Source: an uncultured Clostridia bacterium (lineage in GTDB: Bacteria; Bacillota; Clostridia; TANB77; CAG-508). From it: a stretch of 44,847 nucleotides of DNA. The notes beneath the pieces were generated by a model that did no database searches, was not told the origin of the DNA, and worked only from the letters and a program-made list of their open reading frames with translations. How positions within the stretch are numbered: position 1 is the stretch's first letter; each line of letters starts with the position of its first letter. Both the position numbers and the translations under genes were made by a program. The stretch lies in assembly GCA_944386325.1 (NCBI GenBank), contig CALXAP010000003.1, forward strand, positions 66,488 to 111,334. Direction: 5' to 3'. Below are positions 1-44,847 of the stretch, in pieces.

Positions 1-243
1 CATAATTATAGAAATGGGATGTTTTTTTCAGATAATAAGAAAATAGCAGTTGGAGATAAGATATATATTACAGATGTATCAGGACAAAGACTTACATATA
101 TAGTATATAATACATATGAAACAACAGCAGAAGATTCTGATTACATGGTTAGAGATACAGGTGGAGCAATAGAAATATCACTATCAACATGTACAGATTA
201 CGATTCTTCAAGAAGAATAATTATATGGGCAAGAGCAGAATAA
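1..243 (+). CDS. Sortase, C-terminal part (5' end outside window)
   Basis: This is the last 81 codons of a sortase open from the first base in frame 1. The first codons read HNYRNGMFF, which is the catalytic-His region, and the end carries the catalytic LSTCTDYDSSRR stretch with the Cys and Arg of the sortase active site. Sortases are membrane-anchored extracellular transpeptidases that join surface proteins to the envelope. Over the region visible, only about nine residues differ from the third sortase (1102-1800), so copies one and three are recent duplicates, with the middle copy more divergent. The N-terminal anchor is not visible. Confidence 0.85.
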   Translation, partial: HNYRNGMFFSDNKKIAVGDKIYITDVSGQRLTYIVYNTYETTAEDSDYMVRDTGGAIEISLSTCTDYDSSRRIIIWARAE

Positions 244-248
244 TTTAT

Positions 249-279
249 AACAAGATACCAATATATTTTGGTATCTTTT
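249..279 (+). terminator. Intrinsic terminator between sortase genes
   Basis: AAGATACCAA and TTGGTATCTT form a 10-bp stem over a short AT loop, followed by TTTT. It lies directly after the first sortase stop and only about 12 nt before the next gene's ribosome binding site, so it could also attenuate read-through into that gene. Confidence 0.7.
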
Positions 280-303
280 GTGGTATTAAAAAGGAGAATA
301 TTT

Positions 304-1035
304 ATGAAAAATAAATATAATAAATTTTTAACAATATTATTTGTACTTATCATTATTGGATTAGTAGTGTTAATAGGATTCTGGATATATGATAGATATC
401 AAGAAAAAACTGTTACAGAAGATGCTACAGCAGCAGTTGATGAGTTTTTGCAGCTTGTAGGTGCAACTAATGTAGATAGTGTAAGTGGAGTAGAAAGTGA
501 ACAAGGTCAAATTAATCCTGAAGAAGAACAAAATCAGGATAATCAAGAAAATGAACAAGATCGAGTAACAAGTAATAAGAAAAAAACTACGTCTTCTAAA
601 AAAAATAATTCATCAACAGTGTCTTCGTTTAGTCCTACATATAAAGGATTTCCTATGGTGGGAGCAATTGAAATACCAAAAACAAAAATAAAATATCCAA
701 TATTAGCAGAGGTTACAAAAAAATCAATAGAAAAGTCTGTTGCAGTGTTTTATAGTCCAGGTATAAATCAATTAGGAAATACAATTATAATGGGACATAA
801 TTATAGAAATGGATTATTCTTTTCTAAAAATAAAAACTTAGAGATTGGAGATAAAATATATATTACAGATTTAAGTGGAAATAGATTAGAATATACAATA
901 TATGATAAATATGAAACAAGTGAGTCAGATTCAAGTTATTTAACTTTAGAGACAAATGGAACAATAGAGGTTACTCTTGCAACATGTACAGATTATGATA
1001 CATCAAGGAGAATAATTATACGTGCAAGGGCATAA
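304..1035 (+). CDS. Sortase (class B/D-like), second of three tandem copies
   Basis: A 243-aa sortase. An N-terminal hydrophobic anchor (about residues 8-30) is followed by a long polar linker rich in Glu, Gln, Asn, Ser and Lys, then the sortase barrel. Catalytic His is in MGHNYRNGLFF, Cys in LATCTDYDTSRR, with Arg just after it. The ATG at 304 is chosen because AAGGAG lies 6-10 nt upstream; an earlier in-frame start at 268 has no such site. The linker is much longer than in the third copy, and this is the most divergent of the three. No LPXTG-like substrate gene is in the window, so the target is unknown. Sorting class is uncertain. Confidence 0.85.
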   Translation: MKNKYNKFLTILFVLIIIGLVVLIGFWIYDRYQEKTVTEDATAAVDEFLQLVGATNVDSVSGVESEQGQINPEEEQNQDNQENEQDRVTSNKKKTTSSKKNNSSTVSSFSPTYKGFPMVGAIEIPKTKIKYPILAEVTKKSIEKSVAVFYSPGINQLGNTIIMGHNYRNGLFFSKNKNLEIGDKIYITDLSGNRLEYTIYDKYETSESDSSYLTLETNGTIEVTLATCTDYDTSRRIIIRARA

Positions 1036-1101
1036 AATTTTAGGAAAAGTAGAAAAAAATGTATAAATATGTTATAATATATATGTTAGGAGTTGATGTT
1101 T

Positions 1102-1800
1102 ATGAGTAGTAGATTTAGTATGATGAACAGTAAACATAGTAAAATTATGACAATAATACTTATTGTTGTTATAGTAGCTATATTAATATTATTAGGATTT
1201 TGGGCATATGATGTTTATAAAGAATATAATACTTTTGAAGATACAGAACAACCTGTAGAAGAATTTCAACATCAATCTGGTATGACAAATAATAATACAC
1301 AAACAGAAAATAATACAATAATGGGAAATGTAACAAATCCATATGATAATATAGGCTCAGTTTCAGAAAATGTAATACAACCTTCATCAGGAGTGCAAAC
1401 ATATAAAGGATTTGTTAAAGTAGGAAGAATAGAAATACCAAAAACAAATGTAGATCTACCTGTATTAGCAGAAGTAACTAAAGAGTCAATAGAGACATCA
1501 GTTGCTATTTTATATGGACCAGGATTAAACAAACCTGGAAATACAGTTATAGTTGGACATAATTATAGAAATGGAATGTTTTTCTCAGATAATAAGAAGA
1601 TTGCTATAGGAGATAAAATATATATTACAGATTTAGAAGGTAAAAGAGTTACATATATAGTATACAATACATATGAAACAACAGCAGAGGATTCAGATTA
1701 CATGACAAGAGATACAAATGGTGCAATGGAAATATCATTATCAACATGTACAGATTATGATTCTTCAAGAAGAATTATAATTTGGGCAAAAGCTGAATAA
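1102..1800 (+). CDS. Sortase (class B/D-like), third of three tandem copies
   Basis: A 232-aa sortase with an N-terminal membrane anchor (about residues 13-35), a linker of about 50 polar residues and the catalytic barrel. Active-site segments are VGHNYRNGMFF (His) and LSTCTDYDSSRR (Cys, Arg). The ATG at 1102 follows AGGAG at 1088-1092 with normal spacing; ATG 1096 and TTG 1093 are in-frame alternatives. A TATAAT at 1073-1078 suggests its own promoter, although the -35 is weak. It is near-identical over the last 74 residues to the truncated copy at the window start. Confidence 0.85.
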   Translation: MSSRFSMMNSKHSKIMTIILIVVIVAILILLGFWAYDVYKEYNTFEDTEQPVEEFQHQSGMTNNNTQTENNTIMGNVTNPYDNIGSVSENVIQPSSGVQTYKGFVKVGRIEIPKTNVDLPVLAEVTKESIETSVAILYGPGLNKPGNTVIVGHNYRNGMFFSDNKKIAIGDKIYITDLEGKRVTYIVYNTYETTAEDSDYMTRDTNGAMEISLSTCTDYDSSRRIIIWAKAE

Positions 1801-1820
1801 TTATAATGTAAATAAGTAGT

Positions 1821-1860
1821 AAAAATGAATTAAGAAAAATAATTTCTTAGTTCATTTTTA
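1821..1860 (+). terminator. Intrinsic terminator after sortase cluster
   Basis: A 17-bp stem (5' arm AAAAATGAATTAAGAAA, 3' arm ending TTCATTTTT, one G-U pair) with a tiny AT loop closes the sortase cluster. Confidence 0.85.
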
Positions 1861-1943
1861 TTGATTTTATGTAAATTATAATGTATAATAATTATTGGAA
1901 AATTTTTTATATTTATATTATATTCTCACAAGGAGGAATAACT

Positions 1944-3773
1944 ATGTATATTAATAATGCTAAAATCGTGATGCATCCTGTATTCGGTGAAATACGGATA
2001 GGGGAAAAATTTGAAAAAGTTTTGAGTTTACCAGTATTTGTGAGACTGTCTCATAAGAGTCAGTTAGGAACTAAGGCATTGTCTGGAATAATAAATGCAA
2101 AACATACAAGGCTTATGCATTCAATTGGTGTAATGTATTTAGTAGATTTTGCTTTAAAGTGTATCAAAGAAAATGTAAAGGAGTTTTTTCCATTAAATGA
2201 AAGAGAAATAGAAGTATTAAAATTGGCAGCATTAGGTCATGATTTAGGTCATTTGGCATTCTCACATTCTATGGAGAATATAGAAACTAAATCACATGAA
2301 GAGCGGACTATTGAATGTTTTCTGATTAATGCAAACGAAATAAATCAAATTTTTGGATATGACATTACATCATCAGTATTAAGATTTTATGAAAATAAAG
2401 TTCAGGAAAATACTATTGATGAAGTTGATATTCAAAAAATTTTAAGTTTTAGAAATTTGCTAATAGGTGATTTAGATTGTGACAGAATGGAGTACATGTC
2501 AACAGATAACTTTTTGGTAAATGGCAAAAAAACAGATTTTGTAAAGATATTAAAGCATTTAAGTATATCTTCAAAAAATGAAAAAATAACATTGGTGTAT
2601 GACCAAAAGGTCTTACCTATAATAGTTAACATGTTGTATGATCGATATGTTTTATATGATAATATGTATTATAGTGCTGGCTTAAAATTATCAGAGATGA
2701 TAGTTAGAAAATATATTGAACTAGAAAAAATTCCAGAAAATCAAATTGAGCTAATGCAAGAATATGATTTATTGTGCAAATTAGACTCATATCTAGATTC
2801 TTATTGTTTACCTAGATATAAAAGAGTTGCTGAAGCATTATTACAGGGAAAAATTGAAGATTGCTTAATTATTAGAATAAAAGATAATGAACAATTTCGA
2901 TTTTTCTTAAGAAGATTAGAAGATATACTGGGAAATTCAAAAGAAATTTTTATGAATATTGATAGAAAAAAATTATGTATATGTAGTAAGGAAAATGAAA
3001 TATATATAAGAGATGAAAATGGGGTTATAAAAAATATAAAACATTTTAAAGAAGCAATGTTCATTACAAATCAACCAGTAATTAATTATAACTATGTTAT
3101 GATTGATTTAAAAAATAGTCCAGATTTAAATGAAAAACAAAAAATAAAAATACGAGAACTTTTTAATGAAGCACATGTAAAAATAAAGAAAAGATTTAAA
3201 TGTGTTTCTAATAATAGAACATTAAATGATTTTTCACATATTTTAGAAATGTATAATTCTAAGAATAAACAGTATAATAAAGAAGAAATTGAATACTATT
3301 ATAAAATAGAAAATTCAATAGATAAAGTTATTTTAAAATATGTAAAATCAAAAAATGGAGAAGATTGTGCAATTATTCAGATATTTCAAAATGATGGTTT
3401 TGATTTTATAAAATATTATGAAAGTAAATTTTACAATTGCAAAACCAAAAAAGAAATATTAGAGTATGCAAACACAATTTTAAAGTATAAAGGATTAGAA
3501 TTGATAGAAGAAAACAAGTTATTAGATGAAGATGTTATTGTTTATAAAATAACATCAAGTGTTATATTGGAGGATAAAGAAAACAATTATGTAATTAAGC
3601 TAAGTTGTATTAATTCTAATTCTATAAATGAAAAAATGAGAATAAAAAATGTTGTATTAGAAGCAGAATTGATAAAAGGAAATGAAATAGCATTAGCTTA
3701 TTTGCAAAAAGACTTAGAAAAATTTGGCTATTATGAAGTTAAGAAAAGTTTATACGAGTGGTTGGGAATATAA
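1944..3773 (+). CDS. HD-domain phosphohydrolase, dGTPase/SAMHD1-like
   Basis: A 609-aa soluble protein. The N-terminal third has the metal-binding HD signature of the dNTP triphosphohydrolase/SAMHD1 superfamily: KHTRLMHSIG (residues 53-62), then LGHDLGHLAFSH (residues 97-108), and downstream GDLDCDRMEYMSTDNF, corresponding to the usual D-x-D-R-x-x-Y element. The remaining ~350 residues are Lys/Glu/Ile-rich and not recognised. The start is ATG 1944, 7 nt after AGGAGG at 1931-1936; the open frame extends upstream to 1881 without a ribosome site. Family members hydrolyse nucleotides or dNTPs. The substrate here cannot be read from sequence, and a defence-type nucleotide depletion role is possible but unproven. 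It is a single-gene unit. Confidence 0.8.
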   Translation: MYINNAKIVMHPVFGEIRIGEKFEKVLSLPVFVRLSHKSQLGTKALSGIINAKHTRLMHSIGVMYLVDFALKCIKENVKEFFPLNEREIEVLKLAALGHDLGHLAFSHSMENIETKSHEERTIECFLINANEINQIFGYDITSSVLRFYENKVQENTIDEVDIQKILSFRNLLIGDLDCDRMEYMSTDNFLVNGKKTDFVKILKHLSISSKNEKITLVYDQKVLPIIVNMLYDRYVLYDNMYYSAGLKLSEMIVRKYIELEKIPENQIELMQEYDLLCKLDSYLDSYCLPRYKRVAEALLQGKIEDCLIIRIKDNEQFRFFLRRLEDILGNSKEIFMNIDRKKLCICSKENEIYIRDENGVIKNIKHFKEAMFITNQPVINYNYVMIDLKNSPDLNEKQKIKIRELFNEAHVKIKKRFKCVSNNRTLNDFSHILEMYNSKNKQYNKEEIEYYYKIENSIDKVILKYVKSKNGEDCAIIQIFQNDGFDFIKYYESKFYNCKTKKEILEYANTILKYKGLELIEENKLLDEDVIVYKITSSVILEDKENNYVIKLSCINSNSINEKMRIKNVVLEAELIKGNEIALAYLQKDLEKFGYYEVKKSLYEWLGI

Positions 3774-3870
3774 TATAAAAAATTATGATTAATTAAGAAT
3801 AATGAGAAAATTAGTTCTTTTTAATTAATATATTTTCTTTGAATATATTATAAAAAAGCTGATTTTCAAT

Positions 3871-3911
3871 AAAAAATAACATGAGATTAAAAAATTTCAT
3901 GTTATTTTTTT
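3871..3911 (+). terminator. Intrinsic terminator after HD gene
   Basis: A 14-bp stem AAAAAATAACATGA / TCATGTTATTTTTT with a 12-nt loop and T tract. The spacer 3774-3870 holds nothing else recognised. Confidence 0.85.
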
Positions 3912-3920
3912 ATTAATCTA

Positions 3921-3949
3921 TTGACAAATATAAATAAAATGGGTAAAAT
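3921..3949 (+). promoter_or_regulatory. Sigma-70 promoter of tRNA pair
   Basis: TTGACA at 3921-3926 and TAAAAT at 3944-3949 with a 17-nt spacer lie about 30 nt upstream of tRNA-His. Confidence 0.8.
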
Positions 3950-3977
3950 ATATAACAGACTACGGAGTCTTAATTGT

Positions 3978-4055
3978 GGTGGATGTAGCTCAGTTGGTTA
4001 GAGCGCTAGTTTGTGGCACTAGAGGCCGTGGGTTCGAGTCCCATCTTCCACCCCA
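3978..4055 (+). tRNA. tRNA-His (GTG)
   Basis: Cloverleaf with anticodon GTG in loop TTGTGGC, T arm around GGTTCGAGTCCC and encoded CCA. The extra 5' G (G-1, position 3978) opposite C73 is the histidine identity hallmark. The acceptor stem has one apparent T-T mismatch at the 6-67 pair. Confidence 0.95.
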
Positions 4056-4075
4056 TAAATAGATAAATTTAATAT

Positions 4076-4151
4076 TGGGGTGTAGCCAAGTGGTAAGGCA
4101 CCAGACTTTGACTCTGGCATTTCGGCGGTTCGAATCCTCCCACCCCAGCCA
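4076..4151 (+). tRNA. tRNA-Gln (TTG)
   Basis: Cloverleaf with acceptor TGGGGTG / CACCCCA, anticodon TTG within loop CTTTGAC, T loop TTCGAAT and encoded GCCA. Co-transcribed with tRNA-His 20 nt upstream. Confidence 0.95.
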
Positions 4152-4155
4152 ATTA

Positions 4156-4198
4156 AAAAATAAGAATTAGGTATTTTTATACTTAATTCTTATTTTCT
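4156..4198 (+). terminator. tRNA operon terminator
   Basis: A perfect 13-bp stem AAAATAAGAATTA / TAATTCTTATTTT with a 14-nt loop closes the two-tRNA unit. Confidence 0.8.
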
Positions 4199-4225
4199 GT
4201 TATTATTCACAGCTAAGCTTTATAT

Positions 4226-4405
4226 GTTCAACTTTTTGAGAAATAGCTCTGTATGTCGAGCAAACAATGTTCGCCACTACATCTATTAGATTTTTTACAA
4301 TTTATAAACATGTTAAAATATTACAAATTCTTAAATATCGTATTGAGCCAAAAAATTTATGAATTATTATTATATCAAAATCATTAGCGAGAATTGTAGA
4401 ATTTG
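4226..4405. repeat. Dispersed intergenic repeat, copy A (with ~45-bp insertion)
   Basis: Most of the 340-nt gap before the DUF362 gene is a degenerate repeat. Read on the + strand it matches the reverse complement of 7036-7170 in blocks: TTGAGAAATA, a broken version of the palindrome GGGCGAACAATGTTCGCCC, CAAATTCTTAAATAT, TTGAGCC and TATATCAAAATC. About 45 bp (about 4278-4321) between the palindrome and the third block are absent from copy B. No protein-coding gene is seen here. Confidence 0.75.
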
Positions 4406-4491
4406 TTTTGGAAGAAAATAAAAAATTTATTAAATACATAGTTAAATAATGAAAATTGTGATATATTAATAAATGAAAGGAATGATTTAAT

Positions 4492-5376
4492 ATGGAAAAA
4501 GCAAAAGTATATTTTATTAAGGATATTACTCCAGAAAATGTAGTAAAAATATTTGAAAGATTAGGAAAAGCATTACCAGGAAAAATAGCGGTTAAAGTTC
4601 ATTCTGGAGAAAAAGGAAATCAAAATTATTTACATCCAGAATTTATGAAACCAATTGTAGAACACGTTAAGGGAACTATTGTAGAATGTAATACTGCATA
4701 TGAAGGTGCAAGAAACTATACAGATAAACACAAAAAATTATTAGAAGAACATGAATGGAGTAAGTATTTTAATGTAGATATTATGGATGAGGAAGAACCA
4801 GATTTGGTACTTAATATTCCAAATGGTAAGATTTTAAAGGAAAATTTTGTAGGAAAACATATGCAAAATTATGACTCAATGCTTGTTATATCACATTTTA
4901 AAGGACATCCAATGGGAGGATATGGTGGAGCATTAAAGCAATTGTCAATTGGATGTGCTTCATCTGAAGGAAAATCTTGGATACATTCAGCTGGAAAGTT
5001 AAAAGACCAAACAATATTATGGGATAATCTACCAGAGCAGAATAAATTTTTAGAATCAATGGCAGATAGTGCATCATCAGTAGTAGAATATTTTAAAGGA
5101 AATATGGCATTTATTAATATTATGTGTAATATGTCTGTTGATTGTGATTGCTGTGCAGTAGCAGAAGATCCTTGTATGAAGGACATAGGAATACTTGCAT
5201 CACTTGATCCAATAGCAATAGATCAAGCTTGTATAGATTTGGTAAATAAATCAGATGATCCTGGAAAGGAGCATTTCTTAGAAAGAGTAAATTCAAGAAA
5301 TGGTATTCATACAATAGAAGCTGCAGCTGAACTAGGATTTGGCAGTAGAGAATATGAACTAATAAATATAGATTAA
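4492..5376 (+). CDS. DUF362 domain protein
   Basis: A 294-aa soluble protein of the DUF362 family. It shows IAVKVHSGEKGNQNYLHPE near the start, the Gly-rich SHFKGHPMGGYGGALKQLSIG in the middle, and a Cys cluster CNMSVDCDCCAVAEDPCMKD near residues 210-235, followed by DPIAIDQACIDLV. DUF362 proteins often occur with 4Fe-4S ferredoxin domains and are presumed redox proteins; no separate CxxCxxC ferredoxin domain is fused here, but the Cys cluster could bind metal. ATG 4492 follows GAAAGGAATG. Single-gene unit ending in its own terminator. Substrate and reaction unknown. Confidence 0.85.
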   Translation: MEKAKVYFIKDITPENVVKIFERLGKALPGKIAVKVHSGEKGNQNYLHPEFMKPIVEHVKGTIVECNTAYEGARNYTDKHKKLLEEHEWSKYFNVDIMDEEEPDLVLNIPNGKILKENFVGKHMQNYDSMLVISHFKGHPMGGYGGALKQLSIGCASSEGKSWIHSAGKLKDQTILWDNLPEQNKFLESMADSASSVVEYFKGNMAFINIMCNMSVDCDCCAVAEDPCMKDIGILASLDPIAIDQACIDLVNKSDDPGKEHFLERVNSRNGIHTIEAAAELGFGSREYELINID

Positions 5377-5387
5377 TATTATGTATT

Positions 5388-5430
5388 ATTATAAAGTGGA
5401 TGTAGAAATAATTATATCCACTTTTATAAT
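5388..5430 (+). terminator. Intrinsic terminator after DUF362 gene
   Basis: Stem ATAAAGTGGAT / ATCCACTTTTAT with an approximately 14-nt loop. Confidence 0.75.
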
Positions 5431-5493
5431 TGCAAAAATTATATTTTTCAATTATAATATTATAGAATATAATTGAAAGGATTTTGATAATAT

Positions 5494-6174
5494 ATGAAAA
5501 AAGTTGGTAATATACTATGGGGAATAGTTCTTATAGTAATAGGTGTAATTTTTGCTTTAAATGCACTTGATATTACATCTATTGATATATTTTTTGATGG
5601 GTGGTGGACATTGTTTATTATTATACCAAGTTTTATAGGATTAATAAAAAATGATAATAAGACTTGGAGTATAATATGGTTAATAATTGGTATCTTAATT
5701 TTATTAAGTGTACAAAATATAATATCGTTTGATATTATAGGTAAGCTTTTAATTCCAATTGTTTTAGTAATAATAGGATTGAGTTTAATATTTAGAGATA
5801 CAATTAATAAAAGAGTAAGTGACAAGATAAAAACTTTAAATGCTAGTGGTGAAAAAGAAGAGTATTGTTCAACTTTTGGTTCACAGAATGTAAATTTTTC
5901 AGGAAAAGATTTTAATGGAGCAAATGTTGATGCAATATTTGGAAGTGTAGATTTAAATTTGGAAAATTCAACTGTATTAGAAGATAAAGTAATTAATGCT
6001 ACAGCAGTTTTTGGAAAAATAGAAATAACAGCACCAAGTAATGTTAATATAAAAGTAAAATCAACTCCAATATTTGGTTCAACTCAAAATAAAATAAAAA
6101 AACAATATGATGAACATATACCAACAATTTATATAAATAGTGTTGCTATATTTGGAGGAGTTGATATAAAATGA
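5494..6174 (+). CDS. LiaF-like membrane protein (DUF5668 + LiaF C-terminal domain)
   Basis: A 226-aa protein with four predicted membrane segments (about 5-25, 34-50, 55-75, 80-98) followed by a beta-rich soluble domain containing repeated phenylalanine-glycine turns (STFGSQNV, AIFGSVDL, AVFGKIEI, PIFGSTQN, AIFGGVDIK). This is the architecture of LiaF/cell-wall-active-antibiotic-response proteins. In LiaFSR systems LiaF restrains the LiaS kinase, but no kinase or regulator gene is adjacent. The next gene overlaps it by 4 nt (ATGA), giving a two-gene envelope operon. The ribosome site GAAAGGA is rather far (about 12 nt) from the ATG. Confidence 0.75.
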   Translation: MKKVGNILWGIVLIVIGVIFALNALDITSIDIFFDGWWTLFIIIPSFIGLIKNDNKTWSIIWLIIGILILLSVQNIISFDIIGKLLIPIVLVIIGLSLIFRDTINKRVSDKIKTLNASGEKEEYCSTFGSQNVNFSGKDFNGANVDAIFGSVDLNLENSTVLEDKVINATAVFGKIEITAPSNVNIKVKSTPIFGSTQNKIKKQYDEHIPTIYINSVAIFGGVDIK

Positions 6175-7031
6175 CAGCATTTCAAAAAGTAATAAAATAT
6201 TTAGCAATAGCTTTTGCAATATATTTAATAATAATGATAGTTGGTGTAATTTTTTCGTTATTTGCAGTGATAATAGGACTAGAAAAATGGAGTAATTCTA
6301 GTAATCAAGAAATAGTAGAACATAATATTACAGAATATTCTAATGTAGAAAAATTAGATATAAAATTAGGTGTTTGTAGATTAGAAATAAAAGAGGCATC
6401 TCAAATTAAGGTGGAAACATCTGATGTAACAGATAAATTTAAATGTGAACTAAAGAATGGTACTTTAAAGATAGAAGATAATAAAATGAATACAAATATA
6501 TTTAACAATAAGGTACCAGAAGTAACTATATATATACCTAGAAATTATAAATTTAATGAAATAGATTTGGAATTAGGAGTAAATAATAGTAATATATATG
6601 AATTAAGTGGAAAAGATATAAGTATTGAATTTGGAGTAGGAAAAGCAAGAATTGATAGCTTAAATGGAGAAAAGGTAGAAATTAATGGCGGTGCAGGAGA
6701 AACAAAAATAGATAATGTTAATATAGAACATTTAGATTTAGAAGCAGGAATAGGTAGTATTGTAATTAATGGAAAAATTTTAAATAACTCAGAAATTGTT
6801 TCAGGAATTGGAAGATTGGAAGTAAATTTAGTTGGAGAAAAGGATAATTATGAATTAAGATTAGAAAGAGGAATAGGTAATCTTGAAGTAGATGGAGAAA
6901 AAGTTAGAGAAGATGAAAATATAGGAAATGGAACTATAAAAATTAGAATAGAAGCAGGAATAGGTGAGACAGAAATAAATTTTATAGAGGATAATAAACT
7001 TGAAGAATTACCATCTGGAATAGCTGCATAA
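6171..7031 (+). CDS. DUF4097-type beta-helical membrane-anchored protein
   Basis: A 286-aa protein with one N-terminal membrane segment (about residues 10-36) and an extracytoplasmic repeat region with short beta repeats of the kind LGVCRLEIKEAS, LELGVNNSNIYEL, IEFGVGKARIDSL, GAGETKIDNV, AGIGSIVING, SGIGRLEV and AGIGETEINF. This is typical of DUF4097 (putative adhesin/envelope-stress) proteins. It is translationally coupled to the LiaF-like gene through an ATGA overlap. DUF4097 and LiaF-like proteins often neighbour PspC-type envelope-stress genes, so a shared role in sensing cell-envelope damage is the best inference. The binding partner is unknown. Confidence 0.75.
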   Translation: MTAFQKVIKYLAIAFAIYLIIMIVGVIFSLFAVIIGLEKWSNSSNQEIVEHNITEYSNVEKLDIKLGVCRLEIKEASQIKVETSDVTDKFKCELKNGTLKIEDNKMNTNIFNNKVPEVTIYIPRNYKFNEIDLELGVNNSNIYELSGKDISIEFGVGKARIDSLNGEKVEINGGAGETKIDNVNIEHLDLEAGIGSIVINGKILNNSEIVSGIGRLEVNLVGEKDNYELRLERGIGNLEVDGEKVREDENIGNGTIKIRIEAGIGETEINFIEDNKLEELPSGIAA

Positions 7032-7035
7032 ATTT

Positions 7036-7170
7036 ATTACAATTTATGGCATACGATTTTGATATAGTAACATCTTATATATTTTTCGGCTCAATATAAT
7101 ATTTAAGAATTTGCAGGGGCGAACAATGTTCGCCCGAACTACAAAGTTATTTCTCAAAAGAATTGAATAT
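7036..7170. repeat. Dispersed intergenic repeat, copy B
   Basis: This starts right after the DUF4097 stop and fills much of the 307-nt gap before the cyclophilin gene. It is an inverted copy of 4226-4405 without the ~45-bp insertion. Its core is a 19-nt palindrome at 7117-7135, GGGCGAACAATGTTCGCCC, with 9-bp arms. The remainder of the gap (7171-7338) holds no recognised feature. Confidence 0.75.
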
Positions 7171-7338
7171 ACAATTATATAATATTTGAATTGTAACAAA
7201 TTGCAACCAAATAAAACTAAAATTTAAAAATAATATAGACAAATTAATTTTTTTAATATAAAATTATAAAATGATTGTAAATTATATAGAAAATGAAGAA
7301 CAAAAGAAGACTTCATTTAAAGATGGGAGATTGAGAGA

Positions 7339-8112
7339 ATGAAATTATGGAGTAAAATTTTATTAGTAATAGTATTAATAATACTTTTAGTGTTAATAGG
7401 TTTTTTAGCATATGGATATTATAATAAATTTATAGTAAAAAGAGAAAATCCTATAGTAACAATGGAAATTCAAGATTATGGAACAGTTAAAATGGAATTG
7501 TATCCAGATATGGCACCTAATACAGTAGCTAATTTTGTTAAATTAATTCAAAATGGATATTATGATGGACTAACATTTCATAGAGTAGTTCCTGGATTTA
7601 TGATTCAAGGTGGAGATAAAAAAGGTGATGGAACAGGCTCTGTTACTAAAAAAGATTTATATCCAGATTCTGATGATGAAAGTGAATACACAATACCAGG
7701 TGAATTTATAGCAAATAATTATAATAAAAATACTTTAAGATTTGAAAGAGGAGTTCTTGCAATGGCAAGAGCAGATTTTACAAGTATGAGTCCAACATTA
7801 ACAACAGAAAGTTATAATTCAGGAGGAGCACAATTCTTTATAATGGTAGAAGAAAATACTAGTTTAAACGGAACTTATGCACCTTTCGGAAGAGTTATAG
7901 AGGGAATGGATATAGTAGATAAGATAGTAAATTTGGAAACAGAAAAAGAAACTTCTGATGATGGAACAGAAACCAATACAGAAAAACCAGTAAATCCACC
8001 AGTTATAACTAAAATGACAGTAGATACTTTTGGAGTAGATTATGGTTATCCAGAAACATTAGAGCCATTTGATTATACTTCTTGGATAATGCAGATGTAT
8101 CAACAACAATAA
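7339..8112 (+). CDS. Membrane-anchored cyclophilin-type peptidyl-prolyl isomerase
   Basis: A 257-aa protein: an uncleaved-looking N-terminal hydrophobic anchor (residues 5-27), then a cyclophilin domain with the catalytic segment FHRVVPGFMIQGGD (residues 80-93, including the catalytic Arg) and the substrate-pocket segment GGAQFFIMVEE. Cyclophilins catalyse cis-trans isomerisation of X-Pro bonds during folding. The anchor places this one outside the membrane, where it would assist secreted proteins. A C-terminal extension ends in MYQQQ. The insertion between the two motifs is slightly longer than in small PpiB proteins. A single-gene unit; ribosome site GGGAGA before ATG 7339. Confidence 0.9.
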   Translation: MKLWSKILLVIVLIILLVLIGFLAYGYYNKFIVKRENPIVTMEIQDYGTVKMELYPDMAPNTVANFVKLIQNGYYDGLTFHRVVPGFMIQGGDKKGDGTGSVTKKDLYPDSDDESEYTIPGEFIANNYNKNTLRFERGVLAMARADFTSMSPTLTTESYNSGGAQFFIMVEENTSLNGTYAPFGRVIEGMDIVDKIVNLETEKETSDDGTETNTEKPVNPPVITKMTVDTFGVDYGYPETLEPFDYTSWIMQMYQQQ

Positions 8113-8126
8113 ATTATAGATAATAT

Positions 8127-8195
8127 TAAAGGGATATATAATTATGACATGTTAAAAAATTTTAATCATGAAATAATTATATATTCCTTTAAAGT
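8127..8195 (+). terminator. Long imperfect hairpin after cyclophilin gene
   Basis: An approximately 26-bp imperfect stem: 5' arm TTAAAGGGATATATAATTAT then CATG, 3' arm CATG then ATAATTATATAT and CCTTTAAA. It is much longer than the other terminators here. Confidence 0.65.
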
Positions 8196-8354
8196 TATAT
8201 AGTTGCATTTTAGAAGTATTATATATAGAAAAATTAAATATACTTTTTATATGTAACTTTCAGCATAGCACAGTCTATAAAATATAATTATTATATATTT
8301 CTAATGTATGAATATGATATAATATCTAAAAATAATAAGATTGGAGTTTTTAAA

Positions 8355-9221
8355 GTGGAACAATCAAAGCGTTTTGAAAATACTAAAAAAGCTAGTTTGA
8401 TTGGCATTTTTGCAAATATTTTTTTGTTAATAATAAAAGGAATAATAGGAGTTTTAACAAAAAGTCAATCAATGATTGCAGATAGTATAAATAGTGCATC
8501 AGATATATTTGCATCTTTTATGACTTTTTTAGGAAATAAAATTGCAAGTGAACCGAGTGATGAATCTCATAATTTTGGTCATGGAAAAGCAGAATATCTT
8601 TTTTCTATGTTTATTAGTATTGCAATGATATTTCTTGCAATAAAACTACTCACGGATTCTATAATAGCACTTTATAATGGATCACATTTAATATTTTCTT
8701 GGGGATTAATTATAGTTTGTATTATAACAATATTAGTAAAATTTTCTCTTTATATATATGTAAGATCACTAAATAAAAAAAATAATAACATATTATTAGA
8801 AGCAAACTATAAAGATCATAGAAATGATTGTATAGTAACAACAGGTACTTTAATATCTTCTATATTTGCCTTATATGGTGTGTTTTGGGTAGATTCAGTT
8901 ATTGGTATATTTATTTCTTTATGGATATTATATACAGGCGTAAAAATTTTTATAGAAAGTTATAATATACTTATGGATAAATCTGTTGATGAAGATATAA
9001 AGGATAATATATTAGATATTGCACATACATATAAAGAAATTAAAAGTATTTCTGATTTTTATTCTAGCCCTTCAGGATATAAATATAATATATTTTTAAC
9101 AATATATATTGATGGAAATATGTCTACATTTGAAAGTCATGATATTGCAGACTCACTTGAAAATGATATAAAAAAATTAGAAAGGATTAATAATGTTATT
9201 ATTCATGTAAATCCTGTATAA
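8355..9221 (+). CDS. Cation diffusion facilitator (CDF) family transporter
   Basis: About 288 aa. It has the CDF layout of six membrane segments and a cytoplasmic C-terminal domain. The metal-site motif in membrane segment 2 is IADSINSASDIFASF (first D of the usual HxxxD/DxxxD arrangement), followed by SHNFGHGKAEYLFS, the conserved GHGKxE loop; a second metal motif is ANYKDHRNDCIVT. The family exports Zn, Fe, Mn or related divalent metals in exchange for protons. GTG 8355 is chosen because TTGGAG lies at 8341-8346; the open frame begins at ATG 8304, which lacks a good site. Metal specificity cannot be read. Single-gene unit. Confidence 0.88.
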   Translation: MEQSKRFENTKKASLIGIFANIFLLIIKGIIGVLTKSQSMIADSINSASDIFASFMTFLGNKIASEPSDESHNFGHGKAEYLFSMFISIAMIFLAIKLLTDSIIALYNGSHLIFSWGLIIVCIITILVKFSLYIYVRSLNKKNNNILLEANYKDHRNDCIVTTGTLISSIFALYGVFWVDSVIGIFISLWILYTGVKIFIESYNILMDKSVDEDIKDNILDIAHTYKEIKSISDFYSSPSGYKYNIFLTIYIDGNMSTFESHDIADSLENDIKKLERINNVIIHVNPV

Positions 9222-9376
9222 CTAAGATGATGAGAAATAATATATTTAATTTTCTATATATAATTGTGAGGTTTGATGGATTATATTATTTTTCTATGGC
9301 AAAAAGTAAAAAATAGTTGAATACCATACATATAAATGTTAAAATAGAAAATATTAAAAATAAAGGAGATAATAAT

Positions 9377-9973
9377 ATGAATTTACCAAATAAGCTTACT
9401 ATTTTTAGAATAATTTTAGTTCCACTAATGGTTGTAATACCACTATTTAATATAAAAGGAAATTGGCTAGGCATTCCTGTAGAATATTGGATAATAAATG
9501 TAATTTTTATAATCGCATCAATTACAGATAAATTAGATGGAAGTATTGCAAGAGCTAGAAATCAAGTAACAACATTTGGTAAATTTTTAGATCCATTAGC
9601 AGATAAAATATTAGTAATAGCTGCAATGGTTATTTTAGTTGAATATGCAAAATTACCTGCATGGATTCCAATAATAGTCTTAGCTAGAGAATTTATTGTA
9701 TCTGGTTATAGATTAATCGCAGTAGAAAAAGGCGGGAAGGTAATTGCTGCTAGTATTTGGGGAAAATTAAAAACTGTCACTCAAATGATAGCAATAATAT
9801 TAGCTTATATAGACATAAATGCATTTGGAGAATTTATAAATGGAAATTTAACAGGCTTTGCTTTAATTTTAAATATAATAGCAACAATTATTATGATAAT
9901 ATCAGTTATTGCAACTGTATTTTCTGGTTGGGATTATTTAAAAAATGGCAAGGAATTATTAAAAGATAAATAA
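9377..9973 (+). CDS. pgsA: CDP-diacylglycerol-glycerol-3-phosphate 3-phosphatidyltransferase
   Basis: A 198-aa integral membrane enzyme that makes phosphatidylglycerol phosphate from CDP-diacylglycerol and glycerol-3-phosphate, the committed step to anionic phospholipids. The CDP-alcohol phosphotransferase signature is intact: DKLDGSIARARNQVTTFGKF followed by LDPLADK, giving D-x2-DG-x2-AR-x8-G-x3-D-x3-D. It starts NLPNKLTIFRIILVP, typical of PgsA. ATG 9377 is preceded by AAAGGAGAT; the longer open frame from 9317 lacks a ribosome site. It is 15 nt upstream of ligA and probably co-transcribed. Confidence 0.93.
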   Translation: MNLPNKLTIFRIILVPLMVVIPLFNIKGNWLGIPVEYWIINVIFIIASITDKLDGSIARARNQVTTFGKFLDPLADKILVIAAMVILVEYAKLPAWIPIIVLAREFIVSGYRLIAVEKGGKVIAASIWGKLKTVTQMIAIILAYIDINAFGEFINGNLTGFALILNIIATIIMIISVIATVFSGWDYLKNGKELLKDK

Positions 9974-11983
<2,010 letters not shown>

Positions 11984-11989
11984 AAAATT

Positions 11990-12229
11990 ATGGAAAATTA
12001 TACATTTAGTAATTTTTGGAAAGATTTAGATGATGGATTAGAAATATATTATAAATATATGGGCAGAAAATATTTAATTTATAAATTAACAAAAAATTGT
12101 TATAGACAAGAATTAATTAAAGATGATAATGAAAAATCTCCACATCCAAAAACATCAATACTTACACTTAAAAGAGTAAAAGAAATATTTGAATTTATGG
12201 AAGAATTTGAATACAAAACTGGTTTATAA
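11990..12229 (+). CDS. Small hypothetical protein downstream of ligA
   Basis: A 79-aa protein (MENYTFSNFWKDLDDGLEIY) rich in aromatic and Lys residues, with no signal peptide, membrane segment or recognised motif. It begins 6 nt after the ligA stop without a strong ribosome site, which suggests translational coupling. A terminator follows immediately. I do not recognise the family. The acidic/aromatic N-terminus and basic middle could make it a small regulator or binding partner, but nothing visible establishes a function. Confidence 0.6.
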   Translation: MENYTFSNFWKDLDDGLEIYYKYMGRKYLIYKLTKNCYRQELIKDDNEKSPHPKTSILTLKRVKEIFEFMEEFEYKTGL

Positions 12230-12232
12230 CAA

Positions 12233-12273
12233 AAAAATAGCAGGGAATTATATATTCTCCTGTATTTTTTTTT
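12233..12273 (+). terminator. Intrinsic terminator of pgsA-ligA operon
   Basis: AAAATAGCAGGGAAT pairs with ATTCTCCTGTATTTT (one mismatch, one bulge), followed by a run of T. Confidence 0.75.
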
Positions 12274-12351
12274 CATAAAATAATAAAAATCTAATTTGCT
12301 CATGATGGTGATAATTGGCAAATTTTACATATTATTTTTTGATAAAAAATA

Positions 12352-12381
12352 TTGACATAGAATATTAAAAACTAGTATAAT
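12352..12381 (+). promoter_or_regulatory. Promoter of sipW/TasA-like locus
   Basis: TTGACA at 12352-12357 and TATAAT at 12376-12381 with an 18-nt spacer. A leader of about 65 nt follows, in which TAGTC (about 12393) and GACTA (about 12434) could close a small stem-loop just before the gene's ribosome site. Confidence 0.8.
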
Positions 12382-12454
12382 ATCAATGAAGTAGTCGAAA
12401 GAAATAAAAAGATGTAAAAAAATGTAAAAACAAGACTATGGAAGGAAGATAGAA

Positions 12455-13081
12455 GTGAAAAACAGAAGAGAACTGAAAAAAACAGAAATTATGGGATTAA
12501 TATTAAAAATAGTTTTTTTAATAATAGTAATTCCAATTATTTTGATGAGCATAATAGTAATGATAAAAGCAAATAAATACCCAGATAAAATTCCAGATAT
12601 TTTCGGTTATAAGCCAATGATTGTACTATCTGGCTCTATGGAAACAGCTATATATACAGGTGATTTAGTTTTTGTAAAAATAGTAGATACAGATAAATTA
12701 AATGTCGGGGATGTAATAGCATTTAGAAATGAAGTAGATACAGTAACAACACATAGAATTATCAATATTGTTGATAAAAATGGAAAAAGATATTTTGAAA
12801 CTAAGGGAGATAATAATAATACAAAAGACCAAAATTTAGTAGATCCATCAGATGTTGAAGGAGTTTATGTATTTAAGATTCCTAAATTAGGTGAAATATT
12901 ATTACTTTTAAAAGAACCACGTTCATTATTGTTAGTATTACTTATTATATTAGTAATAGGTTTAATATGGTTACAAATAGCAGATAGAAGAGAAAAAGAA
13001 GTATTAAAAAAAGAAGATGAGCAATATAAAAAAGAATTCGAGGAGTTTAAGAAAAGACAAATTGAAAAAAGTAAGAAGTAG
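12455..13081 (+). CDS. SipW-type (ER/archaeal-type) signal peptidase I, first copy
   Basis: A 208-aa membrane serine protease. An N-terminal membrane segment (about 15-35) is followed by the nucleophile box VLSGSMETAIYTGDLVF and, instead of the bacterial catalytic Lys, a His in TTHRIINIVD, then TKGDNNNTKD. His instead of Lys is the hallmark of SipW/ER-type peptidases. A second membrane segment (about 155-172) and a charged cytoplasmic tail follow. SipW releases TasA-family proteins from the membrane in Bacillus. GTG 12455 follows GGAAGGAAG. The next gene encodes a TasA-like substrate candidate, so enzyme and substrates are in one locus. Confidence 0.88.
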   Translation: MKNRRELKKTEIMGLILKIVFLIIVIPIILMSIIVMIKANKYPDKIPDIFGYKPMIVLSGSMETAIYTGDLVFVKIVDTDKLNVGDVIAFRNEVDTVTTHRIINIVDKNGKRYFETKGDNNNTKDQNLVDPSDVEGVYVFKIPKLGEILLLLKEPRSLLLVLLIILVIGLIWLQIADRREKEVLKKEDEQYKKEFEEFKKRQIEKSKK

Positions 13082-13082
13082 T

Positions 13083-13113
13083 ATATAGCCAAACTTAAAA
13101 AGTTTGTTATATA
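13083..13113 (+). other. Hairpin between sipW and major TasA-like gene
   Basis: ATATAGCCAAACTT and AAGTTTGTTATAT form a near-perfect stem with a small loop. There is no T tract, so it is more likely an mRNA processing/stability element than a terminator. Confidence 0.5.
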
Positions 13114-13163
13114 AAAAGTAAAAATAATAAAATACAGAAGAAATAAAAGGGGGTGAAAAACAA

Positions 13164-13751
13164 ATGAAAAAAAGCACAGTTACAATAGTAATAGCATTAC
13201 TTATAATTTTAACAGTATGCCTATATTTTATATCTGGAACATATGCTAGATATGCAGATTCACGTTCTGGAAATGCAACTGTAAGTGTGGCAAAATGGTC
13301 AGTATCTATTACAGATGGAACAGATCCATTAAATAGTGATTTTACATTACCATTTACAGTAGAAGAAAATGAAAATGTAGTTGCAAATAAAATAGCACCA
13401 GAAACAACAGCAAAAGCAAATATAGAGCTTGATTTAACAGGAACAGAAGTTGCTGTAGATTTTGAAGCAACAATAAGTGAAGAAAATTTAGCAACAGTAT
13501 TTGGAGATAGTGCAGATGATGTTGAAGTTACAACATCTATTACAGGAGCTGCTACAAGCGGAACAACAACAACAATTCCATTAAAAGATGGACAAGCTTT
13601 TACAGCTGAAAATGGAAAAATAAATATAGAAATTACTTTAACATGGACAAATAATGATGCACACAATACATCAGATACTCAAGTTGGAGTTACAGGGGGA
13701 ACTTTAGAATTACCAGTTGAGTTAACTTTAAAACAACATATTGGTGCTTAG
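13164..13751 (+). CDS. TasA/camelysin-like secreted protein (major candidate)
   Basis: A 195-aa exported protein with a SipW-dependent type signal: MKKSTVTIVIALLIILTVCL then SGTYARYADS, followed by the mature start NATVSVAKWSVSI. The rest is beta-rich, Thr/Glu-rich and Cys-free, ending in LKQHIGA. The pattern AKWSVSI(T), IAPETTAKANIELDLTGTEV and WTNNDAHNT matches TasA/camelysin-type biofilm fibre subunits. It has the strongest ribosome site of the cluster (AAGGGGGTG) and is followed by two hairpins, so it is probably the most abundant product. Cleavage by the adjacent SipW-like peptidases and assembly into extracellular fibres are inferred, not shown. Confidence 0.8.
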   Translation: MKKSTVTIVIALLIILTVCLYFISGTYARYADSRSGNATVSVAKWSVSITDGTDPLNSDFTLPFTVEENENVVANKIAPETTAKANIELDLTGTEVAVDFEATISEENLATVFGDSADDVEVTTSITGAATSGTTTTIPLKDGQAFTAENGKINIEITLTWTNNDAHNTSDTQVGVTGGTLELPVELTLKQHIGA

Positions 13752-13806
13752 TATAATTATTTTAATGTTATAAATTTGTTTTGGCATTAAATAATAAATG
13801 TAAAAT

Positions 13807-13863
13807 TTTAATGGAAGTTTTTTTAAACTTCCATTAAAGTCTATATCATTTGATATAGATTTT
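13807..13863 (+). terminator. Tandem hairpins after the major TasA-like gene
   Basis: Hairpin 1 is a perfect 14-bp stem at 13807-13820/13825-13838. Hairpin 2 is TCTATATCA / TGATATAGA at 13840-13859 followed by TTTT. The sequence at 13860-13874 repeats the 5' arm of hairpin 1 almost exactly, so alternative pairing is possible. The pair probably protects the upstream mRNA and reduces read-through into the four downstream exported-protein genes. Confidence 0.7.
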
Positions 13864-13907
13864 AATGAAGGTTTAAAGAAAAACAAAAGAGGAGGAAAAT
13901 TTAATAC

Positions 13908-14597
13908 ATGAAGGACAAAAAGATAATACTTATTATAATTTGTCTTATTATTTTTGTTGTAATAGTGTACTTTTTAATAAGACATTTTGCATTAATAAAC
14001 ATGAAGACACCAACAGGAAATGTAAATATTTTTGATATAAATTTTATTGAACAAAATGATGATAATAGTGCAAATAATACTAATTCTTTAGAAAATGATG
14101 ATGAAAAAAATGATAATATTTATTTTACTCATAATAAAGAAGAACAAATAAATACATTAGGTGAAAGTTTAACTGTTTATGATAATAATACAGTGTATGA
14201 AAGTAGTACACCACTAAAAATATTTGAGAATAAATCATATTATGTAAAAGATGATTTAATAGCACCAGAAAGTGAAAATTCATATCAATTTATAATAAGA
14301 AACAACAATGAATTTGCAATCAGATATGGTTTAGAATTTAATCAAAATAATCCATATAATATAAATATGAAATATAGATTAAAGCAGGATGGAAAATACA
14401 TAATAGGTGATGATGAGAGCTGGGTAACTGCAGGGGAGTTACTTCAAAATGGAGTAGTTTTAGCAGATTATTCTTATAATGTATATACATTAGATTGGAA
14501 ATGGTTTGAGACTGATGATGATATAGATACAAAAATAGGGACAAATATAGAAGCTAATTATAGCTTAAATATAAACATTTTTGCCAGTAGATATTAA
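13908..14597 (+). CDS. Secreted/membrane-anchored protein of the TasA-like locus
   Basis: A 229-aa protein with one N-terminal membrane segment (about residues 5-25), a polar Asn/Asp-rich linker (about 45-75), and a beta-rich domain including DDLIAPESENSYQFIIRNNN, a stretch resembling the IAPxxxGxFxxxIxN feature of TasA-like proteins, and ending NIFASRY. Unlike its neighbours it lacks the S/A-R-Y motif right after the membrane segment, so it may stay anchored and act like an anchor or assembly factor (compare TapA in Bacillus; functional analogy only). ATG 13908 is preceded by GAGGAGGAA. It is 23 nt upstream of the next TasA-like gene. Confidence 0.6.
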   Translation: MKDKKIILIIICLIIFVVIVYFLIRHFALINMKTPTGNVNIFDINFIEQNDDNSANNTNSLENDDEKNDNIYFTHNKEEQINTLGESLTVYDNNTVYESSTPLKIFENKSYYVKDDLIAPESENSYQFIIRNNNEFAIRYGLEFNQNNPYNINMKYRLKQDGKYIIGDDESWVTAGELLQNGVVLADYSYNVYTLDWKWFETDDDIDTKIGTNIEANYSLNINIFASRY

Positions 14598-14620
14598 ATA
14601 AAGACAGGTGGGTGGTAAAA

Positions 14621-15217
14621 GTGAAATTAAAAGAAAGATATAAAACTAAAGGAACAAGAAAAGTTATTAGATTTATTATTTTTTACTTGTTTTTTACTAT
14701 TTTGTTAATAATAACTTCTACATTTTCAAGATATACAACAATACAAGAAGGACAACCCAAAGCGTATATAGCCAATTGGAATGTAAAAATAAACAATGAG
14801 GATATAACAAATAAAACAACTTTATCAAATGTAATAACATTAGTACCAGATTCAATGAAAGAAACAACTACAGACAATAAAATAGCACCAGGAAAATATG
14901 GACACTTTGATTTGATTATAAATCCAACGGGGACAGAAGTAGCGGTGGAATATACTATAAGTTTAGATGTTACAAATTTACCGCAAGGAATAGTATTAAC
15001 AAATTATGAAATTATTGAGGATAGTATATTTCAGAGTTTTACAGATACAAATATAGTTGGTGAAATAAATTTAAGTAATAAAGAGCAAGCACTAAGTGAA
15101 AATGATAAGAAAACAATAAGAGTATATTGGGAGTGGAAAGAAGATAGTACTTATATACCAACAGAAGATGATAGTTATGATATTTCTGTAATGATTAATA
15201 TAAGGCAAAAGTTATAA
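14621..15217 (+). CDS. TasA-like secreted protein, second
   Basis: About 198 aa. A basic N-terminus leads into a hydrophobic stretch (about residues 18-37) ending STFSRYTTI, then IANWNVKINNEDIT, which parallels AKWSVSI in the first TasA-like protein. Further shared features are DNKIAPGKYGHFDLIINPTG followed by TEVAVEYTISL, and RVYWEWKED near the end. These match the TasA/camelysin fold, with the IAPG and W-x-W segments intact. GTG 14621 is chosen, with GGTGG just upstream; GTG 14612 is an in-frame alternative. Predicted substrate of the SipW-like peptidases that flank the cluster. Confidence 0.75.
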   Translation: MKLKERYKTKGTRKVIRFIIFYLFFTILLIITSTFSRYTTIQEGQPKAYIANWNVKINNEDITNKTTLSNVITLVPDSMKETTTDNKIAPGKYGHFDLIINPTGTEVAVEYTISLDVTNLPQGIVLTNYEIIEDSIFQSFTDTNIVGEINLSNKEQALSENDKKTIRVYWEWKEDSTYIPTEDDSYDISVMINIRQKL

Positions 15218-15252
15218 ATCATATTTTAATAAATGAAGGAGGTATAGTAAAA

Positions 15253-15753
15253 ATGAAGACAAAAGTAAAGTTTCTTATACTTGCGTTTATAATTATATCA
15301 AGTATATTTTTTATAAATTCAACGACATCAAGATATTTATCAGAGGTAAATTCTAAAACTGATGTAGATGTTGCTATGCCTCAAATAGAAATAGAAGTGA
15401 GTAATGTTTCAAAAGAATTAATGTTTCCTGGAGATACAAAAGAGGTGGAATTTTATATAAAAAACTATGATAATATAAATATTAATGAAGTTTTAATGAC
15501 ATATTATATAACTTTAGATATTACTGATTCAACAATACCTCTTAATTATAAAATATATGACATAACGCAGAATAATCAAATCGAATTACCACAGACTGCA
15601 CAAGGATTTGGACCTATAACTTTAAATTATGGAATGCAAGAAGATAGACATTATAAAATTGTTTTTTCTTGGGATGAAAGTGATAATAGTGCAACATATG
15701 CAGGAAAGCAATTTAAATTTAATATAGAAGTTAATGCAATACAACAAATATAA
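15253..15753 (+). CDS. TasA-like secreted protein, third
   Basis: A 166-aa exported protein. The hydrophobic segment (about residues 5-23) ends in NSTTSRYLSEV, the same S-R-Y boundary seen in its neighbours. The mature part is beta-rich, with PGDTKEVEFYIKNYDN, LNYKIYD and KIVFSWDESDNSATY, and no Cys. This resembles a shorter TasA/camelysin domain. ATG 15253 follows GAAGGAGGT. It is 35 nt after the previous gene and 39 nt before the next, within one operon. Confidence 0.7.
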   Translation: MKTKVKFLILAFIIISSIFFINSTTSRYLSEVNSKTDVDVAMPQIEIEVSNVSKELMFPGDTKEVEFYIKNYDNININEVLMTYYITLDITDSTIPLNYKIYDITQNNQIELPQTAQGFGPITLNYGMQEDRHYKIVFSWDESDNSATYAGKQFKFNIEVNAIQQI

Positions 15754-15792
15754 TTAAACTAAATATAATTACAAAGGAGGAGTAAAGCTATA

Positions 15793-17139
15793 ATGAAAAA
15801 ATATATTAGTATATCTATTTTAATAATATTATTGTTAAGCATATATGTAATTAATATATCATTGGCTAGATATGAGAAAAATCTGAAAAGTGATACAATT
15901 ACATTAGGGTCTATTGCTAACACTCCAATAACTGCAACTATAACTTCAGTATCTGATACAGATAACACATTTGATATTACTGTTACAAATAATAATCCAT
16001 ATGAAGTAAAGTATAAAATTAAAGAGGAAAATGATTTATATAATGTAGATTATTCAGGAATACTTAATTCATATATAACTATTCCCGCAAATACTACCAA
16101 AACAATAAGAGTAGTTTTTAGTGGAAAGCAAGATGTTATTTATGAGGACATGGGAAAAGATCAATATGGTAATTTATATAAAGATATAAATATAGTAATA
16201 GATGAAGATGAGCCATATAATGTAAATCAAATACAAATAGGAACAGGAATTAGAGTATATCTTCAAAAAAGTATTAAGAATGAGATAATCAAAAATGCAG
16301 GAGAAATTACAAATTATGAAGAAGGACATATTTTTACAGGAATATCTGCTAGTGATGAAGGAGGATTATGTTCTATAGTAGATCCTGTATCTGGAGAAAC
16401 AACATATTTCTTTAGGGGAAATGTTACTAATAATTATGTTTCTTTTGCAGGTTATACATGGAGAATTTTAAGAATTAATCCAGATGGTTCTTTAAGGCTT
16501 GTATTGAATTCTATTGCTACAAATTCTCAGTATAAGAGTACTAATACATCATCTGCAAATAATATAGATACAGCAATACAACATATTGAATGGGAAGATT
16601 CGATGGTGTATTCTGCATTACATACATGGTACAATAATAATATAGCATCACAGTATAGTAATTATGTAGTTGAATCAAATTTTGTGTTTGATACATCAAA
16701 TCAAGATTCTACATCATCATCAGCAGGTGCATGCTACTATTTTGGAACATATTTAAGAGTTGGATTAGATGGAAAAGCATATAAACCTACATTTTCATAT
16801 ACAGATGAAAGTTTAGTAAGAGATTATATTGGACTACTTACAGGTGATGAGATATTATATGCTGGAGGATATTGGAAAGAAGATAATACATCGTACTTTT
16901 TATATAATCAATCAATAAATACAGAATATTGGACAATGTCACCATCTTTCTGGGATCATGGTTCTCATTATAAAATAGGTATTATGGCATTAAATGCTTC
17001 AGGAGCATTAAATGATTGGCCTGGTAGTGGAAACACAATAACTGAAGATATTGGAATAAGACCAGTAATATCAATAAGAGGAGACTTAGAGATGGATGGA
17101 ATTGGAACAGCATCAAATCCATATAAATTTAAAAATTAA
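15793..17139 (+). CDS. TasA-like N-terminal domain fused to a C-terminal sulfatase-modifying/lectin-like domain
   Basis: A 448-aa exported protein. The SipW-type signal ends ISLARYEKN; residues to about 150 form a TasA-like beta domain with TVTNNNPYEVKYKIKEEN. From about 185 a second domain begins: YFFRGNVTNNYVSFAGYTWR, then RILRINPDGSLRLVL, WEDSMVYSALHTWYNN, EYWTMSPSFWDHGSHYK and IGIRPVISIRGDLEM. That order (envelope W-R-I, then W-x-M-S-P, then R-P-V-I-S) is a module seen on many clostridial surface proteins (DUF6273-like; assignment tentative). It is the only large member of the locus and could be a tip or binding subunit of the fibre. ATG 15793 follows AAAGGAGGAG. Confidence 0.65.
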   Translation: MKKYISISILIILLLSIYVINISLARYEKNLKSDTITLGSIANTPITATITSVSDTDNTFDITVTNNNPYEVKYKIKEENDLYNVDYSGILNSYITIPANTTKTIRVVFSGKQDVIYEDMGKDQYGNLYKDINIVIDEDEPYNVNQIQIGTGIRVYLQKSIKNEIIKNAGEITNYEEGHIFTGISASDEGGLCSIVDPVSGETTYFFRGNVTNNYVSFAGYTWRILRINPDGSLRLVLNSIATNSQYKSTNTSSANNIDTAIQHIEWEDSMVYSALHTWYNNNIASQYSNYVVESNFVFDTSNQDSTSSSAGACYYFGTYLRVGLDGKAYKPTFSYTDESLVRDYIGLLTGDEILYAGGYWKEDNTSYFLYNQSINTEYWTMSPSFWDHGSHYKIGIMALNASGALNDWPGSGNTITEDIGIRPVISIRGDLEMDGIGTASNPYKFKN

Positions 17140-17151
17140 TTAGAGGGTAAA

Positions 17152-17760
17152 ATGAAAATATATACAACGGAAGAAATAACAAAAAAATTGAATAGAAAGA
17201 AAATAATAAAAAATATTTTTAAAGCGATAATATACCCAATTATTATTTTAGTTTTAATTTGTAATATAATATTGTTAGTACAAAAAATAATAACACCCGA
17301 TAAGATAGCGACTATATTTGGCTACAAAGCTTTTGTCATATCTTCAGGTAGTATGGAGCCAACACTAAATATAGGAGATATTGTAATAATAAAAGAAACA
17401 AAACAAGAACAAATAAGTAAAGGTAATATTATAACTTTCAGAAAAGATGGTTACAATATTACACATAGAATTAATGATATAATAGAAAAAGATGGAGAAA
17501 AATATTATCAAACAAAAGGAGATAAAAATACTACAACTGATATGGATTTAGTTAAATATGAGGAGATTGAAGGGGCATATGTTTTTAAAATAGATAAAAT
17601 AGGAAGCATAATTACTTATGCTCAAAATACTACTACAATAATTATAATTATATGTGCTATATACCTTATATATAGAATTTCTGCAGAGAAAGATGATAGA
17701 AAAATTGCAAGACATGAAAAAAGAAAAGAATATGAAAAGAAAAATCAAAATGAAAAATAG
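17152..17760 (+). CDS. SipW-type signal peptidase I, second copy
   Basis: A 202-aa membrane protease with nucleophile box VISSGSMEPTLNIGDIVII and catalytic His in ITHRINDIIEKDG, then TKGDKNTTTDMDLV. There are membrane segments at about 20-42 and about 160-177. It is a paralogue of the peptidase at 12455-13081, with the canonical SGSMEP rather than SGSMET. It is 12 nt after the two-domain TasA-like gene with ribosome site GAGGG. Two peptidases bracketing the substrates suggest either division of substrates or a duplicated module. Confidence 0.88.
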   Translation: MKIYTTEEITKKLNRKKIIKNIFKAIIYPIIILVLICNIILLVQKIITPDKIATIFGYKAFVISSGSMEPTLNIGDIVIIKETKQEQISKGNIITFRKDGYNITHRINDIIEKDGEKYYQTKGDKNTTTDMDLVKYEEIEGAYVFKIDKIGSIITYAQNTTTIIIIICAIYLIYRISAEKDDRKIARHEKRKEYEKKNQNEK

Positions 17761-17795
17761 CTAAAAATATATCATTTATAAAAAGGATGATACAA

Positions 17796-18683
17796 ATGAT
17801 ACTTTATTATAAACCAGATGATAATATAAAATTGCAAAAGCAAAATATACAAAAAAGTATAGAGATACAAATTAAGATGCAAGAAAATTATTCGAAAATT
17901 TTATTAGAATGTTTAAAAAACATAAATGATCTTATACAAAATACAGAAAATTTTGAAACTATAAATGGATTAGTAGAATTATTAAGAGAAATTAAAGTAA
18001 ATTTAGAACAATTAAGATCAAATATATTAAAAATAAAAAATTTACAAATTTTATTAGAGTCTATACCTTGTGATATTTCAGATAATATATCAATTTTAGA
18101 AAAATATAATAAGTTTGCTATTGAATGTCAAGATGATATATATAATATCATTCCTAGAGTAAATGATTTTATTTTAAAATATGTAGAAAAGGCATCATTT
18201 AAAGTAAGCTTAGAAAATACTATAGAAAATAATTTTATAGAAAAAGAAAAACAAATAGAAGATAAGTATGAAAAAAAAGAAATTACAGATAATGATACAT
18301 TAATTATATCTGAAATAAAAAATAAAGTTTTTCTACCTTATTCTGTGACAGAATTAAATGAGAAGTTAAATAATAATAAAAATTATAGAAATTTAGAAGA
18401 TGTTATAAATAAGGAATATATAATACCTTTTGATAGATATAAAAATTCTATAATTGCACGATTTAGAGAGACATATAATTTAATGAGAAAAAAAGAAAAT
18501 GCTTCTATAACAGATAGTTTAGATTTGGCTTTAGAACTTTCTTTTAATAATTTATTAAATCCTGCAATTATAACTGCTTGTAAGAGCTTAGATGAACTTG
18601 ATATATATTTAGATTGCTTAAATTCAAATGAGCTTGATAAGTTTACTATATTTAAAATAAAGTATGAAATTTTACCAAGATAA
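17796..18683 (+). CDS. Unknown coiled-coil protein at end of TasA-like locus
   Basis: A 295-aa cytoplasmic-looking protein with no signal or membrane segment. The first ~110 residues are heptad-rich helix (IQKSIEIQIKMQENYSKILL; LVELLREIKVNLEQLRSNIL), and the C-terminal half contains a second helical block with YRNLEDVINKEYIIPFDRYK. ATG 17796 is chosen because AAGGATGA precedes it; ATG 17787 is in frame but overlaps that site. It follows the second SipW copy by 35 nt and is probably in the same transcript. I do not recognise the family; a scaffold or regulatory role is only a guess from composition. Confidence 0.6.
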   Translation: MILYYKPDDNIKLQKQNIQKSIEIQIKMQENYSKILLECLKNINDLIQNTENFETINGLVELLREIKVNLEQLRSNILKIKNLQILLESIPCDISDNISILEKYNKFAIECQDDIYNIIPRVNDFILKYVEKASFKVSLENTIENNFIEKEKQIEDKYEKKEITDNDTLIISEIKNKVFLPYSVTELNEKLNNNKNYRNLEDVINKEYIIPFDRYKNSIIARFRETYNLMRKKENASITDSLDLALELSFNNLLNPAIITACKSLDELDIYLDCLNSNELDKFTIFKIKYEILPR

Positions 18684-18826
18684 TTAGATTATATTTAAAA
18701 TATATTTTATATTTCATTATATAAAATATATGCAAATGAATTATTAAAATGGAGTAATATATAAACACTTTACAATATGTATCGTGATATATTCTAATAT
18801 GAAATAAAAAAATGGAGGAATTAGTT

Positions 18827-19183
18827 ATGAAAAATATATTTATAGAATATCCAAAATGTTCTACTTGTAAAAAAGCTAAGAAATGGCTAGAAGAAAAAAA
18901 TATAGAATTTGAGGATAGACATATAATAGAACAGACACCTACAGTAAAAGAATTAACAGAGTGGATAAAGAAAAGCGAGTTAGATATAAAAAAATGGTTT
19001 AATACAAGTGGAATGAAATATAAAGAGCTTAATCTAAAAGAAAAATTATCAAATATGAGTGATAAGGAGAAGATAGAATTATTAGCAAGTGATGGAATGC
19101 TAATAAAAAGACCTATATTAATATCAGATAAGGGAATATTTGTAGGTTTTAAAGAAGATAAATGGAGCATACTAATTAGATAA
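18827..19183 (+). CDS. ArsC/Spx family thioredoxin-fold protein
   Basis: A 118-aa protein with the ArsC-family redox site CSTCKK (Cys11, Cys14) after FIEYPK, then HIIEQTPTVKELTEWIKKS, KKWFNTSGMKYKEL, and LLASDGMLIKRPILISDKG. The family contains glutaredoxin-type arsenate reductases and the RNA-polymerase regulator Spx; the RPILI motif is common to both. Absence of any arsenic gene nearby and the CxxC at the very N-terminus leave the role open; the YffB/Spx-like group is most likely. ATG 18827 follows TGGAGGAAT. Confidence 0.85.
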   Translation: MKNIFIEYPKCSTCKKAKKWLEEKNIEFEDRHIIEQTPTVKELTEWIKKSELDIKKWFNTSGMKYKELNLKEKLSNMSDKEKIELLASDGMLIKRPILISDKGIFVGFKEDKWSILIR

Positions 19184-19214
19184 ATAGTATGTATTTTTAA
19201 CTTAATAAAAATTA

Positions 19215-19303
19215 GCAGAAGAAGAAAATTTAGAAAAAATCTTATTGAAAGAGATTCGAGAAGATATTGAAGAAATAAATGAGAATGCCGGAAAATTAGT
19301 ATA
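19215..19303 (+). pseudogene. Possible decayed gene fragment
   Basis: The 260-nt gap between the ArsC-like and ASCH genes contains a 29-codon open stretch without a start (KLAEEENLEKILLKEIREDI...) and a second start-less open stretch from about 19340 (IIFDDGTEILASDDEKYKNK...) that runs in another frame into the ASCH gene. Both have protein-like composition, so this looks like the remains of one or two small genes. Confidence 0.3.
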
Positions 19304-19444
19304 AATAAGAAGAAATTTAGAATGAAGATAATAAAATCCTAATTATTTTTGATGATGGTACAGAAATATTAGCAAGTGACGATGAGAAATACAAAAATAA
19401 ATACGATGAATGTGAAAGTAATAGGATAAAGGAGATAGATAAAA

Positions 19445-19873
19445 ATGAAAGCTTTAACAATAAAACAGCCATGGGCAACTTTAATAATGCAAAGAGATAA
19501 AAGATTTGAATTTAGAAGTTGGCAAACAAAATATAGAGGAGATTTATTAATACATGCAGGAAAAGGTATAGATAAAGAAGCAATGAAAAGATTAGCAAAA
19601 TATCTTCCAGAAAAATTACCATATGGGAAAATTTTAGGGAAAGTAAAATTAGTAGATTGTATAAAGATGTCTCCAGAATTCAAAGAACTATTGTTAAAAG
19701 AAAATAGTGATATTTATACTAAAAGTTCTTTTCAAGAAAAGTATGGATGGCAAGTTTCAGATGTTGAAGTATTTGAAGATCCAATAGATGCAAAAGGTCA
19801 TTTAAGCTTATGGGAATATAGAATTAAAATACATAAAAATAATTCAAAAATATTTAAATATGTGTTAAAATGA
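19445..19873 (+). CDS. ASCH domain protein
   Basis: A 142-aa protein starting MKALTIKQPWATLIM, the standard ASCH-domain opening, with FRSWQTKYRGDLLIHAGKG and ending GHLSLWEYRI. ASCH proteins have a PUA-like fold that binds RNA or modified nucleosides; some are N4-acetylcytidine amidohydrolases. No further catalytic assignment is possible from this reading. ATG 19445 is preceded by AAAGGAGAT. It sits between a decayed fragment and the AlbA_2 gene, with a hairpin just downstream. Confidence 0.85.
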   Translation: MKALTIKQPWATLIMQRDKRFEFRSWQTKYRGDLLIHAGKGIDKEAMKRLAKYLPEKLPYGKILGKVKLVDCIKMSPEFKELLLKENSDIYTKSSFQEKYGWQVSDVEVFEDPIDAKGHLSLWEYRIKIHKNNSKIFKYVLK

Positions 19874-19899
19874 TAGAAATATAATAAAATAGTAAAGAA

Positions 19900-19946
19900 A
19901 AAATGTCGCTTTATATGCAAAAATATCGCTTATAAGCGACATTTTT
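19900..19946 (+). terminator. Repeat-bearing hairpin between ASCH and AlbA_2 genes
   Basis: AAAATGTCGCTT (from 19900) pairs with AAGCGACATTTT (from 19934); the loop carries a third copy, AAATATCGCTTATA. The same AAGCGA(C/T)AT unit forms the hairpin after the AlbA_2 gene. It acts as a terminator by form and may also be a binding site. Confidence 0.65.
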
Positions 19947-20018
19947 ATAAAAATTGGTTGTAATAAAAGTATAAAAGTGATAATATAATATTAAAATTAC
20001 AATATGGAGGTATATAAT

Positions 20019-21452
20019 TTGAAGATAAAAGATTATGAAAAAGCAGAAACAAGTAATATCGATTATAAAGTTGCATTAGAAGAAAGAAAACCTAAAAGTT
20101 GGTTGAAATCGGTATCAGCATTCGCTAATTCAAAAGGTGGAATCATTTTATTCGGAGTGGATGACAGTACACATGAACTAAAAGGATTAGATAATATTAA
20201 ACAGGTAGCTGAAAAAATTACTGAAATTATAAATGCTAGAATTTTACCATTACCTAGATATGAAATAAATTCTTTTACTGAAAATGGGAAAGATTTTTTA
20301 GAATTAAAAATAGGAGATGGACCGTCAACTCCTTATTATTTAGTAATAGATGGAAGAAAAGAAGCTTTTATTCGTTCTGGAAATCAAAGTATACCTGCTC
20401 CAGAGCATATATTAAATAATCTCATATTAAAAGGGAAAAATTTAACATTTGATGCATTACCAACAGATTATAAAATTAATGATTTAAGTTTTACTTTGTT
20501 AGCAGCGACGATAAAAGAAAAAACGAATAAAAAATTTGATGAAAATAAAGATTTCTTTTCTTTAGGATTAGCTAACACTGAAAAAGAACTAACAAATGCG
20601 GGACTATTATTAAGTGACCAAAATCCATTAAAGCAGTCTAAAATTGTATGTACTAGGTGGAAAGGCTTAAATAAGGGAATAATAGCAGAAGATGCAATCG
20701 ATGACAAGGAATATAATGGAAGTATTATAGCATTATTAGAGAATGCAGATTCTTTTATAAAAAATAATTCTAAAATGTCTTGGAAAGTTGTAGGAATGGA
20801 AAGACAAGAACTAGAGGAATATCCTATTACTGCCCGTAGGGAAGCAATAGTAAATGCATTAATTCACAGAGATTATCAGATTTTAGGAGCAGAAATTCAT
20901 ATAGATATGTTTGATGATAGATTAGAAATTACTTCACCAGGAGGAATGTTTGATGGAAGTCTTATTCAAAATTTAGAGATAAAAAATATTCCATCTATGA
21001 GAAGAAATATTGTAATTGCAGATATTTTCAGTAGATTACATTACATGGATCGCAGAGGAAGTGGATTAAGTAGAATATTGGAGAGCTATAATGATTCTAT
21101 TCAAAAACCAAAATTTATTTCTGATTCTCTATCATTTACAGTAATGTTTCCTAATAAGGGCTATTATAAAACAAATGAAATGGATGAAAATAAAAATATT
21201 GTTTCAGATAGTGATTTATTTTTTATACAGTTATATAAAAGTATACAAAATACAAATATTAGAAATAGTACAATAAATCAAATAAGAAATATTTTTGAAA
21301 AAATGGGTTACAATAATATGTTTTCTAGGGAAGATATAAAGAACATTTTAAATATAAAAGATACAAGGGCAACTAATTTAATTTCTTTACTTTTAGATTT
21401 GGAGCTTATTGTTAAGGCTGAAGGAACAAAATATAAATTTCAAAAGCAATAA
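20019..21452 (+). CDS. AlbA_2/Schlafen-type putative DNA-binding protein with C-terminal HATPase-like domain
   Basis: A 477-aa protein. Residues ~1-125 form an AlbA_2 (Schlafen AAA_4) domain: NIDYKVALEERKPKSWLKSV, SAFANSKGGIILFGVDD, and FIRSGNQSIPAP. The middle has the RecG-like/GHKL C-terminal module REAIVNALIHRDYQ, LEITSPGGMFDG and HYMDRRGSGLSRILE; a winged-helix region (REDIKNILNIKDTRATNLIS) ends the protein. This architecture is that of transcriptional regulators annotated as 'ATP-binding, AlbA_2'. TTG 20019 is preferred because GGAGG at 20006-20010 is 8 nt upstream and overlaps ATG 20004. Flanking AAGCGACAT hairpins may be its targets (inference). Confidence 0.8.
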   Translation: MKIKDYEKAETSNIDYKVALEERKPKSWLKSVSAFANSKGGIILFGVDDSTHELKGLDNIKQVAEKITEIINARILPLPRYEINSFTENGKDFLELKIGDGPSTPYYLVIDGRKEAFIRSGNQSIPAPEHILNNLILKGKNLTFDALPTDYKINDLSFTLLAATIKEKTNKKFDENKDFFSLGLANTEKELTNAGLLLSDQNPLKQSKIVCTRWKGLNKGIIAEDAIDDKEYNGSIIALLENADSFIKNNSKMSWKVVGMERQELEEYPITARREAIVNALIHRDYQILGAEIHIDMFDDRLEITSPGGMFDGSLIQNLEIKNIPSMRRNIVIADIFSRLHYMDRRGSGLSRILESYNDSIQKPKFISDSLSFTVMFPNKGYYKTNEMDENKNIVSDSDLFFIQLYKSIQNTNIRNSTINQIRNIFEKMGYNNMFSREDIKNILNIKDTRATNLISLLLDLELIVKAEGTKYKFQKQ

Positions 21453-21465
21453 AAATGACGGTTAA

Positions 21466-21494
21466 AAGCGATATTTTTTAAAAAAATGTCGCTT
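21466..21494 (+). terminator. Hairpin after AlbA_2 gene, related to 19900-19946
   Basis: AAGCGATATTTTTT pairs with AAAAAAATGTCGCTT almost loop-free. It shares the AAGCGA(C/T)AT unit with the upstream hairpin. Confidence 0.65.
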
Positions 21495-21574
21495 AACGAA
21501 TCGATAATTAAAAAAGTCTATATATAAAAAGACAAAGATAGAAATTTTCTGCAGAGAATACTGCAGAGTTTATA

Positions 21575-21631
21575 AATAAAGTGAGCAAAATGAATAATTA
21601 TAAAATTCAAATTGCCCACTTTATTTTATAA
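21575..21631 (+). terminator. Second terminator in 21453-21870 gap
   Basis: AAAGTGAGCAA and TTGCCCACTTT (one mismatch) form a stem with a long loop, followed by ATTTTAT. The rest of this 418-nt gap is AT-rich sequence in which I see no gene. Confidence 0.55.
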
Positions 21632-21870
21632 CTTATGAAACTAAATTATTAAAATAAATTTAACAAAAATAATTGAATTATAAATTAGTATCGACTGACT
21701 CGAAATATATAATTTATAAGTTAAAAATATAGGATACCTAACTAATAGTAGATATGTTAAAAAATATTAATAAAATAACATGTTTTTATCACACAAAAGT
21801 TAAATTTACATAATTTGATAAAATCTTAAAAATAGTATATAATATATAGACATAAAAGGAGGGAATAGCT

Positions 21871-24225
21871 TTGTTAGAAAAACTAGGAAAAGAAGAATTA
21901 ATAGAAAGATTAAAAGAATTAGAAAAAGAAAATAAAGAACTAAAAGAAAAATTGTATGGAAATTTAGACAGAAAAGTAGAAGAAAAAGAAATAAGTAAAG
22001 AAACAAAAGCTATTTCAACTGAAGAAAAAATAAAAATATTTATGGAAATATTTAAAGGGAGGACAGATATTTATTCGAAAAGGTGGACAAGTAGTACAAC
22101 AGGAAAATCAGGGTATTCACCAGTATGTATAAATGAATTTAATACATATAAATGTGATAAACCAAGAGTTAAATGCAATAATTGTAGTTTTAGAGAGTTA
22201 CAACCTTTAACAGAAAATGTTATATTAAAACATTTACAAGGAAAAATAACAATCGGAATTTACCCATTATTACCGGGAGATTTATGTAATTTTTTAGCAA
22301 TAGATTTTGATAAAAAGACTTATGAGAAAGATGTATTAGCATTTTGGAATATATGTGATGAACTAAATATACCAATATATGTTGAAAAATCGCGATCTGG
22401 AAATGGAGCGCATGTATGGATATTTTTTGAAGAAAGCATGCCAGCAAATATTGCTAGAAAAATGGGAAATATTCTTTTAACAAAAACGATGGAGAAAGAA
22501 TCATTGGATTTGGACTCATATGATAGGTTATTTCCAAACCAGGATACAATGCCTAAGGGTGGATTTGGCAATCTAATAGCCTTACCTTTTCAGGGGGAAA
22601 GTAGTAAGAGTGGAAATACAGTTTTTGTAAATAAATATTTTGAGCCAGAAAAAAATCAATTTGAAATTTTGGAAAATATAAAAAGAATTAAAAGTGATGA
22701 TGTTTATAATTTTGTTAATAAATATAGGGAAGATGATTATAAAGAGCCTGATGTGGATCAGATAGAAGATAATGAATTGCCTAAAAAAGAAAATTTAAGA
22801 GAAGTTAAATTGGTAAATAATGTAGAATGTATATTTGATAATATGATTTATGTTAAAAAATTAAAATTGTTACCAAATGAAGTATCTTATTTAAAAAGAT
22901 TAGCTAGTTTTACTAATCCAGAATTTTATGAAAAACAAAAATTAAGACTACCTATATATAAAACACCAAGGATCATAAGTTGTTTTGAGGAAGATGATAG
23001 ATTTCTAAAATTACCTAGAGGATGTATAGATAAAATTAAAGAAGTATGTGAAAAAAGTAAGGTTAAATTAATTATAAAAGATACAAGAGAGAAAGGAATT
23101 AATACAGATTATACATTTATAGGAAAACTAAATAAAAAGCAAGAAAATGTAAAGAATGAGTTATTAAAATATGAAACAGGAATATTATGTGCTACTACAG
23201 GTTTTGGAAAAACTGTTATAGGAGCTAAAATTATTTCGGAGTTAAAAACAAATACTTTGATTATAGTAAATAGAAATAATTTATTAGAACAATGGAAAGA
23301 AAGGTTATCCTATTTCTTAAATATAAATAAAAAAGAAATAGGACAAATTGGAGCGAGTAAAGAAAATTTAAATGGTGAATTAGATGTAGCTAGTTTTCAA
23401 TCGTTAGCTAAGAAAAACAATTTAGATGAGATAGTTAAGGATTATGGGCTTGTTATAATAGATGAATGTCATCATGTTGCAGCATTTAGTTTTGAAAAAG
23501 TATTGAAAGCTATAAGAAGTAAATATGTATATGGATTAACAGCAACACCTACAAGAAAAGACGGATGGCATAAAATTATTTATATGCAATGTGGGGATAT
23601 AAGAGTTAGAGTAGCAAATCGAGAATTAAAACAAAATAAAGAAATGGAACATGTAGTAATTGTAAAGAGTACAGGTTATAAATATATTTCTGCTGAAGAA
23701 AAAGACAAAATACAAATTTCAGAAATCCTAAATGACATGTGTCATAATATATTTAGGAACAATATGATAGTTCAAGACATAAAGAGATGTGTTTTAGATG
23801 GTAGAATTCCTATTGTTTTAACAGAAAGGGTAGAACATTTAAAAATATTAAAAGAAGAATTAGATAGTATAAATGTTCCAGTTGTTATATATAAAGGAGC
23901 AATGGGAAAGAAAAAAACAAAAGAAATTCGAGACACTATTGATGAAGCTGATAGAAATAATGAATCAAGAATAATTTTGGCGACAAGTAGTTCTATAGGA
24001 GAAGGTTTTGATGATAGTAGATTAGATACACTATTTTTGACTATGCCAGTTTCATGGAAAGGAAGAATCTTGCAATATGTAGGAAGACTTCACCGAGAAC
24101 ATGAAGATAAAGGTAAAGTAATTGTTTATGATTATTTAGATAATATGAAAGTCTTAGAAAAAATGTATTTTAGAAGAATAAAAGGATATAAGATTGCTGG
24201 ATATGAAATTATAGAAGAATTATAA
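21871..24225 (+). CDS. TOTE-type archaeo-eukaryotic primase fused to SF2 helicase
   Basis: A 784-aa fusion. Residues 1-45 are a coiled coil. A Cys cluster (Cys86, 95, 102, 105) precedes an archaeo-eukaryotic primase (AEP) domain with the catalytic DxD in LAIDFD (Asp145/147), SGNGAHVW (His181) and RLFPNQD, then NLIALPFQ. A superfamily 2 helicase follows: Walker A CATTGFGKT (Lys447), DECHH (531-535), GLTATPTRKDG, and GEGFDDSRLD plus QYVGRLHRE near the end. This AEP type is the one described from TOTE conflict systems. TTG 21871 follows AAAGGAGGG. No nuclease partner is adjacent, so it may act alone in DNA repair or defence. It lies just outside the mobile element. Confidence 0.85.
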   Translation: MLEKLGKEELIERLKELEKENKELKEKLYGNLDRKVEEKEISKETKAISTEEKIKIFMEIFKGRTDIYSKRWTSSTTGKSGYSPVCINEFNTYKCDKPRVKCNNCSFRELQPLTENVILKHLQGKITIGIYPLLPGDLCNFLAIDFDKKTYEKDVLAFWNICDELNIPIYVEKSRSGNGAHVWIFFEESMPANIARKMGNILLTKTMEKESLDLDSYDRLFPNQDTMPKGGFGNLIALPFQGESSKSGNTVFVNKYFEPEKNQFEILENIKRIKSDDVYNFVNKYREDDYKEPDVDQIEDNELPKKENLREVKLVNNVECIFDNMIYVKKLKLLPNEVSYLKRLASFTNPEFYEKQKLRLPIYKTPRIISCFEEDDRFLKLPRGCIDKIKEVCEKSKVKLIIKDTREKGINTDYTFIGKLNKKQENVKNELLKYETGILCATTGFGKTVIGAKIISELKTNTLIIVNRNNLLEQWKERLSYFLNINKKEIGQIGASKENLNGELDVASFQSLAKKNNLDEIVKDYGLVIIDECHHVAAFSFEKVLKAIRSKYVYGLTATPTRKDGWHKIIYMQCGDIRVRVANRELKQNKEMEHVVIVKSTGYKYISAEEKDKIQISEILNDMCHNIFRNNMIVQDIKRCVLDGRIPIVLTERVEHLKILKEELDSINVPVVIYKGAMGKKKTKEIRDTIDEADRNNESRIILATSSSIGEGFDDSRLDTLFLTMPVSWKGRILQYVGRLHREHEDKGKVIVYDYLDNMKVLEKMYFRRIKGYKIAGYEIIEEL

Positions 24226-24325
24226 AATATTTTAAAGTGGACAATTCCATCCAATCTTGTAATAATTCATCATCATTATCATCTTTATTCATATTATTAA
24301 AACAACAAAAACATTTTCTATTCAT
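24209..24325 (-). CDS. Small Cys-rich ORF antisense to TOTE 3' end
   Basis: A 38-codon frame reading MNRKCFCCFNNMNKDDNDDE and then LLQDWMELSTLKYFIILL. It has a strong ribosome site (GGAGG, 24334-24338, 8 nt from ATG). Its end overlaps the 3' end of the TOTE gene by 17 nt. The CFCC motif could bind metal. No family recognised. It lies within the 580-nt gap 24226-24806, which otherwise holds attL and the terminal repeats. Confidence 0.45.
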   Translation of the reverse strand: MNRKCFCCFNNMNKDDNDDELLQDWMELSTLKYFIILL

Positions 24326-24493
24326 AATAAAAACCTCCATAAATTTATTAAAATAATTGGGCTCAAAATGGGCACACAACCCACCAAAAATAATCCCAAA
24401 TCACATAAATTTACAAAGTTAAAAAATTAGGCACACCAAATATACCAATAAATACACCTCAAAACTATATTTACCAATATTTTACGAGCTTTA

Positions 24494-24539
24494 CTCATAA
24501 CCCGAAGGTCGTAAGTTCGAGTCTTACCCCCGCAACCAA
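24494..24539 (+). repeat. attL core (tRNA 3' half, CAT anticodon)
   Basis: 46 bp identical to 44518-44563, running from anticodon loop CTCATAA through T arm GTTCGAGTCTTAC to acceptor CCCCGCA and ACCA. The tRNA 5' half is not present upstream, so this is a fragment. A hairpin at about 24548-24580 (ATCACTAGAAC / GGTTTTAGTGAT then T run) follows it, resembling the tRNA's own terminator. Confidence 0.85.
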
Positions 24540-24631
24540 TTCATATATCACTAGAACTGTAATGGTTTTAGTGATTTTTTATATTCTCCAATCAGTTTAC
24601 AATAATGCTTAAAAATGGCATTATTATGTAG

Positions 24632-24668
24632 AATTGGGGAAAAGTTGGGGAAGAAATCCTCAAAAAAC
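24632..24668. repeat. 37-bp direct repeat, left copy
   Basis: AATTGGGGAAAAGTTGGGGA followed by AGAAATCCTCAAAAAAC, identical to 44376-44412. It lies just inside attL; the other copy lies just inside attR. Between this repeat and the integrase stop (24669-24806) there is a stem around AGTAAAAGACTA / TAGTCTTTTACT and no gene. Confidence 0.75.
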
Positions 24669-24806
24669 ATTGATATTTCTAATAAATTTTCAGTAAAAGA
24701 CTATGGGAAACCTAATTTTATATTTAGTAGTCTTTTACTTTTTTTATCGTGAAAAATTTAATGACTTTTTAAATCACTTTAGTGAAATTTGAAAAAAGAT
24801 TTTAGA

Positions 24807-25997
24807 CTAGTTTTTTTGTAGTAACAAGTTTTGTAATACATTTCCTGCATTTCTATTATGAGAAATAATAGGGTGTACATAGAAATTAAATGTTGTTGTA
24901 ATTTGTGCATGACCTAATCTTGCTGCTACTACTGCTACATCAATATTTTGTGATATTAAAAGTGTAGCATTTGTGTGTCTTAATCCGTGAAAGTTAATTA
25001 CAGGTAGTCCTATTTGTGCTACATATTTTACAAACCATTTGCTAATTGTAGAAGGGTGCATAGGTTTGCCATCAGCTTGTACAAATAACCTATTAGAATT
25101 CATCCATAATTCGCCATATAACGATTTTTGTTCATCATACCATAACTTATATTCTTCAAGCAAAGAAACGACGAAATCAGGAATTGCTACTTCTCTGATA
25201 GAACTTTCTGTTTTAGGTGTCTTAGTAAATACTCCTTTGTCTGCCAAATATTGACTAGAACGATTTATACTTACTATGCCAGTTTTAAAATCTACATCTT
25301 GCCATTCTAATCCCATAAGTTCACCAAGTCTTACACCAGTAAATATTGTTAAGATGATTGCAACTTTGTATTTAATTTGATCTTCACCAAGTTCTGTTAG
25401 ATTTTCTAGTAATACTTTACATTGTTCATCATCGTAATATCTTCTTTTAGGTTTCATTGCTTTTGGTGGTTGAACTCTTTCTGCTGGATTAGATACAAGT
25501 AATTGCCAATATATAGCTTTGTGTAGCATTGCACGAAGTAGTCTGTGATGTTCTAATATTGTCTTACCAGATAAAGGTTTTAAAGTTTTCTTACCATTGT
25601 TACTTTTCTTTCTAACTAATTGTGTATCTCTACTTAATAAATCATAAAATTGCATAATATCTGTAGGTTTTATTTTATTAATATAGAAATGTCCAAAGTA
25701 GGGAAGAATTCTTGTTTCTAACATTCTGCAATATCTTTTATATGTTGAAGGTGCAAGTTCTTTTGAACCATAATCTCTTTTCCATATTTCTGTAAATTCA
25801 GAAAATTTAAGAGATTTTCCTTCAATTACAAGACCATTTTGAACATCAGCTACAAATTTAGCAAGTTCTATTTGAGCATCTTTTTTAGTTCCGTGTATTG
25901 TTTTTGTATGCTTAATTAGCTTCCCATTTAGGTCATAACCATTTGTACATACTAACCTGTAACTATCTTTTCCTCTTTTTTCAATACTCCCAGCCAT
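24807..25997 (-). CDS. int: Tyrosine site-specific integrase
   Basis: A 396-aa integrase of the Tn916/phage type: an N-terminal arm-binding domain (IEKRGKDSYRLVCTNGYD, KKDAQIELAKFV), a core-binding SAM-like domain (about 65-165), and a catalytic domain with Arg in TGVRLGELMGLEW, HGLRHTNATLL (His-x-x-Arg), RLGHAQITTTFNFY (His and the Tyr nucleophile in FNFYVHP). Start ATG 25997 follows AAAGGAGGTG by 9 nt; an upstream GTG overlaps that site. It lies 267 nt from attL, as expected for an integrase acting at a tRNA 3' end. Confidence 0.93.
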   Translation of the reverse strand: MAGSIEKRGKDSYRLVCTNGYDLNGKLIKHTKTIHGTKKDAQIELAKFVADVQNGLVIEGKSLKFSEFTEIWKRDYGSKELAPSTYKRYCRMLETRILPYFGHFYINKIKPTDIMQFYDLLSRDTQLVRKKSNNGKKTLKPLSGKTILEHHRLLRAMLHKAIYWQLLVSNPAERVQPPKAMKPKRRYYDDEQCKVLLENLTELGEDQIKYKVAIILTIFTGVRLGELMGLEWQDVDFKTGIVSINRSSQYLADKGVFTKTPKTESSIREVAIPDFVVSLLEEYKLWYDEQKSLYGELWMNSNRLFVQADGKPMHPSTISKWFVKYVAQIGLPVINFHGLRHTNATLLISQNIDVAVVAARLGHAQITTTFNFYVHPIISHNRNAGNVLQNLLLQKN

Positions 25998-26053
25998 TAC
26001 CTTTTTCACCTCCTTTCAGGCATACCTATGGGTGGGAGAGGATGTATATATAT

Positions 26054-26059
26054 GTTAAC
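26054..26059. promoter_or_regulatory. GTTAAC site upstream of integrase gene
   Basis: TATGTTAACAATA lies 56 nt upstream of the integrase start. Related GTTAAC palindromes cluster between the DUF6076-like and excisionase genes, suggesting a shared regulator; a single site could also be chance. Confidence 0.3.
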
Positions 26060-26185
26060 AATATAAATCATATAATAAATGATAACGAATGTCAATATAT
26101 ATTACAAGATTTCTAATAAAATGACAAAATCAAATATAAAAATATAACAAAATACATAAAGTTATTAGAAAAAAACTAATAAAAC

Positions 26186-26214
26186 TTGACAAAAATATTT
26201 TTTTATGATATAAC
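26186..26214 (+). promoter_or_regulatory. Promoter of orphan ATPase gene
   Basis: TTGACA 26186-26191, 17-nt spacer, TATAAC 26209-26214, ending 24 nt before the ATG. Confidence 0.8.
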
Positions 26215-26238
26215 TATTAACATAGAAAGAAGGTAAAT

Positions 26239-27543
26239 ATGTTTACAAGTATATATTTAGATAATTTTTTGGGAATATCAGCACCCATAGAGTTAGATTT
26301 TATTTCTAGAAGTAGAAATAAAGAAGAAAATTCATCAGTAGCAAAAATTGAAGATGGAATATATATAAACAAAATTATAGGAATAATCGGCGGAAATGCA
26401 AGTGGAAAGACAAGTATTTTAACAGCAATTAATTTAATTGGAAATATTTTAACTACTCCAATTTGCCAGTTTGATACTGAGGATAAGTTTAAATACATTC
26501 AAGAATTAATAGATAAAGATCCTAGTCCTGAAAATCGAAAGTTAATGTATGATTTTTTTAATGATGTTAATTCTTCTATAGATATTTCTTTCCAAAATCA
26601 AAGAAGAAAAAATGAAAATACGGTTTTTAAAGTTGAAATGTATATAATAGATAAAAAAGAAGAACTAAGCGGATATTATACATATAATTTAGAATTAAAT
26701 GGAATAAAGAAAAGAATAGAAAAAGAATATTTAGGATATAGAAAAAAATATAAAGATAAAGTAGAAACAATAATTGATATTAATGATGCTAAAGAAGGAC
26801 AAGTGTATTATATAAATAGATATTTTAAAAATATAGCAGATATAGATAATACAAAAAAAGAGGAACTTGAAAGAAAATACAAATTTACTAAAACATTTGT
26901 AACACATTATATTGAAAATTCTGCTAATATATCTACATCTGAAGAACATAATCCTGAAAAATTAAAGTTTATAGATTGGTATAAAAAATCACCAGACACA
27001 GTAAGAACATTAGTTAGAGTTGTTGATCCTAAGATTAAAGATGTAATGATTGATACAGATAATAAATATGAAGAATTGTTATTTATACTTAAAGATGGAA
27101 GTAAAATTACAAGAAACATGTTATCAACTGGTACAGAAAGGTTTTTAAATACAATAAGAAATGTTAATAAAATCATAGATAAAAATGGAATTTTGATAGT
27201 TGATGAAATAGAACAAAATTTACATAAGGATTTAGTAGGGTTAATAATTAGATTATTTGGTGAAATGTCAAAAAACAATTCGCAAATTATTTTTACAACT
27301 TTAAGTCCAGAGATTTTTGATATTTCAAATAAATACAACAAAAAAATATTTAAACAGGATTCAATATTTATTTTAAATAGTGATTATGATGACATTAAAA
27401 TTGATAAATTGATAGATTTAAAAATAGATGGAGAAAGAGTTAAGGGAGATGCTTCTGTAGCTAATTTATATAAAAGCAGAAAGATATCTGTACATCCAAA
27501 TACTGAACAAATAAAAATTTTCTTAGAAAACTTTAATAATTGA
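26239..27543 (+). CDS. Orphan ABC-type AAA ATPase (AAA15/AbiLi-like)
   Basis: A 434-aa ATPase. Walker A is GGNASGKT (51-58) after IIGI; a signature-like motif MLSTGTERFLN sits about 295-305, Walker B is GILIVDEIEQNLH (about residues 313-325) and the switch segment is IIFTTLSPEIFD. This is the SMC/Rad50/OLD-type head with a reduced coiled-coil middle. There is no C-terminal TOPRIM domain and no RloB/DUF4435-type nuclease partner next door, unlike most defence ATPases of this group. The AbiL-like class is plausible. Its own promoter, and the separate leader of the next operon, suggest it acts alone or with a distant partner. Confidence 0.75.
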   Translation: MFTSIYLDNFLGISAPIELDFISRSRNKEENSSVAKIEDGIYINKIIGIIGGNASGKTSILTAINLIGNILTTPICQFDTEDKFKYIQELIDKDPSPENRKLMYDFFNDVNSSIDISFQNQRRKNENTVFKVEMYIIDKKEELSGYYTYNLELNGIKKRIEKEYLGYRKKYKDKVETIIDINDAKEGQVYYINRYFKNIADIDNTKKEELERKYKFTKTFVTHYIENSANISTSEEHNPEKLKFIDWYKKSPDTVRTLVRVVDPKIKDVMIDTDNKYEELLFILKDGSKITRNMLSTGTERFLNTIRNVNKIIDKNGILIVDEIEQNLHKDLVGLIIRLFGEMSKNNSQIIFTTLSPEIFDISNKYNKKIFKQDSIFILNSDYDDIKIDKLIDLKIDGERVKGDASVANLYKSRKISVHPNTEQIKIFLENFNN

Positions 27544-27594
27544 CTTTTATAAACAAGTCGTTAAAGAAGTTTAAATAAAATAAAAAATAAAAAA

Positions 27595-27713
27595 AGAACC
27601 AAGCGAATGTTGGTCCAATATAAATGTATATATTAATCTCCCCAGATCATACATACATTTATATTATAATACAATTTGTTGTATTTGTAAATACGAAACA
27701 TTTGTCTGGTTCT
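27595..27713 (+). ncRNA. Candidate structured leader RNA (three-way junction)
   Basis: An outer 17-bp helix pairs 27595-27611 with 27697-27713 (one mismatch, two G-U). Inside are a perfect 13-bp helix 27617-27629/27653-27665 with a 23-nt loop containing CTCCCCAG, and a 7-bp hairpin 27668-27674/27679-27685 with a TTTG loop. The junction TGGTCC (27611-27616) can pair with GGACCA (27722-27727) next to a strong ribosome site. It does not match any riboswitch I recognise. It lies upstream of the MBL operon. Confidence 0.55.
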
Positions 27714-27729
27714 GGAAAGGAGGACCAAA

Positions 27730-27765
27730 ATGTTTTGTTATATTATAATGAAACAACTAGAATAA
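27730..27765 (+). CDS. Leader peptide MFCYIIMKQLE
   Basis: An 11-codon frame with a near-perfect ribosome site AAAGGAGG (27716-27723) 6 nt upstream. Its stop codon lies 1 nt before the 5' arm of a terminator hairpin, so a ribosome paused at the end of the peptide would block the hairpin from forming. This is the arrangement of leader-peptide attenuators. No run of one amino acid is present, so starvation for a particular residue is less likely than general ribosome stalling. Confidence 0.55.
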   Translation: MFCYIIMKQLE

Positions 27766-27766
27766 G

Positions 27767-27800
27767 ATGGTCTTAAGAAATTAAGACTATTTTTTATTTT
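27767..27800 (+). terminator. Attenuator terminator before MBL operon
   Basis: ATGGTCTTAA / TTAAGACTAT, 10 bp with GAAA tetraloop, then TTTTTATTTT. It sits between the leader peptide and the MBL ribosome site. GACCA at 27723-27727 could compete with TGGTC (27768-27772) of its 5' arm. Confidence 0.8.
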
Positions 27801-27813
27801 AGGAGGAAAAAAG

Positions 27814-28692
27814 ATGAAAGTAAAAGTATTAAGTTCACAACAATGTGAAGATAAAAATGCAAATAATGGAGATTGCTTTATTCTCGATGACGGAAGAGAA
27901 TTAGTGTTATATGATTGCGGATGTGAAGATTATGCAAATTATGTAATGAATTATATGAAAGAAAAAGGATATGAAAAGGTAAAAATAGTGTTGTCGCACA
28001 ATGATGATGATCATTTTAAGGGAATACCTGTATTAATAGAAAAAGAAAAAGTATCAGAAATTACAACAGTATTGTTATTAAAATATGTAGATGAACTTCT
28101 TGAAAAAATAGATGATAAAAGAAAAAACAGAGAATCTATAAAAAGACAGATAACTGATATGTATGACAATATAAAACAACTAAGTGGAAATAATCTACAT
28201 GATGCATTTGTTCATAAAAATATTACGGACGAAATAGAAATATCTGGACCAGGAAAAGATTACATACTAGATGCAGCAGCAAAAGGACTAGATACTACAG
28301 AAGGAGATACAATAGACGGAGAAACTATAACAAATGCTACAAGTATACATGCAAAAGTTAAATTGGGTAATAAATATATATTATTAACAGGAGACTCTAG
28401 TTTTGAATCCATTATGAAAGAAAATTTAGATGACTTTGAAATTATTCAATTATCTCATCACGGAAAAAAAGAAATTGCCGAAAAGATATTTGAAGAGCTA
28501 GAGGATAAACCTGATGAAACATATATTATTTCAGATAATACAGGAAATTCAAATGGGGGTTCAGATAAATTAGATACAAAAGGCTATAAAGTTATGAATA
28601 CTAAAGATGATGGTATGCTTTCTTTAGATAATAATAGCAGAAGTCTTAATAGCAGTAGTAAAGGAACATTAAATGACATATTTGATTTGTAA
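27814..28692 (+). CDS. MBL-fold hydrolase (ComEC/Rec2-like) of a three-gene cassette
   Basis: A 292-aa metallo-beta-lactamase-fold protein. Metal ligands are visible: HxDxDH as SHNDDDHFKG (His62, Asp64, Asp66, His67), TGDSS (Asp194) and LSHHGKK (His215/216). The opening NNGDCFIL is typical of the ComEC-type MBL group. No signal or membrane segment, so it is cytoplasmic. Such MBL proteins hydrolyse nucleic acids or nucleotides and occur in several conflict systems. AGGAGG at 27801-27806 sets the ATG. Its 3' end overlaps the next gene by 20 nt, so the two are translationally coupled. Confidence 0.8.
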   Translation: MKVKVLSSQQCEDKNANNGDCFILDDGRELVLYDCGCEDYANYVMNYMKEKGYEKVKIVLSHNDDDHFKGIPVLIEKEKVSEITTVLLLKYVDELLEKIDDKRKNRESIKRQITDMYDNIKQLSGNNLHDAFVHKNITDEIEISGPGKDYILDAAAKGLDTTEGDTIDGETITNATSIHAKVKLGNKYILLTGDSSFESIMKENLDDFEIIQLSHHGKKEIAEKIFEELEDKPDETYIISDNTGNSNGGSDKLDTKGYKVMNTKDDGMLSLDNNSRSLNSSSKGTLNDIFDL

Positions 28693-29140
28693 AAATAATA
28701 TTACAGAACAAGAAATTGATAGTAGACGAAAGTATATATATGATGTTTTCCATATATACACTTTCGTAGATACTAAAAATTCAGATGAGAATGTAATAGT
28801 ATTAAAAAGCATGCCATATACAGACATAGATTTATTTTTAATAATAGGACATAATAATACTACAAATAAGTTTTTAGAGATGCACTATAAAGAAATAAAA
28901 GAAAAGAACGTTTTAATTATTTCATGCTATACAAAACATTTTTCAAGTATTAAACTATTAAAAGATAAAAGGATCTATACACCGATCGATGGAGAAGAAA
29001 CAAAAACATATTACGGAGAAGAGTATGGATTTGATTTTGAAATTACATTTGAAGAAATACGCTTATATAGAAATAGAAAATTAGATTTAGAAGAACTACT
29101 AAACAAAATATTTAGGAGAAATCAAGTATGGAAAAATTAA
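28673..29140 (+). CDS. Small putative caspase/CHAT-like protein
   Basis: A 155-aa protein. Two hydrophobic strands end in a His and a Cys: DIDLFLIIGHNNTT (His60) and KNVLIISCYTKHF (Cys85). In clan CD peptidases (caspase, CHAT) the catalytic His and Cys lie at the ends of adjacent strands, in contexts like 'GHG' and 'SACxT'; the match here is by pattern only, and the His-Cys distance is short. If right, it would be a minimal protease effector. It overlaps the MBL gene upstream by 20 nt and the membrane-protein gene downstream by 13 nt. Ribosome site AAAGGAAC. Alternatives: an inactive Rossmann-type binder. Confidence 0.5.
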   Translation: MTYLICKNNITEQEIDSRRKYIYDVFHIYTFVDTKNSDENVIVLKSMPYTDIDLFLIIGHNNTTNKFLEMHYKEIKEKNVLIISCYTKHFSSIKLLKDKRIYTPIDGEETKTYYGEEYGFDFEITFEEIRLYRNRKLDLEELLNKIFRRNQVWKN

Positions 29141-29613
29141 TTGAAAAAATTGATGAATATAATATATTTAATTTTATTTTACCTGGATTAATCTTTACGT
29201 ATTTACTTAAATACTATGTCGGAATAGATATATTTCAAGAAAATTTAATTGAAATGATATTTATATACTATTTTACAGGTTCAATAATTAGTAGAATAGG
29301 ATCAATTATTATAGAAAAAATTCTAATCAAATGTAAATTTATTAAATATGCTCCTTATGAAGATTATATTAAAGCAAATGAAAAAGATAAAAAGATAAGT
29401 CAATTGCTAACTGTTAATAATATGTATAGAACTATTTGTTCAGGTTTTATATTATTAATTATACTAAGAATAATAAAAGAGCTATTTAACAAATGGAATT
29501 TATCAATGGGTATATTAAATACAATTTTGATGATTACAATAATGCTGTTATATTTGTTTTCTTATAGAAAACAAACGAAATATATAGAAAAAAGAATTGA
29601 AATTAACAAGTAA
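29128..29613 (+). CDS. Small four-pass membrane protein of the MBL cassette
   Basis: A 161-aa protein with hydrophobic segments at about 14-32, 38-60, 100-116 and 129-146, a cytoplasmic-looking charged loop between segments 2 and 3, and a Lys/Arg-rich tail. The N-terminal YNIFNFILPGLIFTYLL matches a pattern I have seen in small membrane proteins of defence loci, but I cannot name the family. ATG 29128 overlaps the preceding gene by 13 nt, with AGGAGA upstream. As the third coupled gene it would be the membrane effector or anchor. Confidence 0.65.
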   Translation: MEKLIEKIDEYNIFNFILPGLIFTYLLKYYVGIDIFQENLIEMIFIYYFTGSIISRIGSIIIEKILIKCKFIKYAPYEDYIKANEKDKKISQLLTVNNMYRTICSGFILLIILRIIKELFNKWNLSMGILNTILMITIMLLYLFSYRKQTKYIEKRIEINK

Positions 29614-29640
29614 TAAAAATAGCACGTAAGTGCTATTTTT
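29614..29640. terminator. Bidirectional terminator between convergent genes
   Basis: AAAAATAGCAC / GTGCTATTTTT perfect 11-bp stem with GTAA loop, shared by the MBL operon and the convergent DUF6076-like gene. Confidence 0.9.
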
Positions 29641-30877
29641 ATTTATCTTGTTCATTTACCCATTTTGCAAATTCTTTATTAGAAATTTTTCCAGAGCATA
29701 CATCTTTATACATTTGTTTTCCAGTTTTTCTATATTCTTCCAAATCTTTTTGATACATATCTATTTCGGGATTTCGTTTAGCTCTAAGTTGTTTTCTACT
29801 TCCAATTTTTCTATATTTATCATATGTTGTATCATTTTCTTTTTTTCGTTTTTGATATTCTTTGTTCCCAATATCTTTACATGTCATATTGTCTTTAGTA
29901 ATTCTATCACAATAAGTAACGGTCTCTTTATGAGTTATAAAGTATCTTCCACAATTACCACAAATTTTAATATGCATTTTGTTTACAGCAACTACATTGA
30001 ATAAGGTAATATAAAAACTTGTAAATAAGTTAGTAGTTTCAAATTGTTGAAGGCTATTAAGTTTTCTACCAGTAGGATCGATTTTTTCAATAGTAGAAAT
30101 CAAAACATTTATATCTACAAGTTCAATTAATTCTTTTCTTATAGGAAAGTCATTATATTGATAATCCAATAAGTCTGTTGAATGAAAGTCTCGTTTAATT
30201 TTTGCAAAAGTATCTTGATATAATTGATTATATAAGAAAAATATTTGCTTATGGGTCAAATATTTCATATCAAAAGGATTATCAATACTGTAGACAAAAT
30301 TAATACATTTTTTAAAAAGATTTTGATAATATATTAAATTTCCCTTTTCCTTATCATAGTATTTTTTAGCTATTTCAATTATTTCTTTTACAGGATATAA
30401 AGTATCTAATTCAATATACTTAATATCTTTATCATCTAATTTATCTATAAAATAGTCGAAGAAGTTTATAAAAAACAATAAATAATCATTAAAAACATCA
30501 AAATTATAGCTTATAAAATCTAATAGAGAAAGATCATAGTGTTCAACAGCAGATGTTGGTTCAAAAACTATATAGCCTTTTAAATCTTCTACATTATCTT
30601 TAAAAGTAAGAGGAATAGGCTCAACTGTTTTATCTATTTCTGCTATTAATTTTAATTCACTTATTATTTTTTTTCTTTCTGATTCAGAATTTGCATTTTC
30701 CAGTTCTAAAACTAATTGTCCAAATCTTTCATCAGGAGGAACTGTACCTAAATTTGCTAAATATTTATTGTTAGTTTTGTTTATAGGTTTACTCAAATAA
30801 GCCCCAGCAGTATGGATGAATATTTGAGCAAAATATGAAGCGTCAAAAGAAATACCTATTTTATTTTTTCTTTCCAT
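29639..30877 (-). CDS. DUF6076-like protein
   Basis: A 412-aa cytoplasmic protein with an all-helical N-terminal region and a C-terminal zinc-binding motif ICGNCGRYFITHKETVTYC followed by a basic tail (KRKKENDTTYDKYRKIGSRK). This organisation resembles DUF6076, common on clostridial mobile elements; function unknown. Start ATG 30877 follows AAAGGAGATTT on the minus strand. It is divergent from the excisionase gene, and the shared 186-nt spacer has three GTTAAC palindromes. It might be an accessory gene of the element rather than defence. Confidence 0.55.
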   Translation of the reverse strand: MERKNKIGISFDASYFAQIFIHTAGAYLSKPINKTNNKYLANLGTVPPDERFGQLVLELENANSESERKKIISELKLIAEIDKTVEPIPLTFKDNVEDLKGYIVFEPTSAVEHYDLSLLDFISYNFDVFNDYLLFFINFFDYFIDKLDDKDIKYIELDTLYPVKEIIEIAKKYYDKEKGNLIYYQNLFKKCINFVYSIDNPFDMKYLTHKQIFFLYNQLYQDTFAKIKRDFHSTDLLDYQYNDFPIRKELIELVDINVLISTIEKIDPTGRKLNSLQQFETTNLFTSFYITLFNVVAVNKMHIKICGNCGRYFITHKETVTYCDRITKDNMTCKDIGNKEYQKRKKENDTTYDKYRKIGSRKQLRAKRNPEIDMYQKDLEEYRKTGKQMYKDVCSGKISNKEFAKWVNEQDK

Positions 30878-30891
30878 ATCAAATCTCCTTT

Positions 30892-31020
30892 GTTAACAAA
30901 TCACAAAAAAACCAAAAGTTTTGTTTTGATAACTGAATTCTCTAAATTTAATAGGATTTTATCATAAAGCATGGTAAAATTCAATTAGTTAACATGAAAA
31001 AACATATAAAACTTGTTAAC
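30892..31020. promoter_or_regulatory. Cluster of GTTAAC palindromes in divergent promoter region
   Basis: GTTAAC at 30892, 30988 and 31015 in contexts TTTGTTAACAAAT, TTAGTTAACATGA and CTTGTTAACGAGA. It lies between the DUF6076-like gene and excisionase; a candidate operator. Confidence 0.4.
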
Positions 31021-31063
31021 GAGAATTTACACACTAATATACCTGATTAAAGGAGGTGATACT

Positions 31064-31264
31064 ATGGAATTACAAAAAGTGCAAAGAACAACACTAACAA
31101 TGAAAGAAGCAGCAGAGTATTTAGGGATATCTTACTGGTTAATTAATCAATTAGTAAGAAGAAAACAAATACCATGCTCCAAAGTTGGTGGAAAATTTCT
31201 ATTTAGAGTTCAAGCATTAGATGAATATTTAAATAGAAAAGAAAAAGAATCAGTTAGCTACTAG
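31064..31264 (+). CDS. Excisionase-type helix-turn-helix protein
   Basis: A 66-aa MerR-like winged helix protein: LTMKEAAEYLGISYWLINQL, then VRRKQIPCSKVGGKFLFRVQ, then EYL, the standard layout of Tn916-family Xis and 'excisionase DNA-binding' proteins. It would bend DNA at the att sites and direct the integrase to excision. ATG 31064 is preceded by AAAGGAGGTG. First gene of the replication/mobilisation unit. Confidence 0.85.
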   Translation: MELQKVQRTTLTMKEAAEYLGISYWLINQLVRRKQIPCSKVGGKFLFRVQALDEYLNRKEKESVSY

Positions 31265-31292
31265 CTAACAGGGAAAGAGAGGAAAGGAGGAT

Positions 31293-31811
31293 ATGTATGA
31301 ATTACCTTGGTTTAAAACAGAAACTAATATTTTTTCAAACAGAAAGATTCAATTGATTTTAAAATTAACTGACGGAGATACTTATTTTAGAGTATGGATA
31401 CAGCTAATTTCATTAGCAGTTGAATGTAATAACAAAGGAAGATTAGAAATAGGAGACAATAATCCTATGACAATAGAAAATTTTTCAAAGATTATGGGAA
31501 AATCTAAGAAAAAAATAGAAAAGATTTTAAATAAGTTTCTAGAATTAGAAATGTTAATAAAAGAAGGGGAAACATTTCTAATAAAAAATTGGGACAAGTA
31601 TCAAAGTATTGAAAAGTATGAAAAATATCAAATGCAAAATAGAGAAAGACAAAAAAGATATCGTGAAAAATTAAAAAGTGAAGATGAAAAAAGTAACGTT
31701 ATTCAAACGTTAAGTAACGGACAAGAAAAGAATACAAAAGATTTAAGAATAAGAAAAGTAGAAAATATAAGAGAGGAGAGCGAAAATGGTTTTAGAGAAT
31801 ATAAAATATAA
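31293..31811 (+). CDS. Phage replisome-organizer N-terminal domain protein
   Basis: A 172-aa protein: YELPWFKTETNIFSNRKIQL, then LILKLTDGDTYFRVWIQLI and IENFSKIMGKSKKKIEKILN, a winged-helix replication initiator domain (Rep_Org_N type), then a basic helical tail with MQNRERQKRYREKL. In phages and elements this protein loads a DnaC-like ATPase at an origin; the next gene encodes one and overlaps by 26 nt. The element therefore probably replicates after excision. ATG 31293 lies just 2 nt after AAAGGAGG, so an earlier GAGAGG (31276-31281) may be the working site. Confidence 0.8.
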   Translation: MYELPWFKTETNIFSNRKIQLILKLTDGDTYFRVWIQLISLAVECNNKGRLEIGDNNPMTIENFSKIMGKSKKKIEKILNKFLELEMLIKEGETFLIKNWDKYQSIEKYEKYQMQNRERQKRYREKLKSEDEKSNVIQTLSNGQEKNTKDLRIRKVENIREESENGFREYKI

Positions 31812-32601
31812 CGAAGTTATTCACAAAAAATTGAAGAAATGTGAATTTTGTGGTAGAGAATTAACTCCAATTGGACTTGATTATTTATATGCTAATTTTT
31901 CTCCAGATAATATTGAATATGAAAGATGTAATTGCAAAAAGGCACAAGAATATTGGAATGAGAAAGATAAACAAGTCTATGAAATTGCAAAAAGAAAACA
32001 TTTTAGAGAGATTATAAACAAGATATATAAACAAAACTATATTGGTAGAAAATTTCAAAATTTGAACTTTGAAAACTTTAATAGTAATTCTGAAAATGAA
32101 TTAGCTATAGTAATTGCTAAAGACTATATAAATAAAAATATTACAAATGCAGATGCCAACGGACTGATAATAATGGGCGAGTCAGGAGTTGGAAAAACAC
32201 ACTTAGCAGCATCAATTGCCAATAAATTAATTGAAAATGACAAGATAGTATTAATGGGAAGATTAACAACTTTATTAGAGATGATAAAGGAAACTTTTAA
32301 AGATAATACAAAGTCTGAAAATGAATTAATTGAGCTATATTCAAATGTAGATATGATAATAATTGATGATCTGGGAACAGAAAAAATAAGTAACTGGGCA
32401 TTAGAAAAACTATATACAATAATTGAAAATAGAAATGAAAATAGATTACCAATAATTATTACAACAAGATTTGATAAGCAGGGATTAATTGAAAGATTTA
32501 GTCAATGTCAAGATGATCAATTGGTAGATGCAACTATCTCAAAATTGTATCAAATGTGTTATGGAGTGACACTAAAAAGTATGAAAAAAGAGTTAGTATA
32601 A
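31786..32601 (+). CDS. DnaC/IstB-like helicase loader ATPase
   Basis: A 271-aa AAA+ ATPase. An N-terminal zinc finger (CEFCG, then ERCNC) precedes the ATPase core: Walker A GESGVGKTHLAAS, Walker B MIIIDDLGTEKIS, sensor-1 segment IIITTRFDKQ. DnaC/DnaI proteins load the replicative helicase. It overlaps the replisome organizer gene by 26 nt, so translation is coupled. The pair is typical for phage-derived replication modules. Ribosome site GAGGAGAG at 31773-31780. Confidence 0.88.
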   Translation: MVLENIKYNEVIHKKLKKCEFCGRELTPIGLDYLYANFSPDNIEYERCNCKKAQEYWNEKDKQVYEIAKRKHFREIINKIYKQNYIGRKFQNLNFENFNSNSENELAIVIAKDYINKNITNADANGLIIMGESGVGKTHLAASIANKLIENDKIVLMGRLTTLLEMIKETFKDNTKSENELIELYSNVDMIIIDDLGTEKISNWALEKLYTIIENRNENRLPIIITTRFDKQGLIERFSQCQDDQLVDATISKLYQMCYGVTLKSMKKELV

Positions 32602-32696
32602 GTCCGCAAAACTAAAAATACTAACTCAAACGATTGTAAATATATTGTAATACAAAAACCAAGAAAAGTAAATATAAAAAGAAAGGATTTGATAAT

Positions 32697-33083
32697 ATGA
32701 AGGTTTATAAAGAGTATAAAGAAATAGAAATAAAAGATATAAAAGGAATTAAGGCTAACAAGATTTGTGGCAGAAATTTAGAAAAGGTTTGTAGATATAT
32801 AGAGGCAATAAAAAAGGAAGGAATTAAGAAACCATTTGAAGTTATTCAAGAAGAAAATGGGTATTATGTTCTAGATAGTAGAATAAGATTACTAGCAGCA
32901 AAAGCAGTAGGATATGACAAAGTTCCATGCTTAATAAGAGATACAAAACAAGAAATTTTATTAAGAAAATTAAATAAAATATTTAAATTAGAAGACGAAA
33001 ATCATGAAATAAAAGATGATATAAATGGTGAAGAAAGGTTGAATTTTTACAAAAATAATTATTATAAACTAAATATTTTATAA
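32697..33083 (+). CDS. Small ParB-like (ParB/Srx fold) protein
   Basis: A 128-aa protein whose first ~85 residues match the ParB/Srx N-domain: EIKDIKGIKANKICGRNLEK, IKKEGIKKPFEVIQEENGYY, and DSRIRLLAAKAVGYDKVPCL in place of the usual GERRLRAA segment. It lacks the helix-turn-helix half of true ParB. It could assist element partition or regulate transfer. Upstream there is a 95-nt spacer with AAAGGATTTG ribosome site. Confidence 0.75.
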   Translation: MKVYKEYKEIEIKDIKGIKANKICGRNLEKVCRYIEAIKKEGIKKPFEVIQEENGYYVLDSRIRLLAAKAVGYDKVPCLIRDTKQEILLRKLNKIFKLEDENHEIKDDINGEERLNFYKNNYYKLNIL

Positions 33084-33102
33084 TAAAAAATAAGAAGAAA
33101 AG

Positions 33103-33137
33103 TACTTGGATTTTAATAGAAAAGTCCAAGTATTTTT
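33103..33137 (+). terminator. Intrinsic terminator after ParB-like gene
   Basis: TACTTGGA / TCCAAGTA stem followed by TTTTT. Confidence 0.7.
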
Positions 33138-33217
33138 CAAAATATAGTGTGCATTTGATAGAAAAAAGTAATAATTTTAGTACTAAAAAGAAGCATATTT
33201 TTGTCCTAACAAGCAAT

Positions 33218-33264
33218 GAATTTCGTCAGCTCGAAATTCTAAATGGGGAAATTCCCCAATCCCC
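33218..33264 (+). other. Candidate origin of transfer (oriT)
   Basis: Just upstream of the relaxase gene: inverted repeat GAATTTCG (33218-33225) / CGAAATTC (33232-33239), then a second, TGGGGAA (33244-33250) / TTCCCCA (33252-33258), followed by ATCCCC. Two stacked inverted repeats next to a relaxase gene are typical of an oriT; the nick position is not assigned. Confidence 0.6.
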
Positions 33265-33288
33265 TTTTTAGAAGAGAGGAGAAAGCAA

Positions 33289-34674
33289 ATGGCAACAACC
33301 AAAATATGGAAAGTAGAAAAAAGATTAGATCATGTAATTAACTATGCAACAAATGAAGAAAAGACAAAAAATAATTATAGCAAATATGGAATGGATGAGT
33401 TTGATAGTATCAGACAAGTAATGACTTATGCAACTAATCCAGATAAAACAGAAAAACTTTTTTATACTACAGGAATAAATTGTGAAGTGAAAGATGCAGT
33501 TAAGCAAATGCAATTTGTAAAAATATTTTATAGAAAGGAAAATGGCATATTAGCATTTCATGCTTATCAGTCTTTTAATGAAGGAGAAGTTACTCCAGAA
33601 ATTGCTCATGAAATCGGAGTAAAACTTGCAAATGAAATGTGGGGAGATAGATTTCAAGTTGTAGTATCTACTCATTTAAATACACAACATATCCATAATC
33701 ATTTTGTCATTAATTCAGTTTCATTTAAAGATGGCAAAAAGTATTATAGTAATTTGACTAATACGGCGTTGTTAAGAAAAATATCAGATGAAATATGCGA
33801 AGAATATGGCTTGAGTGTTTTAAAAGAAAAGATTTGTAAATCAGGAATCAACTTTGAAAATTTTTATAAAAAATCTATGAGAGATTCAGATTATTATAAA
33901 TTTGCAAAAGAAGATATAGATTATGCGATAGAACATTCGTGGACTTATAAAGAATTCTTAAAAAGATTAAAAGAAATGGGATATGAGGTATATTTTAGAG
34001 CTAATAAAATTAGTGTGAGAATGTATCCACATAAAAGAAATATTAGAATAGAAAGAGCTTTTGGAGAAGAATATTCTATTGAAAATATTCAAAATAAAAT
34101 TTGTAGTAGATATCCAAGTAGAGAAGAAGTAATAAAACCTAAAACTTATGATAGAAGATTATTTTATAAAGGTAGTACAAAGAAATTAAGAAAACCTAAA
34201 GGAATAATCGCTTTGTATTACTACTATAGATATTTGATAAAGCTATACACTAGAAATAATACACAATATAAATTGACTCCAAAAATGAGAGAAGAAGTAA
34301 AAAAGATGGACGAGTATTCGGAAAAAATTAGATTTTTATGTAAGTATAAGATTGAGACTATGAGTGATGTTGATAATGTGAAAGAAAAGAAACAAGAAGA
34401 AATGCAAAATATATTAAATACACGAAATAGATTATATTATAAAAGGCAGAAATTAGATAATGAAAATGAAAAGGATAGTGTTACTAAAGAAATAATTAAT
34501 GTTACTTCTGTTTTACAAAAAGTTAGAAAGGAGATTAGGTTGTGTGATGATATTTATGATAGTGTGCCAAGGATGAAGAAACAAATAAAAGAGGTAGATG
34601 AGAAAGAAAATGAGAATGCTAAGGAAAAGAAATTGAAAGAAAAAAAGAAAAAAGTTAGAAGATATGAAAGATAG
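33289..34674 (+). CDS. Relaxase/mobilization nuclease (MobA/VirD2-like)
   Basis: A 461-aa relaxase. The metal site is QHIHNHFVINS (His134, 136, 138) preceded by THLN; catalytic Tyr is probably Tyr19 (HVINYATN) or Tyr47 (MTYATN). This matches clostridial MOB-P type relaxases that start ATTKIWKVEKRLDHVINYA. The C-terminal third is long charged coiled coil with KEKKLKEKKKKVRRYER. It would nick oriT just upstream and pilot the strand through a helper's secretion system. No coupling protein is encoded, so the element is mobilizable, not self-transmissible. Ribosome site GAGAGGAGAAAG. Confidence 0.9.
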   Translation: MATTKIWKVEKRLDHVINYATNEEKTKNNYSKYGMDEFDSIRQVMTYATNPDKTEKLFYTTGINCEVKDAVKQMQFVKIFYRKENGILAFHAYQSFNEGEVTPEIAHEIGVKLANEMWGDRFQVVVSTHLNTQHIHNHFVINSVSFKDGKKYYSNLTNTALLRKISDEICEEYGLSVLKEKICKSGINFENFYKKSMRDSDYYKFAKEDIDYAIEHSWTYKEFLKRLKEMGYEVYFRANKISVRMYPHKRNIRIERAFGEEYSIENIQNKICSRYPSREEVIKPKTYDRRLFYKGSTKKLRKPKGIIALYYYYRYLIKLYTRNNTQYKLTPKMREEVKKMDEYSEKIRFLCKYKIETMSDVDNVKEKKQEEMQNILNTRNRLYYKRQKLDNENEKDSVTKEIINVTSVLQKVRKEIRLCDDIYDSVPRMKKQIKEVDEKENENAKEKKLKEKKKKVRRYER

Positions 34675-34747
34675 TCAAATTAGTGTTACAAAATGTGAAT
34701 TTTATGATATAATTCATTTTAGAAAAGTTAAATTGGAGAAGATGTAA

Positions 34748-36157
34748 ATGTTAATGAGTTTAAGAGAACAAAAAGGAAATAGTTTAATAGAATTTCCTAA
34801 TAAATATATTGCTTTTGATATTGAAACAACAGGTTTAGACCCTATGTATGATGAAATAATAGAAATAGGAGCAATAAAGATTGAAAATGGGAAAGAAGTT
34901 GAAGTATTCAGTACTTTAGTAAAACCAAAGTATGAAATAGATGAGTTCATTTCTGAATTAACAGGTATTACTAACGAAATGGTAAAGGAATCACCATCTA
35001 TAGATAAAGTATTACCTGAATTTATAGATTTTATAAAGGATTCAATCATTTTGGGACATAATGTAAATTTTGATATCAACTTTATATATGATAACTTGAT
35101 AAAATGTGATATGAATCCTATAACTAATGATTTTATTGACACACTAAGATTAAGCAGGAGGCTATTGCCAGAACTTGAACATCATAGATTAAGTGATTTA
35201 GCAGATTACTATAATATCAATACAGTAGGAAGTCATAGATCTTTGAAAGATGTTAGAATGACAATTGAAGTGTATAATAATTTAGAAAAACTTGCCTTAG
35301 AAAAATATTCTAACATAGATAATTTTAAAAATGCTTGTAAACCTAAAAGTCATTCTGGATTTAAAGCAAGTGATATTACTACTGATAATACAGAATTTGA
35401 TGAAAAGAATTTACTTTATGATAAGTATGTTGCTATTACTGGAATATTAGAAAAAATGACGAGAAAAGAGGCAATGCAGATTATTGCCGATTTAGGTGGA
35501 CATTGTCAAGATGGTGTAAATAAAGAAACAAATTATTTGATATTAGGAAATAATGATTATAATCCTATTTTAAGAGGAAAGAAAAGTTCAAAACTATTAA
35601 AAGCAGAAAATTTAAAACTAAAAGGACAAGATATTGAAATAATATCTGAAAATGTTTTCTATGAAATGATTCCAGACATTATAAATAAAAAGGATAAAGA
35701 AATAAAAAAACAAAATTCATTAGATGGAATACCAATTAACAAAGGAAATTTCAACGATAAAGAAAAACAAGCTTATTATATAACTAAAGAAATATTGGAA
35801 CGTAATGGCAAAATAATAACAGACGTCAGATGCAATATTAATTCTTCTAATTATTTTAATGTTTCAATTATGTACCCAATAATTAGATTAAAATTAAGAG
35901 GAAAAAAAGATTATATAGTTATTGATAAATATTCAGATGATTCTTATGATTTTACTGGTTTTGTACAAGAAGAATGTACTAGTAATGACAACGGAAAAGT
36001 TAGGTTAATTTTAGATGATATTCAAGATATTGAAAAGTTAGAAGAATATATTTTAGATCAATATGAATCTGCTTTAGAAGGAAACAAAACATATATAGAA
36101 AATGTCAAAATAGGTCAGACTAATTATAACAAATTCTTGAGAGAAAATTATCAATAA
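34748..36157 (+). CDS. DEDDh 3'-5' exonuclease with BRCT domain
   Basis: A 469-aa protein. The N-terminal ~180 residues are a DnaQ-like exonuclease: FDIETTGLDP (Asp24, Glu26), LGHNVNFDINFIYD (second Asp), and GSHRSLKDVRMT (His and last Asp) give the DEDDh set. A BRCT-like domain follows at about 225-320: YVAITGILEKMTRKEAMQII, then DLGGHCQDGVNKETNYLILG, similar to the LigA BRCT. The C-terminal ~150 residues are unrecognised. Such DnaQ-BRCT proteins occur in repair and conflict loci. ATG 34748 follows TTGGAGAAG. It sits between the transfer module and DpnII genes. Confidence 0.85.
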   Translation: MLMSLREQKGNSLIEFPNKYIAFDIETTGLDPMYDEIIEIGAIKIENGKEVEVFSTLVKPKYEIDEFISELTGITNEMVKESPSIDKVLPEFIDFIKDSIILGHNVNFDINFIYDNLIKCDMNPITNDFIDTLRLSRRLLPELEHHRLSDLADYYNINTVGSHRSLKDVRMTIEVYNNLEKLALEKYSNIDNFKNACKPKSHSGFKASDITTDNTEFDEKNLLYDKYVAITGILEKMTRKEAMQIIADLGGHCQDGVNKETNYLILGNNDYNPILRGKKSSKLLKAENLKLKGQDIEIISENVFYEMIPDIINKKDKEIKKQNSLDGIPINKGNFNDKEKQAYYITKEILERNGKIITDVRCNINSSNYFNVSIMYPIIRLKLRGKKDYIVIDKYSDDSYDFTGFVQEECTSNDNGKVRLILDDIQDIEKLEEYILDQYESALEGNKTYIENVKIGQTNYNKFLRENYQ

Positions 36158-36171
36158 TATCATAAAAAGCA

Positions 36172-36204
36172 AAAAAATACAGGGAGAAGACTTCCTGTAT
36201 TTTT
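36172..36204 (+). terminator. Intrinsic terminator after exonuclease gene
   Basis: AAAAATACAGGGAG / CTTCCTGTATTTTT stem (one G-T pair) with an AAGA loop. Confidence 0.8.
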
Positions 36205-36237
36205 ATATATACATGGATACAAAATTGCTGAAAATTG

Positions 36238-36273
36238 TTGTTTAAATAGTAAATTTGTGATATAAAATATAAT
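36238..36273 (+). promoter_or_regulatory. Probable promoter of DpnII operon
   Basis: TTGTTT at 36238-36243, 17-nt spacer, TATAAA at 36261-36266; a TATAAT at 36268-36273 is an alternative -10. Confidence 0.5.
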
Positions 36274-36302
36274 AGAATTTTTACAATCAAATGGAGGAAC
36301 AA

Positions 36303-37253
36303 ATGGATAATATAAAACCATTCGTAAAATGGGCAGGAGGTAAGGGAAGCTTAATTCCACAACTTAAAAATTTCTACCCATTCGAATTAAATAATGCAAG
36401 TATAAATAAATATGTTGAACCATTTGTTGGTGGAGGAGCAGTTTTAATAAATATATTACAAAAATATGATATTAAAGAAGCTTATGCTTTTGATATAAAT
36501 ATAGATTTAATAAATTGTTATAATGTTATAAAAAAAGATGTAAAGAGTCTTATTAAAGAATTAGATAAAAAAGAAAAAGATTTTATAAAGCTGAAAGATA
36601 AAAAAAGAGAAGAACTTTTTTATAATATTAGAAATGAATATAATTCTTATAAAATAAATGAAAATGAAATAAATGTAAAAAGAGCGTCAGAATTTATATT
36701 TTTAAATAGAACTTGCTTTAATGGACTATATAGAGTAAATAAAAGTGGAAAATTTAATGTACCTTGTGGTAAATATAAAAATCCAACAATTTGCGATGCA
36801 AGCAATTTAATAAATTTGTCTTATTTAATTAGAAATGTAAATTTTCAATGTGGAGATTATAAGGAAAGTGAGAAGTATATAGATAATAATACTTTTGTAT
36901 ACTTTGATCCACCATATAGACCATTATCAAGCACGTCAGGATTTACATCATATACTAAAGAAGATTTTAATGATGACAATCAAAAAGAGTTGGCTAATTA
37001 TTTTAAATTATTAGACGAAAAAGGTGCAAAATTAATGCTATCTAATTCAAATCCGAAAAATACAAACGAAGATGATAATTTCTTTGAAGAAATATATAAA
37101 GGATTTAATATAAATAAGATTTCGGCAAAAAGGATGATAAATGCAAATGCGAAAGGAAGAGGAAAAATCTCAGAATTACTTATTACAAATTACAAGGAGA
37201 TGAATAAATGTATCCAGGAAAGTTCTATTTTGAAGAAAGTACCTTTAAGCTAA
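36303..37253 (+). CDS. dpnM: DpnM-like Dam family DNA adenine methyltransferase (GATC)
   Basis: A 316-aa class alpha m6A methyltransferase. The SAM site is KWAGGKGSLIPQL near the start with FVGGGAV following; the catalytic motif is VYFDPPYRP and RTCFNGLYRVNKSGKFNVP is the conserved target-recognition segment of the Dam/DpnM group. It methylates adenine in GATC in double-stranded DNA and so protects against the DpnII nuclease encoded two genes later. ATG 36303 is 5 nt after GGAGG, which itself overlaps an earlier in-frame ATG (36291). It overlaps the second methyltransferase by 46 nt. Confidence 0.92.
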   Translation: MDNIKPFVKWAGGKGSLIPQLKNFYPFELNNASINKYVEPFVGGGAVLINILQKYDIKEAYAFDINIDLINCYNVIKKDVKSLIKELDKKEKDFIKLKDKKREELFYNIRNEYNSYKINENEINVKRASEFIFLNRTCFNGLYRVNKSGKFNVPCGKYKNPTICDASNLINLSYLIRNVNFQCGDYKESEKYIDNNTFVYFDPPYRPLSSTSGFTSYTKEDFNDDNQKELANYFKLLDEKGAKLMLSNSNPKNTNEDDNFFEEIYKGFNINKISAKRMINANAKGRGKISELLITNYKEMNKCIQESSILKKVPLS

Positions 37254-37987
37254 TTAATAATGATACATTTGATACTTTGAAGCAATTCGATGAAAAAAGT
37301 TTTGATATGATATTTGCAGATCCACCATACTTTTTATCAAATAATGGAATAACTTGTAGTAGTGGAAGGATGGTAAGTGTTAACAAAGGAAATTGGGATA
37401 AAGCATTAAGTGTAAATGATAAATATGAATTTAATAGAAAATGGATTCATGAATGCTATAGAATTTTAAAAGATGAAGGAACTATATGGATAAGTGGTAC
37501 ATTGCATAATATATATTCTATAGGGATGGCATTAGAGGAAGAAGGATTTAAAATATTAAATAATATTACATGGCAAAAGACTAATCCACCACCGAATTTG
37601 GCATGTAAAACTTTTACACATTCAACAGAGACTATATTATGGGCAAAGAAAGATTTAAAAAAGGTTAAATATACATTTAACTATTCTTTGATGAAAGAAC
37701 TTAACAATAACAAACAAATGAAAGATGTATGGACAACATCACTTACAAAACCATCTGAAAAAAAGAACGGAAGACATCCAACACAAAAACCATTAGAAAT
37801 ACTAGAAAGAATAATTTTAGCATCTACAAATGAAAATGATTTAATCTTAGATCCTTTTTGTGGAAGTAGTACAACTGGAATAGCTGCAGCAAAGTTAAAA
37901 AGAAATTATATAGGAATAGATAATGAGAAAGAATATTTAGATTTATCCATTAGAAGATACAAAGAAATAAAGGAGGACAAGCTATGA
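37208..37987 (+). CDS. dpnA: DpnA-like second DNA adenine methyltransferase
   Basis: A 259-aa class beta m6A methyltransferase: catalytic FADPPYFLSNNG near residue 40 and SAM motif ILDPFCGSSTTGIAA near the C-terminus, with HPTQKPLEILERI before it, the order opposite to DpnM. In the DpnII system DpnA methylates GATC also on single-stranded DNA, which protects incoming DNA during transfer. That fits well on a mobilizable element transferred as a single strand (inference). Coupled to dpnM by a 46-nt overlap; its end overlaps the nuclease start by 4 nt. Confidence 0.92.
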   Translation: MYPGKFYFEESTFKLINNDTFDTLKQFDEKSFDMIFADPPYFLSNNGITCSSGRMVSVNKGNWDKALSVNDKYEFNRKWIHECYRILKDEGTIWISGTLHNIYSIGMALEEEGFKILNNITWQKTNPPPNLACKTFTHSTETILWAKKDLKKVKYTFNYSLMKELNNNKQMKDVWTTSLTKPSEKKNGRHPTQKPLEILERIILASTNENDLILDPFCGSSTTGIAAAKLKRNYIGIDNEKEYLDLSIRRYKEIKEDKL

Positions 37988-38847
37988 AAAGAAATTTTGC
38001 AGAATGGCTATTAACTTTTACAGATAGTATAGCAAACTATAGATATTACATAGACTTTGAAACGATATATAAAAACGCAGAAATATATAAAGTAGAACTA
38101 AATATGATGAACTCACTAATAGGTAGTAAAAATATAGAAAGGGATTTTGAATATTTAACAAATAAATATCCAGAGGTAATAAAATGTATTCCGACTTTAT
38201 TAGCAGTTAGACAATCTGAAATTATTATTCTAGATGATGAAGGAAATAAGTTTGAATACAATTTTAGAAAAATGAATTATAGTGTTGAACAATATAAAGT
38301 GTTTATGAGAGAAACAGGACTATTTGACTTATTAGAGAATCACTTAGTAAATAATTTGTATGACTATGTTTTGGGAGTGGAATGTGGATTAAATTCAAAT
38401 GCTAGAAAAAATCGTGGTGGGCATTTGATGGAAGATTTAGTAGAAAAATTTATTCAAAAAGCAGGTTTCAAAAAAGGTGAAACATATTTTAAAGAAATGT
38501 ACTTACAGGAAATAGAAAATAAATGGAAGTTAGACATGTCATTCATAAGTAATCAAAATCAAGCTACAAAAAGATTTGATTTTGTAGTAAAAACAGATAA
38601 TTGCATTTATGGCATAGAAACCAATTTCTATGCTTCAGGTGGTTCTAAATTAAATGAAACAGCAAGAAGTTATAAAATGATAGCAGAAGAAGCAAAGAAA
38701 GTAGTAGGATTTGACTTCGTTTGGTTTACTGATGGAATGGGATGGATATCAGCAAGAAATAACCTTAAAGAGACTTTTGATAGCATGGGTCATATCTATA
38801 ATATATCAGATATGAAAAATGGAATTATGCAAGAAATCTTTAAATAA
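37984..38847 (+). CDS. dpnB: DpnII/MboI-type restriction endonuclease (GATC)
   Basis: A 287-aa type II restriction enzyme. The MboI/DpnII family is recognised from MKRNFAEWLLTFTDSIANY, NARKNRGGHLMEDLVEKFIQ, and the catalytic region KRFDFVVKTDNCIYGIETNF (PD-(D/E)xK type: Asp and Glu-x-x) with SGGSKLNETARSYK and WFTDGMGWISARNNL. It cuts unmethylated GATC. The start ATGA overlaps the second methyltransferase stop. Gene order methylase-methylase-nuclease matches the DpnII operon, ensuring protection before cutting. Confidence 0.93.
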   Translation: MKRNFAEWLLTFTDSIANYRYYIDFETIYKNAEIYKVELNMMNSLIGSKNIERDFEYLTNKYPEVIKCIPTLLAVRQSEIIILDDEGNKFEYNFRKMNYSVEQYKVFMRETGLFDLLENHLVNNLYDYVLGVECGLNSNARKNRGGHLMEDLVEKFIQKAGFKKGETYFKEMYLQEIENKWKLDMSFISNQNQATKRFDFVVKTDNCIYGIETNFYASGGSKLNETARSYKMIAEEAKKVVGFDFVWFTDGMGWISARNNLKETFDSMGHIYNISDMKNGIMQEIFK

Positions 38848-38870
38848 TAAAATATACTTAAGACGACAAG

Positions 38871-38912
38871 CAAGATAATAATGTAAATTTTTACAGAATT
38901 ATTTTGCTTTTT
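38871..38912 (+). terminator. Terminator after DpnII operon
   Basis: AGCAAGATAAT and ATTATTTTGCT, with inner TGTAAA / TTTACA, form a long stem with a small internal loop and a T tract. Confidence 0.75.
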
Positions 38913-39012
38913 TGATAATAAAACACAAAATTCGACAATATTTTCAAAAACAAATGATATAATAAAATAATATGAAGATATAAGAAAAGTAAAAAAGAAA
39001 GTGAGAATAATA

Positions 39013-41073
39013 ATGTACATTAAAGAGCTAAAAATATGCAATTATAAGAATTTTTATAGGGAAAAAATTGAAATTACACCTAATATTAATACTATTATAG
39101 GAGAAAATGGAACAGGTAAAACAAATTTATTTTATGCTTTAAGAATTTTATTAGATGGTAATTATAGAGCTTATTTCAACGAAGATAGTTTTTCTTATGA
39201 ATTGAATGCAATAAAAGGAAATTGGATTATTATATCATGCGTGTTTAAAGAAATTGAAGAAGACTTCAATACCTTGGTATTAAACCCAGATGAAAACAGA
39301 AATGCAGTATATTCATTTATTTTTAGACCAAAAAAAGAAATAAGAATGAAATTATTTGAGTATTCAGAAAAAATAAAAGAAACAACAGGAGAAGAAAAAG
39401 AAGAAATAGTTTGTGAATTGAAAAGCTATATTGAAAAAATAGATATAAAGAATGATTATGAAATGATAAGAACTGTTGATACTATTTTTAATTTTCTAGA
39501 TGAAAATGAATATAAAGCTATTGTTGGAGATTTTAAAAATTTAGTATTTCCTGATTCGGATATACAAGATGATAAAAAAAATATAGGAAATAGAGTAAAT
39601 GATGTAAATGATATTATTAATGTTACCTATATTCCAGCAATAAGAGATGTAAATAATGAATTAACTCATGACAATAACTTCTTTATTAAGATGGTTAAGG
39701 AAATATCGAAAGATATAAAAGAAGAAAAATGGAGTGAAATATTTGAAAAGTTCAATGATATCAATGATGAATTAAATAATATAGATGAGTTTAATAATTT
39801 TATAAAAGAAATCGAAAATGTTATAAATGATACAGTTGGTGATGTGTACAATTCTAATGTATCGTTTGACATTAATATGCCAATTAATACTGATAATATA
39901 ATAAAATATTTTAGTTTAAAAGGTAAGAATGAAGAAAAAAGTTTTAACCTTAGTAATAATAGTTTGGGTGAGAATAATGTTGTTTATTTAGCTTTGAAAT
40001 TAAAAGAAAGCCAAATGGAGAGAGGACATACAAAAAAATTTTTAAATATAATATTAATAGAAGAACCAGAAGCGCATTTACATAAGCATCTACAACAAAG
40101 TCTTTTTGAAGGAATAAAAAATAATAAAAATTATCAAATCTTCTTATCAACACATTCTGTTCATATATCTGAAAGTGCAGATATAAAAAGTACGATTGTT
40201 TTGGGAAAGAAAGATAAATATACAGAAATATATATTCCAAGTAGAGGATTACAAGAAGAAGAAATAAAGAAAATAACGAGATTTCTAGATGTAACAAGAT
40301 TACCTATATTATTTGCAAAAAATGTAATATTGGTTGAGGGAGATGCAGAATTAATCTTAATTCCAGTGATGTTAAAAATTAAATATGGAATAGATATAAA
40401 TAAATATGGTATTAGTATAATTTCTATGGATAGTTGTTTTTTTGATTTGATAGCAGTATTATTTGATGATCTTAGAATAAAGAAAAAATGTGCTATTTTA
40501 ACTGATTTGGATAAAGATTATACAAAAGAAGGAAAATATAAGAGAAGAGAAAGATTATCATTTGTTCGAGTAAAAAGAATGGAAAAAAAATTCAATGATA
40601 ACAGATGGGTAAAAGTTTATTCTAATGATTATACATTTGAAATAGAATTTTATAGAGAAAATATAGATATTTTAAAAACATTATTAGATAGAAAAAAATA
40701 TTTTAAGACTATTGATAAAATGAATAATGAATTGAATAGTCAACAAGAATCAATACAATATAATAGGATAATTAAGATCTGTGATAAAGCTGGAAAAGGA
40801 TGGTTAGCAATGGATTTGGCAGAGTATATACAAAAAGAAAAAGTAGAAGTTAAAATTCCAGATTATATAATTGATGCAATTATTTTTATTTTTTCTGATT
40901 CAAATTATGATAATTGTATACAAAGACTATTAAAGATTTATTCATCCAACAATGACATTAATTTTGACGATTTAATTAGTAAAAAGATAGTAATTAATGA
41001 TAAATTTATAAATTTTCTGATTGATAGATATGAGGAGATAAGAAAAAATGATATTACAGAAGTTATCAAATGA
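39013..41073 (+). CDS. gajA: Gabija protein GajA (ATPase-TOPRIM OLD-family nuclease)
   Basis: A 686-aa protein. The N-terminal ABC ATPase has Walker A GENGTGKT (30-37), signature-like LSNNSLGENN (313-322), Walker B ILIEEPEAHLHKH (about 347-359) and LSTHSVH. The C-terminal TOPRIM nuclease has ILVEGDAELILIP (Glu442) and LTDLDKD (Asp498/500). This is the GajA architecture; paired with a UvrD-like helicase it forms the Gabija anti-phage system, in which GajA nicks DNA when nucleotides are depleted and GajB supplies helicase activity. ATG 39013 is preceded by AAAGTGAG; GTG 39001 is in frame but less likely. TATAAT at 38958-38963 is probably the -10. Confidence 0.92.
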   Translation: MYIKELKICNYKNFYREKIEITPNINTIIGENGTGKTNLFYALRILLDGNYRAYFNEDSFSYELNAIKGNWIIISCVFKEIEEDFNTLVLNPDENRNAVYSFIFRPKKEIRMKLFEYSEKIKETTGEEKEEIVCELKSYIEKIDIKNDYEMIRTVDTIFNFLDENEYKAIVGDFKNLVFPDSDIQDDKKNIGNRVNDVNDIINVTYIPAIRDVNNELTHDNNFFIKMVKEISKDIKEEKWSEIFEKFNDINDELNNIDEFNNFIKEIENVINDTVGDVYNSNVSFDINMPINTDNIIKYFSLKGKNEEKSFNLSNNSLGENNVVYLALKLKESQMERGHTKKFLNIILIEEPEAHLHKHLQQSLFEGIKNNKNYQIFLSTHSVHISESADIKSTIVLGKKDKYTEIYIPSRGLQEEEIKKITRFLDVTRLPILFAKNVILVEGDAELILIPVMLKIKYGIDINKYGISIISMDSCFFDLIAVLFDDLRIKKKCAILTDLDKDYTKEGKYKRRERLSFVRVKRMEKKFNDNRWVKVYSNDYTFEIEFYRENIDILKTLLDRKKYFKTIDKMNNELNSQQESIQYNRIIKICDKAGKGWLAMDLAEYIQKEKVEVKIPDYIIDAIIFIFSDSNYDNCIQRLLKIYSSNNDINFDDLISKKIVINDKFINFLIDRYEEIRKNDITEVIK

Positions 41074-42808
41074 ACAAAAAGAAGCAGTATTTGATGGAAA
41101 TAATATTTTATTAACAGCTATTCCAGGCAGTGGGAAAACAAGAACTTTAACAAACAAAGTATTAAAAGAATTACAAGAAGAAAAAGATGGTATGGTAATA
41201 GCTATAACATATACTAGAAGAGCTGCAAATGAAATTAAAGAAAGAATATATGAAATTTTAGGAGAAATTCCTAAAAAAGCATGGATTGGAACAATACATT
41301 CATTTTGTCTAGAATTTGTTATTAGAAAATATGGTAGTTTTTCTGAGACAATTTCAAAACCATTCAAAATAATAGGTGATGATGATAGAAATAAGCTATT
41401 GAAAAATTTGAAAGATAAGTATAATATAAATGAATATGCAAAAATAGATATGACATTAGATATTAATGGCAAACCTAATAACTATGCATATTATAATTTT
41501 ATAGAAGAATACTATGAACATTTATTACAAAATAAGATGGTAGATTTTAATTATATATTATATGAAACTTACTCAATGTTGATAAAATCAAAGAGAATAA
41601 GAAATAATTTAAGTAATATAATAAGAGTTATTTGTATAGATGAATATCAAGATACACAAGAATTACAATATCAAATATTAGGTTTATTAACAAATAACGA
41701 AACAGATAAAAACATTTTTGTGGTAGGAGATGTGAATCAAGCAATTTATTCGGGCATAGGGGGAGTGATTAAAAATAAAGAGGAATTAGAGAAAATATTT
41801 GGAAGAACATTTATTGAAAGAAACCTAACAGGATGCTATAGGTCAAATCAAGAAATAATAGATCTATATAAGAATTTTTGTTGTGAAGAACATATAATGT
41901 TATCAATGGATAAAAAACATAATAACCCAATTATTCGTATTAACCACAATATTACTAAAGATAATTTGATAACAGAAATTGCAAATATAATATCTGATTT
42001 AATAGAAAATTATGAAATACCACCAGAAGAAATTTGTATTATAGCTCCTCAATGGTATATGCTATTTGATTTTTCAAACAAAATAAGAGAATTATTACCA
42101 AATGTTCCTTTTGATGCACCAGGAATAATTCCGTTGAAAAAAGATGAAGAAAGTATTATTTATAAGATTAGTGAAATTTTATTAACTAATTTTTCATTTA
42201 ATAATAGATATTATTTAGAGAGATTAGCTGGTGAAATAATAAAGCAATTTGAAGAAGAATATTCAATTGCTCTTAAAATGACTTCAAAAGAGTTTTTGAA
42301 TCTTTGCTATATAGCAAAGAAAAGTGATAAAACTATTGCAACAGAATATTTAAAAGATAGTTTACATGCAGTATTTGAAAGATTAAGTATAGAAGATATC
42401 TTTAAGGAAGATATATATAATTTTATTCAAGGGACAATTGATAGGATAAAAAAATATGAAAAAAATGGTATGGAAGATGATAGGCTGTTTTTTGAAAAAT
42501 CACTTAGGAGTAAAAAAGGAATTGTTGTATCTACAGCACATGGAGTAAAAGGAGAAGAATATAGAGTAATTATTGCTTTTGCTCTTTTATATGGGTATAT
42601 ACCACATTGGGATACTATCATTAATAATAGTGAGGAAGCAGAAAAAGAAGCTAAAAAATTACTATATGTAATATGTTCTAGAGCAAAAGAAAAATTATAT
42701 TTATTTGCTGAAAGTGGTAGGAAAAATGGAAGAGGAAATGAATATACTATTACCCCTGAACTTTTAAAACTAATTAAGGATGAGCAAGATATAAAAAACA
42801 ATTATTAA
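41048..42808 (+). CDS. gajB: Gabija protein GajB (UvrD/Rep-like SF1 helicase)
   Basis: A 586-aa superfamily 1A helicase: Q-motif-like LSNEQKEAVFD, Walker A AIPGSGKT (24-31), motif Ia TYTRRAANEIKER, motif II CIDEYQDTQELQ (Asp198/Glu199), motif III VGDVNQAIYSG, motif IV GCYRSNQEI, motif V VVSTAHGVKGEEYRVI and motif VI YVICSRAKEKLYL. Length and pairing identify GajB. It overlaps gajA by 26 nt, so the two proteins are made in a fixed ratio, matching the known GajA-GajB complex. Ribosome site AGGAGATAAG. Confidence 0.93.
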   Translation: MILQKLSNEQKEAVFDGNNILLTAIPGSGKTRTLTNKVLKELQEEKDGMVIAITYTRRAANEIKERIYEILGEIPKKAWIGTIHSFCLEFVIRKYGSFSETISKPFKIIGDDDRNKLLKNLKDKYNINEYAKIDMTLDINGKPNNYAYYNFIEEYYEHLLQNKMVDFNYILYETYSMLIKSKRIRNNLSNIIRVICIDEYQDTQELQYQILGLLTNNETDKNIFVVGDVNQAIYSGIGGVIKNKEELEKIFGRTFIERNLTGCYRSNQEIIDLYKNFCCEEHIMLSMDKKHNNPIIRINHNITKDNLITEIANIISDLIENYEIPPEEICIIAPQWYMLFDFSNKIRELLPNVPFDAPGIIPLKKDEESIIYKISEILLTNFSFNNRYYLERLAGEIIKQFEEEYSIALKMTSKEFLNLCYIAKKSDKTIATEYLKDSLHAVFERLSIEDIFKEDIYNFIQGTIDRIKKYEKNGMEDDRLFFEKSLRSKKGIVVSTAHGVKGEEYRVIIAFALLYGYIPHWDTIINNSEEAEKEAKKLLYVICSRAKEKLYLFAESGRKNGRGNEYTITPELLKLIKDEQDIKNNY

Positions 42809-42825
42809 ATACAAGGAGAAGATTA

Positions 42826-43608
42826 ATGGGAATATATGATAATGAAAATAAAATCATTGAGTCGTTCCAAGAAATAAGTGAAAATAAAATTTGCTTAATA
42901 CCAGATAATAGAGAGTTAAACAAGATATTTAATCTAATATATAATAAGGAAGAGTGGAAAAAATGGATTGATTCATCAAGTAAAAGTGCACCTCCACCTG
43001 ATTTTTATAATGAAACAAATAAGATAATGATGGATGTTATGCGTATAGATGATCATGCATATGAAAATGAAAAAGGAAAAATAATAAATCCAACTTTACA
43101 AAAAGAAAACAAGATATATAGGGAATTGATGAGTTCAGAGTTTATCAAGGATATAAATTTTAAGGGAAATATATTTATTAACGCAAGAACGGAATTGCCT
43201 AGCGAGTTAGATCATAATTACATTTTTTATTATAAAAATTTTAATAGAATTATTGAAAAACATGTAAAAAGTATAGATTTATATAGAAAAAATCATCCTA
43301 ATTTTAAAATAATTTTTTTCATATTTGATGAATCATCTGCATATTTTGAAGCAGAGAAGAAAATTACTAACAAAGAAATTGGAATGAATGTAAAAGGAAA
43401 TATACATTTTTGGTTTTTAGATAAAAAATTCATAAATGAAATTATTAAATCTAAAATAGATTATTTAATATGGTATGCTCCTAATAAACATTATATTGGT
43501 ACTAATGATGAAATGATACCTAAAATTTGCGTATATAATGTAAAAGAATTAAAAGATAATATAGCAAAAGATTATGACGAATTAAAGATGGAGAGTATTG
43601 AAATTTAA
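42826..43608 (+). CDS. Unknown third gene of the Gabija operon
   Basis: A 260-aa soluble protein beginning 17 nt after gajB, with ribosome site AAGGAGAAG and a shared terminator, so it is co-transcribed with gajAB. It has ILFIFDESSAYFEAEKK-like character (actual segment FKIIFFIFDESSAYFEAEKK), HFWFLDKKFINEIIKSK and IDYLIWYAPN, an alternating strand/helix pattern that could be a PD-(D/E)xK or Rossmann-like fold, but no catalytic set is clear. There is no signal or membrane segment. Standard Gabija is two genes, so this may be an accessory subunit, an immunity regulator or a separate passenger. Confidence 0.65.
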   Translation: MGIYDNENKIIESFQEISENKICLIPDNRELNKIFNLIYNKEEWKKWIDSSSKSAPPPDFYNETNKIMMDVMRIDDHAYENEKGKIINPTLQKENKIYRELMSSEFIKDINFKGNIFINARTELPSELDHNYIFYYKNFNRIIEKHVKSIDLYRKNHPNFKIIFFIFDESSAYFEAEKKITNKEIGMNVKGNIHFWFLDKKFINEIIKSKIDYLIWYAPNKHYIGTNDEMIPKICVYNVKELKDNIAKDYDELKMESIEI

Positions 43609-43641
43609 AAATTGGAGCAAATGAAATTTGCTCCAATTTTT
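43607..43641. terminator. Bidirectional terminator after Gabija operon
   Basis: AAAAATTGGAGCAAAT / ATTTGCTCCAATTTTT, 16 bp perfect with a two-base loop, shared with the convergent minus-strand genes. Confidence 0.9.
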
Positions 43642-43933
43642 AATCCTCAAAACACCCCATAACTAACTGAGAACCGTCTACAAATCCATTTCTATAATAT
43701 TTCTCAGTGATATATGTTAAATATCTCATAAAATCATCATAAATCAGATCAAGTTGATTTTCAATATAAATTTGATTTTGTTTAGAAATATTCTTCAAAA
43801 TATTCTCTCTAAAAAAATCAAACTTAATATTATTTTCTCTATCTTGTTTATCTGCATAGCAAAAACAAGTTTCTTCTCTAAAATCAAACCATTCTTTCAA
43901 AATATCATCATTTACTTCTCTAAAATTAACCAT
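43640..43933 (-). CDS. Small DUF6809-like protein
   Basis: A 97-aa helical protein: NFREVNDDILKEWFDFREE, YIENQLDLIYDDFMRYLTYI, and ending YRNGFVDGSQLVMGCFED. The terminal 'F-x-x-G-x-x-L-x-M' pattern and size resemble DUF6809 proteins found on clostridial elements; assignment tentative. ATG 43933 is preferred since AGGAGG lies 8 nt upstream; ATG 43939 is only 2 nt from it. It lies 12 nt after the TnpV gene in the same minus-strand unit. Confidence 0.6.
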   Translation of the reverse strand: MVNFREVNDDILKEWFDFREETCFCYADKQDRENNIKFDFFRENILKNISKQNQIYIENQLDLIYDDFMRYLTYITEKYYRNGFVDGSQLVMGCFED

Positions 43934-43945
43934 TTTCATATCCTC

Positions 43946-44302
43946 CTATACATATATAATTTCATTCAATACAATTTCTTCAGCTCTATTTTTAATATTA
44001 TTCATAGCCTGAACCCATTCCATTTGATGATGTTCTTTTAAATATTCATTAACATTTTCAGATTTAGCAAATTGCTTGATAAGCACATGAACTTTTTCAT
44101 TAGCACATTCATCTATATCTAATAAATGTTGTTTTAAAGTACCATCTATAAGTAATTCAGTGTATAGACCTTTATTGAAATTTTTTAAGTAATTTAATCG
44201 TAATTTACCATATTTTCCAATTTGTTTTTTAGGTTGTATAGGTAAATACAAATCTGGTATAAAATAATCTCCTTCTTTATGATAAGTAATTTTATTATTC
44301 AT
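43946..44302 (-). CDS. tnpV: TnpV family transposon-encoded protein
   Basis: A 118-aa protein starting MNNKITYHKEGDYFIPDLYL, then GKYGKLRLNYLKNFNKGLYT, and ending HHQMEWVQAMNNIKNRAEEI. This matches the TnpV family first known from Tn4451-type elements, where its role is not established. ATG 44302 is chosen because CCTCC (GGAGG on the minus strand, 44312-44316) is 9 nt upstream; the longer open frame to 44407 runs through the terminal repeat and is not coding. Here it accompanies a tyrosine integrase, not a large serine recombinase. Confidence 0.8.
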   Translation of the reverse strand: MNNKITYHKEGDYFIPDLYLPIQPKKQIGKYGKLRLNYLKNFNKGLYTELLIDGTLKQHLLDIDECANEKVHVLIKQFAKSENVNEYLKEHHQMEWVQAMNNIKNRAEEIVLNEIIYV

Positions 44303-44375
44303 AACTAAAAACCTCCTAAATAATTTTAGGTTTCCCATTAATGTCCAATTTTTGTACGAACAAATGTATAAAACA

Positions 44376-44412
44376 AATTGGGGAAAAGTTGGGGAAGAAA
44401 TCCTCAAAAAAC
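44376..44412. repeat. 37-bp direct repeat, right copy
   Basis: Identical to 24632-24668. It lies about 105 nt before the right att core. Between it and attR (44413-44517) no gene is seen; ACCCGAAGGT at about 44449 is a short echo of the att core. Confidence 0.75.
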
Positions 44413-44517
44413 GTCATAAAATTACACAAATGTTCGATATGCTAAAATACCCGAAGGTACTAAAATCTCAGCTAAAACCCTTGATTTCACTAAAGTTCAA
44501 AAACCAGTCAACCCATT

Positions 44518-44563
44518 CTCATAACCCGAAGGTCGTAAGTTCGAGTCTTACCCCCGCAACCAA
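44518..44563 (+). repeat. attR core (tRNA 3' half, CAT anticodon)
   Basis: Identical 46 bp to 24494-24539. As at the left, no tRNA 5' half precedes it. A hairpin ATCACTAGAAC / GGTTTTAGTGAT with T run follows, as at the left. Confidence 0.85.
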
Positions 44564-44847
44564 AGTGTATATCACTAGAACTGTAACGGTTTTAGTGATT
44601 TTTGTTGCATAAAAATTGGTTGCAATAATGCTTAAAAATGGCATTATTATGTCAAATTGGGTAAAAATTGGGTAAAATAACCACCTCAAATACCCGAAAT
44701 TCTAATAAAAATTCAATAAAAAATTTGCAATAAATTTATGATTTTTATAAAAATCTACAAGTAAAAAACATTTGGGAAAGAGATATAAAATCTCAAAGTT
44801 TTTTACTTTTTTATATCGTGAAAATTTGTAATTTGTGAAAATTAGAA
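44564..44847. mobile_element. Probable left end of a second, related element
   Basis: It resembles 24540-24806, the stretch between attL and the integrase stop, in order: ATATCACTAGAACTGTAA, then GGTTTTAGTGATTTTT, AATAATGCTTAAAAATGGCA then TTATTATGT, AATTGGG, and near the end TTTTTACTTTTTTATATCGTG. This suggests another integrase gene on the minus strand just past the window. No gene is visible here itself. Confidence 0.6.

Follow-up and report, generated by a model that had tools for sequence, protein, structure and literature searches.

What would an operon with two signal peptidases and five exported proteins build? The first-pass annotation of the window, by which we mean the whole 44,847-nucleotide stretch analysed, described two His-type signal peptidases bracketing five exported proteins, and the open reading frames are as it described. 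Between 12352 and 18683 we read a promoter, a peptidase (SP1), five membrane-targeted proteins (P2 to P6), a second peptidase (SP2) and a cytosolic protein (P8). Reading frames were called mechanically, with some genes left split or hidden, as in L084 and L118. We think the likely product is an extracellular fibre of the TasA class, built by donor-strand exchange with two dedicated SipW-type peptidases. The parts of the locus are as follows.

12352 to 12381, plus strand: predicted sigma-70 promoter, TTGACA-18-TATAAT, 12/12 consensus matches, 73 nt upstream of SP1
12455 to 13081, plus strand: SP1, first His-type (ER/SipW-type) signal peptidase, TIGR02228, GTG start
13164 to 13751, plus strand: P2, probable major fibre subunit, 195 aa, judged by a 49-row family, fold and site residues
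13807 to 13899, plus strand: RNA element conserved between P2 and P3, supported by covariation
13908 to 14597, plus strand: P3, probable membrane-retained base, 229 aa, with an N-terminal helix, no cleavage motif and a P2-homologous domain
14612 to 15217, plus strand: P4, putative minor subunit paralogous to P2, 201 aa, site TFS/RY, GTG start
15253 to 15753, plus strand: P5, putative minor subunit nearest TasA/camelysin, 166 aa, site TTS/RY
15793 to 17139, plus strand: P6, two-domain tip candidate, 448 aa, site SLA/RY
17152 to 17760, plus strand: SP2, second His-type signal peptidase, TIGR02228
17787 to 18683, plus strand: P8, cytosolic, 298 aa, no signal, 26 nt after SP2

The promoter, called by consensus match alone, is the top of 71 scan sites, where shuffled sequences gave a mean of 63.8. 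Relatives of P8 adjoin many SipW-type loci, and P8 matched nothing above a curated cut-off when compared with family profiles.

Both peptidases exceed the curated cut-off (51.85 bits) of TIGR02228, the ER/archaeal-type signal peptidase I family, with 100.3 bits for SP1 and 98.0 for SP2. Each carries an SGSM serine box and KGD, and has THR where a lysine box would otherwise stand. The His box is found in 71/71 'first' and 51/51 'second' relatives and the lysine box in none, while a strict Ser-Met pattern matched 66/71 and 36/51, respectively. The genome encodes one further type I peptidase, which has a lysine-type box (SYIKRVIG; L003), and SP1 and SP2 therefore look dedicated. At least one copy of a SipW-type peptidase is present in 67 of 145 family genomes. 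If SP2 were a redundant duplicate, with both enzymes cutting every substrate, identical catalytic boxes in SP1 and SP2 and a single motif class at all cleavage sites would be expected, and both are seen. We nevertheless consider redundancy unlikely, as 72 'first' peptidases fall on one side of a branch (support 97/93), split from the 'second' in 97% of bootstrap trees in a bootstrap not fully settled (correlation 0.971), and both peptidase slots are kept across distant lineages. The 'second' peptidases comprise more than one lineage, with three changes forced on the tree.

The exported proteins carry a distinctive cleavage site. A [ST]-x-[AS]/R-Y motif follows the signal helix in P2, P4, P5 and P6 (TYARY, TFSRY, TTSRY and SLARY). 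An S/A-x-R-Y boundary had earlier been proposed for four proteins; the four proteins stand, but the motif should read [ST]-x-[AS]-R-Y, in which R-Y is immediately preceded by A or S. In P2, the predicted cut is GTYA28/R29Y30, at about 13247/13248. Alignment of the signal regions, which had been suggested as a check, revealed an invariant Tyr at P2' in the aligned families of P2 (49/49), P4 (17/17) and P5 (15/15). An aromatic P2' residue is a SipW-substrate trait and is present in P2, P4, P5 and P6 of the window; the residue at cleavage-site position P2 is aromatic in 49/49 P2-family proteins. An aromatic P2' and a Trp at cleavage-site position P2 are reported as reasons why E. coli LepB fails on TasA (PMC10269814). 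In two-peptidase loci, 53/53 P2-position proteins and 101/117 other operon exports have [ASG][RK][YF] after the N-terminal helix, compared with 5/103 outside proteins, 15/56 proteins at the P3/anchor place and 1/108 peptidases. Three of the five motif-bearing outside proteins are tip proteins just beyond the operon rule. These data indicate that the motif at operon exports exceeds chance.

P3 has no such motif after its single N-terminal helix, and from its sequence we regard it as the probable membrane-retained base. A P3-type gene was found in 12 of the 145 family genomes searched. In Bacilli-type loci, the protein at this place often has an S/A-x-F/Y site (most of the 15/56), so membrane retention there is doubtful.

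How do these proteins relate to TasA? Profile comparison with hhalign linked P2 to P3 (E 1.4e-15), P4 (E 1.7e-26) and P5 (E 1.2e-12). By this measure P2 to P5 share one domain, which is tied to TasA through P5: the P5-family profile matched TasA structures 5of1 (E 0.0037) and 8aur (E 0.0069), its only PDB matches at E ≤ 1. The P2-family alignment comprised the window sequence plus 48 P2 rows from a list of 60; the P3, P4 and P5 profile alignments used 21/28, 16/34 and 14/20 rows, with Bacilli-type rows excluded from that of P4. Profile evidence thus places P5 in the TasA/camelysin superfamily, and P2 to P4 through P5, by homology that is remote rather than strong. The Peptidase_M73 family (PF12389) matched weakly in 4/15 P5-family members; P5 itself scored 12.8 bits, below the gathering score of 22.5, and P2, P3, P4 and P6 were absent among the matches listed at E ≤ 1. 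A direct route by sequence from P2 to TasA was rejected, as the P2 profile gave just one chance match (E 0.3) against PDB sequences.

The AF2 model of P2 (pLDDT 81.9) weakly resembles strand-complemented pilins and the TasA fibre. Foldseek ranked FimG first (E 7.1e-5), with CfaB also among the top matches, the TasA fibre 8aur seventh (E 6.7e-3, probability 0.95, TM 0.30-0.34) and bundling pili 7ueg ninth; TM-scores were low (0.3-0.5), VIA Z-scores were all below 8 and unrelated Ig folds were listed too. Residues 26-35 fall below pLDDT 50 and are unplaced in the monomer model, where they overlap the position corresponding to the TasA donor strand. In TasA, that strand is residues 28-38 (PMC9674648). 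We propose residues 29 to about 45 of P2 as its donor strand, and P2 as the probable major fibre subunit. The original SipW/TasA-like reading is supported by the His-type peptidases, the remote TasA homology and the aromatic P2' site. Folds unrelated to TasA, named at the outset as grounds for abandoning it, were not what we found, though the structural match is modest.

P6 differs in architecture, with an Ig-like domain at about 35-160 and a C-terminal domain at about 190-448 that appears related to DUF6273-bearing tips. The DUF6273 profile PF19789 matched P6 relatives in L099 (28.5 bits, above 23.5) and L090 (20.6 bits, below 23.5), and gave no match to the window P6 at E ≤ 1. A model from a five-row alignment had a mean pLDDT of 41.5 (about 60-80 in the N-domain and about 30 in the C-domain), and the N-domain, its one usable part, matched complete Ig-like folds (2r39, Z 9.0). 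TasA was not among the matches listed in this fold search, an absence that excludes nothing. By profile, the P6 N-domain showed no detectable relation to P2 (E 0.32; other tips against P2, E 0.15). Its similarity to the remaining tips was weak (probability 15%, E 0.0018). Kinship of tip N-domains with P2 to P5 was tried and rejected, the best comparison being P3 with other tips (E 0.0012, probability 19%). No P6 homologue at E ≤ 0.001 was found in 37 relatives besides its own genome. The passenger domain of the tip varies by lineage and may be DUF6273-like, GLUG, a Listeria-Bacteroides repeat or DUF4874/DUF4832; among eight other large proteins from these operons, Pfam gave any match at E ≤ 0.01 for 2/8. 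The subunit order given in the first-pass annotation agrees with the comparative data for a major P2 and an anchor-like P3, and P6 does have two domains, but its N-domain lacks detectable kinship with P2 to P5.

Between P2 and P3 lies a covarying RNA helix (13822-13877) with a competing upstream hairpin (13805-13840). The alignment comprised the window and 33 of the 55 gaps listed; 22 were dropped by eye for insertions, near-copies or poor fit, so the covariation describes the better-aligned part. The RNA model was found on the plus strand in 20 of 28 locus sources outside its alignment. No Rfam family reached its gathering score in this gap, and permissive-threshold matches, all below gathering, were nearly all miRNA-type chance matches. 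As far as we searched, this is an undescribed operon-tied element. The chances are about even that it is a mere intrinsic terminator or mRNA 3' stabiliser, with no switching. It occupies the place of the terminator with read-through predicted after bsaA in C. perfringens (PMC7395162), and long stems are common here (at least 9 in 50/60 P2-P3 gaps). Against this, a scan for intrinsic terminators returned one site, on the minus strand, with no T run after the stem on the plus strand, and an upstream segment is able to pair with the same 5' arm of the helix in 31/34 sequences.

Comparative genomics, also proposed at first pass, showed a recurrent operon. Among the best 80 of 205 confirmed loci, retrieved with SP1 patterns, SP1 is directly followed by a P2-type gene in 70, and a second peptidase is present in 45 of the 47 loci with at least 7.5 kb downstream and absent in two. 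Because SP1 patterns were used to find the loci, the conservation of SP1 is a product of the search, unlike that of P2, SP2 and the RNA. Many uncultured gut bacteria share the gene set, and the two-peptidase operon occurs in MAGs labelled Clostridia, Bacilli, Tenericutes and Erysipelotrichaceae as well as in the cultured [Clostridium] asparagiforme. The suggestion of a clostridial fibre type therefore needs revision: a SipW fibre has already been reported from C. perfringens (PMC7395162), and the operon ranges more widely than Clostridia.

We envisage assembly as follows. The signal helix would hold each pre-subunit in the membrane until a peptidase frees the N-terminus, which would become a beta-strand and slot into the groove of the following subunit while that one is still anchored; the fibre would thus grow from its base. 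For SP1 the probable substrate is P2, whereas SP2 probably acts mainly on minor or tip proteins. P6, with an apparently complete Ig-like domain and a proposed donor N-terminus, would start the fibre and so come to lie, passenger domain included, at the tip farthest from the cell. There is a parallel in TapA, described as a complete Ig fold that donates its N-terminus to start TasA (PMC10151520). P3 would have a groove and no free N-terminus, and would therefore terminate assembly and keep the fibre attached to the cell surface. An excess of major subunit may be set by the RNA hairpin that separates P2 from the minor genes.

P2 to P6 could instead be TasA-related without forming an anchored, tipped fibre: P2 a loose matrix polymer like BsaA, P4 and P5 helpers of assembly in the manner of BsaB/BsaC or CapP, and P6 a separate secreted adhesin with just the peptidase in common. 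The lack of detectable homology between the P6 N-domain and P2 to P5 fits this, as do the dispensable helpers BsaB/BsaC in C. perfringens (PMC7395162) and the chaperone-like modulator CapP in B. cereus (PMC13082335). However, P4 and P5 retain the full subunit domain and a donor-like N-terminus, and the operon repeatedly pairs a tip-like gene with a P3-type membrane protein of the same domain. We consider this reading unlikely. A sortase that joins or anchors the subunits, as in Gram-positive pili, is very improbable. The genome has 12 sortase matches, including three close to where the window begins, but none lies inside the operon, the sole LPxTG-like string is an internal LPQTA in P5 with no C-terminal helix after it, and BsaA does not require srtB (PMC7395162). 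We rejected a sortase-assembled pilus on finding no C-terminal LPxTG-type signal in P2 to P6.

Returning to the anchored fibre, we tentatively suggest, without placing the balance of probability on it, that gut Firmicutes possess a widespread, undescribed class of adhesive fibre anchored to the cell. Such a fibre would be membrane-grown by donor-strand exchange with polarity reversed relative to chaperone-usher pili, exchangeable tip first and uncleavable base homologue last, with two SipW-type peptidases for different subunits and a ratio set by a new three-segment RNA switch. To our knowledge, few surface appendages are known in uncultured small-genome gut Firmicutes. The operon offers a plausible adhesive fibre for them and one reason for their retention of SipW-type peptidases, and the aromatic P2' offers a testable rule for finding substrates. 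The mechanism could be tested in cultured [Clostridium] asparagiforme DSM 15981, which has a related operon (L160).

Like B. subtilis tapA-sipW-tasA, the locus combines a His-type SipW peptidase, an aromatic P2' site with a (here candidate) donor strand directly behind, a (here predicted) jellyroll/Ig-like subunit and a separate (here candidate) initiator with a (here modelled) complete Ig fold. Unlike it, there are two peptidases rather than one, scoring 115.1 (SP1) and 102 bits (SP2) against a curated cut-off of 190 for the Bacillus SipW equivalog NF046067, and four subunit-like proteins, including the probably membrane-retained homologue P3, plus a two-domain tip candidate. C. perfringens sipW-bsaABCRSD has a similar gene order (SipW first, major subunit second, minor exports later) and, as would hold here, a break in transcription behind the major subunit. 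It has one peptidase, and no base/tip pair is described for bsa in the sections consulted (PMC7395162). No two-component system like bsaRS was seen by eye among the reading frames of window positions 9000-22000. The opening premise of two SipW substrates in Bacillus does not extend to B. cereus, which has more than two (TasA, CalY and CapP); the system is alike in its several substrates (predicted here) and its heteropolymer (proposed here), and differs in its single SipW, chaperone-like CapP and separate transcription units (PMC13082335).

Archaeal bundling pili (7ueg) and threads are secreted strand-complemented fibres, as is proposed here, a comparison by fold only, and we know of no two-peptidase operon for them. 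Chaperone-usher pili, which rely on an outer-membrane usher and a chaperone, have a strand-complemented pilin fold, and their FimG and CfaB are among the best P2-model matches. Their polarity would be opposite: the tip accepts a strand there, whereas the base would accept it here.

The gene order proposed in the first-pass annotation, two peptidases bracketing five exported proteins, was borne out.

Genes of the operon (window coordinates)
12455-13081, plus strand: SP1, the first His-type (ER/SipW-type) signal peptidase
13164-13751: P2, probable major subunit
13908-14597: P3, probable membrane-retained base
14612-15217: P4, minor subunit
15253-15753: P5, minor subunit
15793-17139: P6, two-domain tip candidate
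17152-17760, plus strand: SP2, the second His-type signal peptidase
17787-18683: P8, cytosolic protein of 298 aa

Gaps from SP1 to P8 are 82, 156, 14, 35, 39, 12 and 26 nt, and a sigma-70 consensus (12/12) lies at 12352-12381. These small gaps, with only the one behind P2 conspicuous, and the promoter consensus make a single transcription unit from SP1 to P8 likely. P8-type genes adjoin many of the family's SipW-type loci, whatever their class; a search for their function found none. At the window start, three sortase domains stand in a row (1-234, 667-1029 and 1429-1794, the first beginning before the window); the 1.69-Mb genome holds 12 sortases.

The subunits are related to one another. hhalign gave E-values of 1.4e-15 for P2-P3, 1.7e-26 for P2-P4, 1.2e-12 for P2-P5 and 1.5e-13 for P4-P5, and with signal parts removed 1.5e-15 (P2-P3), 9e-24 (P2-P4) and 1.2e-8 (P2-P5). 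Against the PDB, TasA was the sole match of the P5 profile at E<=1; the P2 profile did not find it. An AF2 model of P2 (pLDDT 81.9; residues 26-35 below 50) ranked FimG first in Foldseek (E 7.1e-5), then CfaB, with the TasA fibre seventh (E 6.7e-3, probability 0.95) and archaeal bundling pili ninth. VIA matches (Z at most 6.9) include bundling pili, cannulae and chaperone-usher pilins, along with VAP and CEP192 Ig-type domains. TM-scores are 0.3-0.5. These matches make a strand-complemented beta-sandwich the likely fold class of P2, and identity with TasA is not proven by the modeled structure.

Four exports carry a conserved boundary behind the N-terminal helix, as first annotated: GTYA↓RY in P2, STFS↓RY in P4, STTS↓RY in P5 and ISLA↓RY in P6 (arrow, predicted cleavage). 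The motif given for it, S/A-x-R-Y, needs correction to [ST]-x-[AS]-R-Y. No such motif was found behind the helix of P3. Across 49 rows of the P2 family, site position P3 is Thr (49/49), P2 is Tyr or Phe (49/49), P1 is Ala (48) or Ser (1) and P1' is Arg or Lys (49/49); Tyr occupies P2' in 49/49 of these rows and in the P4 (17/17) and P5 (15/15) alignments. According to PMC10269814, E. coli LepB cleaves poorly with an aromatic P2'; TasA, which has Phe in this position, is a SipW substrate, and the active serine is blocked by a Trp at P2. Conserved Tyr at P2 and P2' in the operon agrees with a need for a SipW-type enzyme, and we infer that the SipW-type enzymes of the operon cut at the predicted [AS]↓R-Y sites.

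SP1 and SP2 both pass TIGR02228; neither passes the Bacillus SipW model. Among solved structures, profile search puts SEC11 subunits (signal peptidase complex) closest to them. The host genome (37 contigs) has a third peptidase, of the lysine type, elsewhere. A carefully built tree (136 rows) separates the 72 "first" peptidases from all others at a single branch with support 97/93, recovered in 97% of bootstrap trees. For the 52 "second" peptidases the tree requires three changes, since those of Bacilli type cluster with class B peptidases. On this tree pattern, the first slot is stable, and the second may have acquired or swapped its peptidase repeatedly.

Class B, another SipW-type cluster, occurs in family relatives (L065, L068, L070, L074-L077, L079, L080, L082, L083): two His-type peptidases ~6 kb apart flank genes of ~330, 510 and 370 aa, one carrying DUF2357, and the exports show a "YAWF" boundary. 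It is possibly another secretion or appendage system. Tandem His-type peptidase pairs beside one very large protein (~690-1,620 aa; L048-L052, L062, L071) are a third SipW-type arrangement. Many His-type peptidase domains in family relatives (e.g. G064:C14:24219, G136:C119:1722) lie inside open frames of ~360-430 aa, roughly double the normal size, which suggests a fused extra domain.

TIGR02228 peptidases (E<=1e-10) occur in 67/145 family genomes, often several in each. The operon itself is patchy, since P3-type genes occur in 12/145 family genomes and in 0/2 other same-genus genomes searched. When the SP1 alignment was used to scan species genomes, 205 relatives were confirmed and the best 80 retained. 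Among these 80, a P2-type gene comes immediately after SP1 in 70; six of the other ten end right behind SP1, two lack a called SP1 and two (L084, L118) have overlapping ORF calls. Where 7.5 kb or more lies behind SP1 (47 loci), 45 loci have a second His-type peptidase. The exceptions are L130 and L103; in L103 a peptidase immediately precedes SP1. The closest whole match among the 80, L093, has identical order, with a P6 counterpart (58% identity) before SP2. Most other Clostridia-type loci place the tip gene 3' of SP2; L109 and L129 have a tip-like gene preceding SP1. In Bacilli-type loci, a protein roughly 630-1,620 aa long occupies the place of P3.

The N-domain is the usable part of the P6 model and matches complete Ig-like sandwiches (2r39, Z 9.0). 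Passenger domains vary among tips: GLUG motifs (L073, L087, L094, L095), DUF6273 (L099; L090 below cut-off), Listeria-Bacteroides repeats (L047; L152 weakly) and DUF4874 with DUF4832 (L103 and L130, which are also the two loci lacking SP2 downstream). Domain scans of further tips gave no match; by eye, the L056 tip resembles leucine-rich surface proteins. Tips of L103 and L130 have an A-K-F boundary. Relatives of the P6 C-domain are found in L093 (E 4e-116) and in L141, L090 and L099 (E 8.5e-13 to 4.5e-6); kinship with L090 and L099 relates it indirectly to DUF6273.

In published work on TasA, the segment that follows its cleavage site inserts as a strand into subunit n+1 (PMC9674648), and TapA, a complete Ig fold, gives its first strand to TasA (PMC10151520). 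By analogy, and from the site pattern, P6 would start the fibre and P2, with P4 and P5, would extend it. P3 would end and anchor it, because it combines the P2 domain with a helix that lacks the cleavage site. Going by gene order, SP1 and SP2 may divide the work between them.

A conserved RNA element (13807-13899) lies behind the major-subunit gene and comprises a covarying hairpin and a competing upstream arm. Median length is 96.5 for the gap behind P2 and 14 for later ones; the best stem in the gap behind P2 has a median of 14, compared with 7.1 in mononucleotide shuffles. In 34 aligned gaps, 18 of the 27 pairs of helix 13822-13877 change on both sides, giving 145 doubly changed cells; shuffles give 53.5 (none of 500 reaches 145), and slid versions no more than 40. 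An RNA on the coding strand is indicated by G-U pairs and by higher scores on the plus than on the minus strand at the same loci (L129 is the exception: it matched weakly, and on the minus strand alone). The 5' arm can pair with an upstream segment in 31/34 sequences, so that the two folds partly exclude each other.

A covariance model built from the aligned helix matched the plus strand in 22/55 sources; 21 of the 22 had not contributed to the alignment (20/28 locus sources, 1/26 relatives' loci). Judged by coordinates, all these matches lie directly 3' of the P2 gene, or after its second copy where P2 is duplicated. L136 and L144 have such tandem duplicates, with the element solely behind the second copy. 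The model matches one place in the host genome and one place each in 12 of 287 order genomes. Nine of these 12 loci were inspected, four being the same as L084, L101, L104 and L153; the element is directly behind a P2-type gene in eight. At L179, whose contig is that of L084, SP1 and P3 flank the element and the P2 ORF was not called. L181 has its match on the opposite strand.

No Rfam family reached its gathering score for the element. Neither a two-peptidase SipW operon nor this RNA element turned up in searches of the open-licence PMC literature (subscription journals and bioRxiv preprints lie outside it). For C. perfringens, PMC7395162 describes a predicted terminator in the corresponding position, together with a short sipW-bsaA mRNA and a long read-through mRNA. 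The element behind P2 may serve the same purpose.

Follow-up and report, generated by a model that had tools for sequence, protein, structure and literature searches.

A conserved leader RNA before unrelated defence genes in Clostridia, best read as an antisense-controlled attenuator

Results

Genomic setting of the leader

A conserved, covarying RNA leader containing a short leader ORF and a terminator was found at 27540-27800, between an AAA ATPase gene and a three-gene MBL operon, both predicted to be anti-phage (Table 1). The leader is real, and is best read as antisense-controlled attenuation placed before defence genes and common to several systems. The probability that the stretch is an antisense-RNA-controlled transcription attenuator was put at about 0.68. 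Coordinates refer to the window, the whole stretch of DNA analysed (44,847 nucleotides), which is part of a 1.69-Mb genome; its relatives in the collections are metagenome-assembled genomes of Clostridia.

By gene content, the downstream operon appears to fit the PADLOC candidate system PDC-M48, comprising the M48A membrane protein and the MBL-like protein M48B. Elsewhere, the window carries an archaeo-eukaryotic primase with helicase of the TOTE conflict-system type (21871-24225; PF22548, 1e-94), a type II restriction-modification set of two methyltransferases and a restriction enzyme (36291-38847), and a complete Gabija pair (39001-42808; GajA 2e-173, GajB 1e-179).

Table 1. Window coordinates of the switch elements and of the adjoining genes
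Feature	Position	Strand	Evidence
Integrase, just upstream	24807-26009	-	
AAA ATPase, AbiL/AriA-like, upstream gene	26239-27543	+	PF13304 7.6e-11; PADLOC AbiLi 6e-36
5' hairpin of sense RNA, UGACU...AGUCG, starting at the AAA gene stop codon	27540-27560	+	98.6% of cells paired; two-sided changes in 2 pairs
Predicted antisense RNA, ~68 nt, two hairpins (H1' and terminator)	27589-27656	-	Start inferred from promoter spacing
Predicted intrinsic terminator of the antisense RNA, GGACCAACATTCGCTTGGTTC + T7; arms A and B as a minus-strand hairpin	27589-27616	-	
Arm A, 5' strand of outer helix P1	27596-27609	+	Coevolves with arm C
H1 stem-loop of the sense RNA; first hairpin of the predicted antisense RNA	27617-27665		Two-sided changes in 7 of 14 pairs
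Putative antisense promoter TTTACA-17-TATAAT, sigma-70-type (-35, 27691-27686; -10, 27668-27663)	27663-27691	-	11 of 12 consensus positions
Arm C, 3' strand of P1; pairs alternatively with D	27697-27713	+	Coevolution tests
Arm D, holds the leader Shine-Dalgarno; pairs with C or E	27719-27727	+	C:D and D:E permutation tests
Leader ORF MFCYIIMKQLE	27730-27765	+	Sequence
Intrinsic terminator, arms E (27766-27777) and F (27781-27795)	27766-27795	+	Folding; E:F coevolution
MBL-fold hydrolase, PDC-M48B-like, predicted first controlled gene	27814-28692	+	PF00753 9.8e-11; PADLOC PDC-M48B 1.7e-15
155-aa ORF of the operon	28673-29140	+	Kept in the L110 and L002 operons
Membrane protein PDC-M48A	29128-29613	+	PADLOC 9.9e-55

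Structure and covariation of the sense leader

The leader stretch folded at -58.6 kcal/mol, compared with -35.8 +/- 4.0 kcal/mol in shuffles (z -5.7). The sequence-only reading of this DNA had proposed a 17-bp outer helix enclosing a 13-bp helix and a small hairpin, with the stop codon of a leader peptide 1 nt before a terminator. All of these were present: the outer helix as arms A and C, the 13-bp helix as the arms of H1 (27617-27629 with 27653-27665), the small hairpin at about 27670-27688, and the leader stop in its place beside arm E. The covariation in homologues that such a structure implies was also found. Fifteen distinct sequences were aligned by fitting to the structure, giving 91.4% of cells paired and two-sided changes in 11 pairs, with slid controls at most 47% paired; an independent MAFFT alignment gave the same changes in H1. 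H1 had no strand preference (7 G.U versus 5 A.C), and the 5' hairpin was biased to the plus strand (9 G.U, 0 A.C). When the leader was compared with Rfam covariance models, no match reached the gathering threshold, the best permissive match having an E of 0.54.

A sense promoter at the conserved TTGACT was considered and rejected: its second hexamer, TAAAGA, is too poor, and in locus L078 TTGACT is altered while the hairpin stays paired.

Minus-strand promoter and predicted antisense RNA

A consensus scan for promoters and terminators returned both on the minus strand. Consensus promoter matches are many in this A+T-rich DNA (33 found in 3.7 kb, against 33.7 expected). The minus-strand candidate keeps its position and a 17-nt spacer in 15/15 members, so far as consensus matching can tell. 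Among 11 diverged members the promoter hexamers were 98-100% conserved, the spacer 74% and the whole leader 78%, and the spacer was never gapped. The most conserved sequence of the family is ATTATA and TGTAAA at a fixed 17-nt gap, which is the antisense promoter. A minus-strand hairpin followed by a T-run was present in all distinct members except L056, which has lost the antisense terminator hairpin, and the predicted antisense RNA covers the 5' part of the leader. Since the minus strand has both a promoter and an intrinsic terminator, the leader most likely also encodes this antisense RNA of ~68 nt.

The A:B hairpin (P0) had first been read as a sense structure. In 12 members it comprised 93 pairs on the minus strand, only 76 of which also pair on the plus strand, G.U pairs there becoming A.C; conversely, 62 of 63 plus-strand pairs also form on the minus strand. 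As a local sense alternative to A:C, the hairpin was rejected, because it did not coevolve on the plus strand (5662/20000 permutations) and is explained as the minus terminator. The opposite strand biases assign the 5' hairpin to the sense RNA and, on this comparison of sequences, A:B to the minus strand as the predicted antisense terminator.

These data bear on whether the A:C helix, H1 and H2 form the aptamer of a small-molecule or protein-binding switch. In favour of such a switch, the junction is closed, has several helices and contains conserved nucleotides. Those between H1 and the 3' side, however, are the -10 and -35 of the minus promoter; H2 is also the weakest paired of the helices (83.8%), and the apical loops vary. 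The three-way-junction aptamer was rejected as a candidate, most of its conserved block being antisense promoter, and we regard a ligand-binding switch in general as very unlikely.

Alternative pairings and predicted decision

Arms A, C, D, E and F were matched with the arms of their own RNA or of other members, and the pairing energies compared by permutation. Arms A and C coevolved: own pairs had a mean of -13.5 kcal/mol against -8.3 for others (0/20000 permutations; partner shuffles 0-9/1000). In the first group of members, the own C:D pairing was the lowest of the permutations (155/20000, which is about the minimum for n=5), D:E gave 327/20000, and E:F was at or near the lowest of all. Three alternative sense pairings (A:C, C:D and D:E) and the terminator (E:F) thus co-vary. 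By the same test, coevolution was absent for A:B over all members and for B:D, and a B:D pseudoknot was rejected as not conserved. The sequence-only reading had two pairings at the leader ribosome site. That of GACCA with the 5' arm of the terminator is kept by compensation in most first-group members. That of TGGTCC with GGACCA is real in the window but not conserved, own pairs being no better than shuffled partners (8351/20000). The reading had missed the pairing of the 3' arm of P1 with the leader ribosome site (C:D), as well as the 5' hairpin at 27540-27560 and the minus-strand promoter and terminator.

The window RNA was folded to the end of E, the antisense-bound state being imposed by blocking the covered region. 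In the free RNA, A:C had a probability of 0.92 and D:E of 0.73; with the antisense region blocked, C:D rose to 0.77 and D:E fell to 0.00. L044 and L003 folded like the window and L045 similarly (0.73 and 0.63), so that antiterminator and terminator are mutually exclusive in these four. L056 responded weakly. In L001 this exclusion is absent: D:E does not pair, and C:D was formed in both folding states. In the full-length RNA the terminator was stable in both states; the choice must therefore be kinetic, made during transcription. The folding model predicts the logic published for the plasmids pT181 and pIP501: read-through if nothing holds the 5' part, termination if antisense RNA does.

Members of the second group lack the sense terminator, and their fold predictions gave no clear change at the ribosome site. 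This group retains the antisense promoter and terminator, as would be expected if the antisense RNA acted mainly through RNase III decay of the duplex or on translation of the first ORF, in the manner of type I toxin-antitoxin systems, and not through termination; the missing D:E pairing in L001 points the same way. Such action would leave unexplained the coevolving antiterminator-terminator network of the first group. By their sequence, the first ORFs encode either leader peptides of 9-11 aa or a 42-aa protein that is basic, not the small, mostly hydrophobic toxins of type I systems. We hold this mode of action to be unlikely.

Leader ORF

ORFs of 9-11 aa equivalent to that of the window are present in L001, L003, L044, L045 and L056. 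The peptides MFCYIIMKQLE, MFRRYKEQIE, MFFKTKIEKLE, MKYRIQKNE and MKNKVQKNE have only their length and a final Glu-stop in common, and the comparison gave no sign of a stalling motif. The sequence-only reading had taken translation of this leader, and stalling on it, as the main sensor of a ribosome-sensing switch. Much of that switch stands: before the predicted defence MBL operon there is a conserved attenuator in which helices compete, and it includes a leader ORF and a terminator. The leader as main sensor is not supported: the peptides are unconserved, and the most conserved sequence is the antisense promoter instead.

Stated as an alternative, leader translation or stalling would choose between D:E and E:F, and the antisense RNA would have no role. 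It would fit the position of the ribosome site within D and of the stop beside E in the window, the similar ORFs of all first-group members, and the coevolution of D:E and C:D. It leaves unexplained why the minus promoter is conserved and why P0 is biased to the minus strand, and in the second group there is a 42-aa ORF with no terminator in the same place. We consider it rather improbable, if the strongest of the alternatives to antisense-controlled attenuation. Leader translation may still modulate the switch, since the ribosome site lies inside arm D.

Family members and their neighbours

The same leader is present in two MBL relatives, L001 and L003, and absent from the others; its occurrence goes with the upstream AAA gene. 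In L044 the AAA gene is 45% identical to that of the window, the leader is nearly identical, and CBASS genes lie downstream (NucC 4e-70, CD-NTase 7.5e-53). Near-identity extends from about 27593 to 27806 in the window (from 2220 in L044), with divergence on both sides. A near-identical leader between AAA genes of 45% identity and unrelated downstream genes suggests that the leader may have been exchanged as a cassette, and that defence modules are exchanged at it. The leader might alternatively be mobile-element sequence, passively inherited and without regulatory role, as this near-identity of the RNA between unlike flanking genes would allow. Diverged members, however, have compensatory changes in several helices and an invariant promoter spacing, which makes passive inheritance extremely improbable.

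Further members were found with covariance models. L045 and L056 have the AAA gene, the leader and a 4TM CBASS effector, with the CD-NTase confirmed in L045. The leader follows IetS in L064-L067 and L091, and in L101 an IetS-like gene identified by similarity to L064. Thoeris ThsA and ThsB lie downstream in L098 and L099, with RmrA upstream in L099. L078 has a clear TTGACA-17-TATAAT sense promoter upstream and Cas6b and Cas8b of CRISPR type I-B downstream. The neighbours of the family are thus PDC-M48 (window), CBASS, Thoeris, CRISPR type I-B and IetAS genes, that is, defence and not replication.

All members found belong to a single order of Clostridia. A class-wide search of 265 genomes, with strict first-look filters, returned no member outside the order, and phage and plasmid records gave no match to the leader. 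Two specific patterns were without match in IMG/VR; a 17-base pattern matched six contigs there.

In the second group a 42-aa basic ORF (phrog_5079) replaces the leader ORF. The ORF of this protein, RTSK...SVAASALRNRAKK, comes first after the leader in L064 (1378-1506), L078 (1372-1500) and L099 (1671-1799). The leader ORF of the first group may be a shortened version of it, because MKNKVQKNE of L056 resembles the start of the L078 ORF, MKNKIRTSKE. A broader family (SVASKASKLLKDGRTSK) occurs elsewhere in the order, where no such leader was seen; loci L113-L116, with the 42-aa ORF family elsewhere, yielded no clean comparison of leaders.

Other arrangements were noted by eye. In L002, L006 and L052-L055, a different leader comes after the relative of the AAA gene. 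On its minus strand it has TTGCAA-17-TATAAT (with TTGTAA in L053) and a terminator, and it precedes a DUF2188 ORF; the same MBL operon comes next in L002 and L006. By eye, this would be a second antisense-type leader. In L051, the stretch at about 2861-3060, behind a relative of the AAA gene, has a sense promoter and an A-like arm, together with TTTACT-17-TACAAT, which is promoter-like on the minus strand, and a minus terminator; the start of a short ORF, MTIFYVNKTKK, lies inside a hairpin ending in a T-run. By eye, the leaders of L051 to L055, L002 and L006 seem to share the layout of the family: a minus promoter and a minus terminator, then an ORF that is either short or of the DUF2188 kind.

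Two more distant MBL relatives, one labelled Ruminococcus, have a CIRCE-like operator before the MBL gene (L008:4944-4970, TTAGCACTC-N9-AAGTGCTAA; L009:2167-2193, TTAGCAGTC-N9-GAGTGCTAA); only 2 of the 116 loci have one. It resembles the heat-shock site of HrcA, and the same MBL effector may be stress-controlled by a protein at these loci.

Discussion

In the mechanism proposed for the window, sense RNA would enter from the AAA gene and the minus promoter would make a short antisense RNA ending at arm A. When the antisense RNA is absent, A:C would form, D would be free to pair with E, the terminator would be blocked and the defence operon transcribed. When it is held on A, B and H1, C:D would form and hide the leader ribosome site, E:F would form, and transcription would stop before the MBL gene. 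Loss of the antisense RNA, for example when a phage shuts down host transcription, would then turn the operon on. A ribosome on D would block D:E, so the leader ORF probably provides a second input.

The repC attenuator of pT181, controlled by RNAI, likewise has a leader with mutually exclusive antiterminator and terminator and an antisense RNA complementary to its 5' part, being on by default and off with antisense RNA (PMC4878617). It controls plasmid replication, whereas the switch described here fronts defence operons, has one extra pairing step (A:C frees D for D:E) and contains a leader ORF; the likeness is one of logic. Premature termination induced by antisense RNA in a Gram-positive leader is also known from the repR attenuator of pIP501 with RNAIII (PMC4981023). 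There, a 136-nt antisense RNA and the repressor CopR control replication; here the predicted RNA is ~68 nt and no repressor gene was identified.

For antisense control of defence, the nearest precedents are Rna0 of EcoRI and the antisense RNAs of Eco29kI, where a reverse promoter and antisense RNA restrain a restriction operon (PMC3874152). In those systems the promoters are located within the restriction gene and work through convergence or through duplex formation, with no leader attenuator, and they are not common to unrelated systems. An abortive-infection gene of Clostridia is also under RNA control in the case of abiF RNA (RCd22), but that RNA is not antisense and binds protein, as in type III toxin-antitoxin systems (PMC12373285). 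The attenuators of msrD (PMC10314930) and of tylosin resistance (PMC6851288) resemble the present leader in having a leader ORF and regulated transcription before a protective gene; they are reported to depend on drug-induced ribosome stalling in the leader, whereas the switch here lacks a conserved leader peptide. In the open-access literature searched, no report was found of one such leader common to unrelated defence systems, an absence that is not proof of novelty.

Silencing of self-harming bacterial defence genes is known for a few protein repressors. That the same switch recurs beside several unrelated immune systems points to a common means of holding dangerous defence genes silent until need arises, as judged from gene neighbourhoods. 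More tentatively, and with considerable doubt, we propose an exchangeable antisense safety catch for CBASS, Thoeris, CRISPR-Cas I-B, PDC-M48 and IetAS neighbours, in which a short-lived antisense RNA would report on host transcription and its loss during phage takeover would release the effectors. If so, detection of infection would take place at the level of RNA and would not depend on the sensor that each system has of its own, and a direct prediction would be that loss of host transcription releases defence. New defence loci could also be sought by way of an antisense promoter and minus terminator before a short ORF. If this proposal is true, one family of RNAs that carries its own antisense promoter and recurs next to five unrelated defence systems would amount to a general, protein-free layer of control.
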